From: Salinicola sp.
Lineage (GTDB): Bacteria > Pseudomonadota > Gammaproteobacteria > Pseudomonadales > Halomonadaceae
Assembly (NCBI GenBank): GCA_002695065.1
Contig: NZNW01000076.1
Location: 1 to 53,398 of the forward strand
Length of the DNA stretch: 53,398 nucleotides
Direction of reading: 5' to 3'
The notes beneath the pieces were generated by a model. It was not told the origin of the DNA and did not search any database. It saw nothing but the letters and a program-made list of their open reading frames with translations. Position numbers and translations under genes: made by a program. Shown in pieces: positions 1-53,398 of this stretch. The stretch's first letter is position 1. Each line of letters begins with the position of its first letter.

Positions 1-2
1 AA

Positions 3-338
3 AGCCACCCGCTGGTGCTCTACGACCGGGGCTCCTTCGGTGGACGTCAGGTGGTCCGCTTTCTCGAGCGGCGGCGACTGCGTCCGGCGATTCGGCTGGA
101 ACTCGACGAGATCGACGCGATTGCCAGAATGGTCGAATTCGGTCTGGGCGTGGCGCTGATTCCGCTGACCGGGCTGTGGCGACATCGGCAACCGCCGCCG
201 GTAAGGATCGTGGCGTTGGGAGAGCAGACGTTTTACCGCGAGTTGGTGATGGTCTCGCGCCTTTCACCGACGCAGTCGCCGCTGGTGGCGGTGATCGAGG
301 AGGCGTTGGCGGCAACCAGCACTGGGGAGGTCGGGTGA
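3..338 (+). CDS. LysR-family transcriptional regulator, C-terminal fragment (cut by window edge)
   Basis: Only the last ~112 codons are present; the reading frame is open from the left edge, so the DNA-binding domain lies outside the window. What remains resembles the end of a LysR effector-binding (periplasmic-binding-like) domain: a beta-strand (PLVLYDRGSF), an alternating segment, then the helix-strand pattern MVEFGLGVALIPLTGL that in LysR proteins precedes the last subdomain crossing. The C-terminus ends in a short helix. The gene runs in the same direction as the pirin gene 240 bp downstream, so it could regulate pirin, but nothing in the sequence proves it. The inducer is unknown. Family assignment is fairly secure; target and ligand are not assignable. 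Confidence 0.75.
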   Translation, partial: SHPLVLYDRGSFGGRQVVRFLERRRLRPAIRLELDEIDAIARMVEFGLGVALIPLTGLWRHRQPPPVRIVALGEQTFYRELVMVSRLSPTQSPLVAVIEEALAATSTGEVG

Positions 339-499
339 TCGATGCCGGAAGCTCAAGTCTCCCCATAGGCCCCACGGCAGGTCGAGATCACCAGCTCCCG
401 GAACCAGCGATGAGCCGGGTCGGCGAATGTCAGGTCGAGAGCGAGTACGCTCGGCGACTTTTCCATCGAGGCGGTGCCGTGGTGAAAACGACTCCATGC

Positions 500-520
500 A
501 ATGATTGGACGGAAATCATT
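500..520. promoter_or_regulatory. Inverted repeat AATGATT-N7-AATCATT upstream of pirin
   Basis: Perfect 7-bp arms separated by 7 bp, followed by CGCTTTTTTT. It could be an operator for the pirin gene or a weak AT-rich terminator for the preceding LysR gene. The T-run favours a terminator; the AT-rich dyad about 60 bp before the pirin start favours an operator. Confidence 0.35.
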
Positions 521-579
521 CGCTTTTTTTGCGGTAGGTGTGACCTAGACTCCTTGCTGATTCTATTCAGGAGCCTCTT

Positions 580-1446
580 ATGTCTACCTTCACGCCACGC
601 GGCGTCATCGCCCAGCACCCGGCCATCCGCGACGACATCGGCGATCTGACGACCCGCCGGCCGCTGCCGGGCCCCGGGCTCGACCAGCTCGATCCGTTCC
701 TGTTTCTCAATCATCACGGCCCGCAGGTCTATTCGGCCAACAATCGGGGTCTGCCGTTCGGGCCCCATCCGCATCGCGGCTTCGAGACGGTGACCTTCAT
801 TCTCGAAGGCTCGCTGGCCCACGCCGACAGCGCCGATCATCAGAGCGTGATCCACGCCGGCGGCGTGCAGTGGATGACCGCCGGCAGCGGTATCGTCCAC
901 GCCGAGATCTCCCCGCCCGAGTTCCTGCGCGAAGGCGGGCCGCTGGAGATTCTGCAGCTCTGGATCAACCTGCCGGCGCGACTGAAGATGAGCGAGCCGC
1001 GTTATACCGGCCTGCAGCGAACGGCGATTCCGACGATTGCCCTGGCCGGTGGCGGGGAGTTGAACCTGATAGCCGGTGAGTGCGAGGGCCAACGCGGGCC
1101 TGTCGAGAGTCTGACCGACGTGTTCATGTCGACACTGAGGCTGCCGGCAGGTGCTTCCCATACGCTGTCGGCCCCGGCCGGGCGACAGGTCTTCCTCTAC
1201 GTCGTCAGTGGTGAGATAGCGGTGGCCGGCCAGGCGGTGAAGTCGCGCCATTTGATCGAACTGGATCGGGCCGGCGATGGCGTCGAACTCGAAGCGTCGG
1301 ACGACGCCAGGCTGATCTTCGGCCATGCCGAGGTCATCGATGAGCCGGTCGTCTCCCATGGCCCGTTCGTGATGAACACCCGGGAAGAGATCGCCGCGGC
1401 CATCGATGACTACCAGGCCGGGCGCTTTGGCGGTCTGGCCCAGTAG
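580..1446 (+). CDS. Pirin family protein (bicupin)
   Basis: A 288-residue protein with the two-cupin pirin fold. The N-terminal cupin carries the metal-binding set of the family: the HPHRGFET motif gives His63 and His65, and GIVHAEIS gives His107 and Glu109, equivalent to the iron site of human pirin. The C-terminal cupin (about 165-275) lacks a metal set, as usual. Bacterial pirins have been described as quercetinases or as redox/metabolic modulators; the substrate here cannot be inferred. The start is supported by CAGGAG six bases before the ATG. The gene is convergent with the acyltransferase gene, ending 21 bp from it. Cytoplasmic, with no signal peptide. Confidence 0.92.
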   Translation: MSTFTPRGVIAQHPAIRDDIGDLTTRRPLPGPGLDQLDPFLFLNHHGPQVYSANNRGLPFGPHPHRGFETVTFILEGSLAHADSADHQSVIHAGGVQWMTAGSGIVHAEISPPEFLREGGPLEILQLWINLPARLKMSEPRYTGLQRTAIPTIALAGGGELNLIAGECEGQRGPVESLTDVFMSTLRLPAGASHTLSAPAGRQVFLYVVSGEIAVAGQAVKSRHLIELDRAGDGVELEASDDARLIFGHAEVIDEPVVSHGPFVMNTREEIAAAIDDYQAGRFGGLAQ

Positions 1447-1467
1447 AGCAGCGGCTTACGCCGGCGC

Positions 1468-2391
1468 TCAACGTTTGCGGTAGAGCCGGTGCTTCCGATA
1501 GCCGGGCACGAGCTGCTGCTCCTGCTCGGTCTTCTTCCAGCGTTTGTATTCCCACTGGTACTGGGCCGGATCGAGAGCAATGGCGGACTCAACGCAAGCG
1601 TTGACGCCGAGCGCCGACACATTCTCATCCGTGTCGTAGACGCGGTCGTCCGCGGCCAGGAAGTGGATCGCGAAGCCGCGGCCATCGGGCAGGCGCCTGG
1701 CGACGCCGGTGACGACGCGAGCCTGGGTCCGGGCCACCAACTTCGGCAGCAGGGTGGCGGTATAGGCGGGGCGGCCAAAGAAATCGGCGAACACGCCGCT
1801 GCCCCAGTCGGGCTCCTGATCGGGCAGGATCCCGACGGCTTCGGCGCGCTTCAATGCCTTGAGCAGGGCGGCGACGCCGCGCGGGTTGGTCGGCACCAAC
1901 TCGGCGCCCATCCGCTCGCGGCCGTGACGGATGACGGGATCGAGGTCGGCCATCTTGGGCGGCTCGTACATGGCGGTGAACGGGAAGTGGCTCGACAGCC
2001 AGAAGTTCAGTACCTCCCAGTTGCCGAAGTGGGGTGCCAGCACGATCACGCCGCGATCCTCGGCGCGTGCCTCGTCCAGCAGCTCACGACCGTGGACCTC
2101 GACGATCGAGGCGTCGACGCGTCTGGGGTCGGCGATCCAGGCGAAGCCCAGCTCCAGCATGGTGGCCGCGGAGTGACGCAGGCTGGCCTTGATCCGGCTG
2201 CGGCGCTGCTCGCCACTGTCGTCAGGATAGGCGACTTCGAGGTTGCGCCGGCTGACGTGACGCTCCCGCCGGGAAACGGCATACAGCACGCGGCTGGCGA
2301 CACCCGCCAGCGACCACATCGTCTTCAGCCGGCAGTGTGACAGCAGGCGCCAGAGCAGATGGATGGCGCGAGCTTGAAGACTTTCGATCAT
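1468..2391 (-). CDS. HtrB/LpxL-type lysophospholipid (lipid A) acyltransferase
   Basis: A 307-residue membrane-associated acyltransferase of the LpxL/LpxM superfamily, which moves an acyl chain from acyl-ACP to a Kdo-lipid A or related acceptor at the inner membrane. The H-X4-E catalytic motif is visible as APHFGNWEVL (His121, Glu126), followed further on by the usual ILPDQEPDWGSGVFADFFG block. The open frame extends upstream to 2526, but I choose the ATG at 2391: the protein then begins MIESLQARAIHLLWRLL, a typical N-terminal amphipathic/membrane segment. It lies 100 bp downstream of a small membrane-protein gene and in the same direction as eboA-eboB, so it may be transcribed with them. A second homologue is at 32142-33056. 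The exact acceptor (lipid A, ornithine lipid or other) is not determinable. Confidence 0.85.
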   Translation of the reverse strand: MIESLQARAIHLLWRLLSHCRLKTMWSLAGVASRVLYAVSRRERHVSRRNLEVAYPDDSGEQRRSRIKASLRHSAATMLELGFAWIADPRRVDASIVEVHGRELLDEARAEDRGVIVLAPHFGNWEVLNFWLSSHFPFTAMYEPPKMADLDPVIRHGRERMGAELVPTNPRGVAALLKALKRAEAVGILPDQEPDWGSGVFADFFGRPAYTATLLPKLVARTQARVVTGVARRLPDGRGFAIHFLAADDRVYDTDENVSALGVNACVESAIALDPAQYQWEYKRWKKTEQEQQLVPGYRKHRLYRKR

Positions 2392-2491
2392 TCGGCTCTC
2401 TTTTTCTCGGTACACGTCATTGTCGCATCTCTCGGGTCGGCATCCCGGAGCGGCGGGCAGCATCGGCTTGCCCGGGGGCTGACCGTAGGGA

Positions 2492-2869
2492 TCACCACAG
2501 CCAGTTATCGACCTTGTCCGGGGCACGATGTTCCTGCAGTGCCTTGAAGCCGATGACGCAACGGACGATCAGCCACACCGCCTGCAGCGCCATCAACACG
2601 AAACCGATCAGCACGAAGGCGAGCACCCAACTGATGCAGGCGTAGAGCAGCCCGATCCAGAAAGTGCGGATATGGTAGCGGTAGTGTTCGTCCAGCCAGC
2701 GCGGGCCATTGCCGCGGTAGACGTAGGCGATGATCACGCCGATCACCGGCGTGATGCCGGTCACGAAGACGCCCAGCAGCAGGGCGTAGACGATCATGGC
2801 GAGGGTGGTGTCGGGACGCCTGGCGTCGGTGTCCGATTCGGTGACAGCGTTGTCGATCGGTGAAACCAT
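2492..2869 (-). CDS. Small DUF4870-like inner-membrane protein
   Basis: 125 residues. A hydrophilic, Asp/Thr-rich N-terminus of about 22 residues is followed by three to four hydrophobic segments (roughly 23-50, 68-90, 92-112) with the connecting sequence GPRWLDEHYRYHIRTFW. This arrangement is typical of DUF4870/Tic20-like small membrane proteins found widely in gammaproteobacteria. The function is not known. The start is well supported by AGAGGA five bases before the ATG. It sits between eboB (105 bp upstream) and the acyltransferase (100 bp downstream) on the same strand, so a shared transcript is possible. Whether it belongs to the Ebo system or only neighbours it cannot be decided from one genome. 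Confidence 0.7.
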   Translation of the reverse strand: MVSPIDNAVTESDTDARRPDTTLAMIVYALLLGVFVTGITPVIGVIIAYVYRGNGPRWLDEHYRYHIRTFWIGLLYACISWVLAFVLIGFVLMALQAVWLIVRCVIGFKALQEHRAPDKVDNWLW

Positions 2870-2974
2870 GAAGTTCCTCTCGGCGGCGCAGCGGTGGTTG
2901 ACCGCATTTTGCCGTCGAGAGGCTCCGGGTGCCAGCCTGAACGGAGGCGCCGCAGAAAAGGAGGGTCGGTCGCG

Positions 2975-3895
2975 CTATTCGATCAGCAGCCGGTCGCGGC
3001 GGCGATCCTCCGGTGCCTCGACCAGCGGATCGCGGCCGCCTCGCAGGATCGAGTTGCCCTCGAACAGGGTGCGCTGGTCGATGGGCGCGGGATCGAGCCA
3101 GTCGGCGGCCTGCATCTGGCCGCTCTTGCCGTAGACGGCGAGGGCGTTGTCATAGGTGACCTGGCGTACCACGGTCTCGGCAATCCCGGACTCGAGCGCC
3201 AGCCGAGCGGTCTTGGGCACGCCGAGACAGTCCGAAATCCCCCAGTCGCAGGCGCTGTCGACGATGATCCGGTCGCCGCCATACTGCTTGAGCAGCTCGA
3301 CCATCCGCGCGTTGCCCATCTTGGTCGACGGGTAGATCGAGAAACCGGCCCAGTAGCCGCGATCCAGCGTCTCACGCACGGTTTCCTCGTTGTTGTGGTC
3401 GATGACGACCCACGAGGGATCGAGCCCCATCTCCTCGCAGACGTCCATCGAGCGCGAGGTGCCGCGTTTCTTGTCGCGGTGCGGCGTGTGCACCATCACC
3501 GGCAGTTCGAGCTGCCTGGCCAGTGCCAGTTGGGCGCGAAAGTACTTGTCCTCGAGTGGGGTCTGCTCGTCATAGCCGATTTCGCCGATGGCGACGACGC
3601 CCTCCTTGAGGGCGAACCGTGGCAGCCACTCCATTACACCCTCCGCCAGCGCCTCGTTGTTGGCTTCCTTGGAGTTGAGGCCGATGGTGCAGTAGTGGCG
3701 GATCCCGAACTGGCCGGCGCGGAAGCGCTCCCAACCCACCAGGGAGGAGAGGTAGTCGACGTAGGTCCCGACGAAGGTGCGAGGTTGTCCGACCCAGAAG
3801 GCGGGTTCGATCAGAGCCACGATGCCGGCGGCGGCCATGGCCTCGTAGTCGTCGGTGGTGCGAGACACCATGTGGGCGTGGGGATCGATGAACAT
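2975..3895 (-). CDS. eboB: EboB, TatD-like metal-dependent hydrolase
   Basis: 306 residues, TIM-barrel amidohydrolase of the TatD type. The metal-binding positions are all visible: HxH at His6/His8 (DPHAHM), Glu105 in AIGEIGYDE, His136 in MVHTPH, His167 in VVIDHN and Asp213 in IVDSACDW. TatD proteins are usually 3'-5' DNases or esterase-like hydrolases, but this subfamily travels with eboA and its substrate is unknown. The ATG lies one base after the eboA stop codon, with GAGG nine bases upstream inside eboA, so the two are translationally coupled. With eboC, D, E and F found in the next 6 kb, the assignment to the Ebo cluster is strong. Cytoplasmic; no signal peptide. Confidence 0.88.
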   Translation of the reverse strand: MFIDPHAHMVSRTTDDYEAMAAAGIVALIEPAFWVGQPRTFVGTYVDYLSSLVGWERFRAGQFGIRHYCTIGLNSKEANNEALAEGVMEWLPRFALKEGVVAIGEIGYDEQTPLEDKYFRAQLALARQLELPVMVHTPHRDKKRGTSRSMDVCEEMGLDPSWVVIDHNNEETVRETLDRGYWAGFSIYPSTKMGNARMVELLKQYGGDRIIVDSACDWGISDCLGVPKTARLALESGIAETVVRQVTYDNALAVYGKSGQMQAADWLDPAPIDQRTLFEGNSILRGGRDPLVEAPEDRRRDRLLIE

Positions 3896-3896
3896 C

Positions 3897-4763
3897 TCAG
3901 GCGGCCTCTTTCAGGGTGAGGTGGTTCCAGTCGAGACGGCCGTCCGCGACCAGTGCGGTGATATCCGGCACCGTCTTGAGCAGGTCCCGGGCGCGAGGGG
4001 TGTCGGCCGCCATCAGCGCCAGCACCGCCGCACTGCGCTGCTCCGGCACCCCTGCCAGCGCACGCTGCAGGGCAGCGTAGGCCGAGACGCGCTCGGCGAA
4101 AGGCCCGACGCAGCGCCACAGCTCCGGGCTCACCTCGCGCCCGGCGGCCCAGCGTTCCCGGGCGTAATCGAGCAGGATGGTGGCCAGCTCAGCGTTAACC
4201 CGCGTGTCCAGGCCGACGATGGGGGAAAGCCGGCTGCCGACGAACAGCGCCTTGAGCACCATGTGGTTCCAGCGATGCTCGTCGAAGTGGTCGCGGGGAT
4301 AGGGGTTGCCATGAACGATGGATTCGAACACCGCACGCATGTTGGAGCGCAGCCCCTCGCCTACGGCGTCCGTTAGAGACTCGGGGCGGGGGTAGAGGGC
4401 CAGGCCCCGATAGAGCGTGATCAATTCGCGGGCATCGGCGGTCCGGACCAGATCCCGGAACGTATCCGAAAACGGGCGGTTGCTCTCGAAGGCGAGCAGG
4501 GCAGTAATACGGGCCGCTCCATCGAGACTCCAGCCCTCGGGGCGCCAGCCAGGATAGCTCTGGTTCGCCATCGCCAGGTCCTGTGGCGTCAGCGTCAGGT
4601 CCTGCTTGCCGAGGCGCCGCGGCACCAGGCCGAGAAACAGATGGAGATCCTTTTCGTTGCCGCTCTGGCCCAGCGACGTGTACTGCTCGACGAGCCAGCG
4701 AGCTTGATCCGGGGCCTGGCGACAGGTCCAGTCGCGCAGTAGCTTCAGCGGTGTAACGGGCAT
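3897..4763 (-). CDS. eboA: EboA domain protein
   Basis: About 288 residues, alpha-helical, with no recognisable catalytic motif. The core HRWNHMVLKALFVG near the middle matches the conserved 'WNqMvLKaLF' block I associate with EboA-domain proteins, and the immediate partner eboB supports this. I chose the ATG at 4763 (GGA seven bases upstream, protein starting MPVTPLKLLRDW) over an in-frame GTG at 4796, which has no ribosome-binding site. Biochemical role unknown; in cyanobacteria the cluster was genetically linked to moving scytonemin precursors to the periplasm. It is divergent from eboF across a 300-bp spacer that probably holds both promoters. Confidence 0.8.
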   Translation of the reverse strand: MPVTPLKLLRDWTCRQAPDQARWLVEQYTSLGQSGNEKDLHLFLGLVPRRLGKQDLTLTPQDLAMANQSYPGWRPEGWSLDGAARITALLAFESNRPFSDTFRDLVRTADARELITLYRGLALYPRPESLTDAVGEGLRSNMRAVFESIVHGNPYPRDHFDEHRWNHMVLKALFVGSRLSPIVGLDTRVNAELATILLDYARERWAAGREVSPELWRCVGPFAERVSAYAALQRALAGVPEQRSAAVLALMAADTPRARDLLKTVPDITALVADGRLDWNHLTLKEAA

Positions 4764-5011
4764 GTAAACATCCGGGCCAGTGGTTTCAGAAGCCACTTTA
4801 TCGGGTCGCGAAAAGAATCCCCAGGCTCAATTAACTGACCGGTCGAGGGGCCAGGATCCAATGCTGAATCGCGCTGATCGGATGACTTTTCTGCTGCGAT
4901 GATTCGCCGGCCTCTTCACTTTTCTGGTGATAATTTCTCAAAATCGGGCTTCGATCGTCGCGCCGATTGTCTCTCCTTATTCCAACTGATATGCAGTCTT
5001 TACAGATCGTT

Positions 5012-5024
5012 GCGATGGGATCGC
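5012..5024. promoter_or_regulatory. Dyad GCGAT-GGG-ATCGC in the eboA/eboF divergent spacer
   Basis: Perfect 5-bp arms with a 3-bp centre. It lies just upstream of a possible eboF -10 element TAAAAT at 5031-5036, with TTGCGA at 5010-5015 as a possible -35 (spacing 15, short). A repressor here would cover the promoter. It is a short dyad in GC-rich DNA, so chance occurrence is possible. Confidence 0.3.
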
Positions 5025-5063
5025 GACGGCTAAAATTCATCCTCGAATCGGCAGGCCGGCGCC

Positions 5064-6500
5064 ATGCACAACACCCTGGTAATTCTCGTGGTCGGGCTGA
5101 CACCCCAACTGGTCGGTGACCATACGCCGGCCCTGAAACGGCTCGCCGAACGGGGCGGATTGCGGCCGTTGAACACCGTGACACCGGCGGTGACCTGCAG
5201 CGTTCAAGCGACGTTGCTGACCGGCTTGCCGCCAGGGCGGCACGGCGCCGTGGCCAACGGCTGGTACTTCCGGGATCTTGCCGAGGTCTGGTTCTGGCGC
5301 CAGTCCAACCGCCTGATGGCGGGCGAGAAGATCTGGGAAGCGGGGAGACGGAAGAATCCCGACTTTACCTGCGCCAAACTGTTCTGGTGGTACAACATGT
5401 ATTCGAGCGCCGACTGGAGTGCCACGCCGCGGCCGATGTATCCCGCCGACGGCCGTAAATTACCCGATCATTACACCTATCCGTCGGATCTCCACGACGA
5501 ACTCGACGCCAGGCTGGGCACCTTTCCGCTGTTCACCTTCTGGGGGCCAATGGCGGATATCTCGTCGAGTCGTTGGATCAGCGATGCGACGCGCCATGTC
5601 ATGGAAACCCGCGATCCCACCCTGACCCTGACCTATCTGCCGCATCTGGACTACAACCTTCAGCGCCTGGGGCCGGATGTTGCCCATCCCGAGTTGCAGC
5701 GCGATCTCCAGGAGGTCGATGCGCTGTGTGGTGAACTGATCGACGCGGCCGAGCGGGAAGGGCGTCGGGTCATCGTGGTCTCCGAGTACGGGATCACGCC
5801 GGTTAGCGAGGCCGTCCATATCAATCGCGCGCTGCGTGAGGCCGGCTTGGTCGCGGTGCGTCGGGAACGGCAGCAGGAGCAGCTCGACGCCGGGGCGTCG
5901 CGAGCCTTCGCGGTGGCGGATCATCAGGTCGCCCATGTCTACGTTCGCGATCCGGAAGAGATTCCGAAGATCAGGGCGCTGCTGGAAGGGCTGGAGGGCG
6001 TGGAAGCGGTCTGGGGCGACCGCGAAAAGCGCGAGCAGGGGCTCGACCACCCCAACGCGGGAGAGCTGGTGGCGATCGCCCAACCGGATCGCTGGTTCAG
6101 CTACTACTACTGGCTGGATGATGCCCGAGCCCCGGACTATGCGCGCACCGTCGACATCCATCGCAAGCCGGGCTACGACCCGCTGGAGCTGTTCTTCGAT
6201 CCCGCGCTGAAGTCGCCCAAGCTGGCGGCGGGATGGCGTCTCGCCAAGCGGCGGCTCGGCATGCGTCAACTGCTGGACGTCATCTCGCTCAAGGACACGG
6301 CGCTGGTCAAGGGCGCCCACGGGCGGCTGACCGACGATCCCTCCATGGGGCCGCTGGTGATCTCGTCGGAAGCTGGCCTGCTGCCCGCCGGGCCGGTCGA
6401 GGCGACGGACTTCAAGGCGCTGGTATTGGCTCACGTTTTCGAAGGCGACGATGAGGATATGGCGTACCGCCGGACCGCCGTCGATAACGCCAGCGCCTGA
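5064..6500 (+). CDS. eboF: EboF, alkaline-phosphatase/nucleotide-pyrophosphatase superfamily protein
   Basis: 478 residues of the phosphodiesterase/nucleotide pyrophosphatase branch of the alkaline phosphatase superfamily. The N-terminal block PAVTCSVQATLLTGLPPGRH carries the nucleophile position (Thr44) and the typical TG-P-HG sequence. The usual first metal Asp (DG) is replaced by VVGLTP (10-14). The second-metal 'DxxxH' reads Asp196...Gln200, and the canonical DHG reads Glu241-Tyr242-Gly243. His419 (GAHGR) is kept, and Asp286-His287 lie in VADHQVAHVY. I recall VGLTP and SEYG as characteristic of this subfamily, so it may be a specialised or altered enzyme rather than a decayed one. No signal peptide. 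Divergent from eboA and convergent with eboC. The substrate is unknown; a prenyl or sugar phosphodiester is a guess from the neighbours. Confidence 0.85.
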   Translation: MHNTLVILVVGLTPQLVGDHTPALKRLAERGGLRPLNTVTPAVTCSVQATLLTGLPPGRHGAVANGWYFRDLAEVWFWRQSNRLMAGEKIWEAGRRKNPDFTCAKLFWWYNMYSSADWSATPRPMYPADGRKLPDHYTYPSDLHDELDARLGTFPLFTFWGPMADISSSRWISDATRHVMETRDPTLTLTYLPHLDYNLQRLGPDVAHPELQRDLQEVDALCGELIDAAEREGRRVIVVSEYGITPVSEAVHINRALREAGLVAVRRERQQEQLDAGASRAFAVADHQVAHVYVRDPEEIPKIRALLEGLEGVEAVWGDREKREQGLDHPNAGELVAIAQPDRWFSYYYWLDDARAPDYARTVDIHRKPGYDPLELFFDPALKSPKLAAGWRLAKRRLGMRQLLDVISLKDTALVKGAHGRLTDDPSMGPLVISSEAGLLPAGPVEATDFKALVLAHVFEGDDEDMAYRRTAVDNASA

Positions 6501-6508
6501 CGTACGGC

Positions 6509-6550
6509 AAAAAAAGGCCGGGCCCGCATCACCATGATGTGGGTTCGGCC
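6509..6550 (-). terminator. Rho-independent terminator for eboC, probably bidirectional with eboF
   Basis: A 16-bp stem (left arm 6516-6531, right arm 6535-6550, three G-U pairs) with a 3-nt loop. Seven A residues at 6509-6515 make a U7 tail when read leftward from eboC. The rightward side (eboF) has only a weak T-rich tail. Confidence 0.85.
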
Positions 6551-6614
6551 TGGTCCGTTTGGCGAAGATCGTCCTGCCACCGGCGGCGTCCGCCACCGGT
6601 TGGCGTGTGTCGAT

Positions 6615-7514
6615 TCAGGTCCCGGACGTCACCCGTTGCAATGCCAGCGTCGCGGCGAAGGCCAGGGCACCCAGCAAGGCCATCCCGCTGGCGCCCATGG
6701 CCGCCATCAGCGTGGCGTCATAGAGCGAAATCGCGGCGATCAGGCCGACGACGGCACGCGGTACGTCCCCCGCAGCGCGGCGGGATAGCCACAGCAGGCA
6801 GCGCGCGCCCCAGACCAGATAGCCCAGCCACAGGATCAACGCCAGCAGCGACGGTTCGGGACCGGTCAGCATGGCGGCCAGCATCAGCGCGACCGGCACC
6901 GCCAGCACGGCCAACGGCCAGGCGGCGCCCAGCCGATCGTAGGCCTCCTGGCGGGCGGCGTAGGTCAGGCCGATGACGTGACAGGCCAGGCCGACGGCAC
7001 CCCAGACCACCGCCGCATCGAGGGTGTCGGCAACCATCAGCGCGGCGGTCAGGTAGGTCAACAGTCGGCACGCACCCATCAACAGCGGGCTCCAGCCGAT
7101 CCGCTTGTGCCACCAGTCGTAGCCCAGGATCGCGACGACCAGCGCCAGGCCGGTGATTCCGGCGGGCGGATGGCTCAGGAACAGCAGCCCGCTTCCCGAC
7201 GCCAGCATCGCGGCGCCCAGCAGCGTGACGGTCAGGCGGTCGACGTCCCCCCGGGGGATGGGCCGATCGGCGCGTTCGCGGGCATCGATCTCGGCATCGC
7301 AGGCGTCGTTGAGGTACATGCCGCCGAGATAGAAAAGCGTCAATGCCAGCAGCGACGTCCAGAGCGCGGGGGTATGCCACAGCGCGGCACCACCGGACCC
7401 CGCCAGCACGCCGCCGGCCAGCACGTTGCCCCAGACCGTGGGGAGATTGGAAACGCGCCCCAGCTCCAGCCAGATCCGGGCGCTACGCTTCCTGGCCGGC
7501 CCCGCCGTGGTCAC
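6615..7514 (-). CDS. eboC: EboC, UbiA-family prenyltransferase
   Basis: A 299-residue integral membrane prenyltransferase. The first aspartate-rich motif is intact as NDACDAEID (Asn69, Asp70, Asp73, Asp77) followed by RADRPIP, and the remaining sequence forms about eight to nine hydrophobic helices. Enzymes of this family attach an isoprenoid diphosphate to an aromatic or other acceptor in the membrane. A longer frame opens at 7739, but the GTG at 7514 overlaps the eboE stop as GTGA and gives the normal family length, so I prefer it. In the Ebo cluster EboC is the only clearly membrane-bound enzyme and could make a lipid-linked carrier; that is inference. Last gene of eboD-E-C. Confidence 0.88.
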   Translation of the reverse strand: MTTAGPARKRSARIWLELGRVSNLPTVWGNVLAGGVLAGSGGAALWHTPALWTSLLALTLFYLGGMYLNDACDAEIDARERADRPIPRGDVDRLTVTLLGAAMLASGSGLLFLSHPPAGITGLALVVAILGYDWWHKRIGWSPLLMGACRLLTYLTAALMVADTLDAAVVWGAVGLACHVIGLTYAARQEAYDRLGAAWPLAVLAVPVALMLAAMLTGPEPSLLALILWLGYLVWGARCLLWLSRRAAGDVPRAVVGLIAAISLYDATLMAAMGASGMALLGALAFAATLALQRVTSGT

Positions 7515-8695
7515 GCCAGCTGTCGTGCGACCCAGGTCAGCTCGCGGGATATGGCCGCTTCCACGCTCTCCGTGCGCAGAGTCTCCGGTAATACCTGCCA
7601 TGTGTAGGTCTCCACTTCCAGGTGCTGCGAGATCGGTCGCTGGCGATGCAGGGCGAGGATGTCGGTAAGGAACGACTGGGTGGTCTCGAACGGCGCTATC
7701 GTGTCCGCGAAGATCGGCACGTGGAAGTGCACGCGCCACTCTTCGCCGTCGGCTCTGGCGTCGTCGGCCAGCGCCTCGGGCAGGTCCGCGTATCGCACCA
7801 GTCCGTCTGCGCTGGAGACCACGACCTGATGCAGATAGGTGCGCTCGCAGAACGGTGCCAGCGCGTCGCGCTTCGCCGCGTCGATCCGCGGAACGCGCAG
7901 TGCGGCGCTCAGCTGCAGCTTGTGGATCGGAATGGCTGCCGTGCGCAGGGCCTCGATGCTGGCGGCCGGATCCTCGAATTCCACCGCGGCGTGGCAGACG
8001 TCGTAGCAGACACCCAGATGCCGCGGCAGCACCAGTTTCGCTTCATCGCGGGTCAATCCGCAGAGTTCTCCCAGACGGTTGGCGGCCGCATCGGAATAGA
8101 GATGGTCGCGGAAGAACGCGACCGTTTCGGCGATGGTCTCCAGGAAGCAGTGGGGCTCGGGCTCCAGCGCGATGGCGATGGTGACCTGGGTCTTCTGGGC
8201 GAGCTTGACGCAGTGGGCCGCCGCCTTGAGCAGGTTTTCCGCCATCGCCGGCGCAGCCCCTTCGGCCAAAGGCTTGTAGGTGCCGGGTACGGTGCTCAGG
8301 CTCAGGGTGTCGCCGGCGGTGCCCAGTTCCGCCATCAGGTCGGCGAGCCAGCAGGTGTAGTCGAGCCGGGCGCGCTGCTTCCAGTCGGGTTGGTAGACGG
8401 CCTGCTTGACCGGGATGCCGTGGAAGGGACCGAACGGGAAGCCGTTCATGGTCACCACGCGATAGTTCTCCCGCGCGAGGATCTCCTTGAGTTCGGCCCG
8501 TGCGCCGGGGGCGCGGAGCTCCTCCAGCGCCTGGGCAGACAGGCGCAGACCCACGCCGAAGGTCGCCTCGGGGCAGACGGTTTCCCGCACTCGCTTGACC
8601 GGCCCGAGCAGCGCCTCGCGCACCGCTTCCCAGGTCTGAGTCGGGTGGATGTTGAGACAGTAGGTCAGTTGACCCAGATCATCAGGCAGCTGCAT
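7511..8695 (-). CDS. eboE: EboE, xylose-isomerase-like TIM barrel protein
   Basis: 394 residues with the sugar-phosphate isomerase/epimerase-type TIM barrel pattern. Candidate metal-ligand stretches are ALEPEPHCF (Glu), CYDVCHAAVEFED (Asp, His) and YLHQVVV. The protein begins with a strand, LTYCLNIHPTQTWEAV, and the barrel extends nearly to the C-terminus; no signal peptide. Its start overlaps the end of eboD by 14 bp and its stop overlaps the eboC start by 4 bp, so the three genes form one tightly coupled unit. The family acts on sugars or inositols, but this member's substrate is unknown. Proximity to the sugar-phosphate-cyclase-like EboD suggests both act on a carbocyclic or sugar-derived intermediate (inference). 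Confidence 0.86.
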   Translation of the reverse strand: MQLPDDLGQLTYCLNIHPTQTWEAVREALLGPVKRVRETVCPEATFGVGLRLSAQALEELRAPGARAELKEILARENYRVVTMNGFPFGPFHGIPVKQAVYQPDWKQRARLDYTCWLADLMAELGTAGDTLSLSTVPGTYKPLAEGAAPAMAENLLKAAAHCVKLAQKTQVTIAIALEPEPHCFLETIAETVAFFRDHLYSDAAANRLGELCGLTRDEAKLVLPRHLGVCYDVCHAAVEFEDPAASIEALRTAAIPIHKLQLSAALRVPRIDAAKRDALAPFCERTYLHQVVVSSADGLVRYADLPEALADDARADGEEWRVHFHVPIFADTIAPFETTQSFLTDILALHRQRPISQHLEVETYTWQVLPETLRTESVEAAISRELTWVARQLA

Positions 8696-9974
8696 GGTGG
8701 TTTGCCTCTTCGCGCAGCCAGTCGATCGCGGCTGTCATGGTGGTTTCATCGATCTCGTGGAGGTCGTGTCCACGCCCCAACCCGGCCAGCAGCGTGATCG
8801 TCAGCTCGCCTCCGAGGTGCTGCTGAAACTCCCGGAGCCCCGCCATGATGGCAAGACGACCGTCGTCGCCGAGCTCCATCAATTGGGTGTGGAAGACCGG
8901 CAAGCCCAGGCGCTTCAACAGCCACACGACGCGCCACTCGGCGCCGGCGGGCAGCAGGCCTGTCAGCACGGAGTAGCGCGTGTCCAGGGCGATGCCAATG
9001 GCGACGGCCTCGCCGTGGCCGATGCCGTGGTGGGTCAGGGCCTCGAGCTTGTGGGCCGCCCAGTGGCCGTAATCCAGCGGCCGTGACGAACCCTGTTCGA
9101 ACGGGTCGCCGCCACGGCCGATCTGGCGCATGTGCAGCTCGGCGCTGCGGCGGATCATCGCTTCCTCGGTGCGCGGGTCGAACTCGGCCAGCGAATCGGC
9201 GTTGGCTTCCAGCCAGTCGAAGAAGGCACCATCGCGGATCAGCGCCACCTTGATCGCTTCGGAGATACCGGCCAGCCGGTCGCGGCGCGAGAGCGTGCTC
9301 AGGAAGTCGAAGTCGTTGAGCACCGCCCAGGGCGGGGCGAAGGTGCCGATGAAGTTCTTGTAGCCCTTGAAGTTGACGGCATTCTTGACCCCGACGCCGC
9401 TGTCGTTCTGCGCCAGCACCGTGGTGGGTAGCCGGATCAGGCGGACGCCGCGATGGCCCATGGCGGCGGCGAGCCCCAGCGCATCCAGCACCGCGCCGCC
9501 GCCGATGACGATGACGTAGGCGTGACGATCGACACCGTGGCGCCGGATGCCCTCCAGCACGCCGTCGATCGTCTCCAGGTTGGCCTTCACGGACTCCCCG
9601 CCCGGCACGGTGATGGGCGCCGCCAGCAGGGTCATGCGGCTGGCGTGGGCGGCGAAGTAGGCATCGATACGCCGGTTCAGGTCCGGCCAGGTGGCGGCAA
9701 CGCCGGCATCGACGTAGATCAGGCAGCGGTGGTTCTTGCGGGGTTCGCGGCGCGAGATGACATCGGCCAGCAGGGCGTTGTCGGGAGAGAAGATTTCCCG
9801 GGTGAAGGCCACGGGATAGTCGTAGGCGACGGAAAAGCGCTGCCAGTGAATGTCCGACGACGCTGGGTGCCGGTTGGCCTCGGGACGTTGCACGGGCTGC
9901 CGGGGCGGCGCGAGTGGCGACGAGTCGAGGGCGAAGTCGCCATCGATCGAGAACGATAAAGCGGGCCGGTTCAT
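8682..9974 (-). CDS. eboD: EboD, 3-dehydroquinate-synthase-like sugar phosphate cyclase
   Basis: 430 residues, longer than AroB (~360). It has the sugar phosphate cyclase fold: NAD-binding GGGAVLDALGLAA (158-170), PTTVLAQNDSGVGVKNAV (183-200), KNFIGTF, and the metal ligands Glu239 (GISEAIKVALI), His304 (DYGHWAAHK) and His320 (GHGEAVAIG). All catalytic-site families are present, so it should be active, but the extra N-terminal ~45 residues and altered loops separate it from housekeeping AroB and place it with EboD/EEVS-like enzymes. Product unknown. First gene of the eboD-E-C unit; AGG about ten bases before the ATG. About 265 bp separate it from abgB, which runs in the same direction. Confidence 0.87.
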   Translation of the reverse strand: MNRPALSFSIDGDFALDSSPLAPPRQPVQRPEANRHPASSDIHWQRFSVAYDYPVAFTREIFSPDNALLADVISRREPRKNHRCLIYVDAGVAATWPDLNRRIDAYFAAHASRMTLLAAPITVPGGESVKANLETIDGVLEGIRRHGVDRHAYVIVIGGGAVLDALGLAAAMGHRGVRLIRLPTTVLAQNDSGVGVKNAVNFKGYKNFIGTFAPPWAVLNDFDFLSTLSRRDRLAGISEAIKVALIRDGAFFDWLEANADSLAEFDPRTEEAMIRRSAELHMRQIGRGGDPFEQGSSRPLDYGHWAAHKLEALTHHGIGHGEAVAIGIALDTRYSVLTGLLPAGAEWRVVWLLKRLGLPVFHTQLMELGDDGRLAIMAGLREFQQHLGGELTITLLAGLGRGHDLHEIDETTMTAAIDWLREEANHHAAA

Positions 9975-9995
9975 GAAGTTATCGCCTGCGTAAGG

Positions 9996-10023
9996 GGTCC
10001 GAAAACGAAAAAGCGGACCGCTT
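9996..10023 (-). terminator. Overlapping inverted repeats upstream of eboD (terminator or operator)
   Basis: AAGCGG-A-CCGCTT (10011-10023) is a perfect 6-bp dyad; read leftward it is followed by a T-rich TTTCGTTTTC. GGTCCG at 9996-10001 also pairs with CGGACC at 10014-10019. It lies 22-49 bp before the eboD start, so it could end abgTAB read-through or be an operator for eboDEC. Confidence 0.4.
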
Positions 10024-10240
10024 CATTAAGGGGCGATCGCGCTTGGCCTCTAGCCTTGGTTTCACGGGGTTAGCTTCGGGGCTGGACGGGGCGGGCGACA
10101 AGAATGGTTCTTTTGCTACGAAGTATGAGTGGCGTATCGGTTTTTCGGGTGTATCGAGGCTCATCAAACGGTAACAAAGGCGGTGATGGGTGGCATTGAC
10201 CCTGTCCGCCGCCTCGGTTTCTTGTCTCGATGACTTGCGA

Positions 10241-11704
10241 TCACCCTTTCAGCGGCGAGGGCGTGACATCGTCGGGAATCGGGCAGCGATAGGGCTCGCG
10301 TCGCGTGGCCCTGTCCAACTCCGCCCGCGCCTCGGCCAGGATGGCCGGATCCTGCATGAGCGCGACGGCGGTGCCGGCCATCACCTTGGCCGCCTGCAGC
10401 ATGCCCTTGTGGCCCAGCGAGCTGTGCCCCTGGGCGACCACCTGCCAGGTGTGCAGCGGCGTGCCCAGGGCGAAGCAGTTGACGTAGCACTGGGCGGTCG
10501 GCACCACCCAACTGACGTCGCCGACATCGGTGGAGCCATACATCAGTTCGTCGCTGGCGCTGTAGGGGGCGATGTCGTCGACCAGAGCCTTGCCTTCGAG
10601 CCCGTCGACATACGCCTCTGCCGCCTCGCCGCCGGCGCTGAGGATATTGGCGTAGGTGGTACGCAGATCGTCGTCGCTGACCGTCGCCTTGATGCGTGCC
10701 CCGTAGGCTTGCTCCCCGGCGTCATGACGCGGCGGGCCGAATGCCTCGAATCGTGACTGCATCAGCCGTTCCAGGGTGCGATTGGGGCGGTAGCCGGAGC
10801 ACGCCTTGTCGAACGTCATCTCGACCTGGGTCCCGGTCATCAGCGCCGCGCCCTCGGCGATCTTCTGGACACGCTCGAAGATCGCCCGGACGTCGCCCAT
10901 GCGCCGGGCACGCATCAGGTAGAGCACCTCGGCATCGGCCTGGACGACGTTGGGGGAGGCGCCGCCGGTGCGGGTGATCGAGTAGTGCAGGCGTGCGTCC
11001 GGCACGATGTGCTCGCGCAGATAGTTGGCGCCGACGTTCATCAGCTCCACGGCGTCCAGCGCGCTGCGGCCGAGATGGGGCGAGTTGGCGGCGTGGGCGG
11101 AGGTGCCCGTGAAGCGGAAGTAGGCCTGGATATTGGCCAGCGTCGGCGTCGAGAAGATGGCGTTGAACGCCTGTGGATGCCAGGTGAGCGCGGCGTCGAC
11201 ATCGTCGAACACCCCCTCGCGCACCATGAAGGTCTTGCCGGAGCCCCCCTCTTCGCCGGGGCAGCCGTAGAAGCGCACGGTGCCGGAGAGCGCGTTGTCG
11301 GCCATATAGTCACGCACGCCGACGGCGCCGGCCAGCGCGGCGACGCCTAGCAGATTGTGGCCGCAGCCATGACCATTGCCGCCGGGGACCAGCGGCTCGG
11401 CTTCGCTCGCTTCACCGCGCTGGCTGAGTCCGGCCAGGGCGTCGTACTCGCCGAGCAGCGCAATGACCGGCTTGCCACTGCCGTAGCTGGCGACGAAGGC
11501 GGTCTCGATGCCGGCGATGCCGCGCTCGACCTGAAAACCTTCGGCTTCCAGCGCGTCGCTCAGCCTCGCCGCAGAGCGGGTCTCCTCGAAGCGGGTCTCG
11601 GCCAGTTCCCACACCTGATTGGCATGATCGATGAAGCGGTCGCGCTTGCTCTCGATCAGGGTGTCGAGCCGCCGGATCGTGGCGTCAGTCGCGTTCATAT
11701 CCAT
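10241..11704 (-). CDS. abgB: AbgB-like p-aminobenzoyl-glutamate hydrolase subunit B (M20 peptidase)
   Basis: 487 residues, M20-family amidohydrolase. Zinc-site sequences are GNGHGCGHNLLG, the Glu pair in GCPGEEGGSGK and the late histidine in VAQGHSSLGHKGM, with the dimerisation domain in the middle (GTSAHAANSPHLGRSA). In E. coli AbgA and AbgB form a heterodimer that cleaves p-aminobenzoyl-glutamate, a folate breakdown product, to p-aminobenzoate and glutamate. Length and motif variants match AbgB rather than AbgA. The ATG at 11704 is preceded by AAGGA; the frame is open to 11830 but that would run into abgA. Only 8 bp separate it from abgA, which fits an obligate complex. Confidence 0.88.
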   Translation of the reverse strand: MDMNATDATIRRLDTLIESKRDRFIDHANQVWELAETRFEETRSAARLSDALEAEGFQVERGIAGIETAFVASYGSGKPVIALLGEYDALAGLSQRGEASEAEPLVPGGNGHGCGHNLLGVAALAGAVGVRDYMADNALSGTVRFYGCPGEEGGSGKTFMVREGVFDDVDAALTWHPQAFNAIFSTPTLANIQAYFRFTGTSAHAANSPHLGRSALDAVELMNVGANYLREHIVPDARLHYSITRTGGASPNVVQADAEVLYLMRARRMGDVRAIFERVQKIAEGAALMTGTQVEMTFDKACSGYRPNRTLERLMQSRFEAFGPPRHDAGEQAYGARIKATVSDDDLRTTYANILSAGGEAAEAYVDGLEGKALVDDIAPYSASDELMYGSTDVGDVSWVVPTAQCYVNCFALGTPLHTWQVVAQGHSSLGHKGMLQAAKVMAGTAVALMQDPAILAEARAELDRATRREPYRCPIPDDVTPSPLKG

Positions 11705-11712
11705 GAAAAACG

Positions 11713-13065
11713 TTATCCTTGAAGCGTCTCGGAAGGTCGGCGGTGAAGGGCCGGATCGTCTGCCTGCAGGGCCAGATGGGCCAGGGTGTGGATGGCCAGC
11801 GGCAGTACGTCCTCGTCGAAATCGAAGCATTGATGATGGTGGCCGGCGGCGAGTTCGGTGCCGAACACCATGTAGGTGGCCAGCCCGCCGCGTTCCCGCA
11901 CGCGCTGCATCATGGTGGTGGCGTCCTCGGAGCCGGAAGGGCGATTTTCGGTGGCGATCACGCTGTCGATGCCGGGCAGGCCGGCGATGTGCCCCTGAAT
12001 GAACTCGACCAGCTCAGGGCTCGGTTCGCAGTTGCGCGCTTCGCCGGCGAGGCGGTACGCCATCTCGACGCCCTGCATCTGGGCCGCGCCGCGCAGCACG
12101 GCCAGCGCTCGGCGCTGCATCTCATCGTCGATCTCGCTGGTCTCGCCCCGGGTTTCGAGCTTGAGCGTGGCGGTGCCGGGCACCACGTTGCGGCCGCTGC
12201 CGGCGCTGAGCACGCCGACGTTGATGCGCGAGGCGCCGGCGCTGTGGCGCGGAATGGCATGCAGTCCGAGGGCGGCTTGGGCGGCGGCCAGCAGGGCGTT
12301 GCTGCCCGCTTCCGGATTGGCGCCGGCGTGGGCGGGTACGCCGGTGAAGGTGACATCGAGCTTGGTGGTGGCGAGATAGCCGTTGTGGCCGCAGACGACC
12401 GTTCCCTTGGGCACCCCGGTGCCGATATGGGTGGCGATGAAGATATCCACGTCATCGAGCACGCCGGCTTCGACCATCGATCTCGCGCCACGTACGCCCT
12501 CCTCCGCGGGCTGGAAGATCAGCTTGATGCGGCCGCTCAGATGCGGCATCAGCTCGACGAACAGACGCGCCAGGCCCAGCCCGATGGTGGTATGACCGTC
12601 ATGGCCACAGGCATGCATCATGCCGGCGTTGCGGGAGGCGAATCCCTCCCGGCTGGGCCGGTGGTCGTTGTCACTGGACTCATCGAGATCGAGCGCATCG
12701 AGATCGACGCGATAGGCCAATGTCGGCCCCGGGCGGCCGGTATCCCATTCCGCCACCACGCCGGTGTAGCCGCCGGCGAGGGCCGGCAGCCAGCGTTCGA
12801 CGGCGCCCTGGTCGCGGGCGCGCTCGAGCGCCTGAACCAGCACTTCGGGCTCGGGCACGCCCATGCGGCTATCGGCGTCGATTACGTCGCGGCCGAGGCT
12901 GACCCGATAGCCGAGCCGATCCAGCTCTTCGGCAACGATCGAGGCGGTGCGGAACTCGACCCAGCCGGACTCGGCATGGCGATGGAAATCCCGTCGCCAC
13001 TGGGTCAACTGCGGAATCAGCGCGTCGATCGCTGGGGCCAGTTCTGGTTCGGTAACGGTACTCAT
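11713..13065 (-). CDS. abgA: AbgA-like p-aminobenzoyl-glutamate hydrolase subunit A
   Basis: 450 residues, M20 family. Zinc ligands lie in MHACGHDGHTTIG, in FQPAEEGVRGA and in the C-terminal GHHHQCFDFDED region; the lid domain contains GVPAHAGANPEAGSNALL. It is the partner of AbgB in splitting p-aminobenzoyl-glutamate. The ATG at 13065 has GGAG nine bases upstream and is preferred over upstream in-frame starts. The gene sits 61 bp downstream of abgT and 8 bp upstream of abgB, so the order is T-A-B instead of the A-B-T of E. coli. Cytoplasmic. Confidence 0.88.
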   Translation of the reverse strand: MSTVTEPELAPAIDALIPQLTQWRRDFHRHAESGWVEFRTASIVAEELDRLGYRVSLGRDVIDADSRMGVPEPEVLVQALERARDQGAVERWLPALAGGYTGVVAEWDTGRPGPTLAYRVDLDALDLDESSDNDHRPSREGFASRNAGMMHACGHDGHTTIGLGLARLFVELMPHLSGRIKLIFQPAEEGVRGARSMVEAGVLDDVDIFIATHIGTGVPKGTVVCGHNGYLATTKLDVTFTGVPAHAGANPEAGSNALLAAAQAALGLHAIPRHSAGASRINVGVLSAGSGRNVVPGTATLKLETRGETSEIDDEMQRRALAVLRGAAQMQGVEMAYRLAGEARNCEPSPELVEFIQGHIAGLPGIDSVIATENRPSGSEDATTMMQRVRERGGLATYMVFGTELAAGHHHQCFDFDEDVLPLAIHTLAHLALQADDPALHRRPSETLQG

Positions 13066-13126
13066 GGTGACGTTCTCCGCGTATTGGATGTCTTGATGCG
13101 CTTGCCCACAGTCGTGTCCTGTCGCC

Positions 13127-14662
13127 TCAAGAGGGCAGATAGGTGGTGATGCCCGGGCCATAGGGAAGCCCCAGCAGGTAGAACGCCGTCAGCAACAGGA
13201 TCCAGATCCCCAGAAATGCCAGGGTGTAGGGCAGCATCAGCGACATCAGCGTGCCGAGGCCGGCGTTCTTGTCGTATTTCCGGATGAAGGTGAGCACCAC
13301 GATCATGTAGGGATTGAGCGGCGAGATGATGTTGGTCGATGAGTCGGCGATGCGATAGGCGACCTGGACGAAGGCGGGGTGATAGCCGAGCTGCATGAAC
13401 ATCGGCACGAACACCGGGGCTTCGAGTGCCCACTTCGCCGAGCCGCTGAAGATCAGCAGGTTCATGCAGGCGGTGAAGACGATGTAGCAGAGGATGACCG
13501 GGAACCCGGTGAAGTCCATGGCGGTCAGCAGGTCGGCACCGTTGACCGCGATCCAGGTGCCGATGTGGGTCCAGTTGAACCAGGCGATGAACTGCGAGGC
13601 GGCGAAGATCAGCACGATGTAGCTGCCCAGGTCGCGCATCGCCTCGGCCATGTTCTCGGACACGTCGCGCGAGCGCTTGATGCGACCCACGGTGATGCCC
13701 CAGGTCACGCTGACCGTGATGAAGAAGAACAGGATGATCGGAATGATGCCGCTCAGGAACGGCGACGGAATCAGCTCGCCATCGGGGCCGCGCAGCGGCG
13801 AGTTCGGCCAGAACAGCAGCGTGGCGATGGCAGCGACGTAGATCAGCGCGGCAATGCCGGCGTTGCGAAGACCGCGGCGGGCATTTGCCGGCTCGCTGCT
13901 TTCGACCTGCTCGACGTCGCCCTGATAGGTGCCGAGGCGCGGTTCGATGACGCGCTCGGTGACGACGGCGGCCACGATGGTGAGCACGAACACGGAGACG
14001 CAGTTGAAGTACCAGTTGTCCACCGGTGTCACCATCATGTCGGGGCTGACGATGCGCGCCGCCTCGGTGGAAATGCCCGACAGCAGCGCATCGGTCCCGA
14101 CGATCAGCAGGTTGGCGGTGAAGCCCGCGCCGGCGCTGGCGAATCCCAGCGCCAGGCCGGCGATCGGATGGCGGCCAAGGGAGTGGTAGACCATCGCCGC
14201 CAGCGGCGGCAGCAGGATCAGCGAGGCGTCGGAGGCGACGTTCATCATGATCCCGGTAAACGCCACGGTGTAAGTCACCAGCCGTTTGGGTGCCGAAAGA
14301 ATGGTATGGCGCACCAGGGTCTCCAGCAGCCCCAGCTTTTCGGCCAGGCCGATACCCAGCATCATCGACAACACCAGCCCGAGCGGCGCGAAGCCGGTAA
14401 AGTTATCGAGCATCGAGTCGAGAATGAACTGGATACCCTCGGCGGAGACCAGGCTGCGAATCGCCTCTACCTCGCCGCTGCCGGGATGTTCGACAGTGGC
14501 GCCGGCGAGGGCGAACAGCACCGATGCCACCAGCACGGCGGCAGCCAGCATGACGAAGATCATGAAGGGGTCGGGAAGCCGGTTGCCGAAACGCTCGATG
14601 GCGTTCAGCAGCCGGATCGACAGCCGCGGGCGAGCGGCGTCACGGGACGCGGTCGCTTCCAT
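13127..14662 (-). CDS. abgT: AbgT-family p-aminobenzoyl-glutamate transporter
   Basis: 511 residues, close to E. coli AbgT (508), with about 11-12 hydrophobic segments. Family-typical features include the cytoplasmic N-terminus, RFGNRLPDPFMIFVM, the re-entrant segment GFASAGAGFTANLL and the C-terminal repeat GSAKWALEAPVFVPMF. AbgT proteins import p-aminobenzoyl-glutamate; some homologues instead export sulfonamides and p-aminobenzoate using the proton gradient. Linkage to abgA and abgB supports import for breakdown. AGGAG six bases before the ATG is a strong ribosome-binding site. First gene of the abgTAB unit, divergent from the LysR gene across a 292-bp spacer. Confidence 0.9.
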   Translation of the reverse strand: MEATASRDAARPRLSIRLLNAIERFGNRLPDPFMIFVMLAAAVLVASVLFALAGATVEHPGSGEVEAIRSLVSAEGIQFILDSMLDNFTGFAPLGLVLSMMLGIGLAEKLGLLETLVRHTILSAPKRLVTYTVAFTGIMMNVASDASLILLPPLAAMVYHSLGRHPIAGLALGFASAGAGFTANLLIVGTDALLSGISTEAARIVSPDMMVTPVDNWYFNCVSVFVLTIVAAVVTERVIEPRLGTYQGDVEQVESSEPANARRGLRNAGIAALIYVAAIATLLFWPNSPLRGPDGELIPSPFLSGIIPIILFFFITVSVTWGITVGRIKRSRDVSENMAEAMRDLGSYIVLIFAASQFIAWFNWTHIGTWIAVNGADLLTAMDFTGFPVILCYIVFTACMNLLIFSGSAKWALEAPVFVPMFMQLGYHPAFVQVAYRIADSSTNIISPLNPYMIVVLTFIRKYDKNAGLGTLMSLMLPYTLAFLGIWILLLTAFYLLGLPYGPGITTYLPS

Positions 14663-14954
14663 GGGGAACTCCTGAGTCGATTGTTGTAGATCGGATGAGC
14701 CGATCGAATGTTATATCGCGCTATTGCCGCGCTCGGAGCCGACGATCGATTGTGTTGTGGCGTCTGGACCTCGAGCATGTCGTCGTCATCGTCTTCAGAA
14801 CGTCAGACTGACGATCTGGATCCTGAAACCCGGGGCTGAAGTCGGGAGTCTGGTGGCGTCGACTCGTCAACAGTAGAGCCGGCTCGGGATCCGCAAAAGA
14901 TGTCGATTACTTTTTGGTGATAACCTGCGGTGATCGCGCAGTGGGAGTCGCCGT

Positions 14955-15860
14955 ATGCAGTATCCGATCAAGCTCCACCAGATTCGGGCCTTCGTCGAAG
15001 TATCCCGCCGCGGCAGCATTCGGGCGGCGGCGCGTGAGCTGGGGCTTTCCCAGCCGGGCCTGACCAAGGCCATCCGGGAGCTGGAGGAGGGGCTGGGGGC
15101 CGCGCTGCTGGTGCGCACTTCCCAGGGCGTGACGCTGACCGACTCCGGGCGGGCCTTCGATCAGCACGCGCATCTGATCATCGAGGAACTGCGCCGGGCG
15201 CGGGAGAACGTCGAGCAGTTGAACGGGGTGCTGCGCGGGCAGATCGTGATGGGGGCTTCGGCCACGGTGGCGCGTACGCTGCTGCCTCAGGTGGTCGGGC
15301 GCTTCCGGCAAGAACTGCCCAACGTCAGGTTGCGGGTGCTCGAGGGGCAACTCTCATCGATGGTGGCGGGGCTGCGCGACGGTGAACTGGACTTCTCGAT
15401 CAACACGCTCTCCAGCGGCGTGCTCGACAGCGATCTCGAGGCGCTGCCGCTGTTCTCGACGCCCTTCGTCGTGGTTCTGAGACGGGATCACCCCCAAGCG
15501 GGCGCGCGCCGACTAAAGGAGCTGATCGACTGCGACTGGGTGCTGCCGACGGCGCGCAGCGGTTACTACGCCGATCTTGCCGACACCCTGGAACGTCACG
15601 GTTTCTCGCGCGATCAGGTGAGCGTGGTGTGCGACTCCTTCACCACTTCGCTCAATCTGATCCAGCACAGCGATATGGTCGGAGTCTTCGCCGCGCAGAT
15701 GACCGCACAGCACGGCATGGGCGAACTGAGGGAACTGACCCTGGACGATCCACTACCGCTGGCGACCTTTCACATGATCAAGCGCCGCGGCGTGCCGCTG
15801 ACGCCGGTGGCATCGCGGCTGGCCAAGCTGTTCGAGTACGAGAGCCGGGGAGCGGAGTGA
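14955..15860 (+). CDS. abgR: LysR-family regulator of the abg genes (AbgR-like)
   Basis: 301 residues. The N-terminal winged helix-turn-helix is clear (LHQIRAFVEVSRRGSIRAAA, then SQPGLTKAIRELEE) and is followed by the linker helix and the effector-binding domain. GGGAG precedes the ATG by seven bases. Its divergent position to abgT, with 292 bp between the starts, is the classic arrangement for a LysR regulator of the neighbouring operon. The inducer is presumably p-aminobenzoyl-glutamate or a related compound (inference). Just upstream the sequence GGTGATAACCTGCGGTGAT (about 14918-14936) repeats GGTGAT, a possible binding region. It ends 21 bp from the convergent MFS gene. Confidence 0.82.
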   Translation: MQYPIKLHQIRAFVEVSRRGSIRAAARELGLSQPGLTKAIRELEEGLGAALLVRTSQGVTLTDSGRAFDQHAHLIIEELRRARENVEQLNGVLRGQIVMGASATVARTLLPQVVGRFRQELPNVRLRVLEGQLSSMVAGLRDGELDFSINTLSSGVLDSDLEALPLFSTPFVVVLRRDHPQAGARRLKELIDCDWVLPTARSGYYADLADTLERHGFSRDQVSVVCDSFTTSLNLIQHSDMVGVFAAQMTAQHGMGELRELTLDDPLPLATFHMIKRRGVPLTPVASRLAKLFEYESRGAE

Positions 15861-15881
15861 CGCATGCCGGCTTCCAGCGGG

Positions 15882-17171
15882 TCACGCCGACTTGCCCGCG
15901 GGTTCGGGGCGTGACGGGCCCACCGGTTCCTCCTCGACGCCGTCGAGTCGATCGGCGTGCCTCAGCACCGGGAAGCGCCACATCCACAGCCCGACGATCG
16001 CCAGCGTGCCGACGGAGCCAATGACCGCCGCCGGTACGGTGCCGAACCACGACGCCGTGACGCCGGATTCGAACTCGCCGAGTTCGTTGGAGGCACCGAT
16101 GAACAGCATGTTGACGGCGTTGACCCGACCGCGCATCTCGTCCGGTGTCGCGAGCTGCAACAGCGTCAGGCGCACGTAGACGCTGATCATGTCGGCGGCA
16201 CCGGCGATCAGCAGGGCGCCGAACGACAGCCAGAACCAGTGGGAGAGGGCGAAGACCAGGTTGGCGATGCCGAATACCGCCACCGCGGCAAACATGATCA
16301 GCCCGGCGTGGCGCTTGATCGCCCGCACGCCCAGATAGAGCCCCATCAGAAACGCGCCGACAGCGATGGCGCTGCGCAGGGCGCCGAGACCCTCCGGGCC
16401 GACGTGCAGGATTTCATGGGCGTAGACCGGCAGCAGCGCGACGATTCCCCCGAACAGCACGGCGAACAGGTCCAGCGAGATGACCCCGAGAATCACCGGT
16501 TTGTTGCGGATGTAGTGGATCCCGGCGGTAAACCGCTGCCAGGCGCTATCGTCGGTCTGGATCCGTTCGAAGGCATAGCGCACCGGCACGCCGGCCAGCG
16601 CCAGTTGGGCCACCAGGAAGCAGCCCAGGTTGACGCTGTAGGTCAGCGTCGGGCCGAAGGCGTAAAGCAGACCGCCGAGCATGGGGCCGCCGATGACGCC
16701 GATCTTCATGATCGACGAGTTGACGGCGATCGCCTTGCCCAACTGATCGCGCGGCACGATCTGCGGCAGCAGGCTCTGCAGCGTGGGCCCGGTGAAGGCG
16801 CGGGCGGCGCCGAACAGCACCAGTACCGCATAGAACGGCACCGGCGAATCGGGCTGCTCCAGCGACAGCAGGATCAGCAGCACGCTGCAGAGCGCCTGGG
16901 CGGCCCAGCTGAGTTGCAGGATTCGCTTGCGATCGAAGCGGTCGACCACGTCGCCGGCCGGCAACAGCAGCAGGACCATGGGCAGGAACTGCGCCAGGCC
17001 GACATAGCCCAGCGTCAATGGGTCGTGGGTGATGTCGTAGACCTGCCATGCCACCACGATCGCCTGGATCTGCATGGCGAAGACCGCGCAGAGACGCGAG
17101 GCGAGAAAGGGGACGAAACCGGGCTGACGATAAACGGGACTGTCGTGAGGATCTTGGGTGGCTGCGGGCAT
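15882..17171 (-). CDS. MFS transporter, EntS-like
   Basis: 429 residues with about 12 hydrophobic helices and the MFS loop motif DVVDRFDRKRILQL between helices 2 and 3. The sequence from MQIQAIVVAWQVYDITHDP onward resembles the enterobactin-exporter (EntS/MFS_3) group, which exports siderophores or other small molecules. No siderophore biosynthesis genes are in the window, so the cargo is unknown. AGGA lies four bases before the ATG. The C-terminal ~25 residues are hydrophilic and Pro/Glu-rich. Divergent from another MFS gene, with 456 bp between start codons. Confidence 0.82.
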   Translation of the reverse strand: MPAATQDPHDSPVYRQPGFVPFLASRLCAVFAMQIQAIVVAWQVYDITHDPLTLGYVGLAQFLPMVLLLLPAGDVVDRFDRKRILQLSWAAQALCSVLLILLSLEQPDSPVPFYAVLVLFGAARAFTGPTLQSLLPQIVPRDQLGKAIAVNSSIMKIGVIGGPMLGGLLYAFGPTLTYSVNLGCFLVAQLALAGVPVRYAFERIQTDDSAWQRFTAGIHYIRNKPVILGVISLDLFAVLFGGIVALLPVYAHEILHVGPEGLGALRSAIAVGAFLMGLYLGVRAIKRHAGLIMFAAVAVFGIANLVFALSHWFWLSFGALLIAGAADMISVYVRLTLLQLATPDEMRGRVNAVNMLFIGASNELGEFESGVTASWFGTVPAAVIGSVGTLAIVGLWMWRFPVLRHADRLDGVEEEPVGPSRPEPAGKSA

Positions 17172-17627
17172 GGTGTCCTGGGCGTGAGGCAGGGAAGCGG
17201 GGCGCGAATTAGCACGCTAATGGCTATAACCGTCCCCAGCATACGCCTTCAGGCGGTAAAAAGCCGCTGACGGCCCACTGCCTCATCGCGATGGCGCGAC
17301 TTCAATGCCGGATGGTGTGGTCAAACGGGGGTTTTGGATAACGCCAGGTAATGGCGAGACGGGCATTGCCCCAAAGCGGCGCAATAGCTCCTTTTCAGGC
17401 GCTTTTTCGACTTCTTTTGGCGCAGGGCCGGGCGTATAGTGCGCTCGCTTCGACCTCACGTGTCTGGTCTTCCTCCGAGCAGTCGGGTCTTGTTCCGAGG
17501 CAAAGTCGTCATGACGGCGTGAGTGTCTAATCTTAACCGACTCCATTCGAGTGAATCCGTCGGCCGCCGTGCCCGCTGCAGGCATCGCCGACGTCGTTCG
17601 ACGTGCAATTTCGAGGTTCGTGGCCTT
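17172..17627. other. 456-bp spacer between two divergent MFS genes
   Basis: No convincing gene. It should hold both promoters. TATAGT at 17435-17440 is a good -10-like sequence for the rightward gene, with only a poor -35 (TTCTTT at 17412). The short reading frames here lack ribosome-binding sites and family resemblance. Confidence 0.5.
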
Positions 17628-18998
17628 ATGTCCCGGCAGTTGCTCTCCATGGCGCTGGCACCGCTACTCGGGCTTTTCATCCTGGGTATCGGCAACGGTT
17701 TTCTGGCGTCGCTCATCACCCTGCGCCTGGACGCGGCCGGGGAGTCGGTCACCACCATCGGCTGGGTCTCGGCCGCCTACTACATCGGGCTGGCGATCGG
17801 GGCGCTGTTCAACGATCGGCTGTTGCTGCGGATCGGCCACATTCGTGCCTACGCCTGCTTCGCGTCGCTGGTGGCGGTGACCGTGCTGCTGCAGGGGCTG
17901 TGGCTCAATGCCCCGCTGTGGTTCACGCTGCGCCTGATTGGCGGGTGGGCGACACTGGGCGTCTATCTGGTCATCGAGAGCTGGTTGCTGACCGCAGCCG
18001 ACACCCGCGTTCGCGGCCGGCTGCTGGCGCTCTACATGATCGCGCTATACGGCGCCGGGGTCATCGGGCAGTTGCTGCTGGGCGTGGCGGACCGCGCCGG
18101 TGCCAGCCAGCCGTTCATGGTCATCGCCATGCTGGCCTCGCTGTCGGTATTGCCGCTGGGCATGATCCCTCGCGTCTCGCCACTCATCGAGCACGCCGAA
18201 CCGCTGTCGCCCTGGCGGCTGATCACGGTGACGCCGACCGGGGTGATGGGCTGCTTCGGTTCGGGGCTGGCGGTGTCGGCCATCTACAGCCTGCTGCCGC
18301 TCTATCTGCAGCGCAGCGGCTTCGAGGTGCAGCAGATCGGCGAGATGATGGCGGTGGTGATTCTCGGCGGCATGCTGCTGCAATACCCCATCGGACGCTG
18401 GTCGGACCGGCACGACCGGCAGATCGTGCTGATTCTGATCGGTGTGGTGCTGGCGGTGCTGTGTGTTGGCGTAATGCTGCTGCCGGACCTGCCCGGATTG
18501 CTCGCGGCGATGCTGTTCCTGGTGGGCGGCGGAGTGTTCGCGATCTACCCGGTGGCGGTGAGCCACGCGGCCGACCGCGCCCCGGCTGGCGCCCTGGTGC
18601 GAATGAGCCAGGGGCTGCTGCTGATCAACGCCCTGGGCGCCACTCTCAGCCCGCCACTGATCACGCCGCTGATGATCCATGTCGGCGATGTCGGGCTGTT
18701 CGTGGCGCTGGCCGGGCTGGGCGTGGCGCTGGTGGCCTTCTTCGTGTGGCGACGGAGCCGGCGCCCGGCACCGGTTCCGGTGGCACCGTTCACCTCGAAT
18801 CCCCAGCAGTCGGTGGTGGGGGCCGAACTCAGCGTGACCGACGAACTGGTGCAGGGGGCGATCGAGCACGAGCATCAGGAGGATCTGTCCCAGGTGGTGC
18901 CGGATGTGGAGACGGCGCTTCCCGTCGACAGCGAGCAAGAGTCCGGCTCCCCGGCGCGAGAAGGCGTCGCCGGCCGCGGGGTCCCGGCGTCCGACTGA
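17628..18998 (+). CDS. MFS transporter, YcaD-like
   Basis: 456 residues. Twelve hydrophobic helices occupy about residues 1-395, with the MFS signature IGRWSDRHDRQIVLIL between helices 8 and 9 and YYIGLAIGALFNDRLLLRIG near the start. The arrangement matches the YcaD/UMF group of poorly characterised MFS proteins. A hydrophilic, acidic tail of about 60 residues (SVTDELVQGAIEHEHQEDLS region) follows the last helix and is presumably cytoplasmic. I chose the ATG at 17628, preceded by GAGG, rather than upstream in-frame codons that would add a basic non-membrane stretch. Substrate unknown. Convergent with the 2OG oxygenase gene, 52 bp apart. Confidence 0.8.
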   Translation: MSRQLLSMALAPLLGLFILGIGNGFLASLITLRLDAAGESVTTIGWVSAAYYIGLAIGALFNDRLLLRIGHIRAYACFASLVAVTVLLQGLWLNAPLWFTLRLIGGWATLGVYLVIESWLLTAADTRVRGRLLALYMIALYGAGVIGQLLLGVADRAGASQPFMVIAMLASLSVLPLGMIPRVSPLIEHAEPLSPWRLITVTPTGVMGCFGSGLAVSAIYSLLPLYLQRSGFEVQQIGEMMAVVILGGMLLQYPIGRWSDRHDRQIVLILIGVVLAVLCVGVMLLPDLPGLLAAMLFLVGGGVFAIYPVAVSHAADRAPAGALVRMSQGLLLINALGATLSPPLITPLMIHVGDVGLFVALAGLGVALVAFFVWRRSRRPAPVPVAPFTSNPQQSVVGAELSVTDELVQGAIEHEHQEDLSQVVPDVETALPVDSEQESGSPAREGVAGRGVPASD

Positions 18999-19050
18999 CG
19001 CCGTGCGATTCGAAGCGGATGCCGGCGGATGCGGGTCGACTGGCGACAGC

Positions 19051-19716
19051 CTAGCGCGCCGGGTCGACCACCCCGCCCAGCGAAGCGTTGCGGCGAAACC
19101 AGCCGGCGATACTGACCCGGGGCTGTCGGGTCGGGAGGACTTCATGGGGGATCCGGTCGGATAGAAAACAGGCGAAAGTGCCCGCTTGCGGTTGAATGCG
19201 GGCCACTTCGCGATCGCTGTCCTGCTCATCGTAGAGCACCATCTCGCCGCCGCCGTCCGCTGGCCACGCCGGATTGAGGTACGACACCGTGGAGATGACG
19301 CGGTTGGCCCGGCCCCGGAAGCTGTCGTAATGCTTGCGATAGAACGCGCCCGGCGGATAGAGGGCGAAATGGGCCTCGAACTCGAACAGTCCGGCGTAAA
19401 GGGCGACGTTGATCTGTTGCTGGAGTTCGCTCATCAGCGTCAGGTAGCGACGCTGGGCCAGGCTTTCCCGATCCAGCCAGTGGATCGCGTCTCCACGAAT
19501 GTCGCGCCGCAGCGTGCGCTCGTCGCCGCGGCCGATGGCCGCCTCCTGCAGTGCCTGCCGCTGGTGCAGTCGCTCCAGGTCATCCCGCAGGCCCTGGCAC
19601 AGGCCTGGGTCGAGAAACCGCTCACCGACATACCAGCCGCGCTCCACCAGGCCGTCGATCAACGTGGCCAGTTGGGCGCTGTCCCAAAAGGCGTGGTGGG
19701 CATCGTTGGGTGTCAT
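19051..19716 (-). CDS. 2-oxoglutarate/Fe(II)-dependent oxygenase (prolyl-4-hydroxylase-like)
   Basis: 221 residues with the complete facial triad of the 2OG-Fe(II) superfamily: His129-x-Asp131 in YRKHYDSF and His191 in RIPHEVLPT, plus Arg200 (QPRVSIAGWF) for the 2-oxoglutarate carboxylate. The pattern YPPGAFYRKHYDSF and the C-terminal SIAGWFRRN are typical of the bacterial PiuC/P4H-like group. Such enzymes hydroxylate protein or small-molecule substrates; none can be named here. It follows nudL by only 7 bp on the same strand, so the two are co-transcribed. Cytoplasmic. Confidence 0.85.
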   Translation of the reverse strand: MTPNDAHHAFWDSAQLATLIDGLVERGWYVGERFLDPGLCQGLRDDLERLHQRQALQEAAIGRGDERTLRRDIRGDAIHWLDRESLAQRRYLTLMSELQQQINVALYAGLFEFEAHFALYPPGAFYRKHYDSFRGRANRVISTVSYLNPAWPADGGGEMVLYDEQDSDREVARIQPQAGTFACFLSDRIPHEVLPTRQPRVSIAGWFRRNASLGGVVDPAR

Positions 19717-19723
19717 GAAGGAC

Positions 19724-20380
19724 TCACTTGAGAACCTTGCCAGATTGGCCGGAGCGCGCCGCAGTCTGGCGCCGGCGCTGGGGGTGATAGCGCAATTCGC
19801 CCTGGGCGGGCTTGCGGTCCAGGGCGATATCGCATTCGAAGCCGACCGCCAGCAGCTCGACCAGCATCATGGCGGACAGCCCCCAGATCGTGCGGCCTTC
19901 GAAGGGGTAGCTGGGAACGTACCAGGGCTGATCGTCGACCGGAATCACATCGGTGTGGCTGCGACAGTCATCGACGAAGTGGCGTAGCGGCACCTCGAAG
20001 ATCGCCTCGATCTCACCCGGCTCCGCCACCAGCGACAGATCCGGCGCGATCACGCCGACGAAGGGTGTCACGCGGAGGCCGTAGAGCGAGATGACGTCGC
20101 TGAGTCGGCCGATGACCTCGACCCGCTCCGGCGCCAGCGCGATCTCCTCCTGGGTTTCCCGCAGTGCAGTGGCGAGAAGGTCGCTATCCTCGGGTTCCCG
20201 TTTGCCCCCCGGAAAGGCGACCTGGCCGGCATGCTGGGAGAGGTGGGCGGTGCGCTGGGTGAACAGCAGCGTGGGCTCGGTTCGGGCGACGATGGGCAGC
20301 AGCACCGCTGCCTGGGGATAGGCACTGCTCGAGCGACTTGGGCGATGTGCTTGCAGGCGCTCGCGGAGTTTCTCTAACAT
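19724..20380 (-). CDS. nudL: Nudix CoA pyrophosphatase (NudL-like)
   Basis: 218 residues. The CoA-pyrophosphatase signature LLFTQRTAHLSQHAGQVAF directly precedes PGG and the Nudix box G-X5-E-X7-RETQEEIAL, whose acidic residues bind the catalytic metal. The normal Gly after EE is replaced (EEIAL), as in this subfamily. The family cleaves CoA and derivatives to 3',5'-ADP and 4'-phosphopantetheine. Length is slightly above E. coli NudL (192) because of a basic C-terminal tail (YHPQRRRQTAARSG). It leads the two-gene unit with the 2OG oxygenase and is divergent from the second Nudix gene, 112 bp away. Confidence 0.87.
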   Translation of the reverse strand: MLEKLRERLQAHRPSRSSSAYPQAAVLLPIVARTEPTLLFTQRTAHLSQHAGQVAFPGGKREPEDSDLLATALRETQEEIALAPERVEVIGRLSDVISLYGLRVTPFVGVIAPDLSLVAEPGEIEAIFEVPLRHFVDDCRSHTDVIPVDDQPWYVPSYPFEGRTIWGLSAMMLVELLAVGFECDIALDRKPAQGELRYHPQRRRQTAARSGQSGKVLK

Positions 20381-20492
20381 GCGCTTTCGACTCCCTGTTT
20401 GGCAGGCGCGCCGGTCGGCGCTGTCTGGCGTTCCCGCGAGGCTCCGTCGTCCGGGGATCTACCCGCTCGAGGACCTCCGAATTCGAGGCGCT

Positions 20493-21050
20493 ATGAACTA
20501 CTGTAGCCACTGCGGTCACACCGTGCGTTTTGCGATTCCCGATGGCGACGATCGCCCGCGATTCCTTTGCGATGCCTGCGGCACCGTCCATTACCAGAAT
20601 CCGCGCATCGTGGCCGGCACGCTGCCGGTAGCCGGTGAGCGCATCCTGCTGTGCCGCCGGGCCATCTCGCCGCGCAAGGGCTTCTGGACGCTGCCGGCGG
20701 GGTTCATGGAAAACGCCGAAACCGTGGAACAGGCGGCGCTGCGTGAAACCCGCGAGGAGGCCTGCGCCGTCGTCGCCGAGCCGACACTTTATACGCTGAT
20801 CAGCCTGCCGCACATCAATCAGGTCTACATGATCTTTCTGGGTGACCTCGATGGCGGTTTCGCGGCCGGACCGGAGAGTCTCGAAGTCGAGCTGTTCGAG
20901 GAGACGCAGATTCCCTGGGACGAACTCGCTTTCCCGACCATCGAGCGCACGCTGCGGCACTTCTTCGACGATCGGCGGCGGGGTACCTTCGAGCTGCATC
21001 TCAGCCAGATCGGCCAGGAAGAGCGTGAGCGTTACTTCGGCTCCGCCTAG
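20493..21050 (+). CDS. Nudix hydrolase with N-terminal zinc ribbon
   Basis: 185 residues. A zinc-ribbon pair (CSHCG at the N-terminus, then FLCDACG) is followed by a Nudix domain with the box G-X5-E-X7-RETREEACA after LPAGFMENAETVEQAA. This architecture occurs in NudC-type NADH/NAD-cap hydrolases and in the simpler zinc-ribbon Nudix proteins; the short length and lack of the NudC SQPWPFPxS motif argue for the latter. Substrate unknown. ATG at 20493 is preceded by GAGGCGCT; the longer frame from 20379 overlaps the divergent nudL start and is less likely. Convergent with the NIF3-like gene (9 bp). Confidence 0.83.
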   Translation: MNYCSHCGHTVRFAIPDGDDRPRFLCDACGTVHYQNPRIVAGTLPVAGERILLCRRAISPRKGFWTLPAGFMENAETVEQAALRETREEACAVVAEPTLYTLISLPHINQVYMIFLGDLDGGFAAGPESLEVELFEETQIPWDELAFPTIERTLRHFFDDRRRGTFELHLSQIGQEERERYFGSA

Positions 21051-21059
21051 CGCCCGCGC

Positions 21060-21389
21060 TCAGGCCTCGGGCAGCGAGGCCAGGGAGCTCAGCGGCCAGA
21101 CGTCGTAGGCGGGCTCCTCGTAAGGATGCGCGTCGACCAGAGCGACGATCGCCGCGCGGATTCGATGATCCTCGCAGACCAGTTCGACCCGATACTCCTC
21201 GACCTTCTCCAGCGCGCCCGTCTTCCCGATGTGGGGCGTGGCGCCCGCCAGTGGACGAAACTGTCCCTCCCCCCGGACCTGGAAGCAGCACGCTTCGTAA
21301 GCGCCGATTCTCCCGGCGCCGCTGGCGAACACCGCCGACTTGACGCTTTCCAGGTGGGATTCGGGGACGAAGAACGCCAGCTTGTACAT
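21060..21389 (-). CDS. NIF3/YqfO-like small domain protein
   Basis: 109 residues forming a single compact alpha/beta domain: MYKLAFFVPESHLESVKSAV, then a glycine-rich turn (ASGAGRIGAYEACCF), GQFRPLAGATPHIG and a final AHPYEEPAYDVWPL. This pattern matches the stand-alone version of the inserted CutA/PII-like domain of NIF3/YqfO proteins. These short proteins are widespread in gammaproteobacteria; no activity is established. The frame is open up to 21809, but the family homology begins exactly at the ATG at 21389. Divergent from ftsB. Confidence 0.83.
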   Translation of the reverse strand: MYKLAFFVPESHLESVKSAVFASGAGRIGAYEACCFQVRGEGQFRPLAGATPHIGKTGALEKVEEYRVELVCEDHRIRAAIVALVDAHPYEEPAYDVWPLSSLASLPEA

Positions 21390-21557
21390 GAGGATTGTCC
21401 GGTCCGGTTGCTGTCGTGACGGTGGGCCGCGTGCGGCGATGATGGCATAATGCCCTGCGCTCCGACAGTGGTCAGACGCGCCCCCTGGTCTCCGGGGGCT
21501 GCAGCCTGTTCGGAACGCACCGTCCGAAATGAATCGTGCCGATCGGAAACCTTGGCG

Positions 21558-21881
21558 ATGTGGAAATGGGTCATTGTGGTATTGGTTGTCATGCTGGGGC
21601 TGATGCAGTACCGGCTGTGGTTCGGCGAGGGCGGCATTCGGGAGTTCAATGATATCCAGGCTCGCGCCGATACGCTGGAAGGGACGACCGATACGCTCAA
21701 GGCGCGCAACGACCGCCTTGCCGCCGAAGTCGTCGACCTCAAGGACGGTCTCGATGCCATCGAGGAGCGCGCCCGCAGCGACATCGGCATGGTTCGTCAG
21801 GACGAGCAATTCTTCTGGGTGCCCGGCGTCGACAGTCCCGGCAACGGCCCCGCCGCCAGCACGGGGGTGGTGCAGCCATGA
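21558..21881 (+). CDS. ftsB: Cell division protein FtsB
   Basis: 107 residues: one N-terminal membrane helix (MWKWVIVVLVVMLGLMQYRL), a periplasmic coiled coil with heptads (about 30-70, TLEGTTDTLKARNDRLAAEV) and a short C-terminal part with RSDIGMVRQDEQFFWV, the hallmark of FtsB. With FtsL and FtsQ it forms the trimeric divisome subcomplex that activates septal peptidoglycan synthesis. The C-terminal ~17 residues are Pro/Gly/Ala-rich and beyond the conserved part. First gene of the ftsB-ispD-ispF-truD run, overlapping ispD by 4 bp (ATGA). Confidence 0.93.
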   Translation: MWKWVIVVLVVMLGLMQYRLWFGEGGIREFNDIQARADTLEGTTDTLKARNDRLAAEVVDLKDGLDAIEERARSDIGMVRQDEQFFWVPGVDSPGNGPAASTGVVQP

Positions 21882-22603
21882 CGCTCTGGTTGATCGTGCC
21901 GGCCGCCGGCCGCGGCCAGCGCATGCAGGCCGACCGCCCCAAGCAGTACCTCACGTTGCAGGGGAAGAGCGTGCTGGCGCGAACGCTCGAGCGCCTGCAC
22001 CAGGCCTTTCCCGACGCCGTGCTGCGCCTCTGCCTGGATCCCGACGACGAGTACTTCGACGCCGAAGAGGTTCCGTTCGACCGCTGGCTGCGTGTCGCTG
22101 GCGGCGATGAACGCGCCGATACGGTGGGGCGTGCGCTGACCACCCTGGCCGAGGAAGCCGCGGACGACGACTGGGTAATGGTGCACGATGCGGCGCGACC
22201 CTGCGTGCGGATCGAGGATCTGCGTGCCTTGCAGGGGGCTCTCGACGACGAGGCGATCGGGGCGCTGCTGGCGACCCCGGCGGCCGATACCATGAAACGC
22301 GCCGATGCGGGGGGGCGTATCAGCCACACCGAGCCTCGTGATGGCCTGTGGCATGCGTTGACGCCACAGGTGTTTCGTTTCGACCTGCTGCGCCAGGCGC
22401 TCGACGCCGCCCGGGCGACCGGCGTGAAGGTGACCGACGAAGCCTCCGCGATCGAGGCCATGGGCCTGGCGCCACGGCTCGTTGCCGGCAGCCGCGACAA
22501 TCTCAAGATTACGCATCCCGAGGATCTGGCCATGGCCGCGCGGATTCTTGCGCTGCAGGCCGAGACCGCGGTGGATGCGCTCGACCAGGGAGTCGGAGCA
22601 TGA
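21878..22603 (+). CDS. ispD: 2-C-methyl-D-erythritol 4-phosphate cytidylyltransferase
   Basis: 241 residues, normal length. The nucleotide-binding loop [18 protein letters not shown] is intact, as are [11 protein letters not shown] and the C-terminal [10 protein letters not shown]. IspD converts MEP and CTP to CDP-ME in the non-mevalonate isoprenoid pathway, supplying precursors for quinones, undecaprenyl phosphate and, potentially, the substrate of EboC elsewhere in this window. Overlaps ftsB and ispF by ATGA junctions, indicating translational coupling. The last ~10 residues after ALQAETAV are variable. Confidence 0.96.
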
Positions 22604-23085
22604 GTGTCAGAATCGGTCACGGTTTCGACGTACACCGTTTTGGCGACGGCGATCATCTGATGATCGGCGGCGTTCGCTTGCCGTTCGATCACGGCTTCGT
22701 CGCCCATTCCGATGGAGACGTGCTGCTGCACGCGATCAGCGATGCGCTGCTGGGCGCCTGCGCGCTGGGCGACATCGGGCGCCACTTCCCGGATACCGAC
22801 CCGGCCTGGAAAGGCGCCGACAGCCGCGCACTGCTGCGTCACGTCGTCGGATTGGTGGGCGAGGCCGGCTATCGAATCGGCAATCTCGACGCCACGGTGA
22901 TGGCTCAGGCACCGCGAATGGCCGAGTGGATCCCGCGTATGTGCGAAACGATCGCCGCCGATGTGGATGTCGAGCTGGGCGCCGTCAACGTCAAGGCGAC
23001 GACCACCGAACGTCTCGGCTTCACCGGGCGCGGTGAAGGCATCGCGGCGGAAGCGGTGGTGCTGCTGGTCGCGGACGCCAAATGA
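22600..23085 (+). CDS. ispF: 2-C-methyl-D-erythritol 2,4-cyclodiphosphate synthase
   Basis: 161 residues. Zinc ligands are in [11 protein letters not shown] (Asp, His) and [12 protein letters not shown] (His), with the family core [15 protein letters not shown] and [20 protein letters not shown]. The enzyme cyclises CDP-ME 2-phosphate to MEcPP, two steps after IspD. It is joined to ispD and truD by 4-bp ATGA overlaps. The trimeric cytoplasmic enzyme is of standard length; nothing unusual. Confidence 0.96.
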
Positions 23086-24140
23086 GCGATCCCGCGCCGT
23101 CATTGGTGTCCTGGCCGCCAAGCTGGCACTACCTGGCGGGAGCACCCGCGGCGGCTGGCGACTACCGCCGGCGTCCCGAGGATTTCCAGGTCGAGGAGGT
23201 TCTCGACTTCGTCCCGGAGGGGCAGGGCGAGCATCTGTGGCTGTGGTTGGAAAAACGCGGCATGACGACCCCGGACCTGGCTCGGCTGCTCGCCCGGGCC
23301 GTCGATATTCCGGTCCGGGACGTCGGGTTCAGCGGCCTCAAGGATCGCGACGCGGTGACGCGGCAGTGGTTCTCGCTGGCGCTACCGGGACGCGAGGCGC
23401 CACCGGGTTGGGAGGCGGGGCTCGTCGAGCGAGGCGTCACCTGTCTCCAGGCGGTCCGGCACCCGCGTAAGCTGAAGCGCGGCGTGCACCGGGCCAACCG
23501 CTTCCGGCTGAAGATCGGCGGAGAGGCCATGGTGTCGCCGGCCACTCGCGAGCGCTGGGATCGTCTGGTGCAGCTAGGGGTACCCAACTATTTCGGCCCC
23601 CAGCGCTTCGGCCCCGAGGGACGTAATCTGCATCGCGCCCGGCAACTGCTGGCCCGGGGCTGGCGCAAGCGGCAGGATCCGCACGGGCTACTGCTTTCCA
23701 CGGCCCGGAGCTATCTTTTCAACAGCGTACTGTCGGCGCGTGTCGCCGATGGTACTTGGTGCGTGCCGCAGCCCGGCGACGTTCTCAACCTGGAAGGGAC
23801 CGCGAGCCGCTTCGCTGCGACGGAGATCGACGACTCGCTGCTCGCGAGGGCGGAAGCCGGCGACCTGCACCCGACAGGTCCTCTCTGGGGGCGAGGGCGG
23901 CTGGAGAGCTCGGGCGAGGTGGGCGAGCGGGAAACCCGCATCGCCGCTGGCTGCCCCGACCTGGCCGACGGGCTGGTGCAGGCGGGAGCGAGCCATGAGC
24001 GGCGACCGCTGCGGCTGCGGCTCAAGGAGCCCGAGTGGCAGATGGAAGGCGACGCCGCCTGGCTCTCTTTTTCGCTGCCACGAGGCGCCTTCGCCACGTC
24101 GGTGCTCAGAGAGCTGTTCCGGCATCCGACCCTGGTCTGA
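23082..24140 (+). CDS. truD: tRNA pseudouridine(13) synthase TruD
   Basis: 352 residues, standard for the family. The catalytic aspartate is Asp88 in [17 protein letters not shown], and the TruD domain motif [12 protein letters not shown] is present. The enzyme makes pseudouridine at position 13 of tRNA-Glu. In the middle, [22 protein letters not shown] is the usual inserted alpha/beta domain boundary. It starts within the ispF stop (ATGA) and is followed 37 bp later by surE. The order ispD-ispF-truD-surE is conserved in gammaproteobacteria. Confidence 0.95.
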
Positions 24141-24177
24141 CCCCGCCGGCCAGACGCTCGAGGAGGAAGGAGAAGAG

Positions 24178-24930
24178 ATGCGCAGACTATTGCTATCCAA
24201 CGACGATGGCGTGCACGCCCCGGGACTGAGGGCGCTCGCGCTGGCACTGGAGGGGCACTCGCGACTGAGGGTCGTGGCGCCCGATCGTGACATGAGCGGT
24301 GCCAGCAATTCGCTGACGCTGACACGGCCGCTGGCGTTGACCCCCATGGACTCCGGGTTCTATAGCGTCGACGGTACGCCCGCGGACTGCGTCTATCTCG
24401 GCGTCAACGGCGTGTGGGAAGAGAAGCCCGACCTGGTGATCTCCGGGATCAACCACGGCGGCAACCTGGGCGACGACGTGCTCTACTCCGGTACCGTTGC
24501 TGCGGCCATGGAGGGGCGCAACCTGGGGATGGCCGCGATCGCGATCTCGCTCTGCGGGCAGCGCCATTTCGAGACCGCCGGGCGCGTGGCGGCCAGCCTC
24601 GTCGGCGCGGCGGAGAATCTCTCGCTGCCGCCGCGCAGCCTGCTCAACGTCAACGTGCCGGATCTGCCGTGGAGCGAGATCCGGGGTTTCCGCGTGACTC
24701 GGCTGGGGTACCGTGGCCCGGCCTCCCAGCCGATTCACGTCAAGGATCCACGCGGGCGCGATCGCTACTGGATTGCCGCGGTGTCCGAAAACGCCGACGA
24801 TGGCCCGGATACCGACTTCGCGGCGATCGAGGCGGGCTTCGTCTCGATCACGCCGCTGCAAACCGATTTGACCCGTCACGAGACGCTGAACGATGTACAG
24901 GGCTGGCTTGATGGATTGTCACACGCCTGA
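24178..24930 (+). CDS. surE: 5'/3'-nucleotidase SurE
   Basis: 250 residues. The metal-binding [12 protein letters not shown] is at the N-terminus, with the active-site SGASNSLTL (Ser near 40) and [20 protein letters not shown] further on. SurE is a stress-survival phosphatase that removes phosphate from 5' and 3' nucleotides. The ATG is preceded by GGAGGAAGGAGAAGAG, a very purine-rich ribosome-binding region. Its 3' end overlaps the chosen pcm start by 20 bp, as in many surE-pcm pairs. Confidence 0.95.
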
Positions 24931-25585
24931 GGAACTCAGTGGTGTCGGCATGACATCGCAACGAACTCGCAATCGCATGGTCGAACGTCTGTCGACCGGC
25001 GGGATCCGCCACGCGGGGGTGCTGGAGGTGATGGCAGCGGAGCCACGCCACCTGTTCCTCGACGAGGCGCTGGCGCACCGTGCCTACGAGGATACGTCGT
25101 TGCCGTTGGGGCTGGGGCAGACGCTGTCCCAGCCCTGGATCGTCGCCCGGATGAGTGAGCTGGTGGCGCTGGCCGAACCGCAGCGAGTGCTGGAGATCGG
25201 TACGGGTTCCGGTTACCAGACCTTGATTCTGTCGCGCCTGGTCAAGAGCGTCTGGAGCGTCGAACGTATCGCCGCGTTGCAGTCCCGCGCCCGCCAGCGG
25301 CTGACGCGGCTGGGCGCGCACAACGTCAACCTGCGCCATGCCGATGGCGGCATGGGTTGGCCGCAGGCGGCGCCGTTCGACGTCATCCTGCTGACGGCCT
25401 GCGCCAGCGAGCTGCCGCAGGCGTTGCTGTCCCAGCTGCGCGACGGTGGCGTTCTCATCGCGCCGCTGGCGGATTCGGATGGGCGGCAGTGGTTGACCCG
25501 AGTACGTCGGCGCGGGCTGGCGTTCGATCATCAGCGTCTGGAAGAGGTGCGTTTCGTGCCATTGCTTGAGGGAGTCATTCGTTGA
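24911..25585 (+). CDS. pcm: Protein-L-isoaspartate O-methyltransferase
   Basis: About 224 residues. SAM-binding motif I is [12 protein letters not shown], and the PCMT motif [13 protein letters not shown] is intact, as is the N-terminal [10 protein letters not shown]. It methylates isoaspartyl residues in aged proteins to start their repair, a stationary-phase function that fits its position upstream of rpoS. The start is uncertain: ATG at 24911 (AGGG eight bases upstream) is preferred, with alternatives at 24893 and 24950. Its stop shares two bases with the TTG start of the next gene. Confidence 0.93.
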
Positions 25586-26502
25586 AGCGCATCGCAAAAA
25601 CCGTATTGAAAGGGATGGGAATGGGAGCGGCGGATGCCGTCCCGGGTGTCTCGGGGGGAACCATCGCCCTGATCGTGGGTATCTACGAGGAGCTGATCGA
25701 GACCATCAGACGCTTCGGTCCGGGAGCCTTCGGCGTCTGGCGCCAGCAGGGTCTTGCCGGCCTGTTCACCTATCTCAATCTGCGCTTTCTGGTTCCACTG
25801 GTGCTGGGCATCGGTGCCAGCCTGGTCACGATCGCGCATCTGGTGACGTGGCTGATGGCGCATCACCAGCTGCTGCTCAACGCCTTCTTCTTCGGGCTGG
25901 TGCTGGCGTCGGCCTGGGTGGTGATGCGTCAGGTCGGCAGTTGGCGCTGGCGTTATCTGCTTCCGGTGCTGCTGGGGTTGCTGCTGGCCGCCTTCCTGCC
26001 GCGCCTGCTGCCCGACATGAGCCAGGCCGGCGATGCGACGCTGTTCGTGGCCGGCGCGATCGCCATCAGCGCCATGCTGCTGCCCGGCGTATCGGGTAGC
26101 TTCCTGCTGCTGGTGATGGGGCTCTACGGTACCGTGATGAACGGCATCAAGAGTTTCGACCTCGGGCTCATCTCGATCTTCGGCGCCGGCTGCCTGCTCG
26201 GGTTGTTCACGTTCTCCCGTCTGTTGTCCTGGTTGTTGCGTCACCACCACGCCATGACGTTGATGACGATCGTCGGCTTCATCCTGGGTTCGCTGCCGCA
26301 ATTGTGGCCCTGGCGGCAGATAGCCAGCTATCGCCTGGCGGCCGACGGGCAGCAGGTGGCCTTGGCCTACCATTATCTGCTGCCGTCGGACTACGTCGCC
26401 GTCACGGGGCAGTCCTCCCAGTGGGGGGTGGCGGCGGCGTTGATCATCCTCGGCGTCGTAGTGGTAATGTGCCTGGGAGAGCGCAAAGAGGTCACGGCCT
26501 GA
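25582..26502 (+). CDS. DUF368 membrane protein (PopT-type undecaprenyl phosphate translocase candidate)
   Basis: 306 residues with about eight to nine hydrophobic segments and two repeats of a conserved G-x-S-G motif: DAVPGVSGGTIALIVGIYE near the N-terminus and LLPGVSGSFLLLVMGLYG in the second half, the signature of DUF368. Members (PopT) were recently reported to return undecaprenyl phosphate across the inner membrane for reuse in envelope synthesis; that function is inferred here from family only. The start is a TTG overlapping the pcm stop (TTGA), implying coupled translation; an internal ATG at residue 12 would cut into the first conserved motif. Inserted between pcm and nlpD, a position where E. 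coli has no gene. Confidence 0.86.
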   Translation: MKRIAKTVLKGMGMGAADAVPGVSGGTIALIVGIYEELIETIRRFGPGAFGVWRQQGLAGLFTYLNLRFLVPLVLGIGASLVTIAHLVTWLMAHHQLLLNAFFFGLVLASAWVVMRQVGSWRWRYLLPVLLGLLLAAFLPRLLPDMSQAGDATLFVAGAIAISAMLLPGVSGSFLLLVMGLYGTVMNGIKSFDLGLISIFGAGCLLGLFTFSRLLSWLLRHHHAMTLMTIVGFILGSLPQLWPWRQIASYRLAADGQQVALAYHYLLPSDYVAVTGQSSQWGVAAALIILGVVVVMCLGERKEVTA

Positions 26503-26554
26503 CGCGTGTCGCCAGCACCCTCGGGCTTTTCGTTTCGTAAAAGGACTCTATCTC

Positions 26555-27742
26555 ATGAGTAAGCGTCGCACCGCACTGCTACTGGGGCTTCTCCCGCTCG
26601 TCGCCGCCGGCTTGAGTGCCTGTACCACCTCGAGCGGACGACCGCAGGTGCAGGACCTTTCCGTCAGTCGCAACAGCGAGACGCCTTCGACCTACACGGT
26701 GAAGAGCGGCGATACCATCTACGGGATCGCCTGGCAGAATCGTGTCGACTTCCGCGACCTGGCCCAGCTCAACGGCATTTCACCACCCTACCGTCTGGAA
26801 CCGGGACAGCAGCTGAGGTTGCAGTCCGGAGCGAGTGTCGGCGGCGGACAAGCCATCGCCAGCAGCGGCTCCGGCAGTGGCGGGGTAACGGCGACTGGGC
26901 TCGGCGGTGGAAGCGGCGGCGGGGCCCAGAGCGCCGGTGGCGACGATAATCCCTCCTGGCTGCTGCCGTCTGACGCTGGTGGCGCCGGTGCCGGTAACGG
27001 GAAGGCCGCGGGACAGGGTAGCGGACAGGCGGCGGGCGGCAGTGGCTCGTCTCCCGGGCCGGTCTACGCCCAGAATGGCGCCGCCGATGGCGCCCGCAAC
27101 GCCAATCCCCCCGCAAACGCCGCCCAGGGTGGCTCATCGGGTAACACGGCAGCGCGCAGCACCAATGCCGACGCTCGCCAGCCGGCCGGCGCCGCGGAAG
27201 ACGTCGCTTCCGCCTCTTCCGGGACCGCTGACACAGGCTCGTCATCTTCTTCTGCTTCCATCAATGCCGGGAGCACGAAAACGGCGACCGGTGCGGATGC
27301 CGGTACCGAGGTCGCCGGCGAACCCAGCGGTGCGCCGGACCGTTCCAGCCGGACCTACAAGCCGGTCGAGAACGTGCCGTGGCAGTGGCCGGCAAGCGGG
27401 CAACTGGTGGGCAAGTTCGATGACGATTCGAACATAACCCCCGGCATTGATATTGCGGGGCAAAAGGGGCAACCTGTCAAAGCAGCCGGACCAGGGATCG
27501 TGGTGTATGCCGGCGATGGCGTGCGGGGATATGGCAACCTCATCATTCTCAAGCACAATGATCGCTTCTTGAGCGCTTACGCACACAACGACTCGTTGAA
27601 GGTCAAGGAAAACGATGTCGTTGAGGCCGGAGAGACGATAGCTACCATGGGGCAGACGGATGCTGACCAGGTCGAGCTACATTTCGAGGTTCGCGTGAAC
27701 GGACAACCTCAGGACCCACTACAATACCTGCCCGCGCGCTGA
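26555..27742 (+). CDS. nlpD: NlpD-like lipoprotein, amidase activator with LysM and degenerate M23 domain
   Basis: 395 residues. Lipoprotein signal peptide with lipobox LSAC (Cys23), then a LysM domain (about 47-90, TYTVKSGDTIYGIAWQNR), then an unusually long Gly/Ser/Ala-rich linker of about 180 residues, and a C-terminal M23/LytM domain (about 270-395). The LytM site is degenerate: NITPGIDI lacks the first zinc His, while YAHN and LHFEV keep later ones. This fits NlpD/EnvC-type activators that switch on AmiC amidases during septum splitting rather than cutting peptidoglycan themselves. AAAGGA about nine bases before the ATG. Immediately upstream of rpoS, as in most gammaproteobacteria. Confidence 0.92.
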   Translation: MSKRRTALLLGLLPLVAAGLSACTTSSGRPQVQDLSVSRNSETPSTYTVKSGDTIYGIAWQNRVDFRDLAQLNGISPPYRLEPGQQLRLQSGASVGGGQAIASSGSGSGGVTATGLGGGSGGGAQSAGGDDNPSWLLPSDAGGAGAGNGKAAGQGSGQAAGGSGSSPGPVYAQNGAADGARNANPPANAAQGGSSGNTAARSTNADARQPAGAAEDVASASSGTADTGSSSSSASINAGSTKTATGADAGTEVAGEPSGAPDRSSRTYKPVENVPWQWPASGQLVGKFDDDSNITPGIDIAGQKGQPVKAAGPGIVVYAGDGVRGYGNLIILKHNDRFLSAYAHNDSLKVKENDVVEAGETIATMGQTDADQVELHFEVRVNGQPQDPLQYLPAR

Positions 27743-28049
27743 TCCTGCATCGGCGCTCCAGACAGTCGTGCGGAAACCCGGCTTACTCTGCCCGTTTCCG
27801 TCCGCAGCCTGGGCTGCTGCCAAGAGGCCGCCCCGAAACCGCTACCGATAGACGCATCCGAACCGCCCTGCTCGACGTAGTCCTGACAACTGGATGTCGT
27901 CGAGCAGCCGGCTCGGGAAAGGGAGTCTCCGACGGCGGGTGTGGCCGCTTGGCCAGGGATGTTTACAAGACTGCAAGGAATAAGCGGTCGCCATGGCACG
28001 GTGCCGTCATGGCGAGGTACTCAGGAAGCCAAGATTGGGGGTAGTGGAC
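27743..28049. other. nlpD-rpoS spacer (307 bp), probable rpoS leader
   Basis: No gene. It contains an imperfect hairpin (CGGAAAC at 27771-27777 with GTTTCCG at 27794-27800) and a small dyad GGCAC-G-GTGCC (27995-28005) close to the rpoS start. In relatives the main rpoS promoter lies in nlpD and gives a long structured leader that controls translation; I infer the same here. Confidence 0.5.
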
Positions 28050-29024
28050 ATGAGCATGCTTGAACGGGAAATTCAGGATGTTGAGCTCGACGGTGTCGAT
28101 ACCACGGAGGTCGATAGCGATAACACGGGTCGCAAGGATGATGAAGACGCTTTCGAAAAGGCGTTGAACCGTGAAGAGAACTCCTACCACCATAGCCTCG
28201 ACGCGACGCAGATCTATCTCAACGAGATCGGTTTCTCGCCGCTACTGACTCCCCAGGAAGAAGTGCATTACGGCCGACTCGCGCAGAAAGGGGATCCGGC
28301 CGGACGCCAGCGCATGATCGAGTCCAACCTGCGCCTGGTGGTCAAGATCGCACGACGTTACCTCAACCGTGGGCTGTCGCTTCTCGATCTGATCGAGGAG
28401 GGCAATCTGGGTTTGATTCGCGCCGTGGAGAAATTCGATCCTGAACGCGGGTTTCGCTTCTCGACCTACGCCACCTGGTGGATCCGCCAGACCATCGAGC
28501 GGGCGTTGATGAACCAGACGCGCACGATTCGCCTGCCGATTCATGTGGTCAAGGAGCTCAACATCTATCTGCGGGCGGCCCGCGAATTGACGCAGAAGCT
28601 CGATCACGAAGCGACGGCCGAGGAGATCGCCGAGTTTCTCGACAAGCCGGTCAGCACCGTCAAGCGCATGCTGGGGCTCAACGAGCGCGTCTCCTCGGTC
28701 GACTATCCAATGGGGGCGGAGAGCGACAAGCCGCTGATCGACACGCTGGCCGACGAGAACGAGGTCGGTCCGGAGTCGAATCTGGTCGATGACGACGTCA
28801 AGCAGCACGTCGATGAATGGCTGGTCGAGTTGAGCGACAAGCAGCGGGAGGTGGTCCTGCGGCGTTTCGGTCTGCGCGGCCATGAAGCGGCCACCCTCGA
28901 GGAAGTCGGCGAAGAGATCGGGTTGACGCGGGAGCGCGTGCGCCAGATTCAGGTCGAGGCGCTGAAGAAGTTGCGCCGGATGCTGGAGAAGCAGGGGTTG
29001 TCGATGGATTCGATTTTCGAGTAG
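28050..29024 (+). CDS. rpoS: RNA polymerase sigma factor RpoS (sigma-38)
   Basis: 324 residues, close to E. coli RpoS (330). Region 1.2 is at [17 protein letters not shown], regions 2.3-2.4 at [18 protein letters not shown], and region 4.2 helix-turn-helix at [20 protein letters not shown]; the C-terminus is [11 protein letters not shown]. An acidic N-terminus precedes region 1.2. It directs general stress and stationary-phase transcription, including osmotic stress, which matters for a halophile. ATG at 28050 follows a G-rich stretch (GGGGGT) ten bases upstream; a second ATG two codons later is also possible. A hairpin 114 bp downstream probably ends transcription. Confidence 0.97.
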
Positions 29025-29351
29025 GTCGATCTCCGCGCGCCTCAAATGCGTAAATACTCAAATGCGCAAATGAGGGTGGAGACCCATCGGACTATTGATC
29101 CAGTCGCATACATGCGGCATTGTATGTAAACCTCAAGCCGGGGCGTCAGCGAAACTGCTGGCGCCTCGGTCGTTTGTTGTATGGTTCCGGATGACGTCGA
29201 CATGGATCGGCGTCTCGAGTCCGCCAGAAAACAGCCATGATTGGGTACCTGGGCGATGTCGCCGATAGCGGCTCCGGCTCGTGCATGCCGGCATGGACTC
29301 GCGTGGTCGGTTTGGTATCGTCTTCCGTGCTCAACGATAGGAAATGTCTCG
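29025..29351. other. rpoS-tolC spacer (327 bp)
   Basis: No convincing gene. It holds a 16-bp-period direct repeat CTCAAATGCG (29041-29050 and 29057-29066), a terminator-like hairpin at 29138-29169 and presumably the promoter of the TolC-family gene. The short reading frames lack ribosome-binding sites and family resemblance. Confidence 0.5.
29138..29180 (+). terminator. Probable rpoS terminator
   Basis: CCGGGGCGTCAGC (29138-29150) pairs with GCTGGCGCCTCGG (29157-29169), two G-U pairs, loop GAAACT, followed by TCGTTTGTTGT. The tail is only moderately T-rich. Confidence 0.65.
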
Positions 29352-30827
29352 ATGTCGCCTCTCATTTCGTTGCCGTCGCGCTCCCCCCTGCGACATGCCG
29401 TCTCGCTGCTGGTCGTGGCAGCGTTCGCCCCTTCGGTTCATGCGGCGGATCTGTTGACCATCACTCAGGACGCACTGGAGCATTCCGCCACGTTGAATTC
29501 GTCGCGTTCGACGTTCAGAAGCACCGAAGCCGGCCAGGATGTGGAACGAGGCGACTTGTTGCCCCAGGTCAGCGCCACCGGCAGCGTCTATCGCTACGAT
29601 TCACTGGACAGCCAGAGCTATGCCGGTTCCAGCGCCGGCCAGGGCGGGGCATCGGGTAGTAGCACGACCTCTTCCGGTGAAGATTACAACGGTACCAGCT
29701 TGGGCGTGAACGTGACCCAGGCGTTGTTCGACGCCACCAATTGGTACGAGTACCAGCAGAGCAAGAAGCAGGTTGGCCAGCAGGCGCTGCAGTTGGAAAT
29801 CGACCAGCAGCAGTTGCTGTACGATGTCTCAGAGGCCTATTTCGAGATTCTGCGCGCCAAGGAAGTCCTGGAGGCGCGTCAGGCCCAGGAGAAGGCGATC
29901 GGCCGACAGCTGGAGCAGGCCAAGGAGCAGTTCAACGTCGGCCTGGTGGCGATTACCGATGTCAACGAGGCCAAGGCCGCTTTCGATTCGGCGCGAGCCC
30001 AGCGCATCGCCGCGAAGAATGACCTGCAGGTGAGTTTCGAGACGCTGGAGCGTCTGACCGGACAGCAGTACGCCAGTATCGCAAGCCTGGACGACGACCT
30101 GCCGATTCAGCCGCCCGCACCGGCCAATCGCGACGATTGGGTCGATATGGCGCTGTCGAGCAGCCCCTCCATTCAGTACGCTCAAGCCGCGGTCGAGTTG
30201 GCGAAGTCCGGTGTCGATATCGCCCAGGCCGGCCATCTGCCGACCCTGGACGCGTTCGCGGACTACTCCTACTCCGATAATGACCGTGACGAACTGCGGG
30301 GCCACAACGAGGACCTTCAGGTCGGGGTGCAGGCCAATCTTCCGATCTACACCGGCGGTTCCACCAGCGCTTCGGTGCGGCAGAACACCTACACGCTGGA
30401 AGCGACGCAGTACGATTTCGAGGATCAGCGTCGCTACACCACCCAGCAGGTTCGCTCGCTGTTCACTCAGGTGGGTAACGACGTCGAATCGGTCGATGCG
30501 CAACGCGAAGCCATCGTCTCCAGCCGTAGCGCGCTGGAAGCGACCCGCGCCGGCTACGAGGTCGGGACGCGCAATATCGTCGACGTGCTGGATGCGGAGC
30601 AGTCGCTCTACGAATCGATCTCCGACTACGCCGATGCCCGCTATACCTACGTGACGGATCTGCTCCAACTGAGGCAGCAGGCCGGCGTGCTTAGCCTCGA
30701 GGTGATTCGCGGCACCAACCGCTGGCTACGCGACAGCAAGCCCGTGTCGCTGACATCGGTCGACGATGCCGACATGTCGGCGGTCGACGATATCGGCAAG
30801 CGCCCCACGCCGCCATCCATGCCCTGA
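29352..30827 (+). CDS. tolC: TolC-family outer membrane channel protein
   Basis: 491 residues. A signal peptide (LLVVAAFAPSVHA, cleavage before ADLLT) is followed by two repeats of the outer membrane efflux domain; each has the coiled alpha-barrel sequence (for example ILRAKEVLEARQAQEKAI and QREAIVSSRSALEATRAGYE). The C-terminal motif VGTRNIVDVLDAEQSLYES is diagnostic. A loop of Ser/Gly residues (about 92-112) lies where the surface-exposed strands are expected. It forms the trimeric outer-membrane tunnel of tripartite exporters and type I secretion. No inner-membrane partner is adjacent, so it probably serves several pumps. Start chosen at the ATG with AGGA nine bases upstream. Confidence 0.92.
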   Translation: MSPLISLPSRSPLRHAVSLLVVAAFAPSVHAADLLTITQDALEHSATLNSSRSTFRSTEAGQDVERGDLLPQVSATGSVYRYDSLDSQSYAGSSAGQGGASGSSTTSSGEDYNGTSLGVNVTQALFDATNWYEYQQSKKQVGQQALQLEIDQQQLLYDVSEAYFEILRAKEVLEARQAQEKAIGRQLEQAKEQFNVGLVAITDVNEAKAAFDSARAQRIAAKNDLQVSFETLERLTGQQYASIASLDDDLPIQPPAPANRDDWVDMALSSSPSIQYAQAAVELAKSGVDIAQAGHLPTLDAFADYSYSDNDRDELRGHNEDLQVGVQANLPIYTGGSTSASVRQNTYTLEATQYDFEDQRRYTTQQVRSLFTQVGNDVESVDAQREAIVSSRSALEATRAGYEVGTRNIVDVLDAEQSLYESISDYADARYTYVTDLLQLRQQAGVLSLEVIRGTNRWLRDSKPVSLTSVDDADMSAVDDIGKRPTPPSMP

Positions 30828-30856
30828 AGCCCCTGCCGTCGGGGAAACCAGGTTCG

Positions 30857-30890
30857 ACGCCGCTGCCACGGCAGCGGCGTTGTCGTTTCC
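30857..30890 (+). terminator. Rho-independent terminator after tolC
   Basis: Perfect 11-bp stem ACGCCGCTGCC / GGCAGCGGCGT (30857-30867, 30870-30880) with a tiny loop and TGTCGTTT tail, 30 bp after the tolC stop. Confidence 0.78.
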
Positions 30891-31003
30891 GGCGTCGGTA
30901 TCCGAGGAAGTTCGCTGCCGCTAGCGCTCCCGGACGGGGTAAAATGACACGGCTCAGCCGGTCGCTCGTGCCGGTTTCGTCCGATTGTTTCGAGGGAATC
31001 GTC

Positions 31004-32089
31004 ATGGCCCGGCCCATCATCGCCGACATCGATCTCGACGCGTTGTGTCACAACTACGCCGTAGCCCGCGAGATCGCGCCTCGCAGCCACGCCATGGCAG
31101 TGATCAAGGCCGACGCCTACGGTCACGGCGCCGTGGCCTGCGCCAAAGCGCTGGCGGCAGTGGCACCGGCATTTGCCGTGGCGTCGCTGGAAGAAGCCGA
31201 GATTCTGCGTGAGTCCGGCATCCTGCAGCCGATACTGCTGCTGGAGGGAATCTTCGACACCGACGAACTGGCGCGTGTCGAGGCGCTGGGGTTATGGCAG
31301 GTCGTCCACAGCGACTGGCAGTTGGACGCCGTGTTGAGCTACTCCCCCGTCCGGCCGCTGACGGTGTGGCTGAAGCTCGACTCCGGGATGCATCGGCTCG
31401 GCTTCGATGCGGCCTCGTTCGTCGATCGCTGGGCTAAACTGAAGGCGGCCGACGACCGTGTCCGGGATCTCCATCTGATCAGCCACTTCGCCAGCGCCGA
31501 CCAGATCGATCCGTCGCAGTTCGAGCGCCAGCGCCAGACGATCGAGTCCGTGCAGCAGCAACTGAATGCGCCGCTGTGCATCGCCAATTCGCCAGCGACG
31601 CTGGCCAAACCCGGCACTCATGGCCACTGGAATCGGCCCGGCATCATGCTCTACGGCAGCAATCCGCTCGAGGGGGCGTTGCCGGACGGTATGTCGCTGA
31701 AGCCGGTGATGACGTTGCGCTCTCGCCTGATTGCGGTCCAGACCCTGCCGATGGGGGAGCCGGTGGGTTATGGCGGACGGTGGCGCACCTCCCGGCCGGC
31801 CCGGATCGGCGTCGTCGCCGCCGGTTATGGCGACGGCTACGATCGGCATGCCGTCGACGGCACGCCACTGCTGGTCGATGGTCAGCGCTGCCCGCTGGTC
31901 GGGCGTGTCTCCATGGACATGCTGACGGTGGATATCAGCCATCTGCCCGACGCCGGCGTAGGCAGCGAGGTGGTGTTGTGGGGCCGGGGTCTCGGTGTCG
32001 ACGAAGTCGCAAGGCATTGCGATACCATCGGCTACACGCTGCTCACCGGGCTGCTGCCGAGGGTGCCTCGGCGGTATCTGGCGCCCTGA
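31004..32089 (+). CDS. alr: Alanine racemase
   Basis: 361 residues, fold-type III PLP enzyme. The PLP lysine is Lys35 in AVIKADAYGHGAV, and the second-base Tyr lies in PVGYGGRWRT; VGRVSMDMLTVD is also typical. It makes D-alanine for peptidoglycan. Whether it is the biosynthetic (Alr) or the catabolic (DadX) paralogue cannot be decided; no dadA is adjacent. GAGGGAATC precedes the ATG. A -10-like TAAAAT lies at 30940-30945 without a good -35. The acyltransferase follows 52 bp downstream, so both may share a transcript. Confidence 0.94.
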   Translation: MARPIIADIDLDALCHNYAVAREIAPRSHAMAVIKADAYGHGAVACAKALAAVAPAFAVASLEEAEILRESGILQPILLLEGIFDTDELARVEALGLWQVVHSDWQLDAVLSYSPVRPLTVWLKLDSGMHRLGFDAASFVDRWAKLKAADDRVRDLHLISHFASADQIDPSQFERQRQTIESVQQQLNAPLCIANSPATLAKPGTHGHWNRPGIMLYGSNPLEGALPDGMSLKPVMTLRSRLIAVQTLPMGEPVGYGGRWRTSRPARIGVVAAGYGDGYDRHAVDGTPLLVDGQRCPLVGRVSMDMLTVDISHLPDAGVGSEVVLWGRGLGVDEVARHCDTIGYTLLTGLLPRVPRRYLAP

Positions 32090-32141
32090 CGCCTCATCTT
32101 TTCGCTACACTGGCCGGCGTCTACAAAGAATCGGAAAGGAC

Positions 32142-33056
32142 ATGCCAAAGAAAGTCTACCCTGCCAACCGTGCCCATCCCCGTTACTGGGGCGCCTGGCT
32201 CGGCATCGGGCTGATGCGGGCGGGAGCGCTCCTGCCCTGGCGGCTCAAGCTGGCGCTGGGGCGAGGCATCGGATTGCTGACCTGGAAGCTCGCCAAGCGG
32301 CGTCGCCATATCACCGACACCAATCTGGCCCTCTGTTTCCCCGAGCTGGACGATCGGCAACGCGCGGAGCTGGTCAGGAAGACCTTCGTCGCCAACGGGA
32401 TCGGCATTCTCGAAACGGCGACCGGCTGGTGCCGCGACCCCGAGCACCTGCGCCACCGCGTGACCTTCCGGGGGACCGAGCACATGGAGCGCGCCATGGC
32501 GCGGGGAAAGGGCGCGCTGATCATCGGCATTCACTTCTCCACCCTCGATCTCGGCGGCGCGCTGCACTCGCTGTTCTTCCCTGCCGACGTGGTCTATCGG
32601 CCCCATGACAACCCGGTTTTCGAGGACTTCATGACCCGGGCGCGGCGGGGGATCTTCGGCGCGGCCATCGATCGCCACGATCTTCGTGGCGTGGTTCGTC
32701 GGATCAAGGCGGGGCACGCGGTGTGGTATTCGCCGGATCAGGACTTCGGCCGCGAGGCGAGCGTCTTCGCGCCTTTCTTCGGCGTTCCCGCCGCCTCGAT
32801 CAAGCTGACCGCCAAGATCGCCCGAATGACCGGTGCGCCGGTCATGCCTCTGATGTTTCACCGCAACCCGGACAACCGGACCTACACGCTGGAGTACCTG
32901 CCGCCCCTGGAGAACTTCCCCAGTGGAGACGACGTGGCCGACGCGGCGCAGGTGAACGCGTTCATCGAGCAGGCGATTCGTCGTCATCCTGAGCAGTACC
33001 TCTGGCTGCACCGTCGGTTCAAGACGCGTCCGCCGGGCGATAGTTCATTCTATTGA
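32142..33056 (+). CDS. lpxL: LpxL/LpxP-type Kdo2-lipid A acyltransferase
   Basis: 304 residues. The catalytic H-X4-D/E motif reads GIHFSTLDLGG (His131, Asp136); E. coli LpxL has Glu at that position, and either acid is accepted in the superfamily. The family block VWYSPDQDFGREASVFAPFF and the end WLHRRFKTRP match LpxL/LpxP closely, more so than the homologue at 1468-2391. It adds the secondary laurate (or palmitoleate) to Kdo2-lipid A at the inner membrane. One N-terminal hydrophobic segment (WGAWLGIGLMRAGALLPW). The ATG is preceded by GGAAAGGA. Confidence 0.9.
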   Translation: MPKKVYPANRAHPRYWGAWLGIGLMRAGALLPWRLKLALGRGIGLLTWKLAKRRRHITDTNLALCFPELDDRQRAELVRKTFVANGIGILETATGWCRDPEHLRHRVTFRGTEHMERAMARGKGALIIGIHFSTLDLGGALHSLFFPADVVYRPHDNPVFEDFMTRARRGIFGAAIDRHDLRGVVRRIKAGHAVWYSPDQDFGREASVFAPFFGVPAASIKLTAKIARMTGAPVMPLMFHRNPDNRTYTLEYLPPLENFPSGDDVADAAQVNAFIEQAIRRHPEQYLWLHRRFKTRPPGDSSFY

Positions 33057-33196
33057 ACGGGTTATTGCACGAGGGACTTGACGAAAGTCCGGGTAGCGAC
33101 AAGGCTTAGACTGTCCTCATGGAACAGGAGGATGGTTTGCCGTGACCGGAAAAGCCGGGACGGCAAGTCCAACAGGCCAGCACAGGAAGAGTTGCC

Positions 33197-33355
33197 ATGC
33201 TTAGCTACGCCGTGATTTTTCTCATCGTCGCCATCATCGCCGGAGTCCTGGGGTTCGGCGGTATCGCCGGGGCCGCCGCGACGATTGCCAAAGTGTTGTT
33301 CGTGATTTTCCTGATCCTCTTCGTCGTTTCGCTGATTCGAGGAAGAGGGCGCTGA
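33197..33355 (+). CDS. DUF1328 small membrane peptide (YtjA-like)
   Basis: 52 residues, translated directly from the sequence. It has two hydrophobic helices, [20 protein letters not shown] and [16 protein letters not shown], joined by a glycine/alanine-rich turn ([11 protein letters not shown]) and ending in a basic RGRGR tail. This is the standard form of the DUF1328/UPF0391 family of inner-membrane peptides, common in proteobacteria and often stress-induced; no function is established. AGGAAGAG seven bases before the ATG. A perfect hairpin follows the gene, so it is a monocistronic unit. Confidence 0.88.
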
Positions 33356-33384
33356 GGCTCGATACGACAAGCGTCGTCACCAAC

Positions 33385-33416
33385 AAATACCCCGCCTAGA
33401 TGGCGGGGTATTTGGT
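33385..33416. terminator. Bidirectional terminator between the DUF1328 gene and ettA
   Basis: Perfect 12-bp stem AAATACCCCGCC / GGCGGGGTATTT (33385-33396, 33402-33413), loop TAGAT. The A and T residues at the stem ends serve both directions. Confidence 0.92.
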
Positions 33417-33449
33417 TGTCGCGGCCGACAGCGTGAAGCGGTTTGCCGC

Positions 33450-35111
<1,662 letters not shown>

Positions 35112-35224
35112 GGAAATCCGGTTATGTGTCGCGGTGGATAGAATCAGGCAGTCAGCGCTGGAGCGCCCGTCGGCGGGGCGCAGCCTGGATGAAGAAGGGT
35201 AAACCAGTCATGCCGACAATGCGA

Positions 35225-35244
35225 ACGGGCGCCGAAGCGCCCGT
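35225..35244 (-). terminator. Hairpin after the PA3496-like gene
   Basis: Perfect 8-bp stem ACGGGCGC / GCGCCCGT with a CGAA tetraloop, 26 bp beyond the stop codon of the leftward gene. The GCGCCCGTCGG half is repeated at 35164. The tail TTCGCATTGT is weakly T-rich. Confidence 0.5.
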
Positions 35245-35269
35245 CGGATGGCTCCGGGTCGGGGAGTGT

Positions 35270-35464
35270 CTACTCTTCCTCGTCGCCGTATTCGTCGTAC
35301 CAGTCGTCTTCGATGGCACGTTTCAGGCGGCGCTCTTCCAGCAGTGCCTCGACCTGTCGTCTCGCGCGCAACGTGTCGGCCTTGCTGCTGCGTGGACGTT
35401 CGAACTGCTCGTCATTGATGGCTTCTGAGAAATCCTGGTCGTCGATATATTCCTCACGGCTCAT
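35270..35464 (-). CDS. Small acidic protein of the PA3496 family
   Basis: 64 residues, strongly charged. The core TLRARRQVEALLEERRLKRAI is a single amphipathic helix and the ends are rich in Asp/Glu (EDDWYDEYGDEEE). This resembles the PA3496-type proteins annotated as putative envelope-integrity proteins in pseudomonads and halomonads; there is no signal peptide or membrane helix, so that name should be treated with care. The gene is real: GGAGGG lies seven bases before the ATG and a hairpin follows the stop. Confidence 0.75.
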   Translation of the reverse strand: MSREEYIDDQDFSEAINDEQFERPRSSKADTLRARRQVEALLEERRLKRAIEDDWYDEYGDEEE

Positions 35465-35550
35465 ATTTTGGCCCTCCCGTGAAATCGCATCTCAGTGACG
35501 CTTCGGGCTATATATCGTCGAAAGCCGACCGGTACAAGACTTTCCTGGTT

Positions 35551-35582
35551 AAAAAAAACTATCGCCGCGGAAGGCGGCGATA
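35551..35582 (-). terminator. Strong terminator of the LOV gene
   Basis: Read leftward: 9-bp stem TATCGCCGC / GCGGCGATA with a 5-nt loop, then G and a run of eight T. It lies 22 bp beyond the stop of the LOV gene. Confidence 0.93.
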
Positions 35583-35604
35583 AGTGCTGGTTTCTGCGGC
35601 GCGG

Positions 35605-36051
35605 TCACGCCGTATCGCGTTCGGCCTTCAGCGTCTCCAGCTCCTCCAGCGCCTTTGCAAGCTCGGTGACATCCTTCTGGACGCCGACGAAGTAGGTGAG
35701 CTGGTCCTCTTCGTCGTAGACCGGTGTGATCGACAACTCGTTCCAGAACGGACTGCCGTCCTTACGATAGTTGCGCAGCACCTCCCGGCAGGACTTGCCT
35801 TCGCGCAGGGCCGCGCGGACCCGGTCGATGGCCGGCTGGTCGCGATCGCCATTCTGGAGGAAGCGGCAGTCGCGATAGAGGATCTCGTCGACGCTGTAGC
35901 CGGTCAGGCGCTCGAAGCCTTCATTGGCGTAGATCAGAATGTTCTCGTCGCCTTCCTGCTCGGCCACCACGATGCCGTCATCCGAGGCGTTGACGATGCG
36001 CTCCAATAGAGCCGGACTGATCATGGGGGGGCGTTTGTTGGTGCTGGCCAT
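35605..36051 (-). CDS. Short LOV-domain protein (blue-light photoreceptor)
   Basis: 148 residues made of one PAS/LOV core with short flanking helices and no output domain. The flavin-adduct cysteine is Cys62 in YRDCRFLQNGDRDQ; the FMN-contact residues are present as Asn94 and Asn104 in RNYRKDGSPFWNELSITPV and Gln125 in TYFVGVQKDV. The sequence strongly resembles the short LOV proteins of Pseudomonas putida, which form dimers and respond to blue light through their terminal helices. ATG at 36051 has GGAGG five bases upstream; an internal ATG at 36024 would remove part of the N-cap. Signalling partner unknown. Its own strong terminator follows. Confidence 0.88.
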   Translation of the reverse strand: MASTNKRPPMISPALLERIVNASDDGIVVAEQEGDENILIYANEGFERLTGYSVDEILYRDCRFLQNGDRDQPAIDRVRAALREGKSCREVLRNYRKDGSPFWNELSITPVYDEEDQLTYFVGVQKDVTELAKALEELETLKAERDTA

Positions 36052-36135
36052 CCTTGCCTCCAGACTGGGCATTCGACGGATTGTAGGGACGATACGGTGA
36101 TCAATGATGCCACGGTGCCGGGGGATTACAACGCT

Positions 36136-37464
36136 TTACGAAGTGCTCTCCGACTCGACCTCGGCGAGGGCGTGCGAGCTCAAGGCGGCCGCGGTCGCCA
36201 GCGCGGCGAGCACCAGCAGCAGGCCGGCACTTCCCAGCCACTGCGCGAGGGCGCCCAGAAGCAGCCCGACGCAGAGCATCAGGACGCCGGTGAAGGTATT
36301 CGAGAAAGCGACATAGAGCGCGCGGGTGTCGCTGTCCGAGAGATCGATGACATAGGTCTTGCGCCCCAGGCGAATGCCCGCGTGGGCAATCATCAGCAAG
36401 CCGTAGACCGTGGCGTATGGCCACACGCTGGTGCGTGCGGAGTCGGGCAGCCACACGCAGGCGGCGCCGGCCAGACAGCAGATGGCCGCCCCGATGGCGC
36501 TGTCGCGCATCACCCGGCGGCTGGAACGATCCGCCAGGCGGCCCCAGATCGGTCCGGCGATCAGGCTGGCGACGCCGGAGGTCAGGATCAGGATGCCGAG
36601 GCTGGCCAGGTCGGTGCCGCTGTTCTGCTGTCCCAGCAGGGCGAGATAGGGCAGCGCGAGAGCGCTGGACAGCAGCAGGGCGCGCGCGAGATTGAAATGC
36701 AGGAAGCGGCGATCGCGCCGCATCAGGGCGATGCCTTGCTTGACGCTGTCCCAGGCATTGGCGCCGCCCTCGGTGGCGCCCGGTGCTTCCTGAATCAAGG
36801 CGGCGCACAGGGCGTTCAAGCCCCATCCCAGGGCGGCGGCGAACAGCAGGATGGCCAGTGCCAGGGTGCCCGGCTGATCGCCGAGGACAATCAGGCCGGC
36901 ACCGACGATCAGTGTCAGCGCGCCGGCGACGCTGGCGCTCCATCCCATCAACGTGCCCCGGCGCTGTTTGGCGATGGTCTTGCCGAGAACGTCCTTGGTG
37001 GCGACCGAGGACAATCCGCGCCCCAGCGCCAGTCCGGTCAGGGCGACGAGCACCAGGGCGCCGCCCCAGCCGCCGTGGCCGAACAGCGCCAGCAGCGTCA
37101 GGCATAGCGCGCCAGCGGCCTGGATGACGCCGCCGGCGACCCACACCCACTTGCGAATGGGGCGCAGGCGGATGTAGCCGGCGATCAGCAGTTGCGGCAG
37201 TAGCGCCCCCGCCTCGCGAATCGGGACCAGCAACCCCACCATCCATACCGGCGCACCGATCGCGCCCATCAACCACGGCAGTATCAGGCGAGCGTTGGAG
37301 AGCTCGTCCGCCAACTTGTTGCCGAGAGCGGCGATGAGGTGGCGGAAGAAGTTGCCGGGCTGCTCCTGGCAGGCTTCGTCGGAGATGTCGCGACACATTC
37401 GGCTGTCTTCATCGCCGGTGACGCGCTCGAACAGGCGGGTGAGGCTGATTTCCTTGACTGACAT
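36136..37464 (-). CDS. MFS transporter
   Basis: 442 residues. A hydrophilic N-terminus of about 50 residues (SRMCRDISDEACQEQPGNF) precedes roughly 12 hydrophobic helices. The MFS-type loops IRLRPIRKWVWVAG and GRLADRSSRRVMRDS are visible, together with KDVLGKTIAKQRRGTLMGW. Substrate unknown. ATG at 37464 is preceded by AGGGA eight bases upstream; the open frame upstream (to 37548) overlaps the divergent SelW-like gene's control region. The Cys-containing N-terminal region is unusual for an MFS protein but conserved-looking. It ends 84 bp before the LOV gene start on the same strand. Confidence 0.78.
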   Translation of the reverse strand: MSVKEISLTRLFERVTGDEDSRMCRDISDEACQEQPGNFFRHLIAALGNKLADELSNARLILPWLMGAIGAPVWMVGLLVPIREAGALLPQLLIAGYIRLRPIRKWVWVAGGVIQAAGALCLTLLALFGHGGWGGALVLVALTGLALGRGLSSVATKDVLGKTIAKQRRGTLMGWSASVAGALTLIVGAGLIVLGDQPGTLALAILLFAAALGWGLNALCAALIQEAPGATEGGANAWDSVKQGIALMRRDRRFLHFNLARALLLSSALALPYLALLGQQNSGTDLASLGILILTSGVASLIAGPIWGRLADRSSRRVMRDSAIGAAICCLAGAACVWLPDSARTSVWPYATVYGLLMIAHAGIRLGRKTYVIDLSDSDTRALYVAFSNTFTGVLMLCVGLLLGALAQWLGSAGLLLVLAALATAAALSSHALAEVESESTS

Positions 37465-37597
37465 GAAAACGTTCCCTGTTTTCTGATGCTGAGAGCTACG
37501 AATCCGTTTGGGTTCCGCTTGAGCGAGTCGCTCGGACCGACGCATCATGGCCTATTATCGTCGGCAGACGATCGCCACGGACCGGGAGGACAAACGG

Positions 37598-37876
37598 ATG
37601 GCAGAGGTTCGCATTCATTATTGTACGCAATGCCAATGGTTGCTGCGCGCCGGCTGGTATGCGCAGGAGCTGCTGCAGACCTTCGGCGAAGACCTCGATC
37701 AGGTGGCGCTGGCACCCAGTCATGGCGGGCACTTCGAGGTGCTCTACGACGACCAGACGCTATGGGAGCGCAAGCGCGACGGCGGCTTCCCCGATATCAA
37801 GGAGTTGAAGCGCCGGGTCCGCGACCGGCTCGACCCCGGGCGCGACCTGGGGCATACGGATAGAGATAGAGCCTGA
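37598..37876 (+). CDS. SelT/SelW/SelH (Rdx) family thioredoxin-like protein
   Basis: 92 residues. The redox motif is Cys9-Thr-Gln-Cys12 (IHYCTQCQWLLRAGWYAQEL), the cysteine version of the CxxU site of animal SelW, and the conserved GGHFEVLYDDQTLWERKRDGGFP follows. Rdx proteins have a thioredoxin-like fold and are thought to act on thiol redox targets. The C-terminal tail DRLDPGRDLGHTDRDRA is variable. ATG at 37598 lies ten bases after GGGAGGA. No partner gene is evident; it is divergent from the MFS transporter. Confidence 0.87.
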   Translation: MAEVRIHYCTQCQWLLRAGWYAQELLQTFGEDLDQVALAPSHGGHFEVLYDDQTLWERKRDGGFPDIKELKRRVRDRLDPGRDLGHTDRDRA

Positions 37877-38003
37877 AGCTGGAAGAGCGGCGCTGCGCGC
37901 CTGGAAGTGGGAAAAACAAGCAAGGCCAACCCCCTGAGCTTGAGGCAGTATCGTTGATGGCATCCTGTCCAGCTTCCAGCTTCCAGCTTCCAGCTTCCAG
38001 CTA
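37876..38003. repeat. Five CCAGCTT heptamers with an inverted single copy upstream
   Basis: CCAGCTT is repeated four times and then CCAGCTA at 37969-38003; the last copy contains the zntB stop. AAGCTGGAAG at 37876-37885, right after the SelW-like stop, is the exact complement of two joined repeats, so the RNA could fold back across ~85 nt. A GC-rich GCGGCGCTGCGCGCC lies between. Confidence 0.8.
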
Positions 38004-38972
38004 CCACCAGTGCTTGCGCTTGAGCAACCACATCACCAAGCCGCCCACGAGGGCGGTGATCGCGAGAAAGATCACGAAGCCGTAGGGGCTGTCGGCGCCG
38101 GGTATGCCACCCACGTTGATGCCCAGAAGCCCGGTCAGGAAGCTGAGTGGCAGAAACACGGTGGTGACGATTGCCAGCATGTACATGCGCTGGTTGAGGC
38201 GTTCGTTGTGCTCGCTGAAGAGCTGTTCCTGCAGGATCAGCGCACGCTCCTGCATGGCGTGGAAATCCTCCACGTAGCGCGACAGCTGGTTGGTGCTCTC
38301 GCGAATCGATACCTTGGTGTCCTCGTCGAACCATTCGGGGCCGTGGGCGATCTGGTCCAGGCAGTCCCGTTGCGGTCCCATGAATCGCCGCAGGGTGATC
38401 AGCGACCGCCGCAGGCGAGAGAGGTCGTCGGGATCGATCTCCCGGTCGCTGAGCTGATCCTCCTCGAGTTCGCCCAGCCGGTCGTCGAGCTGGTGCGAGA
38501 CGTCGCCGACGTTGTCAACCAGGGCTTCCGTCAGCCAGGCCAGCAGGTCCGGAACCGACAGCGCGCCGCTACCGTCGTCGATCCGCTCGCGCACGTCGCT
38601 GACCGATTTCAACGGTCGGCGACGCAGGGTGATCAGGCGATTCGGGGCGATCCAGATGCGCAGCGAGATGAGATCCTCGGGTGCGGCGCCGGGGTTGAGG
38701 TTGATCCCGCGTAGCGTACTGACGGCGCCATTGCGGAATTTGGCGACGCGCGGCCGGGTATCCTCCTCCAGCAGCGCCTCGACCGGTGCCTCGTCGAGCC
38801 CGGCGATCTCCTCCAGGTAGGTATGGACATCCTCGTGGCGGAAATCGAGATGCATCCACAGCGGCCGCTCGGGATCGGCCCAGGCCTCTCGCAGCTGGCG
38901 TACGCTGAGCAAGGTACCGCCGCCCTTGCCGTCGAGCTGGTAGGCGGCGACCAGCGCCGTCTCCGTTTCCAT
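38001..38972 (-). CDS. zntB: ZntB-like zinc transporter (CorA family)
   Basis: 323 residues. A large soluble alpha/beta N-terminal domain (1-260) is followed by two C-terminal membrane helices (about 265-288 and 298-316). The signature at the end of the first helix is GINVGGIPG, the GxN variant that identifies ZntB-type rather than CorA magnesium channels, and the protein ends with a basic KRKHWW. ZntB was first described as a zinc exporter and later as a proton-coupled zinc importer. Strong ribosome-binding site GGAGG six bases before the ATG. Its last codon and stop lie inside the heptamer repeat. Confidence 0.9.
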   Translation of the reverse strand: METETALVAAYQLDGKGGGTLLSVRQLREAWADPERPLWMHLDFRHEDVHTYLEEIAGLDEAPVEALLEEDTRPRVAKFRNGAVSTLRGINLNPGAAPEDLISLRIWIAPNRLITLRRRPLKSVSDVRERIDDGSGALSVPDLLAWLTEALVDNVGDVSHQLDDRLGELEEDQLSDREIDPDDLSRLRRSLITLRRFMGPQRDCLDQIAHGPEWFDEDTKVSIRESTNQLSRYVEDFHAMQERALILQEQLFSEHNERLNQRMYMLAIVTTVFLPLSFLTGLLGINVGGIPGADSPYGFVIFLAITALVGGLVMWLLKRKHWW

Positions 38973-39115
38973 TGTCAGCCTCCTTGCCGGTCCGGCTCGC
39001 GATGCGCCATGTCACGAGCATTTTCAGTGTGTTGACGATAGCAGGTCGAGGCGTCGCCGCCAGCGGTTCGGCCCGGGAAGCGCTGCGAGCGCGACACGAA
39101 AGAGCCGATGCCCGG

Positions 39116-39796
39116 TCAACCTTCCGCCACCGCCGACGGCGCCAGCATCGGTTCCAGTTTCGACCAGACGTTGTCGAGAATGATGGGCTGTGCCTCGGCG
39201 GTGGGATGGATGCCGTCATCCTGCAGCATGGTATCGAGATCGACGCCCTCGAGCAGGAACGGCAACAGCGGGACTTCGTAATCGCGAGCCAACTGCGTGA
39301 ACACGTCGCGGAAAGCTTCGGTATAGGCGGGGCCGTAATTGGGGGGCACCTCGATGCCGAGCAGTAGCACTCTGGCGTCTTCTTTCTGGCTACGCTCGAT
39401 CATCTTCGACAGGTTGACCTGCATCTGCTGGGGAGAAAGCCCGCGCAGCCCGTCGTTGCCGCCGAGTTCCAGCAGAACGATATCGGGATGATACTGTCCG
39501 AGAACTTCAGGAAGCCGGGCCGAGCCGCCCGAGGTCGTCTCGCCGCTGATGCTGGCATTGACGACTTCGTGCTCATCACCCAATCGATTCTTCAGCAGAT
39601 TGACCCACCCGGCCTGTGGATCGATGCCATAGGCCGCGCTCAGGCTGTCGCCCATCACCACGATAGTGTCGGCGCGGGCCGAGCCGGGCGTCAGCGACAG
39701 CATGGCAAAACACAACAACAGTGCGCCACCCGCACGGCGCCTTGCCAACTTGGCGAAAGGCATCTCAATACCAAGCACAGGGAAACCAGGCACCAT
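39116..39796 (-). CDS. tesA: TesA-like GDSL esterase/acyl-CoA thioesterase I, periplasmic
   Basis: 226 residues including a signal peptide (GGALLLCFAMLSLTPGSARA, cleavage before DTIVV). SGNH/GDSL motifs: nucleophile Ser51 in VVMGDSLSAAYG, the glycine in SISGETTSGG, Asn in ELGGNDGLRG, and the Asp/His pair in DDGIHPTAEAQ. The family hydrolyses acyl-CoA, lysophospholipids and arylesters in the periplasm. The start is at 39796 because GAGGAG lies six bases upstream; an internal ATG at 39763 would shorten the n-region only. The start codon shares two bases with that of the divergent ybbA; the E. coli tesA/ybbA pair is also overlapping and divergent. Confidence 0.92.
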   Translation of the reverse strand: MVPGFPVLGIEMPFAKLARRRAGGALLLCFAMLSLTPGSARADTIVVMGDSLSAAYGIDPQAGWVNLLKNRLGDEHEVVNASISGETTSGGSARLPEVLGQYHPDIVLLELGGNDGLRGLSPQQMQVNLSKMIERSQKEDARVLLLGIEVPPNYGPAYTEAFRDVFTQLARDYEVPLLPFLLEGVDLDTMLQDDGIHPTAEAQPIILDNVWSKLEPMLAPSAVAEG

Positions 39797-40514
39797 GTCT
39801 CACTCCTCGGACCATGAACGAAAGCGAATTCTACACGTCAGCCAGCTCGCCAAACGGGTAACGAGTGGGGAACGAGAGCTGGTTATTCTCGAATCGCTGG
39901 CGCTGGATGTCGATCGCGGTGAGAGTGTAGCCATCGTTGGAAGTTCCGGCGCTGGCAAATCCACCTTGCTGGGGCTGCTGGCAGGACTCGACGCACCCAG
40001 CTCGGGAGAGCTCCAGATGTTCGGCCAGTCGCTGAGCGACCTGGACGAGGATGGGCGCGCGGCCCTGCGCGCTGGCCGTGTCGGCTTCGTTTTTCAGAAC
40101 TTCCAGTTATTACCCACACTGACCGCCTTGGAAAACGTCATGTTGCCGCTGGAACTGTCGCCTCGGCAAGACGTGGCCGCCAAAAGTCGTCAATGGCTGG
40201 AGCGCGTCGGGCTCGGCGAGCGCCTCGAACATCTGCCCAAGCAGCTCTCCGGCGGTGAACAGCAACGGGTGGCGGTAGCGCGCGCGTTCGTGTCCGACCC
40301 TGACCTGGTCTTCGCCGACGAGCCCACCGGCAATCTCGACGAAGCCACCGGCGGGCGCATCATCGATCTGCTTTTCGATCTCAATCGTGAGTCCGGCACG
40401 ACCCTGATCCTCGTCACCCATGACATGGCGCTCGCGACGCGGTGCGATCGTTGCCTCCGGCTGGAGGGCGGTACGTTGACGGCGATCGAGCAGCCGCGAG
40501 GAGTCGAGGCATGA
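39795..40514 (+). CDS. ybbA: YbbA-like ABC transporter ATP-binding protein
   Basis: 239 residues. Walker A GSSGAGKST, Q-loop VFQNFQLLPT, signature LSGGEQQRVAVARAF, Walker B LVFADEPTGNLD and the H-loop LVTHDMALA are all intact. It belongs to the LolD/MacB-like group. With YbbP it forms a MacB-type, non-canonical ABC unit thought to work on lipids or envelope components together with TesA; the substrate is not established. It overlaps ybbP by ATGA. AGG four bases before the ATG gives a weak ribosome-binding site. Confidence 0.92.
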   Translation: MSHSSDHERKRILHVSQLAKRVTSGERELVILESLALDVDRGESVAIVGSSGAGKSTLLGLLAGLDAPSSGELQMFGQSLSDLDEDGRAALRAGRVGFVFQNFQLLPTLTALENVMLPLELSPRQDVAAKSRQWLERVGLGERLEHLPKQLSGGEQQRVAVARAFVSDPDLVFADEPTGNLDEATGGRIIDLLFDLNRESGTTLILVTHDMALATRCDRCLRLEGGTLTAIEQPRGVEA

Positions 40515-43024
40515 ATCTGATCGCGCTCTCGCTCAAGGGTCTCCGTCGCGACCTGCGGGCGTCCGACGTCCGGGCGCTGTTCGTCGCGCTGGCACTGGCC
40601 GTGGCGGCAACCACCATGATCGGTTTCTTTCTCGACCGTCTCGACCGGGGGCTGACGCGACAGGCGGGCCAGCTGCTCGGCGGGGACCTGGTGCTGGAGC
40701 AGGGACGCGCGTTCGACGATGGGCTTCGTCAGACGCTTCGCGACGCCGGGCTCGAGCTGAGCGACCAGGTCGATCTGGTATCGATGGTCAGCCAGGGGGA
40801 TGCCTTCCAGCCGGCTGGTCTCAAGGTGGTGGACGATCACTATCCGCTCTACGGCGAGGTTCGGGTCGATCGGGGCAACGGTGTCGAAGGCGTGGCTCAC
40901 GGCCCGTCGCCGGGCAGCGCGTGGATCGCGCCCAGGCTGGCACAGCTCTTGGACGCGGGTATCGGCGACCGGGTCCAGGTCGGGGCGCTGTCGCTGTCCA
41001 TCACCGGCCTGATCGATCGTGAGCCCGACCAGCAGGCCGGCTTCGCCGGCCTGACGCCGCGCATCATGCTCAATATCCAGGATCTCCAGGCAACGGAACT
41101 GGTCAGGCCCGGTTCGCGGATCGAGTACGAGCTGCTGGCCGCCGGACCGCCAGCGGCGATCGATGGGCTCGGGCAGCGACTCGATGCGTTGCGTGACGCC
41201 GGTGTCGAGATTCGCGACGTGCGGGTGGATCGCCCGAGCCTGGGGCGGTCGCTCGAGCGGGCGCAGAAATATCTGAGCCTGGCGGGGCTGGCTGCGGTCC
41301 TGCTTGCCGGGGTCGCCGTGGCCATGGCCACCCGACGCTATGTCGATCGCCATCTCGATACGGCGGCGCTGCTGCGCTGTTTCGGCGCCTCGCAACGGCA
41401 GTTGGGCCAACTCTTCGCCTGGCAACTGGCGTGGCTGGGCCTGGTCGCGGCGGCGGTGGGCGCATTGCTGGGGCTGGCAGGGCAGGCGGTCTTGCTGGCG
41501 TTGTTGACCCGCTTCCTGCCGCTGGAGTTGCCGCCGCCGGGCGGAATGCCCTGGCTGATGGGCGTGCTGACCGCGCTCGCGGTGCTGGTCGGTTTCGCGG
41601 GGCCGACGCTGCTGAGACTGAAGCGTGTCAGCGCGCTCAAGGTGCTGCGGCGCGAGCTCGATCCGATGCCGGCCGCCGGATGGCTGGTCGTGGCGTTCGC
41701 CAGCCTCGTGTTCGGCGCGCTGCTGTGGCTCTACTCCGGCGACCCGGTGCTGGCGCTGGGCATCCTGCTGGGCGGTCTGGTTGCGCTGGTCGTATTGTGG
41801 GGGGTGGGGCGGTTGATGCTGCAGCTGCTGCTCGCCGTGCTGGCTCGCTTGCCCCAGGGGGGCAAGGTTCGCGCCTGGCAGCTGGGAGGGCGCCAGTTGG
41901 CACGGCGACGCACGGCCAGCCTGGGGCAGTTGCTCGCCTTTTCCGTCACCTTCGCGGCGATGGCGATCATCGCGCTGGTGCGCGGCGACCTGCTGACGAC
42001 CTGGCAGGCGCAGCTGCCGGCGAATACGCCCAACTATTTCGCGATCAACATTCAGCCCCAGGAGCGTGACGGCGTCGAATCGTTGATCGACGGCGCCGCC
42101 GACGCCACCAGCGGCCTCTACCCCATGGTGCGCGGGCGACTGACGGCCATCGACGGCGAATCGCCGCAACAGCAGGTGCCGGAAGAGCACCAGACCGATG
42201 GTGCGCTACGCCGGGATCTCAACCTGACCTGGCGTGCCGACCTGCCGGAAGGCAACCGGATCACCGCGGGGCGCTGGTTCGATACCGGTGCGGCGTCGGG
42301 CGATGGCGCCGTGCCGATCTCGGTCGAGGAGGAGCTGGCGGGGCGGCTTGGCCTCTCGCTGGGCGACGAGATGACCTTCACCATTGGCAGTGACAGCATC
42401 ACGGGCCGAATCACCAGCCTTCGCCATCTGGATTGGGAGAGCTTTCAGCCCAATTTCTTCATCATCTTTCCCCCCGGTGCGCTGGATGGCTTCGGTCACA
42501 GCTACATCACGTCATTCCATCTCCCCGGCGACGGCAACGAACTGCTGGGCGAGATGGTGCAGCGATATCCTGGTGTGTCGGTGCTCAACGTCGAGGCGTT
42601 GCTGGAACAGGTTCGCGGCATCCTCGTTCAGGTGACCCAGGCCATCGAGTTCGTGCTCGGTTTCGTGCTGCTGGCAGGCATCAGCGTACTCTACGCGGCG
42701 TTGACCGCCAGCCGCCCGGCACGTGCCCACGAAGGCGCCCTGCTGCGGGTGTTCGGTGCCGGTAACCGGACGCTTTCCCGCATGCAGTGGTCCGAGTTCG
42801 CCCTGCTGGGCTTTGCCAGCGGCCTGCTGGGGGCCGCGCTGGCGGAGATGGCGGCGCTGGGTATCTACGGCTGGCTGGGGCTGGTGCCAAGAATGCACTG
42901 GCTGATGTGGGGGATCATGCCGATCCTGGGCGCCGGGGTCGTGGGCGGCATCGGCTTTCTGCTGTCTCGCGGGACACGACGGCAGGCGCCGATGGCCAGC
43001 CTGCGGCTGCTGGGAGAGACCTGA
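40511..43024 (+). CDS. ybbP: YbbP-like ABC transporter permease (FtsX/MacB superfamily)
   Basis: 837 residues with two FtsX-type permease halves. Membrane helices are near the N-terminus (about 20-40), around 255-400 (for example LAGLAAVLLAGVAVAMATRR), 425-490, and at the C-terminus (about 725-830), with large extracytoplasmic segments between them (about 45-250 and 510-715). The C-terminal loop RAHEGALLRVFGAGNRTLSRM is the coupling helix region of this superfamily, where YbbA is expected to bind. Slightly longer than E. coli YbbP (804). Probable role in moving a hydrophobic molecule or driving an envelope process with TesA (inference). Confidence 0.92.
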   Translation: MNLIALSLKGLRRDLRASDVRALFVALALAVAATTMIGFFLDRLDRGLTRQAGQLLGGDLVLEQGRAFDDGLRQTLRDAGLELSDQVDLVSMVSQGDAFQPAGLKVVDDHYPLYGEVRVDRGNGVEGVAHGPSPGSAWIAPRLAQLLDAGIGDRVQVGALSLSITGLIDREPDQQAGFAGLTPRIMLNIQDLQATELVRPGSRIEYELLAAGPPAAIDGLGQRLDALRDAGVEIRDVRVDRPSLGRSLERAQKYLSLAGLAAVLLAGVAVAMATRRYVDRHLDTAALLRCFGASQRQLGQLFAWQLAWLGLVAAAVGALLGLAGQAVLLALLTRFLPLELPPPGGMPWLMGVLTALAVLVGFAGPTLLRLKRVSALKVLRRELDPMPAAGWLVVAFASLVFGALLWLYSGDPVLALGILLGGLVALVVLWGVGRLMLQLLLAVLARLPQGGKVRAWQLGGRQLARRRTASLGQLLAFSVTFAAMAIIALVRGDLLTTWQAQLPANTPNYFAINIQPQERDGVESLIDGAADATSGLYPMVRGRLTAIDGESPQQQVPEEHQTDGALRRDLNLTWRADLPEGNRITAGRWFDTGAASGDGAVPISVEEELAGRLGLSLGDEMTFTIGSDSITGRITSLRHLDWESFQPNFFIIFPPGALDGFGHSYITSFHLPGDGNELLGEMVQRYPGVSVLNVEALLEQVRGILVQVTQAIEFVLGFVLLAGISVLYAALTASRPARAHEGALLRVFGAGNRTLSRMQWSEFALLGFASGLLGAALAEMAALGIYGWLGLVPRMHWLMWGIMPILGAGVVGGIGFLLSRGTRRQAPMASLRLLGET

Positions 43025-43415
43025 GGGATCACGGCACGGCCGCAGGGAGCGAATTCTGGCGGGGGCGGGACGGCGGATGACGCCCCCGGGCATGTTTTAA
43101 CCAGGCTAAAGCCAACGTGAGAAATTATGGTTCAGCGCATGACGGACTTTCATAGGAAAGGCCGTCAGCGCTGGGGTATCATTGCGCCCCACGCTGCACC
43201 TGAAAAGAGCCTGCGCTCGCCCTTACAGCGTTGAAGATCGGTTCGGAATGCGCCTCGACTCTCGAGTCAATTCCGCTTCCTCACCGCTTCTTGCCTCGTC
43301 TGGGTTTCGCTCGCTGCCTTTTCAAACTGCGCTGACGATTTTTGAGATCGAGCCGCCGGATGCCTGACTGGCGCCGCTGGTAGTCGAACCATCCCCGAGC
43401 CGAGGATTCCCGTCG
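43025..43415. other. ybbP-glyA spacer (391 bp)
   Basis: No gene. It contains a hairpin TGACGG-a-CTTTC-ATAG-GAAAG-g-CCGTCA at 43140-43167 (one internal mismatch) directly before a -10-like TATCAT at 43177-43182, which may be the glyA promoter. No clear -35 is visible. The transcript leader would be about 225 nt. Confidence 0.45.
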
Positions 43416-44678
43416 ATGTTCACCCGAGAGATGCAGATTGCCGGATTCGATGATGCCCTTTGGGACGCGATGCAGCAGGAAGTCGCGCGCCAGGAAGCCC
43501 ATATCGAGCTGATCGCTTCCGAAAACTATGCCAGCCCGCGCGTAATGCAGGCCCAGGGCACGCAGCTGACCAACAAGTATGCGGAAGGTTATCCCGGCAA
43601 GCGCTACTACGGCGGTTGCGAGCATGTCGACGTGGTCGAGCAGATGGCCATCGACTACGCCAAGGAGCTGTTCGGCGCGAGCTACGCCAACGTGCAGCCG
43701 CACTCCGGCTCTCAAGCCAACGGTGCGGTTTTCCAGGCCCTGGTCAAGCCGGGCGACACCGTCCTCGGCATGAGCCTGGACGCGGGTGGGCACCTGACCC
43801 ACGGCGCCAAGCCGAGCTTCTCGGGCAAGCACTACAACGCGGTCCAGTACGGCATCGACGCGAGCGGCCGGATCGATTACGACGAAGTCGCCAAGCTGGC
43901 CCGCGAACATCAGCCGAAGATGATCATCGCCGGCTTCTCGGCCTACTCTCAGATCATCGACTGGGCCAAGTTCCGCGAGATCGCCGATGACGTGGGTGCC
44001 TACCTGCTGGTCGACATGGCGCACGTCGCCGGTCTGGTGGCCGCTGGCGTCTATCCCAGCCCGCTGGCCCATGCCCATGTGGTCACCACCACCACGCACA
44101 AGACCCTGCGTGGTCCGCGCGGCGGCCTGATCCTGTCGGCCGAGAACGATGCCGAGATCGAGAAGAAGCTGCAGTCCGCCGTCTTCCCTGGCGGGCAGGG
44201 CGGGCCGCTGATGCACGTGATCGCGGCCAAGGCGATCTGCTTCAAGGAAGCGATGAACCCCGAGTTCAAGACCTACCAGCAGCAAGTGGTCAAGAACGCC
44301 CAGGCGATGGCCGGTGTCTTCATCGAGCGCGGCTACGAAGTCGTCTCCGGTGGCACCGAAGACCACCTCTTCCTGCTGTCGCTGGTCAAGCAGGGGCTGA
44401 CCGGCAAGGAGGCCGACGCGGCGCTGGGGCGTGCCCATATCACCGTCAACAAGAATGCGGTGCCGAACGACCCGCAGAGCCCGTTCGTGACATCCGGTCT
44501 GCGCATCGGCACCCCGGCGGTGACCACGCGCGGCTTCGGCGAGGCCGAGTGTCGCGATCTGGCCGGCTGGATCTGCGATATTCTCGACGCCATGCAGCAG
44601 GGGGACTCCAGCCAGGTCGAGGGCGAGGTCAAGACCAGGGTCGAGGCCGTCTGCTCCCGCCTGCCGGTCTACCGCTGA
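43416..44678 (+). CDS. glyA: Serine hydroxymethyltransferase
   Basis: 420 residues, fold-type I PLP enzyme. PLP lysine Lys229 lies in [15 protein letters not shown]; substrate and folate residues are in [15 protein letters not shown] and in [10 protein letters not shown]. It interconverts serine and glycine while charging tetrahydrofolate with a one-carbon unit. This is a functional link to the abg locus, which breaks down folate catabolites, but there is no evidence of joint control. AGGA nine bases before the ATG. A strong hairpin ends the gene. Confidence 0.97.
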
Positions 44679-44699
44679 TCGGACCCGGCTTGCCGCTCA

Positions 44700-44732
44700 C
44701 GATGCCCCTCCTCGGAGGGGCATCGTCGTTCT
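44700..44732 (+). terminator. glyA terminator
   Basis: Perfect 11-bp stem CGATGCCCCTC / GAGGGGCATCG with a CTCG tetraloop (44700-44725), followed by TCGTTCT, 21 bp after the glyA stop. Confidence 0.85.
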
Positions 44733-44874
44733 GGCCTCCCGACGGCGTCGCGGAGAGCAAGGGGCTTGTCCGTGGCGGTGGAAGGCGGGGGCGAAAGATG
44801 AGACAAGGAGATACCGTCGCGGTGCAGGTCGAATTCGGATCCAGGGTGTATTTTCCTACGACTTTAGTCTTGTC

Positions 44875-44890
44875 TATGACCATGGTCTAA
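44875..44890. promoter_or_regulatory. Dyad TATGACCATGGTCTAA before the dgo regulator
   Basis: Contains the perfect palindrome GACCATGGTC (44878-44887) with near-symmetric flanks. It could be an operator or activator site for the dgo genes. It includes no GT-N3-AC core, so it may serve a different regulator from the FadR-type one. Confidence 0.3.
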
Positions 44891-44918
44891 CAGCCAGGCA
44901 GGTCAACTTGCTGGAAGC

Positions 44919-44931
44919 TATGTCGGACATA
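44919..44931. promoter_or_regulatory. Candidate autoregulatory operator TATGTC-G-GACATA
   Basis: Perfect 6-bp arms around one base. It contains GT-N3-AC, the core of FadR/FCD-type GntR operators. It overlaps the ATG at 44920, so bound regulator would block its own expression, or the true start may be the ATG at 44956. Confidence 0.45.
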
Positions 44932-45756
44932 GATGGCTGTGAGTTGAACATCGCGATGGCAGCAGATCCTCCAGCGACAGATCCCCCCAACCTCCCGAGG
45001 CCCGATATCGCCGAAGCGCTGGCCGAGGCCGTTTTCAGCGGCCGCTATGCGATCGGTGCCATGATTCCGCGGGAGATCGACCTCTGCGAGCGCTTCGGCG
45101 TCAGTCGCAGTACCGTCCGCAGCGCCCTGCAGAAGCTGGTCAACGCGGGGCTGCTGGTGCGTATTTCCGGGCAGGGGACGCGGGTCTGCGAGCTGGCCTC
45201 CTGGCATCTCCTCGATCCCCAGGTCAGCGCCTGGATGGCGCGCTACGCCCAGCCCAACCCGCATCTCCAGCGGGAAGTCTTCGCCTTTCGCGTGGCCGCG
45301 GAGCCGTTCGTTGCCGCTCTGGCTGCCACCCACGCCACCGCCTCGGACCTGCTGGCCATCGAAACCGCCTACGAAGGCATGATCCGTACGCTCGAGCGTA
45401 CGGATCTGCACTGGCAGGGACAGAGCTACAACGCTTACGACGTGGCGTTCCACGAGGCGATATTCGCCGCTTCCCACAACCTGATCTGGGCGCAGATCAG
45501 TCATGTGCTCAAACCGGCCATCGCGCTGATCGTCGAGCGTTCCAACCAGAGCGCCACGCTGCATAGCGCCAAGGATCTCGATGACAGCATGGCGCGTCAT
45601 CGACGGGTGATGGAGGCGATCCGCCTGCGCCAGCCGCAGGAAGCCGCCAAGGCGGCGCTGTCGGTGCTCAAGCGCACCGGCCGTGACCTCGGCATGGAGG
45701 ATCTGGTCGAGAATCCGCCGTCGATCGTGATGCCGCCTTCGATCGGGGAGCCGTGA
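44920..45756 (+). CDS. dgoR: FadR/FCD-type GntR regulator of galactonate genes (DgoR-like)
   Basis: About 278 residues. An N-terminal winged helix-turn-helix (AEAVFSGRYAIGAMIPREID, then CERFGVSRSTVRSALQKLVN) is followed by an all-helical FCD effector domain with candidate metal ligands in YDVAFHEAIFAAS and RHRRVMEAI. The family is mostly repressors released by a sugar acid. It heads the dgo cluster, as in E. coli where DgoR represses the operon and is released by D-galactonate; the same is inferred here. Start uncertain: TTG 44908, ATG 44920 (chosen) or ATG 44956. dgoD follows 92 bp later, so regulator and enzymes may be co-transcribed. Confidence 0.85.
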   Translation: MSDIDGCELNIAMAADPPATDPPNLPRPDIAEALAEAVFSGRYAIGAMIPREIDLCERFGVSRSTVRSALQKLVNAGLLVRISGQGTRVCELASWHLLDPQVSAWMARYAQPNPHLQREVFAFRVAAEPFVAALAATHATASDLLAIETAYEGMIRTLERTDLHWQGQSYNAYDVAFHEAIFAASHNLIWAQISHVLKPAIALIVERSNQSATLHSAKDLDDSMARHRRVMEAIRLRQPQEAAKAALSVLKRTGRDLGMEDLVENPPSIVMPPSIGEP

Positions 45757-45848
45757 TGGCGCTCCGGGCCTGCCAGTGGGGCCGCGTCGGCGCTTTCGCG
45801 TCAGCCGGTCCGAATCGAACGAACTGCTTTGAAGAGAACAGGTGAACC

Positions 45849-46997
45849 ATGAAGATTACCCGCTTGAAGACCTGGCAGGTGCCGCCGCGCTGGTTGTTTC
45901 TCAAGATCGAGACCGACGAGGGTTGCTATGGCTGGGGGGAGCCGGTGGTGGAGGGACGCGCCGCCACGGTCGAGGCCGCCGTGCATGAACTTTCCGACTA
46001 TCTGGTCGGCCAGGATCCGCGCCGCATAGAACACTTGTGGAACATCATGTATCGCGCGGGATTCTACCGGGGCGGTCCGATTCTGATGAGCGCCATCGCC
46101 GGTATCGACCAGGCGCTGTGGGATCTGAAGGGGCGCGATCTCGGCGTGCCGGTGCACCAGCTGCTGGGTGGTGCCTGTCGCGACAGGATGCGGATGTACG
46201 CCTGGACCGGCGGCGACAAGCCCAGCGACGTGGGCGCGGGCGCCAAGGCGCTGGTCGACAAGGGCTTTACCGCATTCAAGATGAACGGTACAGCCGAAAT
46301 GGCGATCGTCGACTCTCACGCCAAGGTGGACGAGGCGGTGGCCCGTGTCGCCGAGGCCCGCGATGCGGTGGGGCCGGATGTCGGCATCGGTATCGATTTC
46401 CACGGTCGCGTCCATCGCCCCATGGCCAAGGCGCTGCTGCGGGAGCTGGAGCCGTATCACCCGATGTTCGTCGAAGAGCCGGTGCTGCCGGAACACCTGC
46501 CGAGCCTCAAGCACATCGCCGGGGGCCTCGGCTATCCCATCGCCACCGGCGAGCGGCTGCACACGCGTTATCAGTTCCGCGACCTGCTGGTCGAAGGCAT
46601 GGCCGATATCGTCCAGCCCGATCTTTCCCATTGCGGCGGCATCAGCGAGGGCATGAAGATCGCCACGCTGGCATCCTGCTTCGATGTGGCGCTGGCTCCG
46701 CACTGTCCGCTGGGACCGCTGACGTTGGCCGCTTCCCTGCACGTGGATGCGGTCAACCACAACGCCTTCATCCAGGAGCAGAGCATGGGCATCCACTACA
46801 ATCGGGACAACGACGTGCTCGATTACCTGGTGGACAAGAACGCGCTGGCGATCGAGGACGGCTACTGTGCGATTCCACAGGGACCCGGGTTGGGCGTCGA
46901 GATCGACGAAGCGTTCGTCGAGGAGCGTGCCAAGGTCGGGCATCGTTGGCGCAACCCCGTCTGGACACATGAGGACGGTTCCGTCGCGGAGTGGTAA
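45849..46997 (+). CDS. dgoD: D-galactonate dehydratase
   Basis: 382 residues of the mandelate-racemase/enolase superfamily. The capping domain begins [15 protein letters not shown]. Metal ligands are expected in [13 protein letters not shown] (Asp), [10 protein letters not shown] (Glu) and [14 protein letters not shown] (Glu); the catalytic base is the His of [15 protein letters not shown]. The sequence pattern matches D-galactonate dehydratase (GalD), which yields 2-keto-3-deoxy-D-galactonate, the substrate of DgoK. AGGTGAA before the ATG. No transporter gene (dgoT) is seen nearby. A 286-bp gap separates it from dgoA. Confidence 0.93.
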
Positions 46998-47117
46998 CGG
47001 CACACTCGATAGCCGCCTGCGCGAGTGAATCGCCGTGTTGCCCGGTGCGCGAACTCCTCACATATACCCCATATGCTCCGGGTTCTGTGCGCCGGGCGCC
47101 TTGCGCTTCAGCTCGCT

Positions 47118-47214
47118 CGGCTGGCTCTCGAGCGCACCGTACTTGGCGCTCAGCCGTCTTTGCTCGCCGACGCAGAGCATCCAGGAAAGTGTGGTCCGGC
47201 TGGCTCTCGAGCGC
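47118..47214. repeat. 18-bp direct repeat in the dgoD-dgoA gap
   Basis: CGGCTGGCTCTCGAGCGC occurs at 47118-47135 and 47197-47214, 79 bp apart, in a 286-bp gap between dgoD and dgoA. The gap has no convincing gene. A TAGACT lies 28 bp before dgoA and could be a -10. Confidence 0.7.
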
Positions 47215-47283
47215 TACATGCTGATGCTCTGCTGGCTGCGCTCCAACGCGCGGCCCTAGACTGGCCGAAACGAGGAGAGAGAA

Positions 47284-47970
47284 ATGAACGAGACACGCAA
47301 GTTCGCACTGGAAACGGCGCTGCGCGAGCGCCCCCTGGTGGCGATCCTGCGCGGTATCACCCCGGGAGAGATCGATGGGGTGTTCGACGCGCTGGTGGCG
47401 GCAGGTTTCAAGCTGATCGAGATTCCGCTTAACTCCCCGCGGGCCTGGGAGAGCATCGCCGCGATCGCCAAGCGCTGCCCGGACGATGTCGTGATCGGCG
47501 CCGGTACGGTACTCGACCCCGAGCATGCCAAGCGTCTGGCCGATCTCGATGCGCCGCTGCTGATCACGCCCAACACCGATCCGGAAGTGATTCGGGCCGG
47601 GGTCGAGCACGGTCTGGCACCGATGATCGGCTGCATGACGCCCAGCGAGGCGCTGGCCGCGGCCAAGGCCGGCGCGACGGCGCTCAAGCTGTTCCCGGCG
47701 GCACGCCTGGGCACGGGCTACTTCAAGGATATCAACGCGATCCTGCCCAAGGGGTTGCCGGTGCTGGCGGTCGGCGGCATCGATCAGAGCAACATGAGCG
47801 AATGGCATGCCCATGGCGTGGCAGGCTTCGGCTTCGGCAGCAATCTCTACAAGCCGGGACGCAGTGCCGAAGACGTCGGACGGGTCGCGGCCGAACTGGT
47901 CAAGGAGTGGCAGCGGCTGAGCGAGGTCGCCCACTATGCCGAGCAGCAGGAACGCGAGGCGGATGCATGA
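47284..47970 (+). CDS. dgoA: 2-dehydro-3-deoxy-6-phosphogalactonate aldolase
   Basis: 228 residues, class I KDPG/KDPGal aldolase. The catalytic glutamate lies in LIEIPLNSP and the Schiff-base lysine in ATALKLFPAARLG; AVGGIDQSNMSEW is also typical. It splits KDPGal to pyruvate and glyceraldehyde 3-phosphate, the last step of D-galactonate breakdown (DeLey-Doudoroff pathway). The ribosome-binding site is strong (GAGGAGAGAGAA directly before the ATG). It ends inside the start of dgoK (ATGA), so the pair is coupled. The gap before it may contain a separate promoter. Confidence 0.94.
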   Translation: MNETRKFALETALRERPLVAILRGITPGEIDGVFDALVAAGFKLIEIPLNSPRAWESIAAIAKRCPDDVVIGAGTVLDPEHAKRLADLDAPLLITPNTDPEVIRAGVEHGLAPMIGCMTPSEALAAAKAGATALKLFPAARLGTGYFKDINAILPKGLPVLAVGGIDQSNMSEWHAHGVAGFGFGSNLYKPGRSAEDVGRVAAELVKEWQRLSEVAHYAEQQEREADA

Positions 47971-48968
47971 GTGGCGATGCACCGGCGCGTCTGATCGTCA
48001 TCGACTGGGGGACCAGCAACTTCCGTGCCTTCCTGGTCGACACGGCCAGCGGCGAGGTGCTGGACAGCCGGCGTTCGGCCTCCGGCCTGCGCGCGCTGAG
48101 CCAGAGCGAATTCCCCCACTACTGCGCGTCGCAGACCGACGACTGGCGGGAGGGCGGCGGCGCGGCCTCGGGCGCTGAAGGCGCGGCTTCGGGCGCTGAA
48201 GGCACGGCTTCGGGCGCTGAATGCGCGGCCTCGGGCGCTGAAAAGGCCCCGGTCTACCTGGCCGGCATGGTCGGCTCCGCGCGGGGGTGGCACGAGGCGC
48301 CGCAACTGGAACTGCCGGTCACCGCCGCCGATCTGGCGCAGAACGTGGTCGCGGCGCCGGGTCTCGACGACGTCTGGATCGTGCCGGGAGTCAAGCAGGT
48401 GACCCCCGAGCATGTCGACGTGATGCGTGGGGAAGAGGTTCAGGCCTTCGGTGCACTGGCGCTTGCGGGCGTGGAGGGTGGCGACTGCTGTCTACCGGGG
48501 ACGCACAGCAAGTGGGCGCGACTCGATGCCGGCCGCATGACGGCGTTCAACACCATGATGACCGGCGAACTCTACCACGCGGTGCGTTTCCACACCCTGC
48601 CGGGAGAGCCGGCTCGCGAGGATGCGCCGTTCGACGAGGGGGCGTTTCGACTCGGCGTCTCCCGGGCCAGCTGCCCCGGGGGGGTGATGCATGCCCTGTT
48701 CGAGGCCCGCAGTCGCCATCTCTACGCGGGGCTTGAATCGCCGCAAATCGGCAGCTTTCTCTCCGGCGCGTTGATCGGGGAGGAGGTGAGGGCCATGACA
48801 GCGGCTCGCCCCGAGCTCGACAAGGTGTACCTCGTCGGCGCCGATTCGCTACGGCAGAGTTATACCATCGCGCTGGAAGCTTCCGGGATCGAGGTCGAGG
48901 CGATCGACAGCGATCGCGCGACACTGGCCGGCGTCATCGCGATCGCGGCAAGACACGTCCGATACTGA
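47967..48968 (+). CDS. dgoK: 2-dehydro-3-deoxygalactonokinase with repeat insert
   Basis: 333 residues, ASKHA-type sugar-acid kinase. Phosphate 1 motif LIVIDWGTSNFRAFLVD, then YLAGMVGSARGWHE, the catalytic region MRGEEVQAFGALAL and LPGTHSKWARLD are all intact. It phosphorylates 2-keto-3-deoxygalactonate for DgoA. About 40 residues longer than E. coli DgoK: residues 66-93 are four copies of a seven-residue unit (AASGAEG and variants) encoded by 21-bp repeats, placed in the loop between DDWREGG and APVYLAG. The insert is in frame and low complexity, so activity is probably kept. Last gene of the dgo cluster. Confidence 0.92.
   Translation: MSGDAPARLIVIDWGTSNFRAFLVDTASGEVLDSRRSASGLRALSQSEFPHYCASQTDDWREGGGAASGAEGAASGAEGTASGAECAASGAEKAPVYLAGMVGSARGWHEAPQLELPVTAADLAQNVVAAPGLDDVWIVPGVKQVTPEHVDVMRGEEVQAFGALALAGVEGGDCCLPGTHSKWARLDAGRMTAFNTMMTGELYHAVRFHTLPGEPAREDAPFDEGAFRLGVSRASCPGGVMHALFEARSRHLYAGLESPQIGSFLSGALIGEEVRAMTAARPELDKVYLVGADSLRQSYTIALEASGIEVEAIDSDRATLAGVIAIAARHVRY
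48162..48245 (+). repeat. Four 21-bp tandem repeats inside dgoK
   Basis: Copies at 48162, 48183, 48204 and 48225, each a variant of GCGGCCTCGGGCGCTGAAGG plus one base. They encode A-A-S-G-A-E-G and single-residue variants. The near-identity implies recent duplication and likely copy-number variation between strains. Confidence 0.93.
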
Positions 48969-48994
48969 ACTTGCCCCGCCCATTGAACCATTGA

Positions 48995-49011
48995 TGCACC
49001 AAAGCGGTGCA
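48995..49011. promoter_or_regulatory. NtrC-type binding site TGCACC-AAAGC-GGTGCA
   Basis: Perfect match to the NtrC dyad (TGCACY-N5-GGTGCA). Its centre lies about 110 bp upstream of the transcription start predicted from the sigma-54-like element at 49087, the usual enhancer distance. It is 26 bp after the dgoK stop. Confidence 0.5.
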
Positions 49012-49045
49012 ACGGCACACGCGGCGAGGGTTCGACATCGCCGCC

Positions 49046-49081
49046 GACGGCCCGCGACCCGTACCCATGGCGCGGGCCGTC
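49046..49081 (+). terminator. Hairpin ending the dgo cluster
   Basis: Perfect 11-bp stem GACGGCCCGCG / CGCGGGCCGTC (49046-49056, 49071-49081), 14-nt loop, followed by GTGTTTGG. It sits between the NtrC-type site and the sigma-54-like promoter and would insulate the next gene from dgo transcription. Confidence 0.68.
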
Positions 49082-49086
49082 GTGTT

Positions 49087-49102
49087 TGGCATGATACGTG
49101 CT
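49087..49102 (+). promoter_or_regulatory. Sigma-54-type promoter TGGCATG-ATAC-GTGCT
   Basis: GG (49088-49089) and GC (49100-49101) are exactly ten bases apart, with most of the TGGCACG-N4-TTGCW consensus kept. It lies 76 bp before the phosphatase ATG. An alternative sigma-S-like -10, CTATACG, is at 49111. Confidence 0.48.
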
Positions 49103-49177
49103 ACCTTCACCTATACGACTGCCGACACGCAGCCGATCGCGTACGACATGATGAGGTGATGCGATGCGGGTGAAGCC

Positions 49178-50044
49178 ATGACACAGCCGACCTTGAACCA
49201 ACCACCGTTGCTGGTGTTCACCGATCTCGATGGATCGCTGCTGGACCACGATCCCTACGATTGGCAGCCAGCCTCGACCTGGCTGCATCGTCTCGAACAG
49301 CGGGCGATCCCGGTCATTCCCACCACCAGCAAGACCCGTGCCGAACTGCTGGCGCTCCGGCATGAGCTGGGGCTGGAGCAGACGCCCTTCATCGCCGAGA
49401 ACGGCGCCGTGATCGGCCTGCCGCCATCCTGGCAGCATGCGCGACTGGATCGTGATCCGGCATCGCCGGATGGCCTGGTGGTCAAGACGCCGAGCATGGA
49501 TGTCGACTTCATCCGACGCCGCCTGGACGTGGTGCGCGAGCGCCATGGCCTGCGCTTCCGCCGGATGGGGGAGATGGATCTGGCCGAGGTCCGGGAGCTC
49601 ACGGGGCTCAGCGCCGCCGGTGCCGAACAGGCGATGATCCGTGAAGGGAGCGAACCGCTGGTGTGGGAAGACGACGACACCAAACTGCAAGCTCTGCATG
49701 AGACGCTGCGCGTCGATGGTCTCCGCCTGACCCGGGGCGGCCGTTTCTGGCACGTCATGGGCGCGGTCGACAAGGGGCAGGCCGCCGAATGGCTGGTGGC
49801 CCGGTTCGAGTCGTTGCGTGGCTATCGGCCGAGGACGCTGGGCCTCGGCGATGGGCCCAACGATCTGGCGCTGCTGTCGACGACGGACATGGCCGTGATC
49901 ATCGCCGCCGGCCACGGCCAGGCGATGACACTGGAGAATGCCCGGGTCTATCGAACGCGGGCGCGAGGGCCGGCCGGGTGGTCGGAGGGTGTCGAGCACT
50001 GGCTGACCCGGGAACCGGGATGGGAGAGTGGCGAGCCACAGTAG
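49178..50044 (+). CDS. Glucosyl-3-phosphoglycerate phosphatase (MPGP-type HAD)
   Basis: 288 residues of the mannosyl-3-phosphoglycerate phosphatase branch of the HAD superfamily. Motif I is VFTDLDGSLLDHD (Asp16, Asp18), motif II TTSKTRAEL, the lysine motif is VDKGQAAEW and motif IV GLGDGPNDLALL. The lid domain holds the substrate-specific WEDDDTKLQ region. Followed 69 bp later by a GT81-type synthase, it should remove the phosphate from glucosyl-3-phosphoglycerate to give glucosylglycerate, a compatible solute. Mannosyl versus glucosyl specificity cannot be read from the sequence; the synthase decides it. The ribosome-binding site is weak (GGGTGAAGCC). Confidence 0.85.
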   Translation: MTQPTLNQPPLLVFTDLDGSLLDHDPYDWQPASTWLHRLEQRAIPVIPTTSKTRAELLALRHELGLEQTPFIAENGAVIGLPPSWQHARLDRDPASPDGLVVKTPSMDVDFIRRRLDVVRERHGLRFRRMGEMDLAEVRELTGLSAAGAEQAMIREGSEPLVWEDDDTKLQALHETLRVDGLRLTRGGRFWHVMGAVDKGQAAEWLVARFESLRGYRPRTLGLGDGPNDLALLSTTDMAVIIAAGHGQAMTLENARVYRTRARGPAGWSEGVEHWLTREPGWESGEPQ

Positions 50045-50113
50045 TCGCTGATATCGACCTGATGACAGGCGTCACGGACCGACGCCAAGACGACAATAGG
50101 AAGAGGGCGCTTC

Positions 50114-51334
50114 ATGAGTGATTTCTATCAGAACGGTATCGTTACCAATTTCCACAACCTGACTCGGCGCTCGGTGGAGGCTCTAGAGACCGATCTCAAG
50201 CAGTTCTCGCGCAGCCGGCCGATGGGACTGATCCTGCCGTCGCTCTATTCCGAGCTGGAGGGGCCGGCGCTCTCGCACATCGTCGATGAGCTGTGCAAGG
50301 TGCCCTATCTCAGCGAGATCGTCATCGGCCTCGACCGGGCCGATCGTGAGCAGTTTCTCAAGGCGCGGGACTTTTTCTCCCGACTGCCTCAGCACCACCG
50401 CATCCTGTGGAACGACGGTCCGCGACTCCAGGCTCTCCAGCAGGAACTGGCGCAGGAAAATCTCGCCCCCCTGGAGCCGGGCAAGGGCTGCAACGTCTGG
50501 TACTGCTCCGGCTACGTGCGGGCGTCGGGCAAGGCCGAGGCGATCGCGCTGCACGACTGCGATATCGTGACCTACGATCGCGGCCTGCTGGCGCGGCTGA
50601 TCTATCCGGTTGCCAACCCGCGCTTCCACTACGAGTTCTGCAAGGGTTATTACTCGCGCATCGCGTCCGGCAAGCTCAACGGCCGGGTGGCGCGGTTGAT
50701 GGTCACGCCGCTGATCCGGGCCTTCAAGATGATCTATGGGCCGCTGCCTTACCTCGACTATCTCGACAGCTATCGCTATCCGCTTTCCGGCGAGTTCTCC
50801 ATGCGTGCCGACGTGCTCGACGGCATCCGCATCCCCAGCGACTGGGGGCTGGAGATCGGCGTGCTCTCCGAAGTTCACCGGAACTTCTCGACCAAGCGGC
50901 TGTGTCAGGTGGACATCGCCGACGCCTACGACCACAAGCACCAGCCGGTCTCCGAGGAGGACCCCAGCGGCGGTCTCAACCGGATGAGCATGGACATCGC
51001 CAAGGCGATGTATCGCAAGCTGGCGACGCTAGGCGTGGAGATGAGCGTCGAGAGCTTCCGCACGGTCAAGGCCACCTACTATCGCGTGGCGCTGGATCTG
51101 ATCGAGGCCTACGACCACGATGCCGCCATGAATGGGCTCAAGCTGGACCGTCACAGCGAGGAGGCCGCCGTGGAGCTGTTCGCCGACAACATCATGCAGG
51201 CCGGCGCCGCCTTCTTCGAATCCCCGCGGGACAAGCCGTTCATCCCCAGTTGGAATCGGGTCCAGGCGGCGATTCCCGACCTCCAGGATCGGCTGTTCGA
51301 AGCGGTGGAACTGGATAATTCCGGGGACGTGTAG
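50114..51334 (+). CDS. gpgS: Glucosyl-3-phosphoglycerate synthase-like glycosyltransferase (GT81)
   Basis: 406 residues, GT-A-type retaining glycosyltransferase. The DxD metal motif is His147-Asp148-Cys149-Asp150 in IALHDCDIVTY; the substrate region LPYLDYLDSYRYPLSGEFSM and the acceptor loop WGLEIGVLSEVHRNFSTKRL match GpgS. The family transfers glucose from NDP-glucose to 3-phosphoglycerate. With the preceding phosphatase it completes a two-step glucosylglycerate pathway. GAGG seven bases before the ATG. Cytoplasmic. The neighbouring phosphorylase supports glucosylglycerate over mannosylglycerate as the product. Confidence 0.85.
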   Translation: MSDFYQNGIVTNFHNLTRRSVEALETDLKQFSRSRPMGLILPSLYSELEGPALSHIVDELCKVPYLSEIVIGLDRADREQFLKARDFFSRLPQHHRILWNDGPRLQALQQELAQENLAPLEPGKGCNVWYCSGYVRASGKAEAIALHDCDIVTYDRGLLARLIYPVANPRFHYEFCKGYYSRIASGKLNGRVARLMVTPLIRAFKMIYGPLPYLDYLDSYRYPLSGEFSMRADVLDGIRIPSDWGLEIGVLSEVHRNFSTKRLCQVDIADAYDHKHQPVSEEDPSGGLNRMSMDIAKAMYRKLATLGVEMSVESFRTVKATYYRVALDLIEAYDHDAAMNGLKLDRHSEEAAVELFADNIMQAGAAFFESPRDKPFIPSWNRVQAAIPDLQDRLFEAVELDNSGDV

Positions 51335-51375
51335 AGGTGGTCCTGTAGGCGTGATCCGCGCGCTTGCCGGAGGTC

Positions 51376-51422
51376 GGGCCGCGGGTGGGGAGGGTCGCCT
51401 CGATTCTCCCTACCCGCGGCCC
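51376..51422. terminator. Bidirectional hairpin between gpgS and the phosphorylase gene
   Basis: A 17-bp stem (51376-51392 with 51406-51422, one G-U pair), 13-nt loop. No U-run on either side, so it may act as an mRNA 3'-end block or a weak terminator for the two convergent genes. Confidence 0.68.
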
Positions 51423-51429
51423 GGATGCC

Positions 51430-53250
51430 TCAAGGCTGGACCAGCCACAGGCTGCGGTAGGGCCGGAGGATGTCGCGCTCCTCGGGATGCGGGCTCCAGC
51501 GCTTGCCATCCTTGAGCACGTCGTACCACTCGCCGTCGTTCAACTCCTCGATCTCCAGCGGCTGGCGCGTATCGCTGATGTTGTAGATCGCCAGCAGGCG
51601 ACGACCGTTGGCGAGCGGTCCGCGCTCGATGGCGAAGATGCCGGGCGGCGTATCCACCACTCGCTGAGCGGCTTCGGGGTGAAAGCAGGGCTCGTTGGCG
51701 CGGATGTTGAGTCGCCGCTTCAGTGACGTGAATGCCTCGCGGGTCGGTGTGCTGCGGCTGTCGATGAGCTCGTCGAGCTCCTCCTTGGGCCAGCGGCGAC
51801 GGTTGATCGAGCGCAGCTTGCCGCTGCGTTCCACGCCACCGTGGTCGTTGAGCGTCGCGGTCAGGCTGTGGAAATAGATGCCGGGTATCCCCTGCAGTGC
51901 CAGCATCAGGTTCTGGCTGCAAAGGAAGCGCTCCACCTGCCAGGCATCGGGCCCGCGGCGGGTGCCTTTCATGGCGTCGTAGTAGGTGATGTTGATCTCG
52001 TAGGGGGAGTCGCTGCCGTCGGCGTTGGTCTTCATGCTGACGTAGCCGCCGAAGCGGTGCATCAGTTCGAGCAGAATCTCGAGCTCGTGCGCTGGCAGCA
52101 GTCCCTCCAGGGCTCTCACGCCGATGCCGTCGTGGCTGGCAGTGAAGTTGAAGTAGGTGCAGCCCGGCGGCAGCGCCGGCAGGCTGCGCGCCCAGTCGGC
52201 CAGCGTGGTGGCGTCCCCGCTGGTCAGCGTGTGCACCAGCAGGGGCGGCAGCGTGAACTGATAGATCATGTGCGCTTCGTCGGGCATCGATTGCGACGCT
52301 TCGCCGTCGCTCCTGCCCTGTCTTTCCGGGCTCTGTCTCTCGAGGCCCTGTCTTTCGAGGCCAAAGTAGCTCATGTTCTCGTGGTGCGGCACGTTGGTCT
52401 CGGTGATCAGCAGTGTCCCCGGTGCCATGAAATCCAGAACCGCCCGCAGCAGGCGCACGATGGCGTGGGTCTGGGGCAGGTGGACGCAGGTGGTGCCGAC
52501 TTCCTTCCACAGGTAGGTGATGGCGTCGAGGCGGATGATGCGAGCGCCCTGCTGGACGTAGAAGAGCAGGATGCCGATGAATTCGAGCAGTACGTCCGGA
52601 TTGGCGAAATTGAGATCGATCTGGTCTTCGGAGAAGGTCGCCCACAGGTGGCGCGTGCCGCGACGCGTCGATACCGGTACCAGAAGCGGCGAATTACGCG
52701 GCCGCGTGACCATGGAGAGGTCCGTTTCCGGGTCCATCTCGATGAAGTAGTCACGCCCCGGCTGCGTACCCGAGAGATAGTCGATGAACCACAGCGAATC
52801 GCGCGAGACATGGTTGATGACCAGATCGACCATCAAGTCCACCCGAGAGGCGAGGCGGCGGATATCCTGCCAGTCCCCGAGCTTGGGGTTCACCTCGCGA
52901 TAGTGGATCACCGAGAAGCCGTCGTCGCTGCTCCAGGGGAAGAAGGGCAGGATGTGCAGGCCGCTGAACGTCCCGTTGAGACGCGTGGTGAGAAAGTCGT
53001 CCAGCACCTCCAGCGGCGGACGCTCGCCATCGACGATGGTGTCGCCATAAGTGATCAATATCTGGTCGCGCTCGCTCCAGGTGGGGCGCGGCGAGGTGTC
53101 CAGCGCACTGCGCTGGTGCATCAGCAGCGTCATCAGGCGCCGCATGATCTCGTCGCGGCGGGGTCCATATACCTCCTCCAGGCGCGCGCTGGCGCGGGCC
53201 ATGAAGGCTTCTTCGGAAAGCGCGGGATAATTCGCGACACGGCTGGGCAT
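51430..53250 (-). CDS. GH13_18 sugar phosphorylase, probable glucosylglycerate phosphorylase
   Basis: 606 residues of the sucrose-phosphorylase-like GH13 group. Catalytic residues: nucleophile Asp242 (IIRLDAITYLW), acid/base Glu284 (LITETNVPH) and Asp374 (TASHDGIGVRAL); DLVINHVS is region I. Closest in pattern to E. coli YcjM and Meiothermus glucosylglycerate phosphorylase, which releases glucose 1-phosphate and glycerate. Being next to the synthesis genes makes glucosylglycerate the likely substrate, though sucrose or glucosylglycerol are alternatives. About 20-25 residues are inserted after ENMSYFG (298-322), partly as LERQG-type repeats. AGGA seven bases before the ATG. Convergent with gpgS. 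Confidence 0.85.
   Translation of the reverse strand: MPSRVANYPALSEEAFMARASARLEEVYGPRRDEIMRRLMTLLMHQRSALDTSPRPTWSERDQILITYGDTIVDGERPPLEVLDDFLTTRLNGTFSGLHILPFFPWSSDDGFSVIHYREVNPKLGDWQDIRRLASRVDLMVDLVINHVSRDSLWFIDYLSGTQPGRDYFIEMDPETDLSMVTRPRNSPLLVPVSTRRGTRHLWATFSEDQIDLNFANPDVLLEFIGILLFYVQQGARIIRLDAITYLWKEVGTTCVHLPQTHAIVRLLRAVLDFMAPGTLLITETNVPHHENMSYFGLERQGLERQSPERQGRSDGEASQSMPDEAHMIYQFTLPPLLVHTLTSGDATTLADWARSLPALPPGCTYFNFTASHDGIGVRALEGLLPAHELEILLELMHRFGGYVSMKTNADGSDSPYEINITYYDAMKGTRRGPDAWQVERFLCSQNLMLALQGIPGIYFHSLTATLNDHGGVERSGKLRSINRRRWPKEELDELIDSRSTPTREAFTSLKRRLNIRANEPCFHPEAAQRVVDTPPGIFAIERGPLANGRRLLAIYNISDTRQPLEIEELNDGEWYDVLKDGKRWSPHPEERDILRPYRSLWLVQP
52316..52360 (-). repeat. Three 15-bp tandem repeats inside the phosphorylase gene
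   Basis: CCCTGTCTTTCCGGG, CTCTGTCTCTCGAGG and CCCTGTCTTTCGAGG in direct succession (as read on +). In the protein they give LERQG-LERQS-PERQG, inserted after the conserved ENMSYFG and before DEAHMIYQF. Confidence 0.88.
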
Positions 53251-53299
53251 GGGCGATTCCTGGTATCGGCGGTTGACGTACGCGATCTGGGATTCGAGG

Positions 53300-53329
53300 C
53301 GTCGTTGTCAAGGACGTCGTTGTCAAAGA
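53300..53329 (-). promoter_or_regulatory. Two 15-bp direct repeats with TTGACA upstream of the phosphorylase gene
   Basis: CGTCGTTGTCAAGGA and CGTCGTTGTCAAAGA (14 of 15 identical, + strand). Each contains TTGACA on the minus strand, at 53311-53306 and 53326-53321. They lie 50-80 bp before the start. No good -10 is seen at the right spacing, so they may be tandem regulator sites rather than -35 boxes. Confidence 0.4.
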
Positions 53330-53344
53330 TTGTCACAACATCCT

Positions 53345-53360
53345 TGCAGAAGATGGGCCA
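53345..53360 (-). promoter_or_regulatory. Sigma-54-like element TGGCCCA-TCTT-CTGCA
   Basis: Read leftward, GG and GC are exactly ten bases apart and TGGC and TGCA ends match the consensus, with mismatches between. It would give a leader of about 85 nt for the phosphorylase gene. Any enhancer would lie beyond the window edge. Confidence 0.33.
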
Positions 53361-53398
53361 ACATCAAAATGGCCGAGGCTTTTTCGCGTATTTCCGCT

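Follow-up and report, generated by a model that had tools for sequence, protein, structure and literature searches.

The six-gene ebo cluster of Salinicola and a prenylated cyclitol lipid as its possible product

Introduction

The ebo genes range from plastids to Pseudomonas (PMC5133447, PMC6282210). Six-gene ebo operons have been reported for plastid genomes and Phycorickettsia, and the clusters of eustigmatophyte plastids, Phycorickettsia, Bacteroidetes and cyanobacteria have six protein families in common with the Salinicola cluster described here (PMC5133447, PMC6092422). The plastid genes lie among unrelated ones, as in Salinicola, but the order differs, being ABCDEF in the plastid type and D-E-C, reversed F, A-B in Salinicola (PMC5133447, PMC6092422). 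In Nostoc, the EboA, EboB, EboC, EboE and EboF families are encoded inside the scytonemin operon with eboD nearby, each ebo mutant studied (all but eboD) retains the scytonemin monomer in the cytoplasm, and a role in periplasmic export was reported (PMC6282210); no scytonemin genes were recognized near the Salinicola block. The EDB (‘edible’) cluster of Pseudomonas fluorescens NZI7 is described as including a full ebo cluster (PMC6282210) and has been linked to indole compounds (PMC9655573); such genes were likewise not recognized near the Salinicola block. Ubi-297, an EboC homologue from marine Flavobacteria, is reported to be an active prenyltransferase that farnesylates the quinoline acids 8-HQA and quinaldic acid (PMC9235831). 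It belongs to the UbiA superfamily, carries an Asp-rich motif and has 299 aa, as does Salinicola EboC, but the two lineages are distant. The idea of a prenylated cyclitol as the Ebo product was put forward by the authors of the 2016 study (PMC5133447, section 3.7).

Results

Identification and organization of the cluster

We analysed a window of 53,398 nucleotides from a Salinicola genome (assembly GCA_002695065.1, contig NZNW01000076.1), an origin that bears out the original prediction of a halomonad-like genome. The complete Ebo cluster predicted at positions 2975–9974 was confirmed: six open frames lie there, and all six Ebo families were identified with NCBIfam and Pfam models. The cluster is almost certainly ebo. 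Clusters of this kind are already known, and the clues to the Ebo product come mostly from relatives.

The genes eboD (8682–9974), eboE (7511–8695) and eboC (6615–7514) lie on the minus strand, followed by eboF (5064–6500) on the plus strand and by eboA (3897–4796) and eboB (2975–3895), again on the minus strand. Because eboF is on the plus strand, the cluster is not one operon. A start of eboC at 7739 was considered and found to be wrong, the start being the GTG at 7514, which overlaps the eboE stop. The eboA product was counted from a GTG, 33 bases downstream of which there is an ATG in frame. The region separating the divergent genes eboA and eboF (4797–5063) was poorly conserved in the 16 Halomonadaceae compared; it aligned badly, and no shared motif was obtained from them.

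EboD is a sugar phosphate cyclase distinct from AroB

EboD (430 aa) was assigned to the EboD clade of sugar phosphate cyclases by model scores, tree and alignment. It scored 564 bits against PRK06203 (cut-off 333), but 214 against the aroB model, below its cut-off of 305. In a tree of 33 EboD sequences (from 77 loci having EboD), six 3-dehydroquinate synthases (DHQS) including the AroB of this genome, and three C7 cyclases, the EboD sequences formed one group with support of 100/99, separate from both other sets, although some branches were long (5tpr, 3clh, L043 and L044). AroB, which is encoded separately from EboD, fell with the DHQS sequences. EboD lacks the ‘DKK’ stretch of DHQS and has GHWAAH in the alignment. 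The identification of EboD as a 3-dehydroquinate synthase was therefore rejected, on its aroB score and its position outside the DHQS clade, and the placement in the original prediction held. Conserved columns of both EboD and EboB retain residues that we take to be metal ligands of their superfamilies.

EboC is a UbiA-superfamily protein

EboC (299 aa) scored 67.7 bits against PF01040 (cut-off 34.2). Its top NCBIfam model was the EboC equivalog, at 103–104 bits and thus below the cut-off of 250, unlike plastid-type ebo operons; the SCO3242 family came next at 96. A simple scan predicted seven hydrophobic segments, and the N, D, D and D of an NDxxDxxxD stretch were conserved in 33 sequences. 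When EboC was analysed with the UbiA paralogues of the same genome, a single EboC group was recovered in 0% of 200 bootstrap trees, a paralogue landing among the EboC sequences through two changes forced by the starred branches. An earlier build, in which the paralogue from L001 was in a wrong frame, gave a single group in 42% of 200. In both trees the paralogue branches carry 7–10 changes per column, which makes their placing untrustworthy either way. The assignment of EboC to its family thus appears, from these scores and trees, less certain than that of EboD.

EboF has an NPP fold with four replaced metal-site residues

EboF (478 aa) scored 214.6 bits against PF01663 (cut-off 23), and its predicted structure keeps the NPP fold of the alkaline-phosphatase superfamily. 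Four of the six aligned metal-site residues are replaced: the D, H, D and H of type I phosphodiesterase/NPP enzymes (Xac NPP, 2gsn, 7n1s) correspond to V10, Q200, E241 and Y242, while T44 and D196 are retained, the last His being read by eye outside the alignment. We take the NPP residues aligned there to be zinc ligands. The replacements occur in every EboF sequence with a letter at those positions (74–76 of 77), so that the signature is common to the 77 sequences where ungapped. EboF thus has the fold of a working di-zinc NPP phosphodiesterase but lacks the canonical zinc-binding residues. These replacements argue against the published assumption of an ordinary phosphate hydrolase. No description of EboF as a pseudoenzyme was found in the literature searched, outside which most subscription papers lay.

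EboA, EboB and EboE

EboA (299 aa) scored 157.8 bits against the EboA-domain model NF035938 (cut-off 50), which supports the family assignment made in the original prediction, but 220 against the stricter family model NF035937 (cut-off 320). It is predicted to be an all-helical solenoid, for which a TPR/HEAT-type helical-repeat fold is a candidate; its sequence gave no match to solved structures at E 10, and a profile search stayed at chance level. EboB (306 aa) belongs to the TatD-like metallo-dependent hydrolase family, with 60.5 bits against PF01026 (TatD_DNase; cut-off 27), but its 39.7 bits against the TatD subfamily TIGR00010 (cut-off 206) speak against a TatD nuclease. The nearest solved chain was AF_1765 (3guw; 75.5 bits), and EboB is the best conserved of the six proteins in the genus, at 88–98% identity across 16 relatives. 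EboE (394 aa), a xylose-isomerase-like TIM barrel, scored 431 bits against NF035939 (cut-off 250) and has the conserved motifs; a five-row profile gave no match to solved structures at E 0.001.

Neighbours of ebo in relatives

We compared 83 loci, namely the best 80 of at least 530 by EboE likeness, two further loci and the window. Nearly all are from Proteobacteria, and related loci are not independent. The 16 Halomonadaceae loci, among them the window, Modicisalibacter and a Halomonas locus, were counted apart from the other 67. At least one recurrent partner was found in 50 of these 67 loci (from the best 80 of at least 530), while 17 had none, some of them ended by contig ends; the HMMs for these partners derive from the very loci in which they were counted, and two weak matches below 100 bits, both in one locus, were left out. 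Searches for the seven recurrent partner families showed them to be absent from all 16 Halomonadaceae loci. The original prediction of no visible biosynthetic partner therefore stands for the neighbourhood, but not for the genome, as described below.

A VTT/DedA domain is fused to EboD in 6 of the 67 loci, and a separate VTT gene is present in 14 more, in 13 of them within 2 kb (best 80 of at least 530). The fusion was confirmed with Pfam in all four cases tested (L044, L066, L076 and a plasmid), was also detected by a custom HMM in L069, L071 and L074 (46–56 bits), and required three changes on the tree. The one separate neighbour tested (L060) matched Pfam VTT, with 34.8 bits against UptA, below the cut-off of 250. 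An apparent TMEM220–EboD fusion in L095 proved to be two frames overlapping on opposite strands, and was rejected; TMEM220 itself is encoded in 30 of the 67 loci, and idi lies near the block in 12 (best 80 of at least 530). DedA-family proteins are reported to be C55-P flippases (PMC12893004). No link between ebo and DedA was found in the literature searched, which included the main ebo papers and left most subscription papers outside. The DedA-type fusion and the idi neighbours suggest a membrane-crossing prenyl lipid. None of the DedA, idi, GSDH or cytochrome neighbours occurs in the 16 Halomonadaceae loci, so these genes are evidence for the Ebo of relatives and not directly for that of Salinicola.

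Biosynthetic genes elsewhere in the genome

A type I PKS, which adjoins capsule genes, a cluster with an EEVS-type cyclase and an idi–UbiA pair are all present elsewhere in this genome, contrary to the expectation that it would carry no biosynthetic genes. The EEVS-type cluster is strain-specific: in the 17 other Salinicola genomes no match exceeds 34% identity, and it was rejected as a general Ebo partner. Two cyclases, one at the ebo place and one elsewhere, are encoded in 16 of those 17 genomes, and one in the remaining genome, G007. A search for NRPS condensation domains in this genome found none (the control matched in 4 of 14), and one for TMEM220 gave no match, the control being equally silent.

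Discussion

A prenylated cyclitol lipid as the proposed product

We propose, with a probability of roughly 0.45 for the mechanism as a whole, that the Ebo product is a membrane lipid, a prenylated cyclitol, which assists the outward movement of small molecules. Gene identities, order and neighbours were observed; each reaction, the lipid, its flipping and its use are what we infer. EboD would cyclize a sugar phosphate, most likely with seven carbons (C7), giving a cyclitol-type ring, which the TIM barrel EboE and EboB, with its metal hydrolase fold, may remodel. EboC, placed in the membrane, would attach the prenyl chain, with EboA as a putative helical-solenoid scaffold keeping the enzymes at EboC. 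EboF, with its NPP fold but without the usual metal site, might use another mechanism to bind or process a phosphate-bearing substrate. The resulting lipid would sit in the membrane and aid small molecules to the periplasm, turned over by a DedA/VTT-type protein that is fused to EboD in some species and would be supplied from elsewhere in Salinicola. In the Nostoc study, lipid-bound scytonemin monomer was reportedly not seen, which counts against the lipid (PMC6282210). The prenylated-product pathway of the original prediction agrees with EboD and EboC and with the idi and DedA-type genes found beside ebo in relatives; its wording ‘rather than an accessory’ goes beyond the evidence, given how often relatives have partners. 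A bolder version is doubtful: the lipid would represent a new class of prenyl-cyclitol carriers, served by a dedicated DedA-type flippase that several lineages have joined to the ring-forming EboD, by an isopentenyl supply gene in some lineages and by EboF, a helper whose phosphodiesterase fold has been remodelled to dispense with its zinc site. Salinicola would have the core only, borrowing flippase and isoprene supply from the cell.

Other readings were weighed against the same evidence. It is rather unlikely that Ebo is a membrane protein complex, with EboA as a scaffold on EboC and EboB, that moves or passes on a metabolite directly, without need of a lipid product. An EboCAB complex has been proposed (PMC6282210), the solenoid predicted for EboA is a shape common in scaffolds and may serve as one, and EboF is unlike a normal hydrolase; however, the putative metal ligands of EboD and EboB and the Asp stretch of EboC are kept and Ubi-297 is active, which is enzyme-like, and the idi and DedA neighbours suit a lipid. 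That Ebo yields a free natural product, a quinoline- or indole-like aromatic bearing a prenyl group, in place of a carrier lipid also seems improbable. The activity of Ubi-297 on quinoline acids favours it, but those in vitro tests were limited to the aromatic quinolines offered, with no cyclitol described among them (PMC9235831). The EDB cluster is reported to yield indoles from tryptophan in Escherichia coli (PMC9655573), while scytonemin ebo mutants accumulate one common intermediate (PMC6282210), which speaks against a free aromatic. No aromatic-ring maker was recognized among the annotated neighbours of the Salinicola block, which cover part of the flank. In favour of an aromatic, a VioB-like piece lies near ebo in 7 of the 67 loci, and a ferritin-like protein in 6 (best 80 of at least 530).

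We consider it quite improbable that the product is a prenylated redox carrier, shuttling electrons among the membrane, cytochrome c and an exported dehydrogenase of the PQQ type (GSDH). GSDH-like proteins are encoded in 34 of the 67 loci and lie within 2 kb of the block in 33 of these; for cytochrome c the figures are 32 and 29 (best 80 of at least 530). A PQQ dehydrogenase lies one gene from eboB on a Salipiger plasmid. Both families are nevertheless absent from all 16 Halomonadaceae loci, the GSDH of this genome lies elsewhere and is just 30% identical, a redox-active product is conjectural, and GSDH export is suggested by its first residues. It is hardly credible that the block is a shikimate/quinone set, either decaying or of housekeeping type, in which EboD and EboC would merely duplicate AroB and UbiA. 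PRK06203 does name EboD ‘3-dehydroquinate synthase’, EboC is under its family cut-off, and several ebo frames appear interrupted in one Salinicola (L037/L054). Against this, the tree and the aroB score largely refute the part concerning EboD, and EboA is kept in 17 of 18 Salinicola genomes. Comparison with relatives offers testable clues to the Ebo product.

Distribution of the cluster and an empty site

The identical six-gene order was found in all 16 Salinicola relatives examined at the site, and as it recurs there the cluster is no chance arrangement. Modicisalibacter and many Rhodobacterales loci share this order; among the 83 loci (best 80 of at least 530) it occurs in 15 Halomonadaceae besides the window, many of them species already counted in the 16, and in 19–20 others. 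The Halomonadaceae ebo sequences form one group adjoining Rhodobacterales in the tree, consistent with a transfer between Halomonadaceae and alphaproteobacteria, of putative direction, followed by inheritance in Salinicola.

Base composition gave no sign of recent arrival, the block having 66.4% G+C and its flanks 65.1 and 66.2%. In Salinicola G007 the site is cleanly empty, about 28 bases (L146, 6022–6050) standing where the window has the block (2984–10234), so the block is dispensable. Six ebo genes without adjoining partner families, together with this near relative without the block, make a natural with/without pair. LpxL and DUF4870 were rejected as partners and taken as flank, because the pair stands without ebo in two other Halomonadaceae (L150 and L151) and in G007.

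Organization of the ebo block

The Salinicola block is a real, complete ebo cluster. A frame check of the window found six ebo open frames at the positions originally predicted: eboB (2975–3895, minus strand; TatD-like, PF01026 60.5 bits), eboA (3897–4796, minus strand; EboA_domain 157.8 bits), eboF (5064–6500, plus strand; PF01663 214.6 bits), eboC (GTG start at 7514, minus strand; UbiA superfamily, PF01040 67.7 bits), eboE (7511–8695, minus strand; NF035939 431 bits) and eboD (8682–9974, minus strand; PRK06203 564 bits). The eboC start listed at 7739 was rejected, because this position falls within eboE. By sequence inspection, the GTG at 7514 overlaps the eboE stop and gives a protein of 299 aa, and the EboC profile alignment begins at residue 15 once this start is used. 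Since eboD-eboE-eboC and eboA-eboB lie on the minus strand with eboF between them on the plus strand, the block is not one operon; ebo clusters with one reversed gene appear in an earlier description (PMC5133447). The abg genes predicted on one flank were present at 10241–14662, where a pair of M20 amidohydrolases accompanies a transporter of the AbgT family. The ebo cluster type is already known, and the Salinicola copy adds a member; a search of the accessible literature found no paper linking Salinicola with ebo. The value of this copy lies in its simple setting and in clues to the shared Ebo chemistry.

Identity of the Ebo proteins

EboE exceeded the cut-off of its model (NF035939). EboA passed the domain model but not the stricter family model. 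EboD had been expected to group with Ebo proteins and not with AroB. In a tree built with the careful method, in which four long branches were flagged, the 33 EboD rows formed one group (support 100/99), apart from three C7 cyclases and six rows of the 3-dehydroquinate synthase (DHQS) group, including the AroB of the same genome. In the alignment, EboD lacks the DKK stretch of DHQS and has GHWAAH. An AroB identity was rejected on this separate group together with an aroB model score of 214 bits, below the cut-off of 305. PRK06203 (‘3-dehydroquinate synthase’) includes this EboD (8682–9974), yet it is not AroB; plasmid EboD genes in the records examined also bear that name.

Judged by sequence comparison, EboC is the weak point in the identification as ebo by descent. 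Its top-scoring model was EboC, but the score was far under the cut-off and SCO3242 scored nearly as high; trees with its own paralogues gave no single EboC group, on branches too long to trust. Plasmid EboC-type proteins, in the examined records that annotate the gene, are labelled merely ‘UbiA family prenyltransferase’.

Distribution and history

Among the 80 named loci nearest to this EboE (the best 80 of at least 530), the first 13 were 12 Salinicola and one uncultured Halomonas, followed by two Modicisalibacter and then mostly Rhodobacterales. EboA was present in 17 of 97 genomes (same genus, 17/18; other genera of the family, 0/43; rest of the order, 0/36), a sample that left out Modicisalibacter, an ebo bearer. 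All 16 Salinicola relatives examined at the site share the gene order D-E-C, F reversed, A-B, as do 35 of 83 loci, the window not counted (15 Halomonadaceae and 20 others; 19 others on a recount). EboB was the best conserved of the six proteins (88–98% across the genus; 78–86% in L060–L071 and L074–L079).

A joined EboB, EboD, EboE and EboF tree was built by a quick method (LG+G4) from the 66 of 83 loci having all four, and rooted on L043/L044, which did not fall on one side. The 16 Halomonadaceae rows formed one group (SH-aLRT 100) adjoining a Rhodobacterales group, the two together supported at 98, and further alphaproteobacterial rows fell outside this pair. This placement suggests that ebo was transferred between Halomonadaceae and alphaproteobacterial groups, the direction being inferred. 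The G+C content of the block equals that of its flanks, indicating that it is not a fresh arrival.

Genome searches of G007, a Salinicola genome, gave no match to EboA, EboE or EboD, and about 28 bases stand in place of 2984–10234. As the block occupies the same place in more distant Salinicola, the simplest interpretation is that G007 lost it or had it replaced. Identity of the flank proteins to those of the window is uneven (LpxL, DUF4870 and AbgT, 97–98%, with LpxL at 98%; pirin, 95%; amh1 and amh2, 87–88%), and G007 may thus have gained the empty site by recombination with an ebo-less allele.

Salinicola tamaricis F01 (L037/L054) gave partial one-piece matches of eboA, eboC, eboF and eboD (55–91% of length); these frames look possibly interrupted, with sequencing errors as the alternative. 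Curli-type genes lie between the LpxL-like gene and eboB in L028 (1358–5497; curlin repeats and CsgG by Pfam) and L037 (9622–13623), and a similarly sized gap is present there in both L031 and L033. A Streptomyces sp. NBC_01244 plasmid (L132) carries a lone eboE (9968–11146) adjoining type II polyketide genes; no other annotated ebo genes were found in the 21 kb examined.

Recurrent neighbours of ebo

At least one recurrent neighbour family was detected in 50 of the 67 non-Halomonadaceae loci: GSDH-type (34), cytochrome c (32), TMEM220 (30), VTT/DedA (20), isopentenyl-diphosphate isomerase (12), a large protein piece that we take to be VioB-like (7) and a ferritin-like protein (6). One member per family was named by Pfam/NCBIfam, the VioB-like piece excepted. 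None of the seven families was found in the Halomonadaceae loci (0/16). Most lay within 2 kb of the block (GSDH, 33/34; cytochrome c, 29/32; TMEM220, 30/30; unfused VTT, 13/14; isopentenyl-diphosphate isomerase, 10/12; VioB-like, 6/7; ferritin-like, 3/6), and distances were shorter than uniform (p 0.004 to 7e-30, with kinship of the loci ignored and no random-locus control). The large protein near ebo (L044 641–7201, L066 5146–8087 and five further loci) gave no match in a Pfam search; the ferritin-like protein stands near ebo in six loci.

A VTT domain precedes EboD in a single frame in six loci (L044, L066, L069, L071, L074 and L076). Pfam confirmed the fusion in all four cases tested (L044, L066, L076 and one Salipiger plasmid), and three changes were needed for it on the tree. 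Elsewhere, proteins of the DedA family are C55-P flippases (PMC12893004). The single VTT neighbour tested scored below the UptA cut-offs, and the neighbours are therefore assigned, from their domains, to VTT/DedA at the family level only.

Biosynthetic genes elsewhere in the genome

The original prediction that ebo stands alone was borne out for the neighbourhood and does not extend to the genome, where an EEVS-type cluster, a type I PKS and an idi-UbiA pair all lie away from the block. A search of the genome found no NRPS condensation domain. The PKS (2550 aa) lies on contig C19 (L162 473–15078), where it is accompanied by an AONS-like gene, a gene of the sulfatase family and a pair of capsule polysaccharide genes, of which one is KpsS-like. 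On contig C95 (L153 9128–11033), isopentenyl-diphosphate isomerase (idi) adjoins a further UbiA-family gene that exceeds the cut-off of no NCBIfam family. The third sugar phosphate cyclase of the genome is nearest to ValA/EEVS (371 bits) and lies in a gene run on contig C12 (L147 9264–16813) with a ROK kinase, Zn-dehydrogenases, an SDR, a TIM barrel and an MFS transporter, the run being flanked on either side by a similar AraC-type frame. The other 17 Salinicola have no match to this cyclase above 34% identity, and this cyclitol-type cluster is strain-specific.
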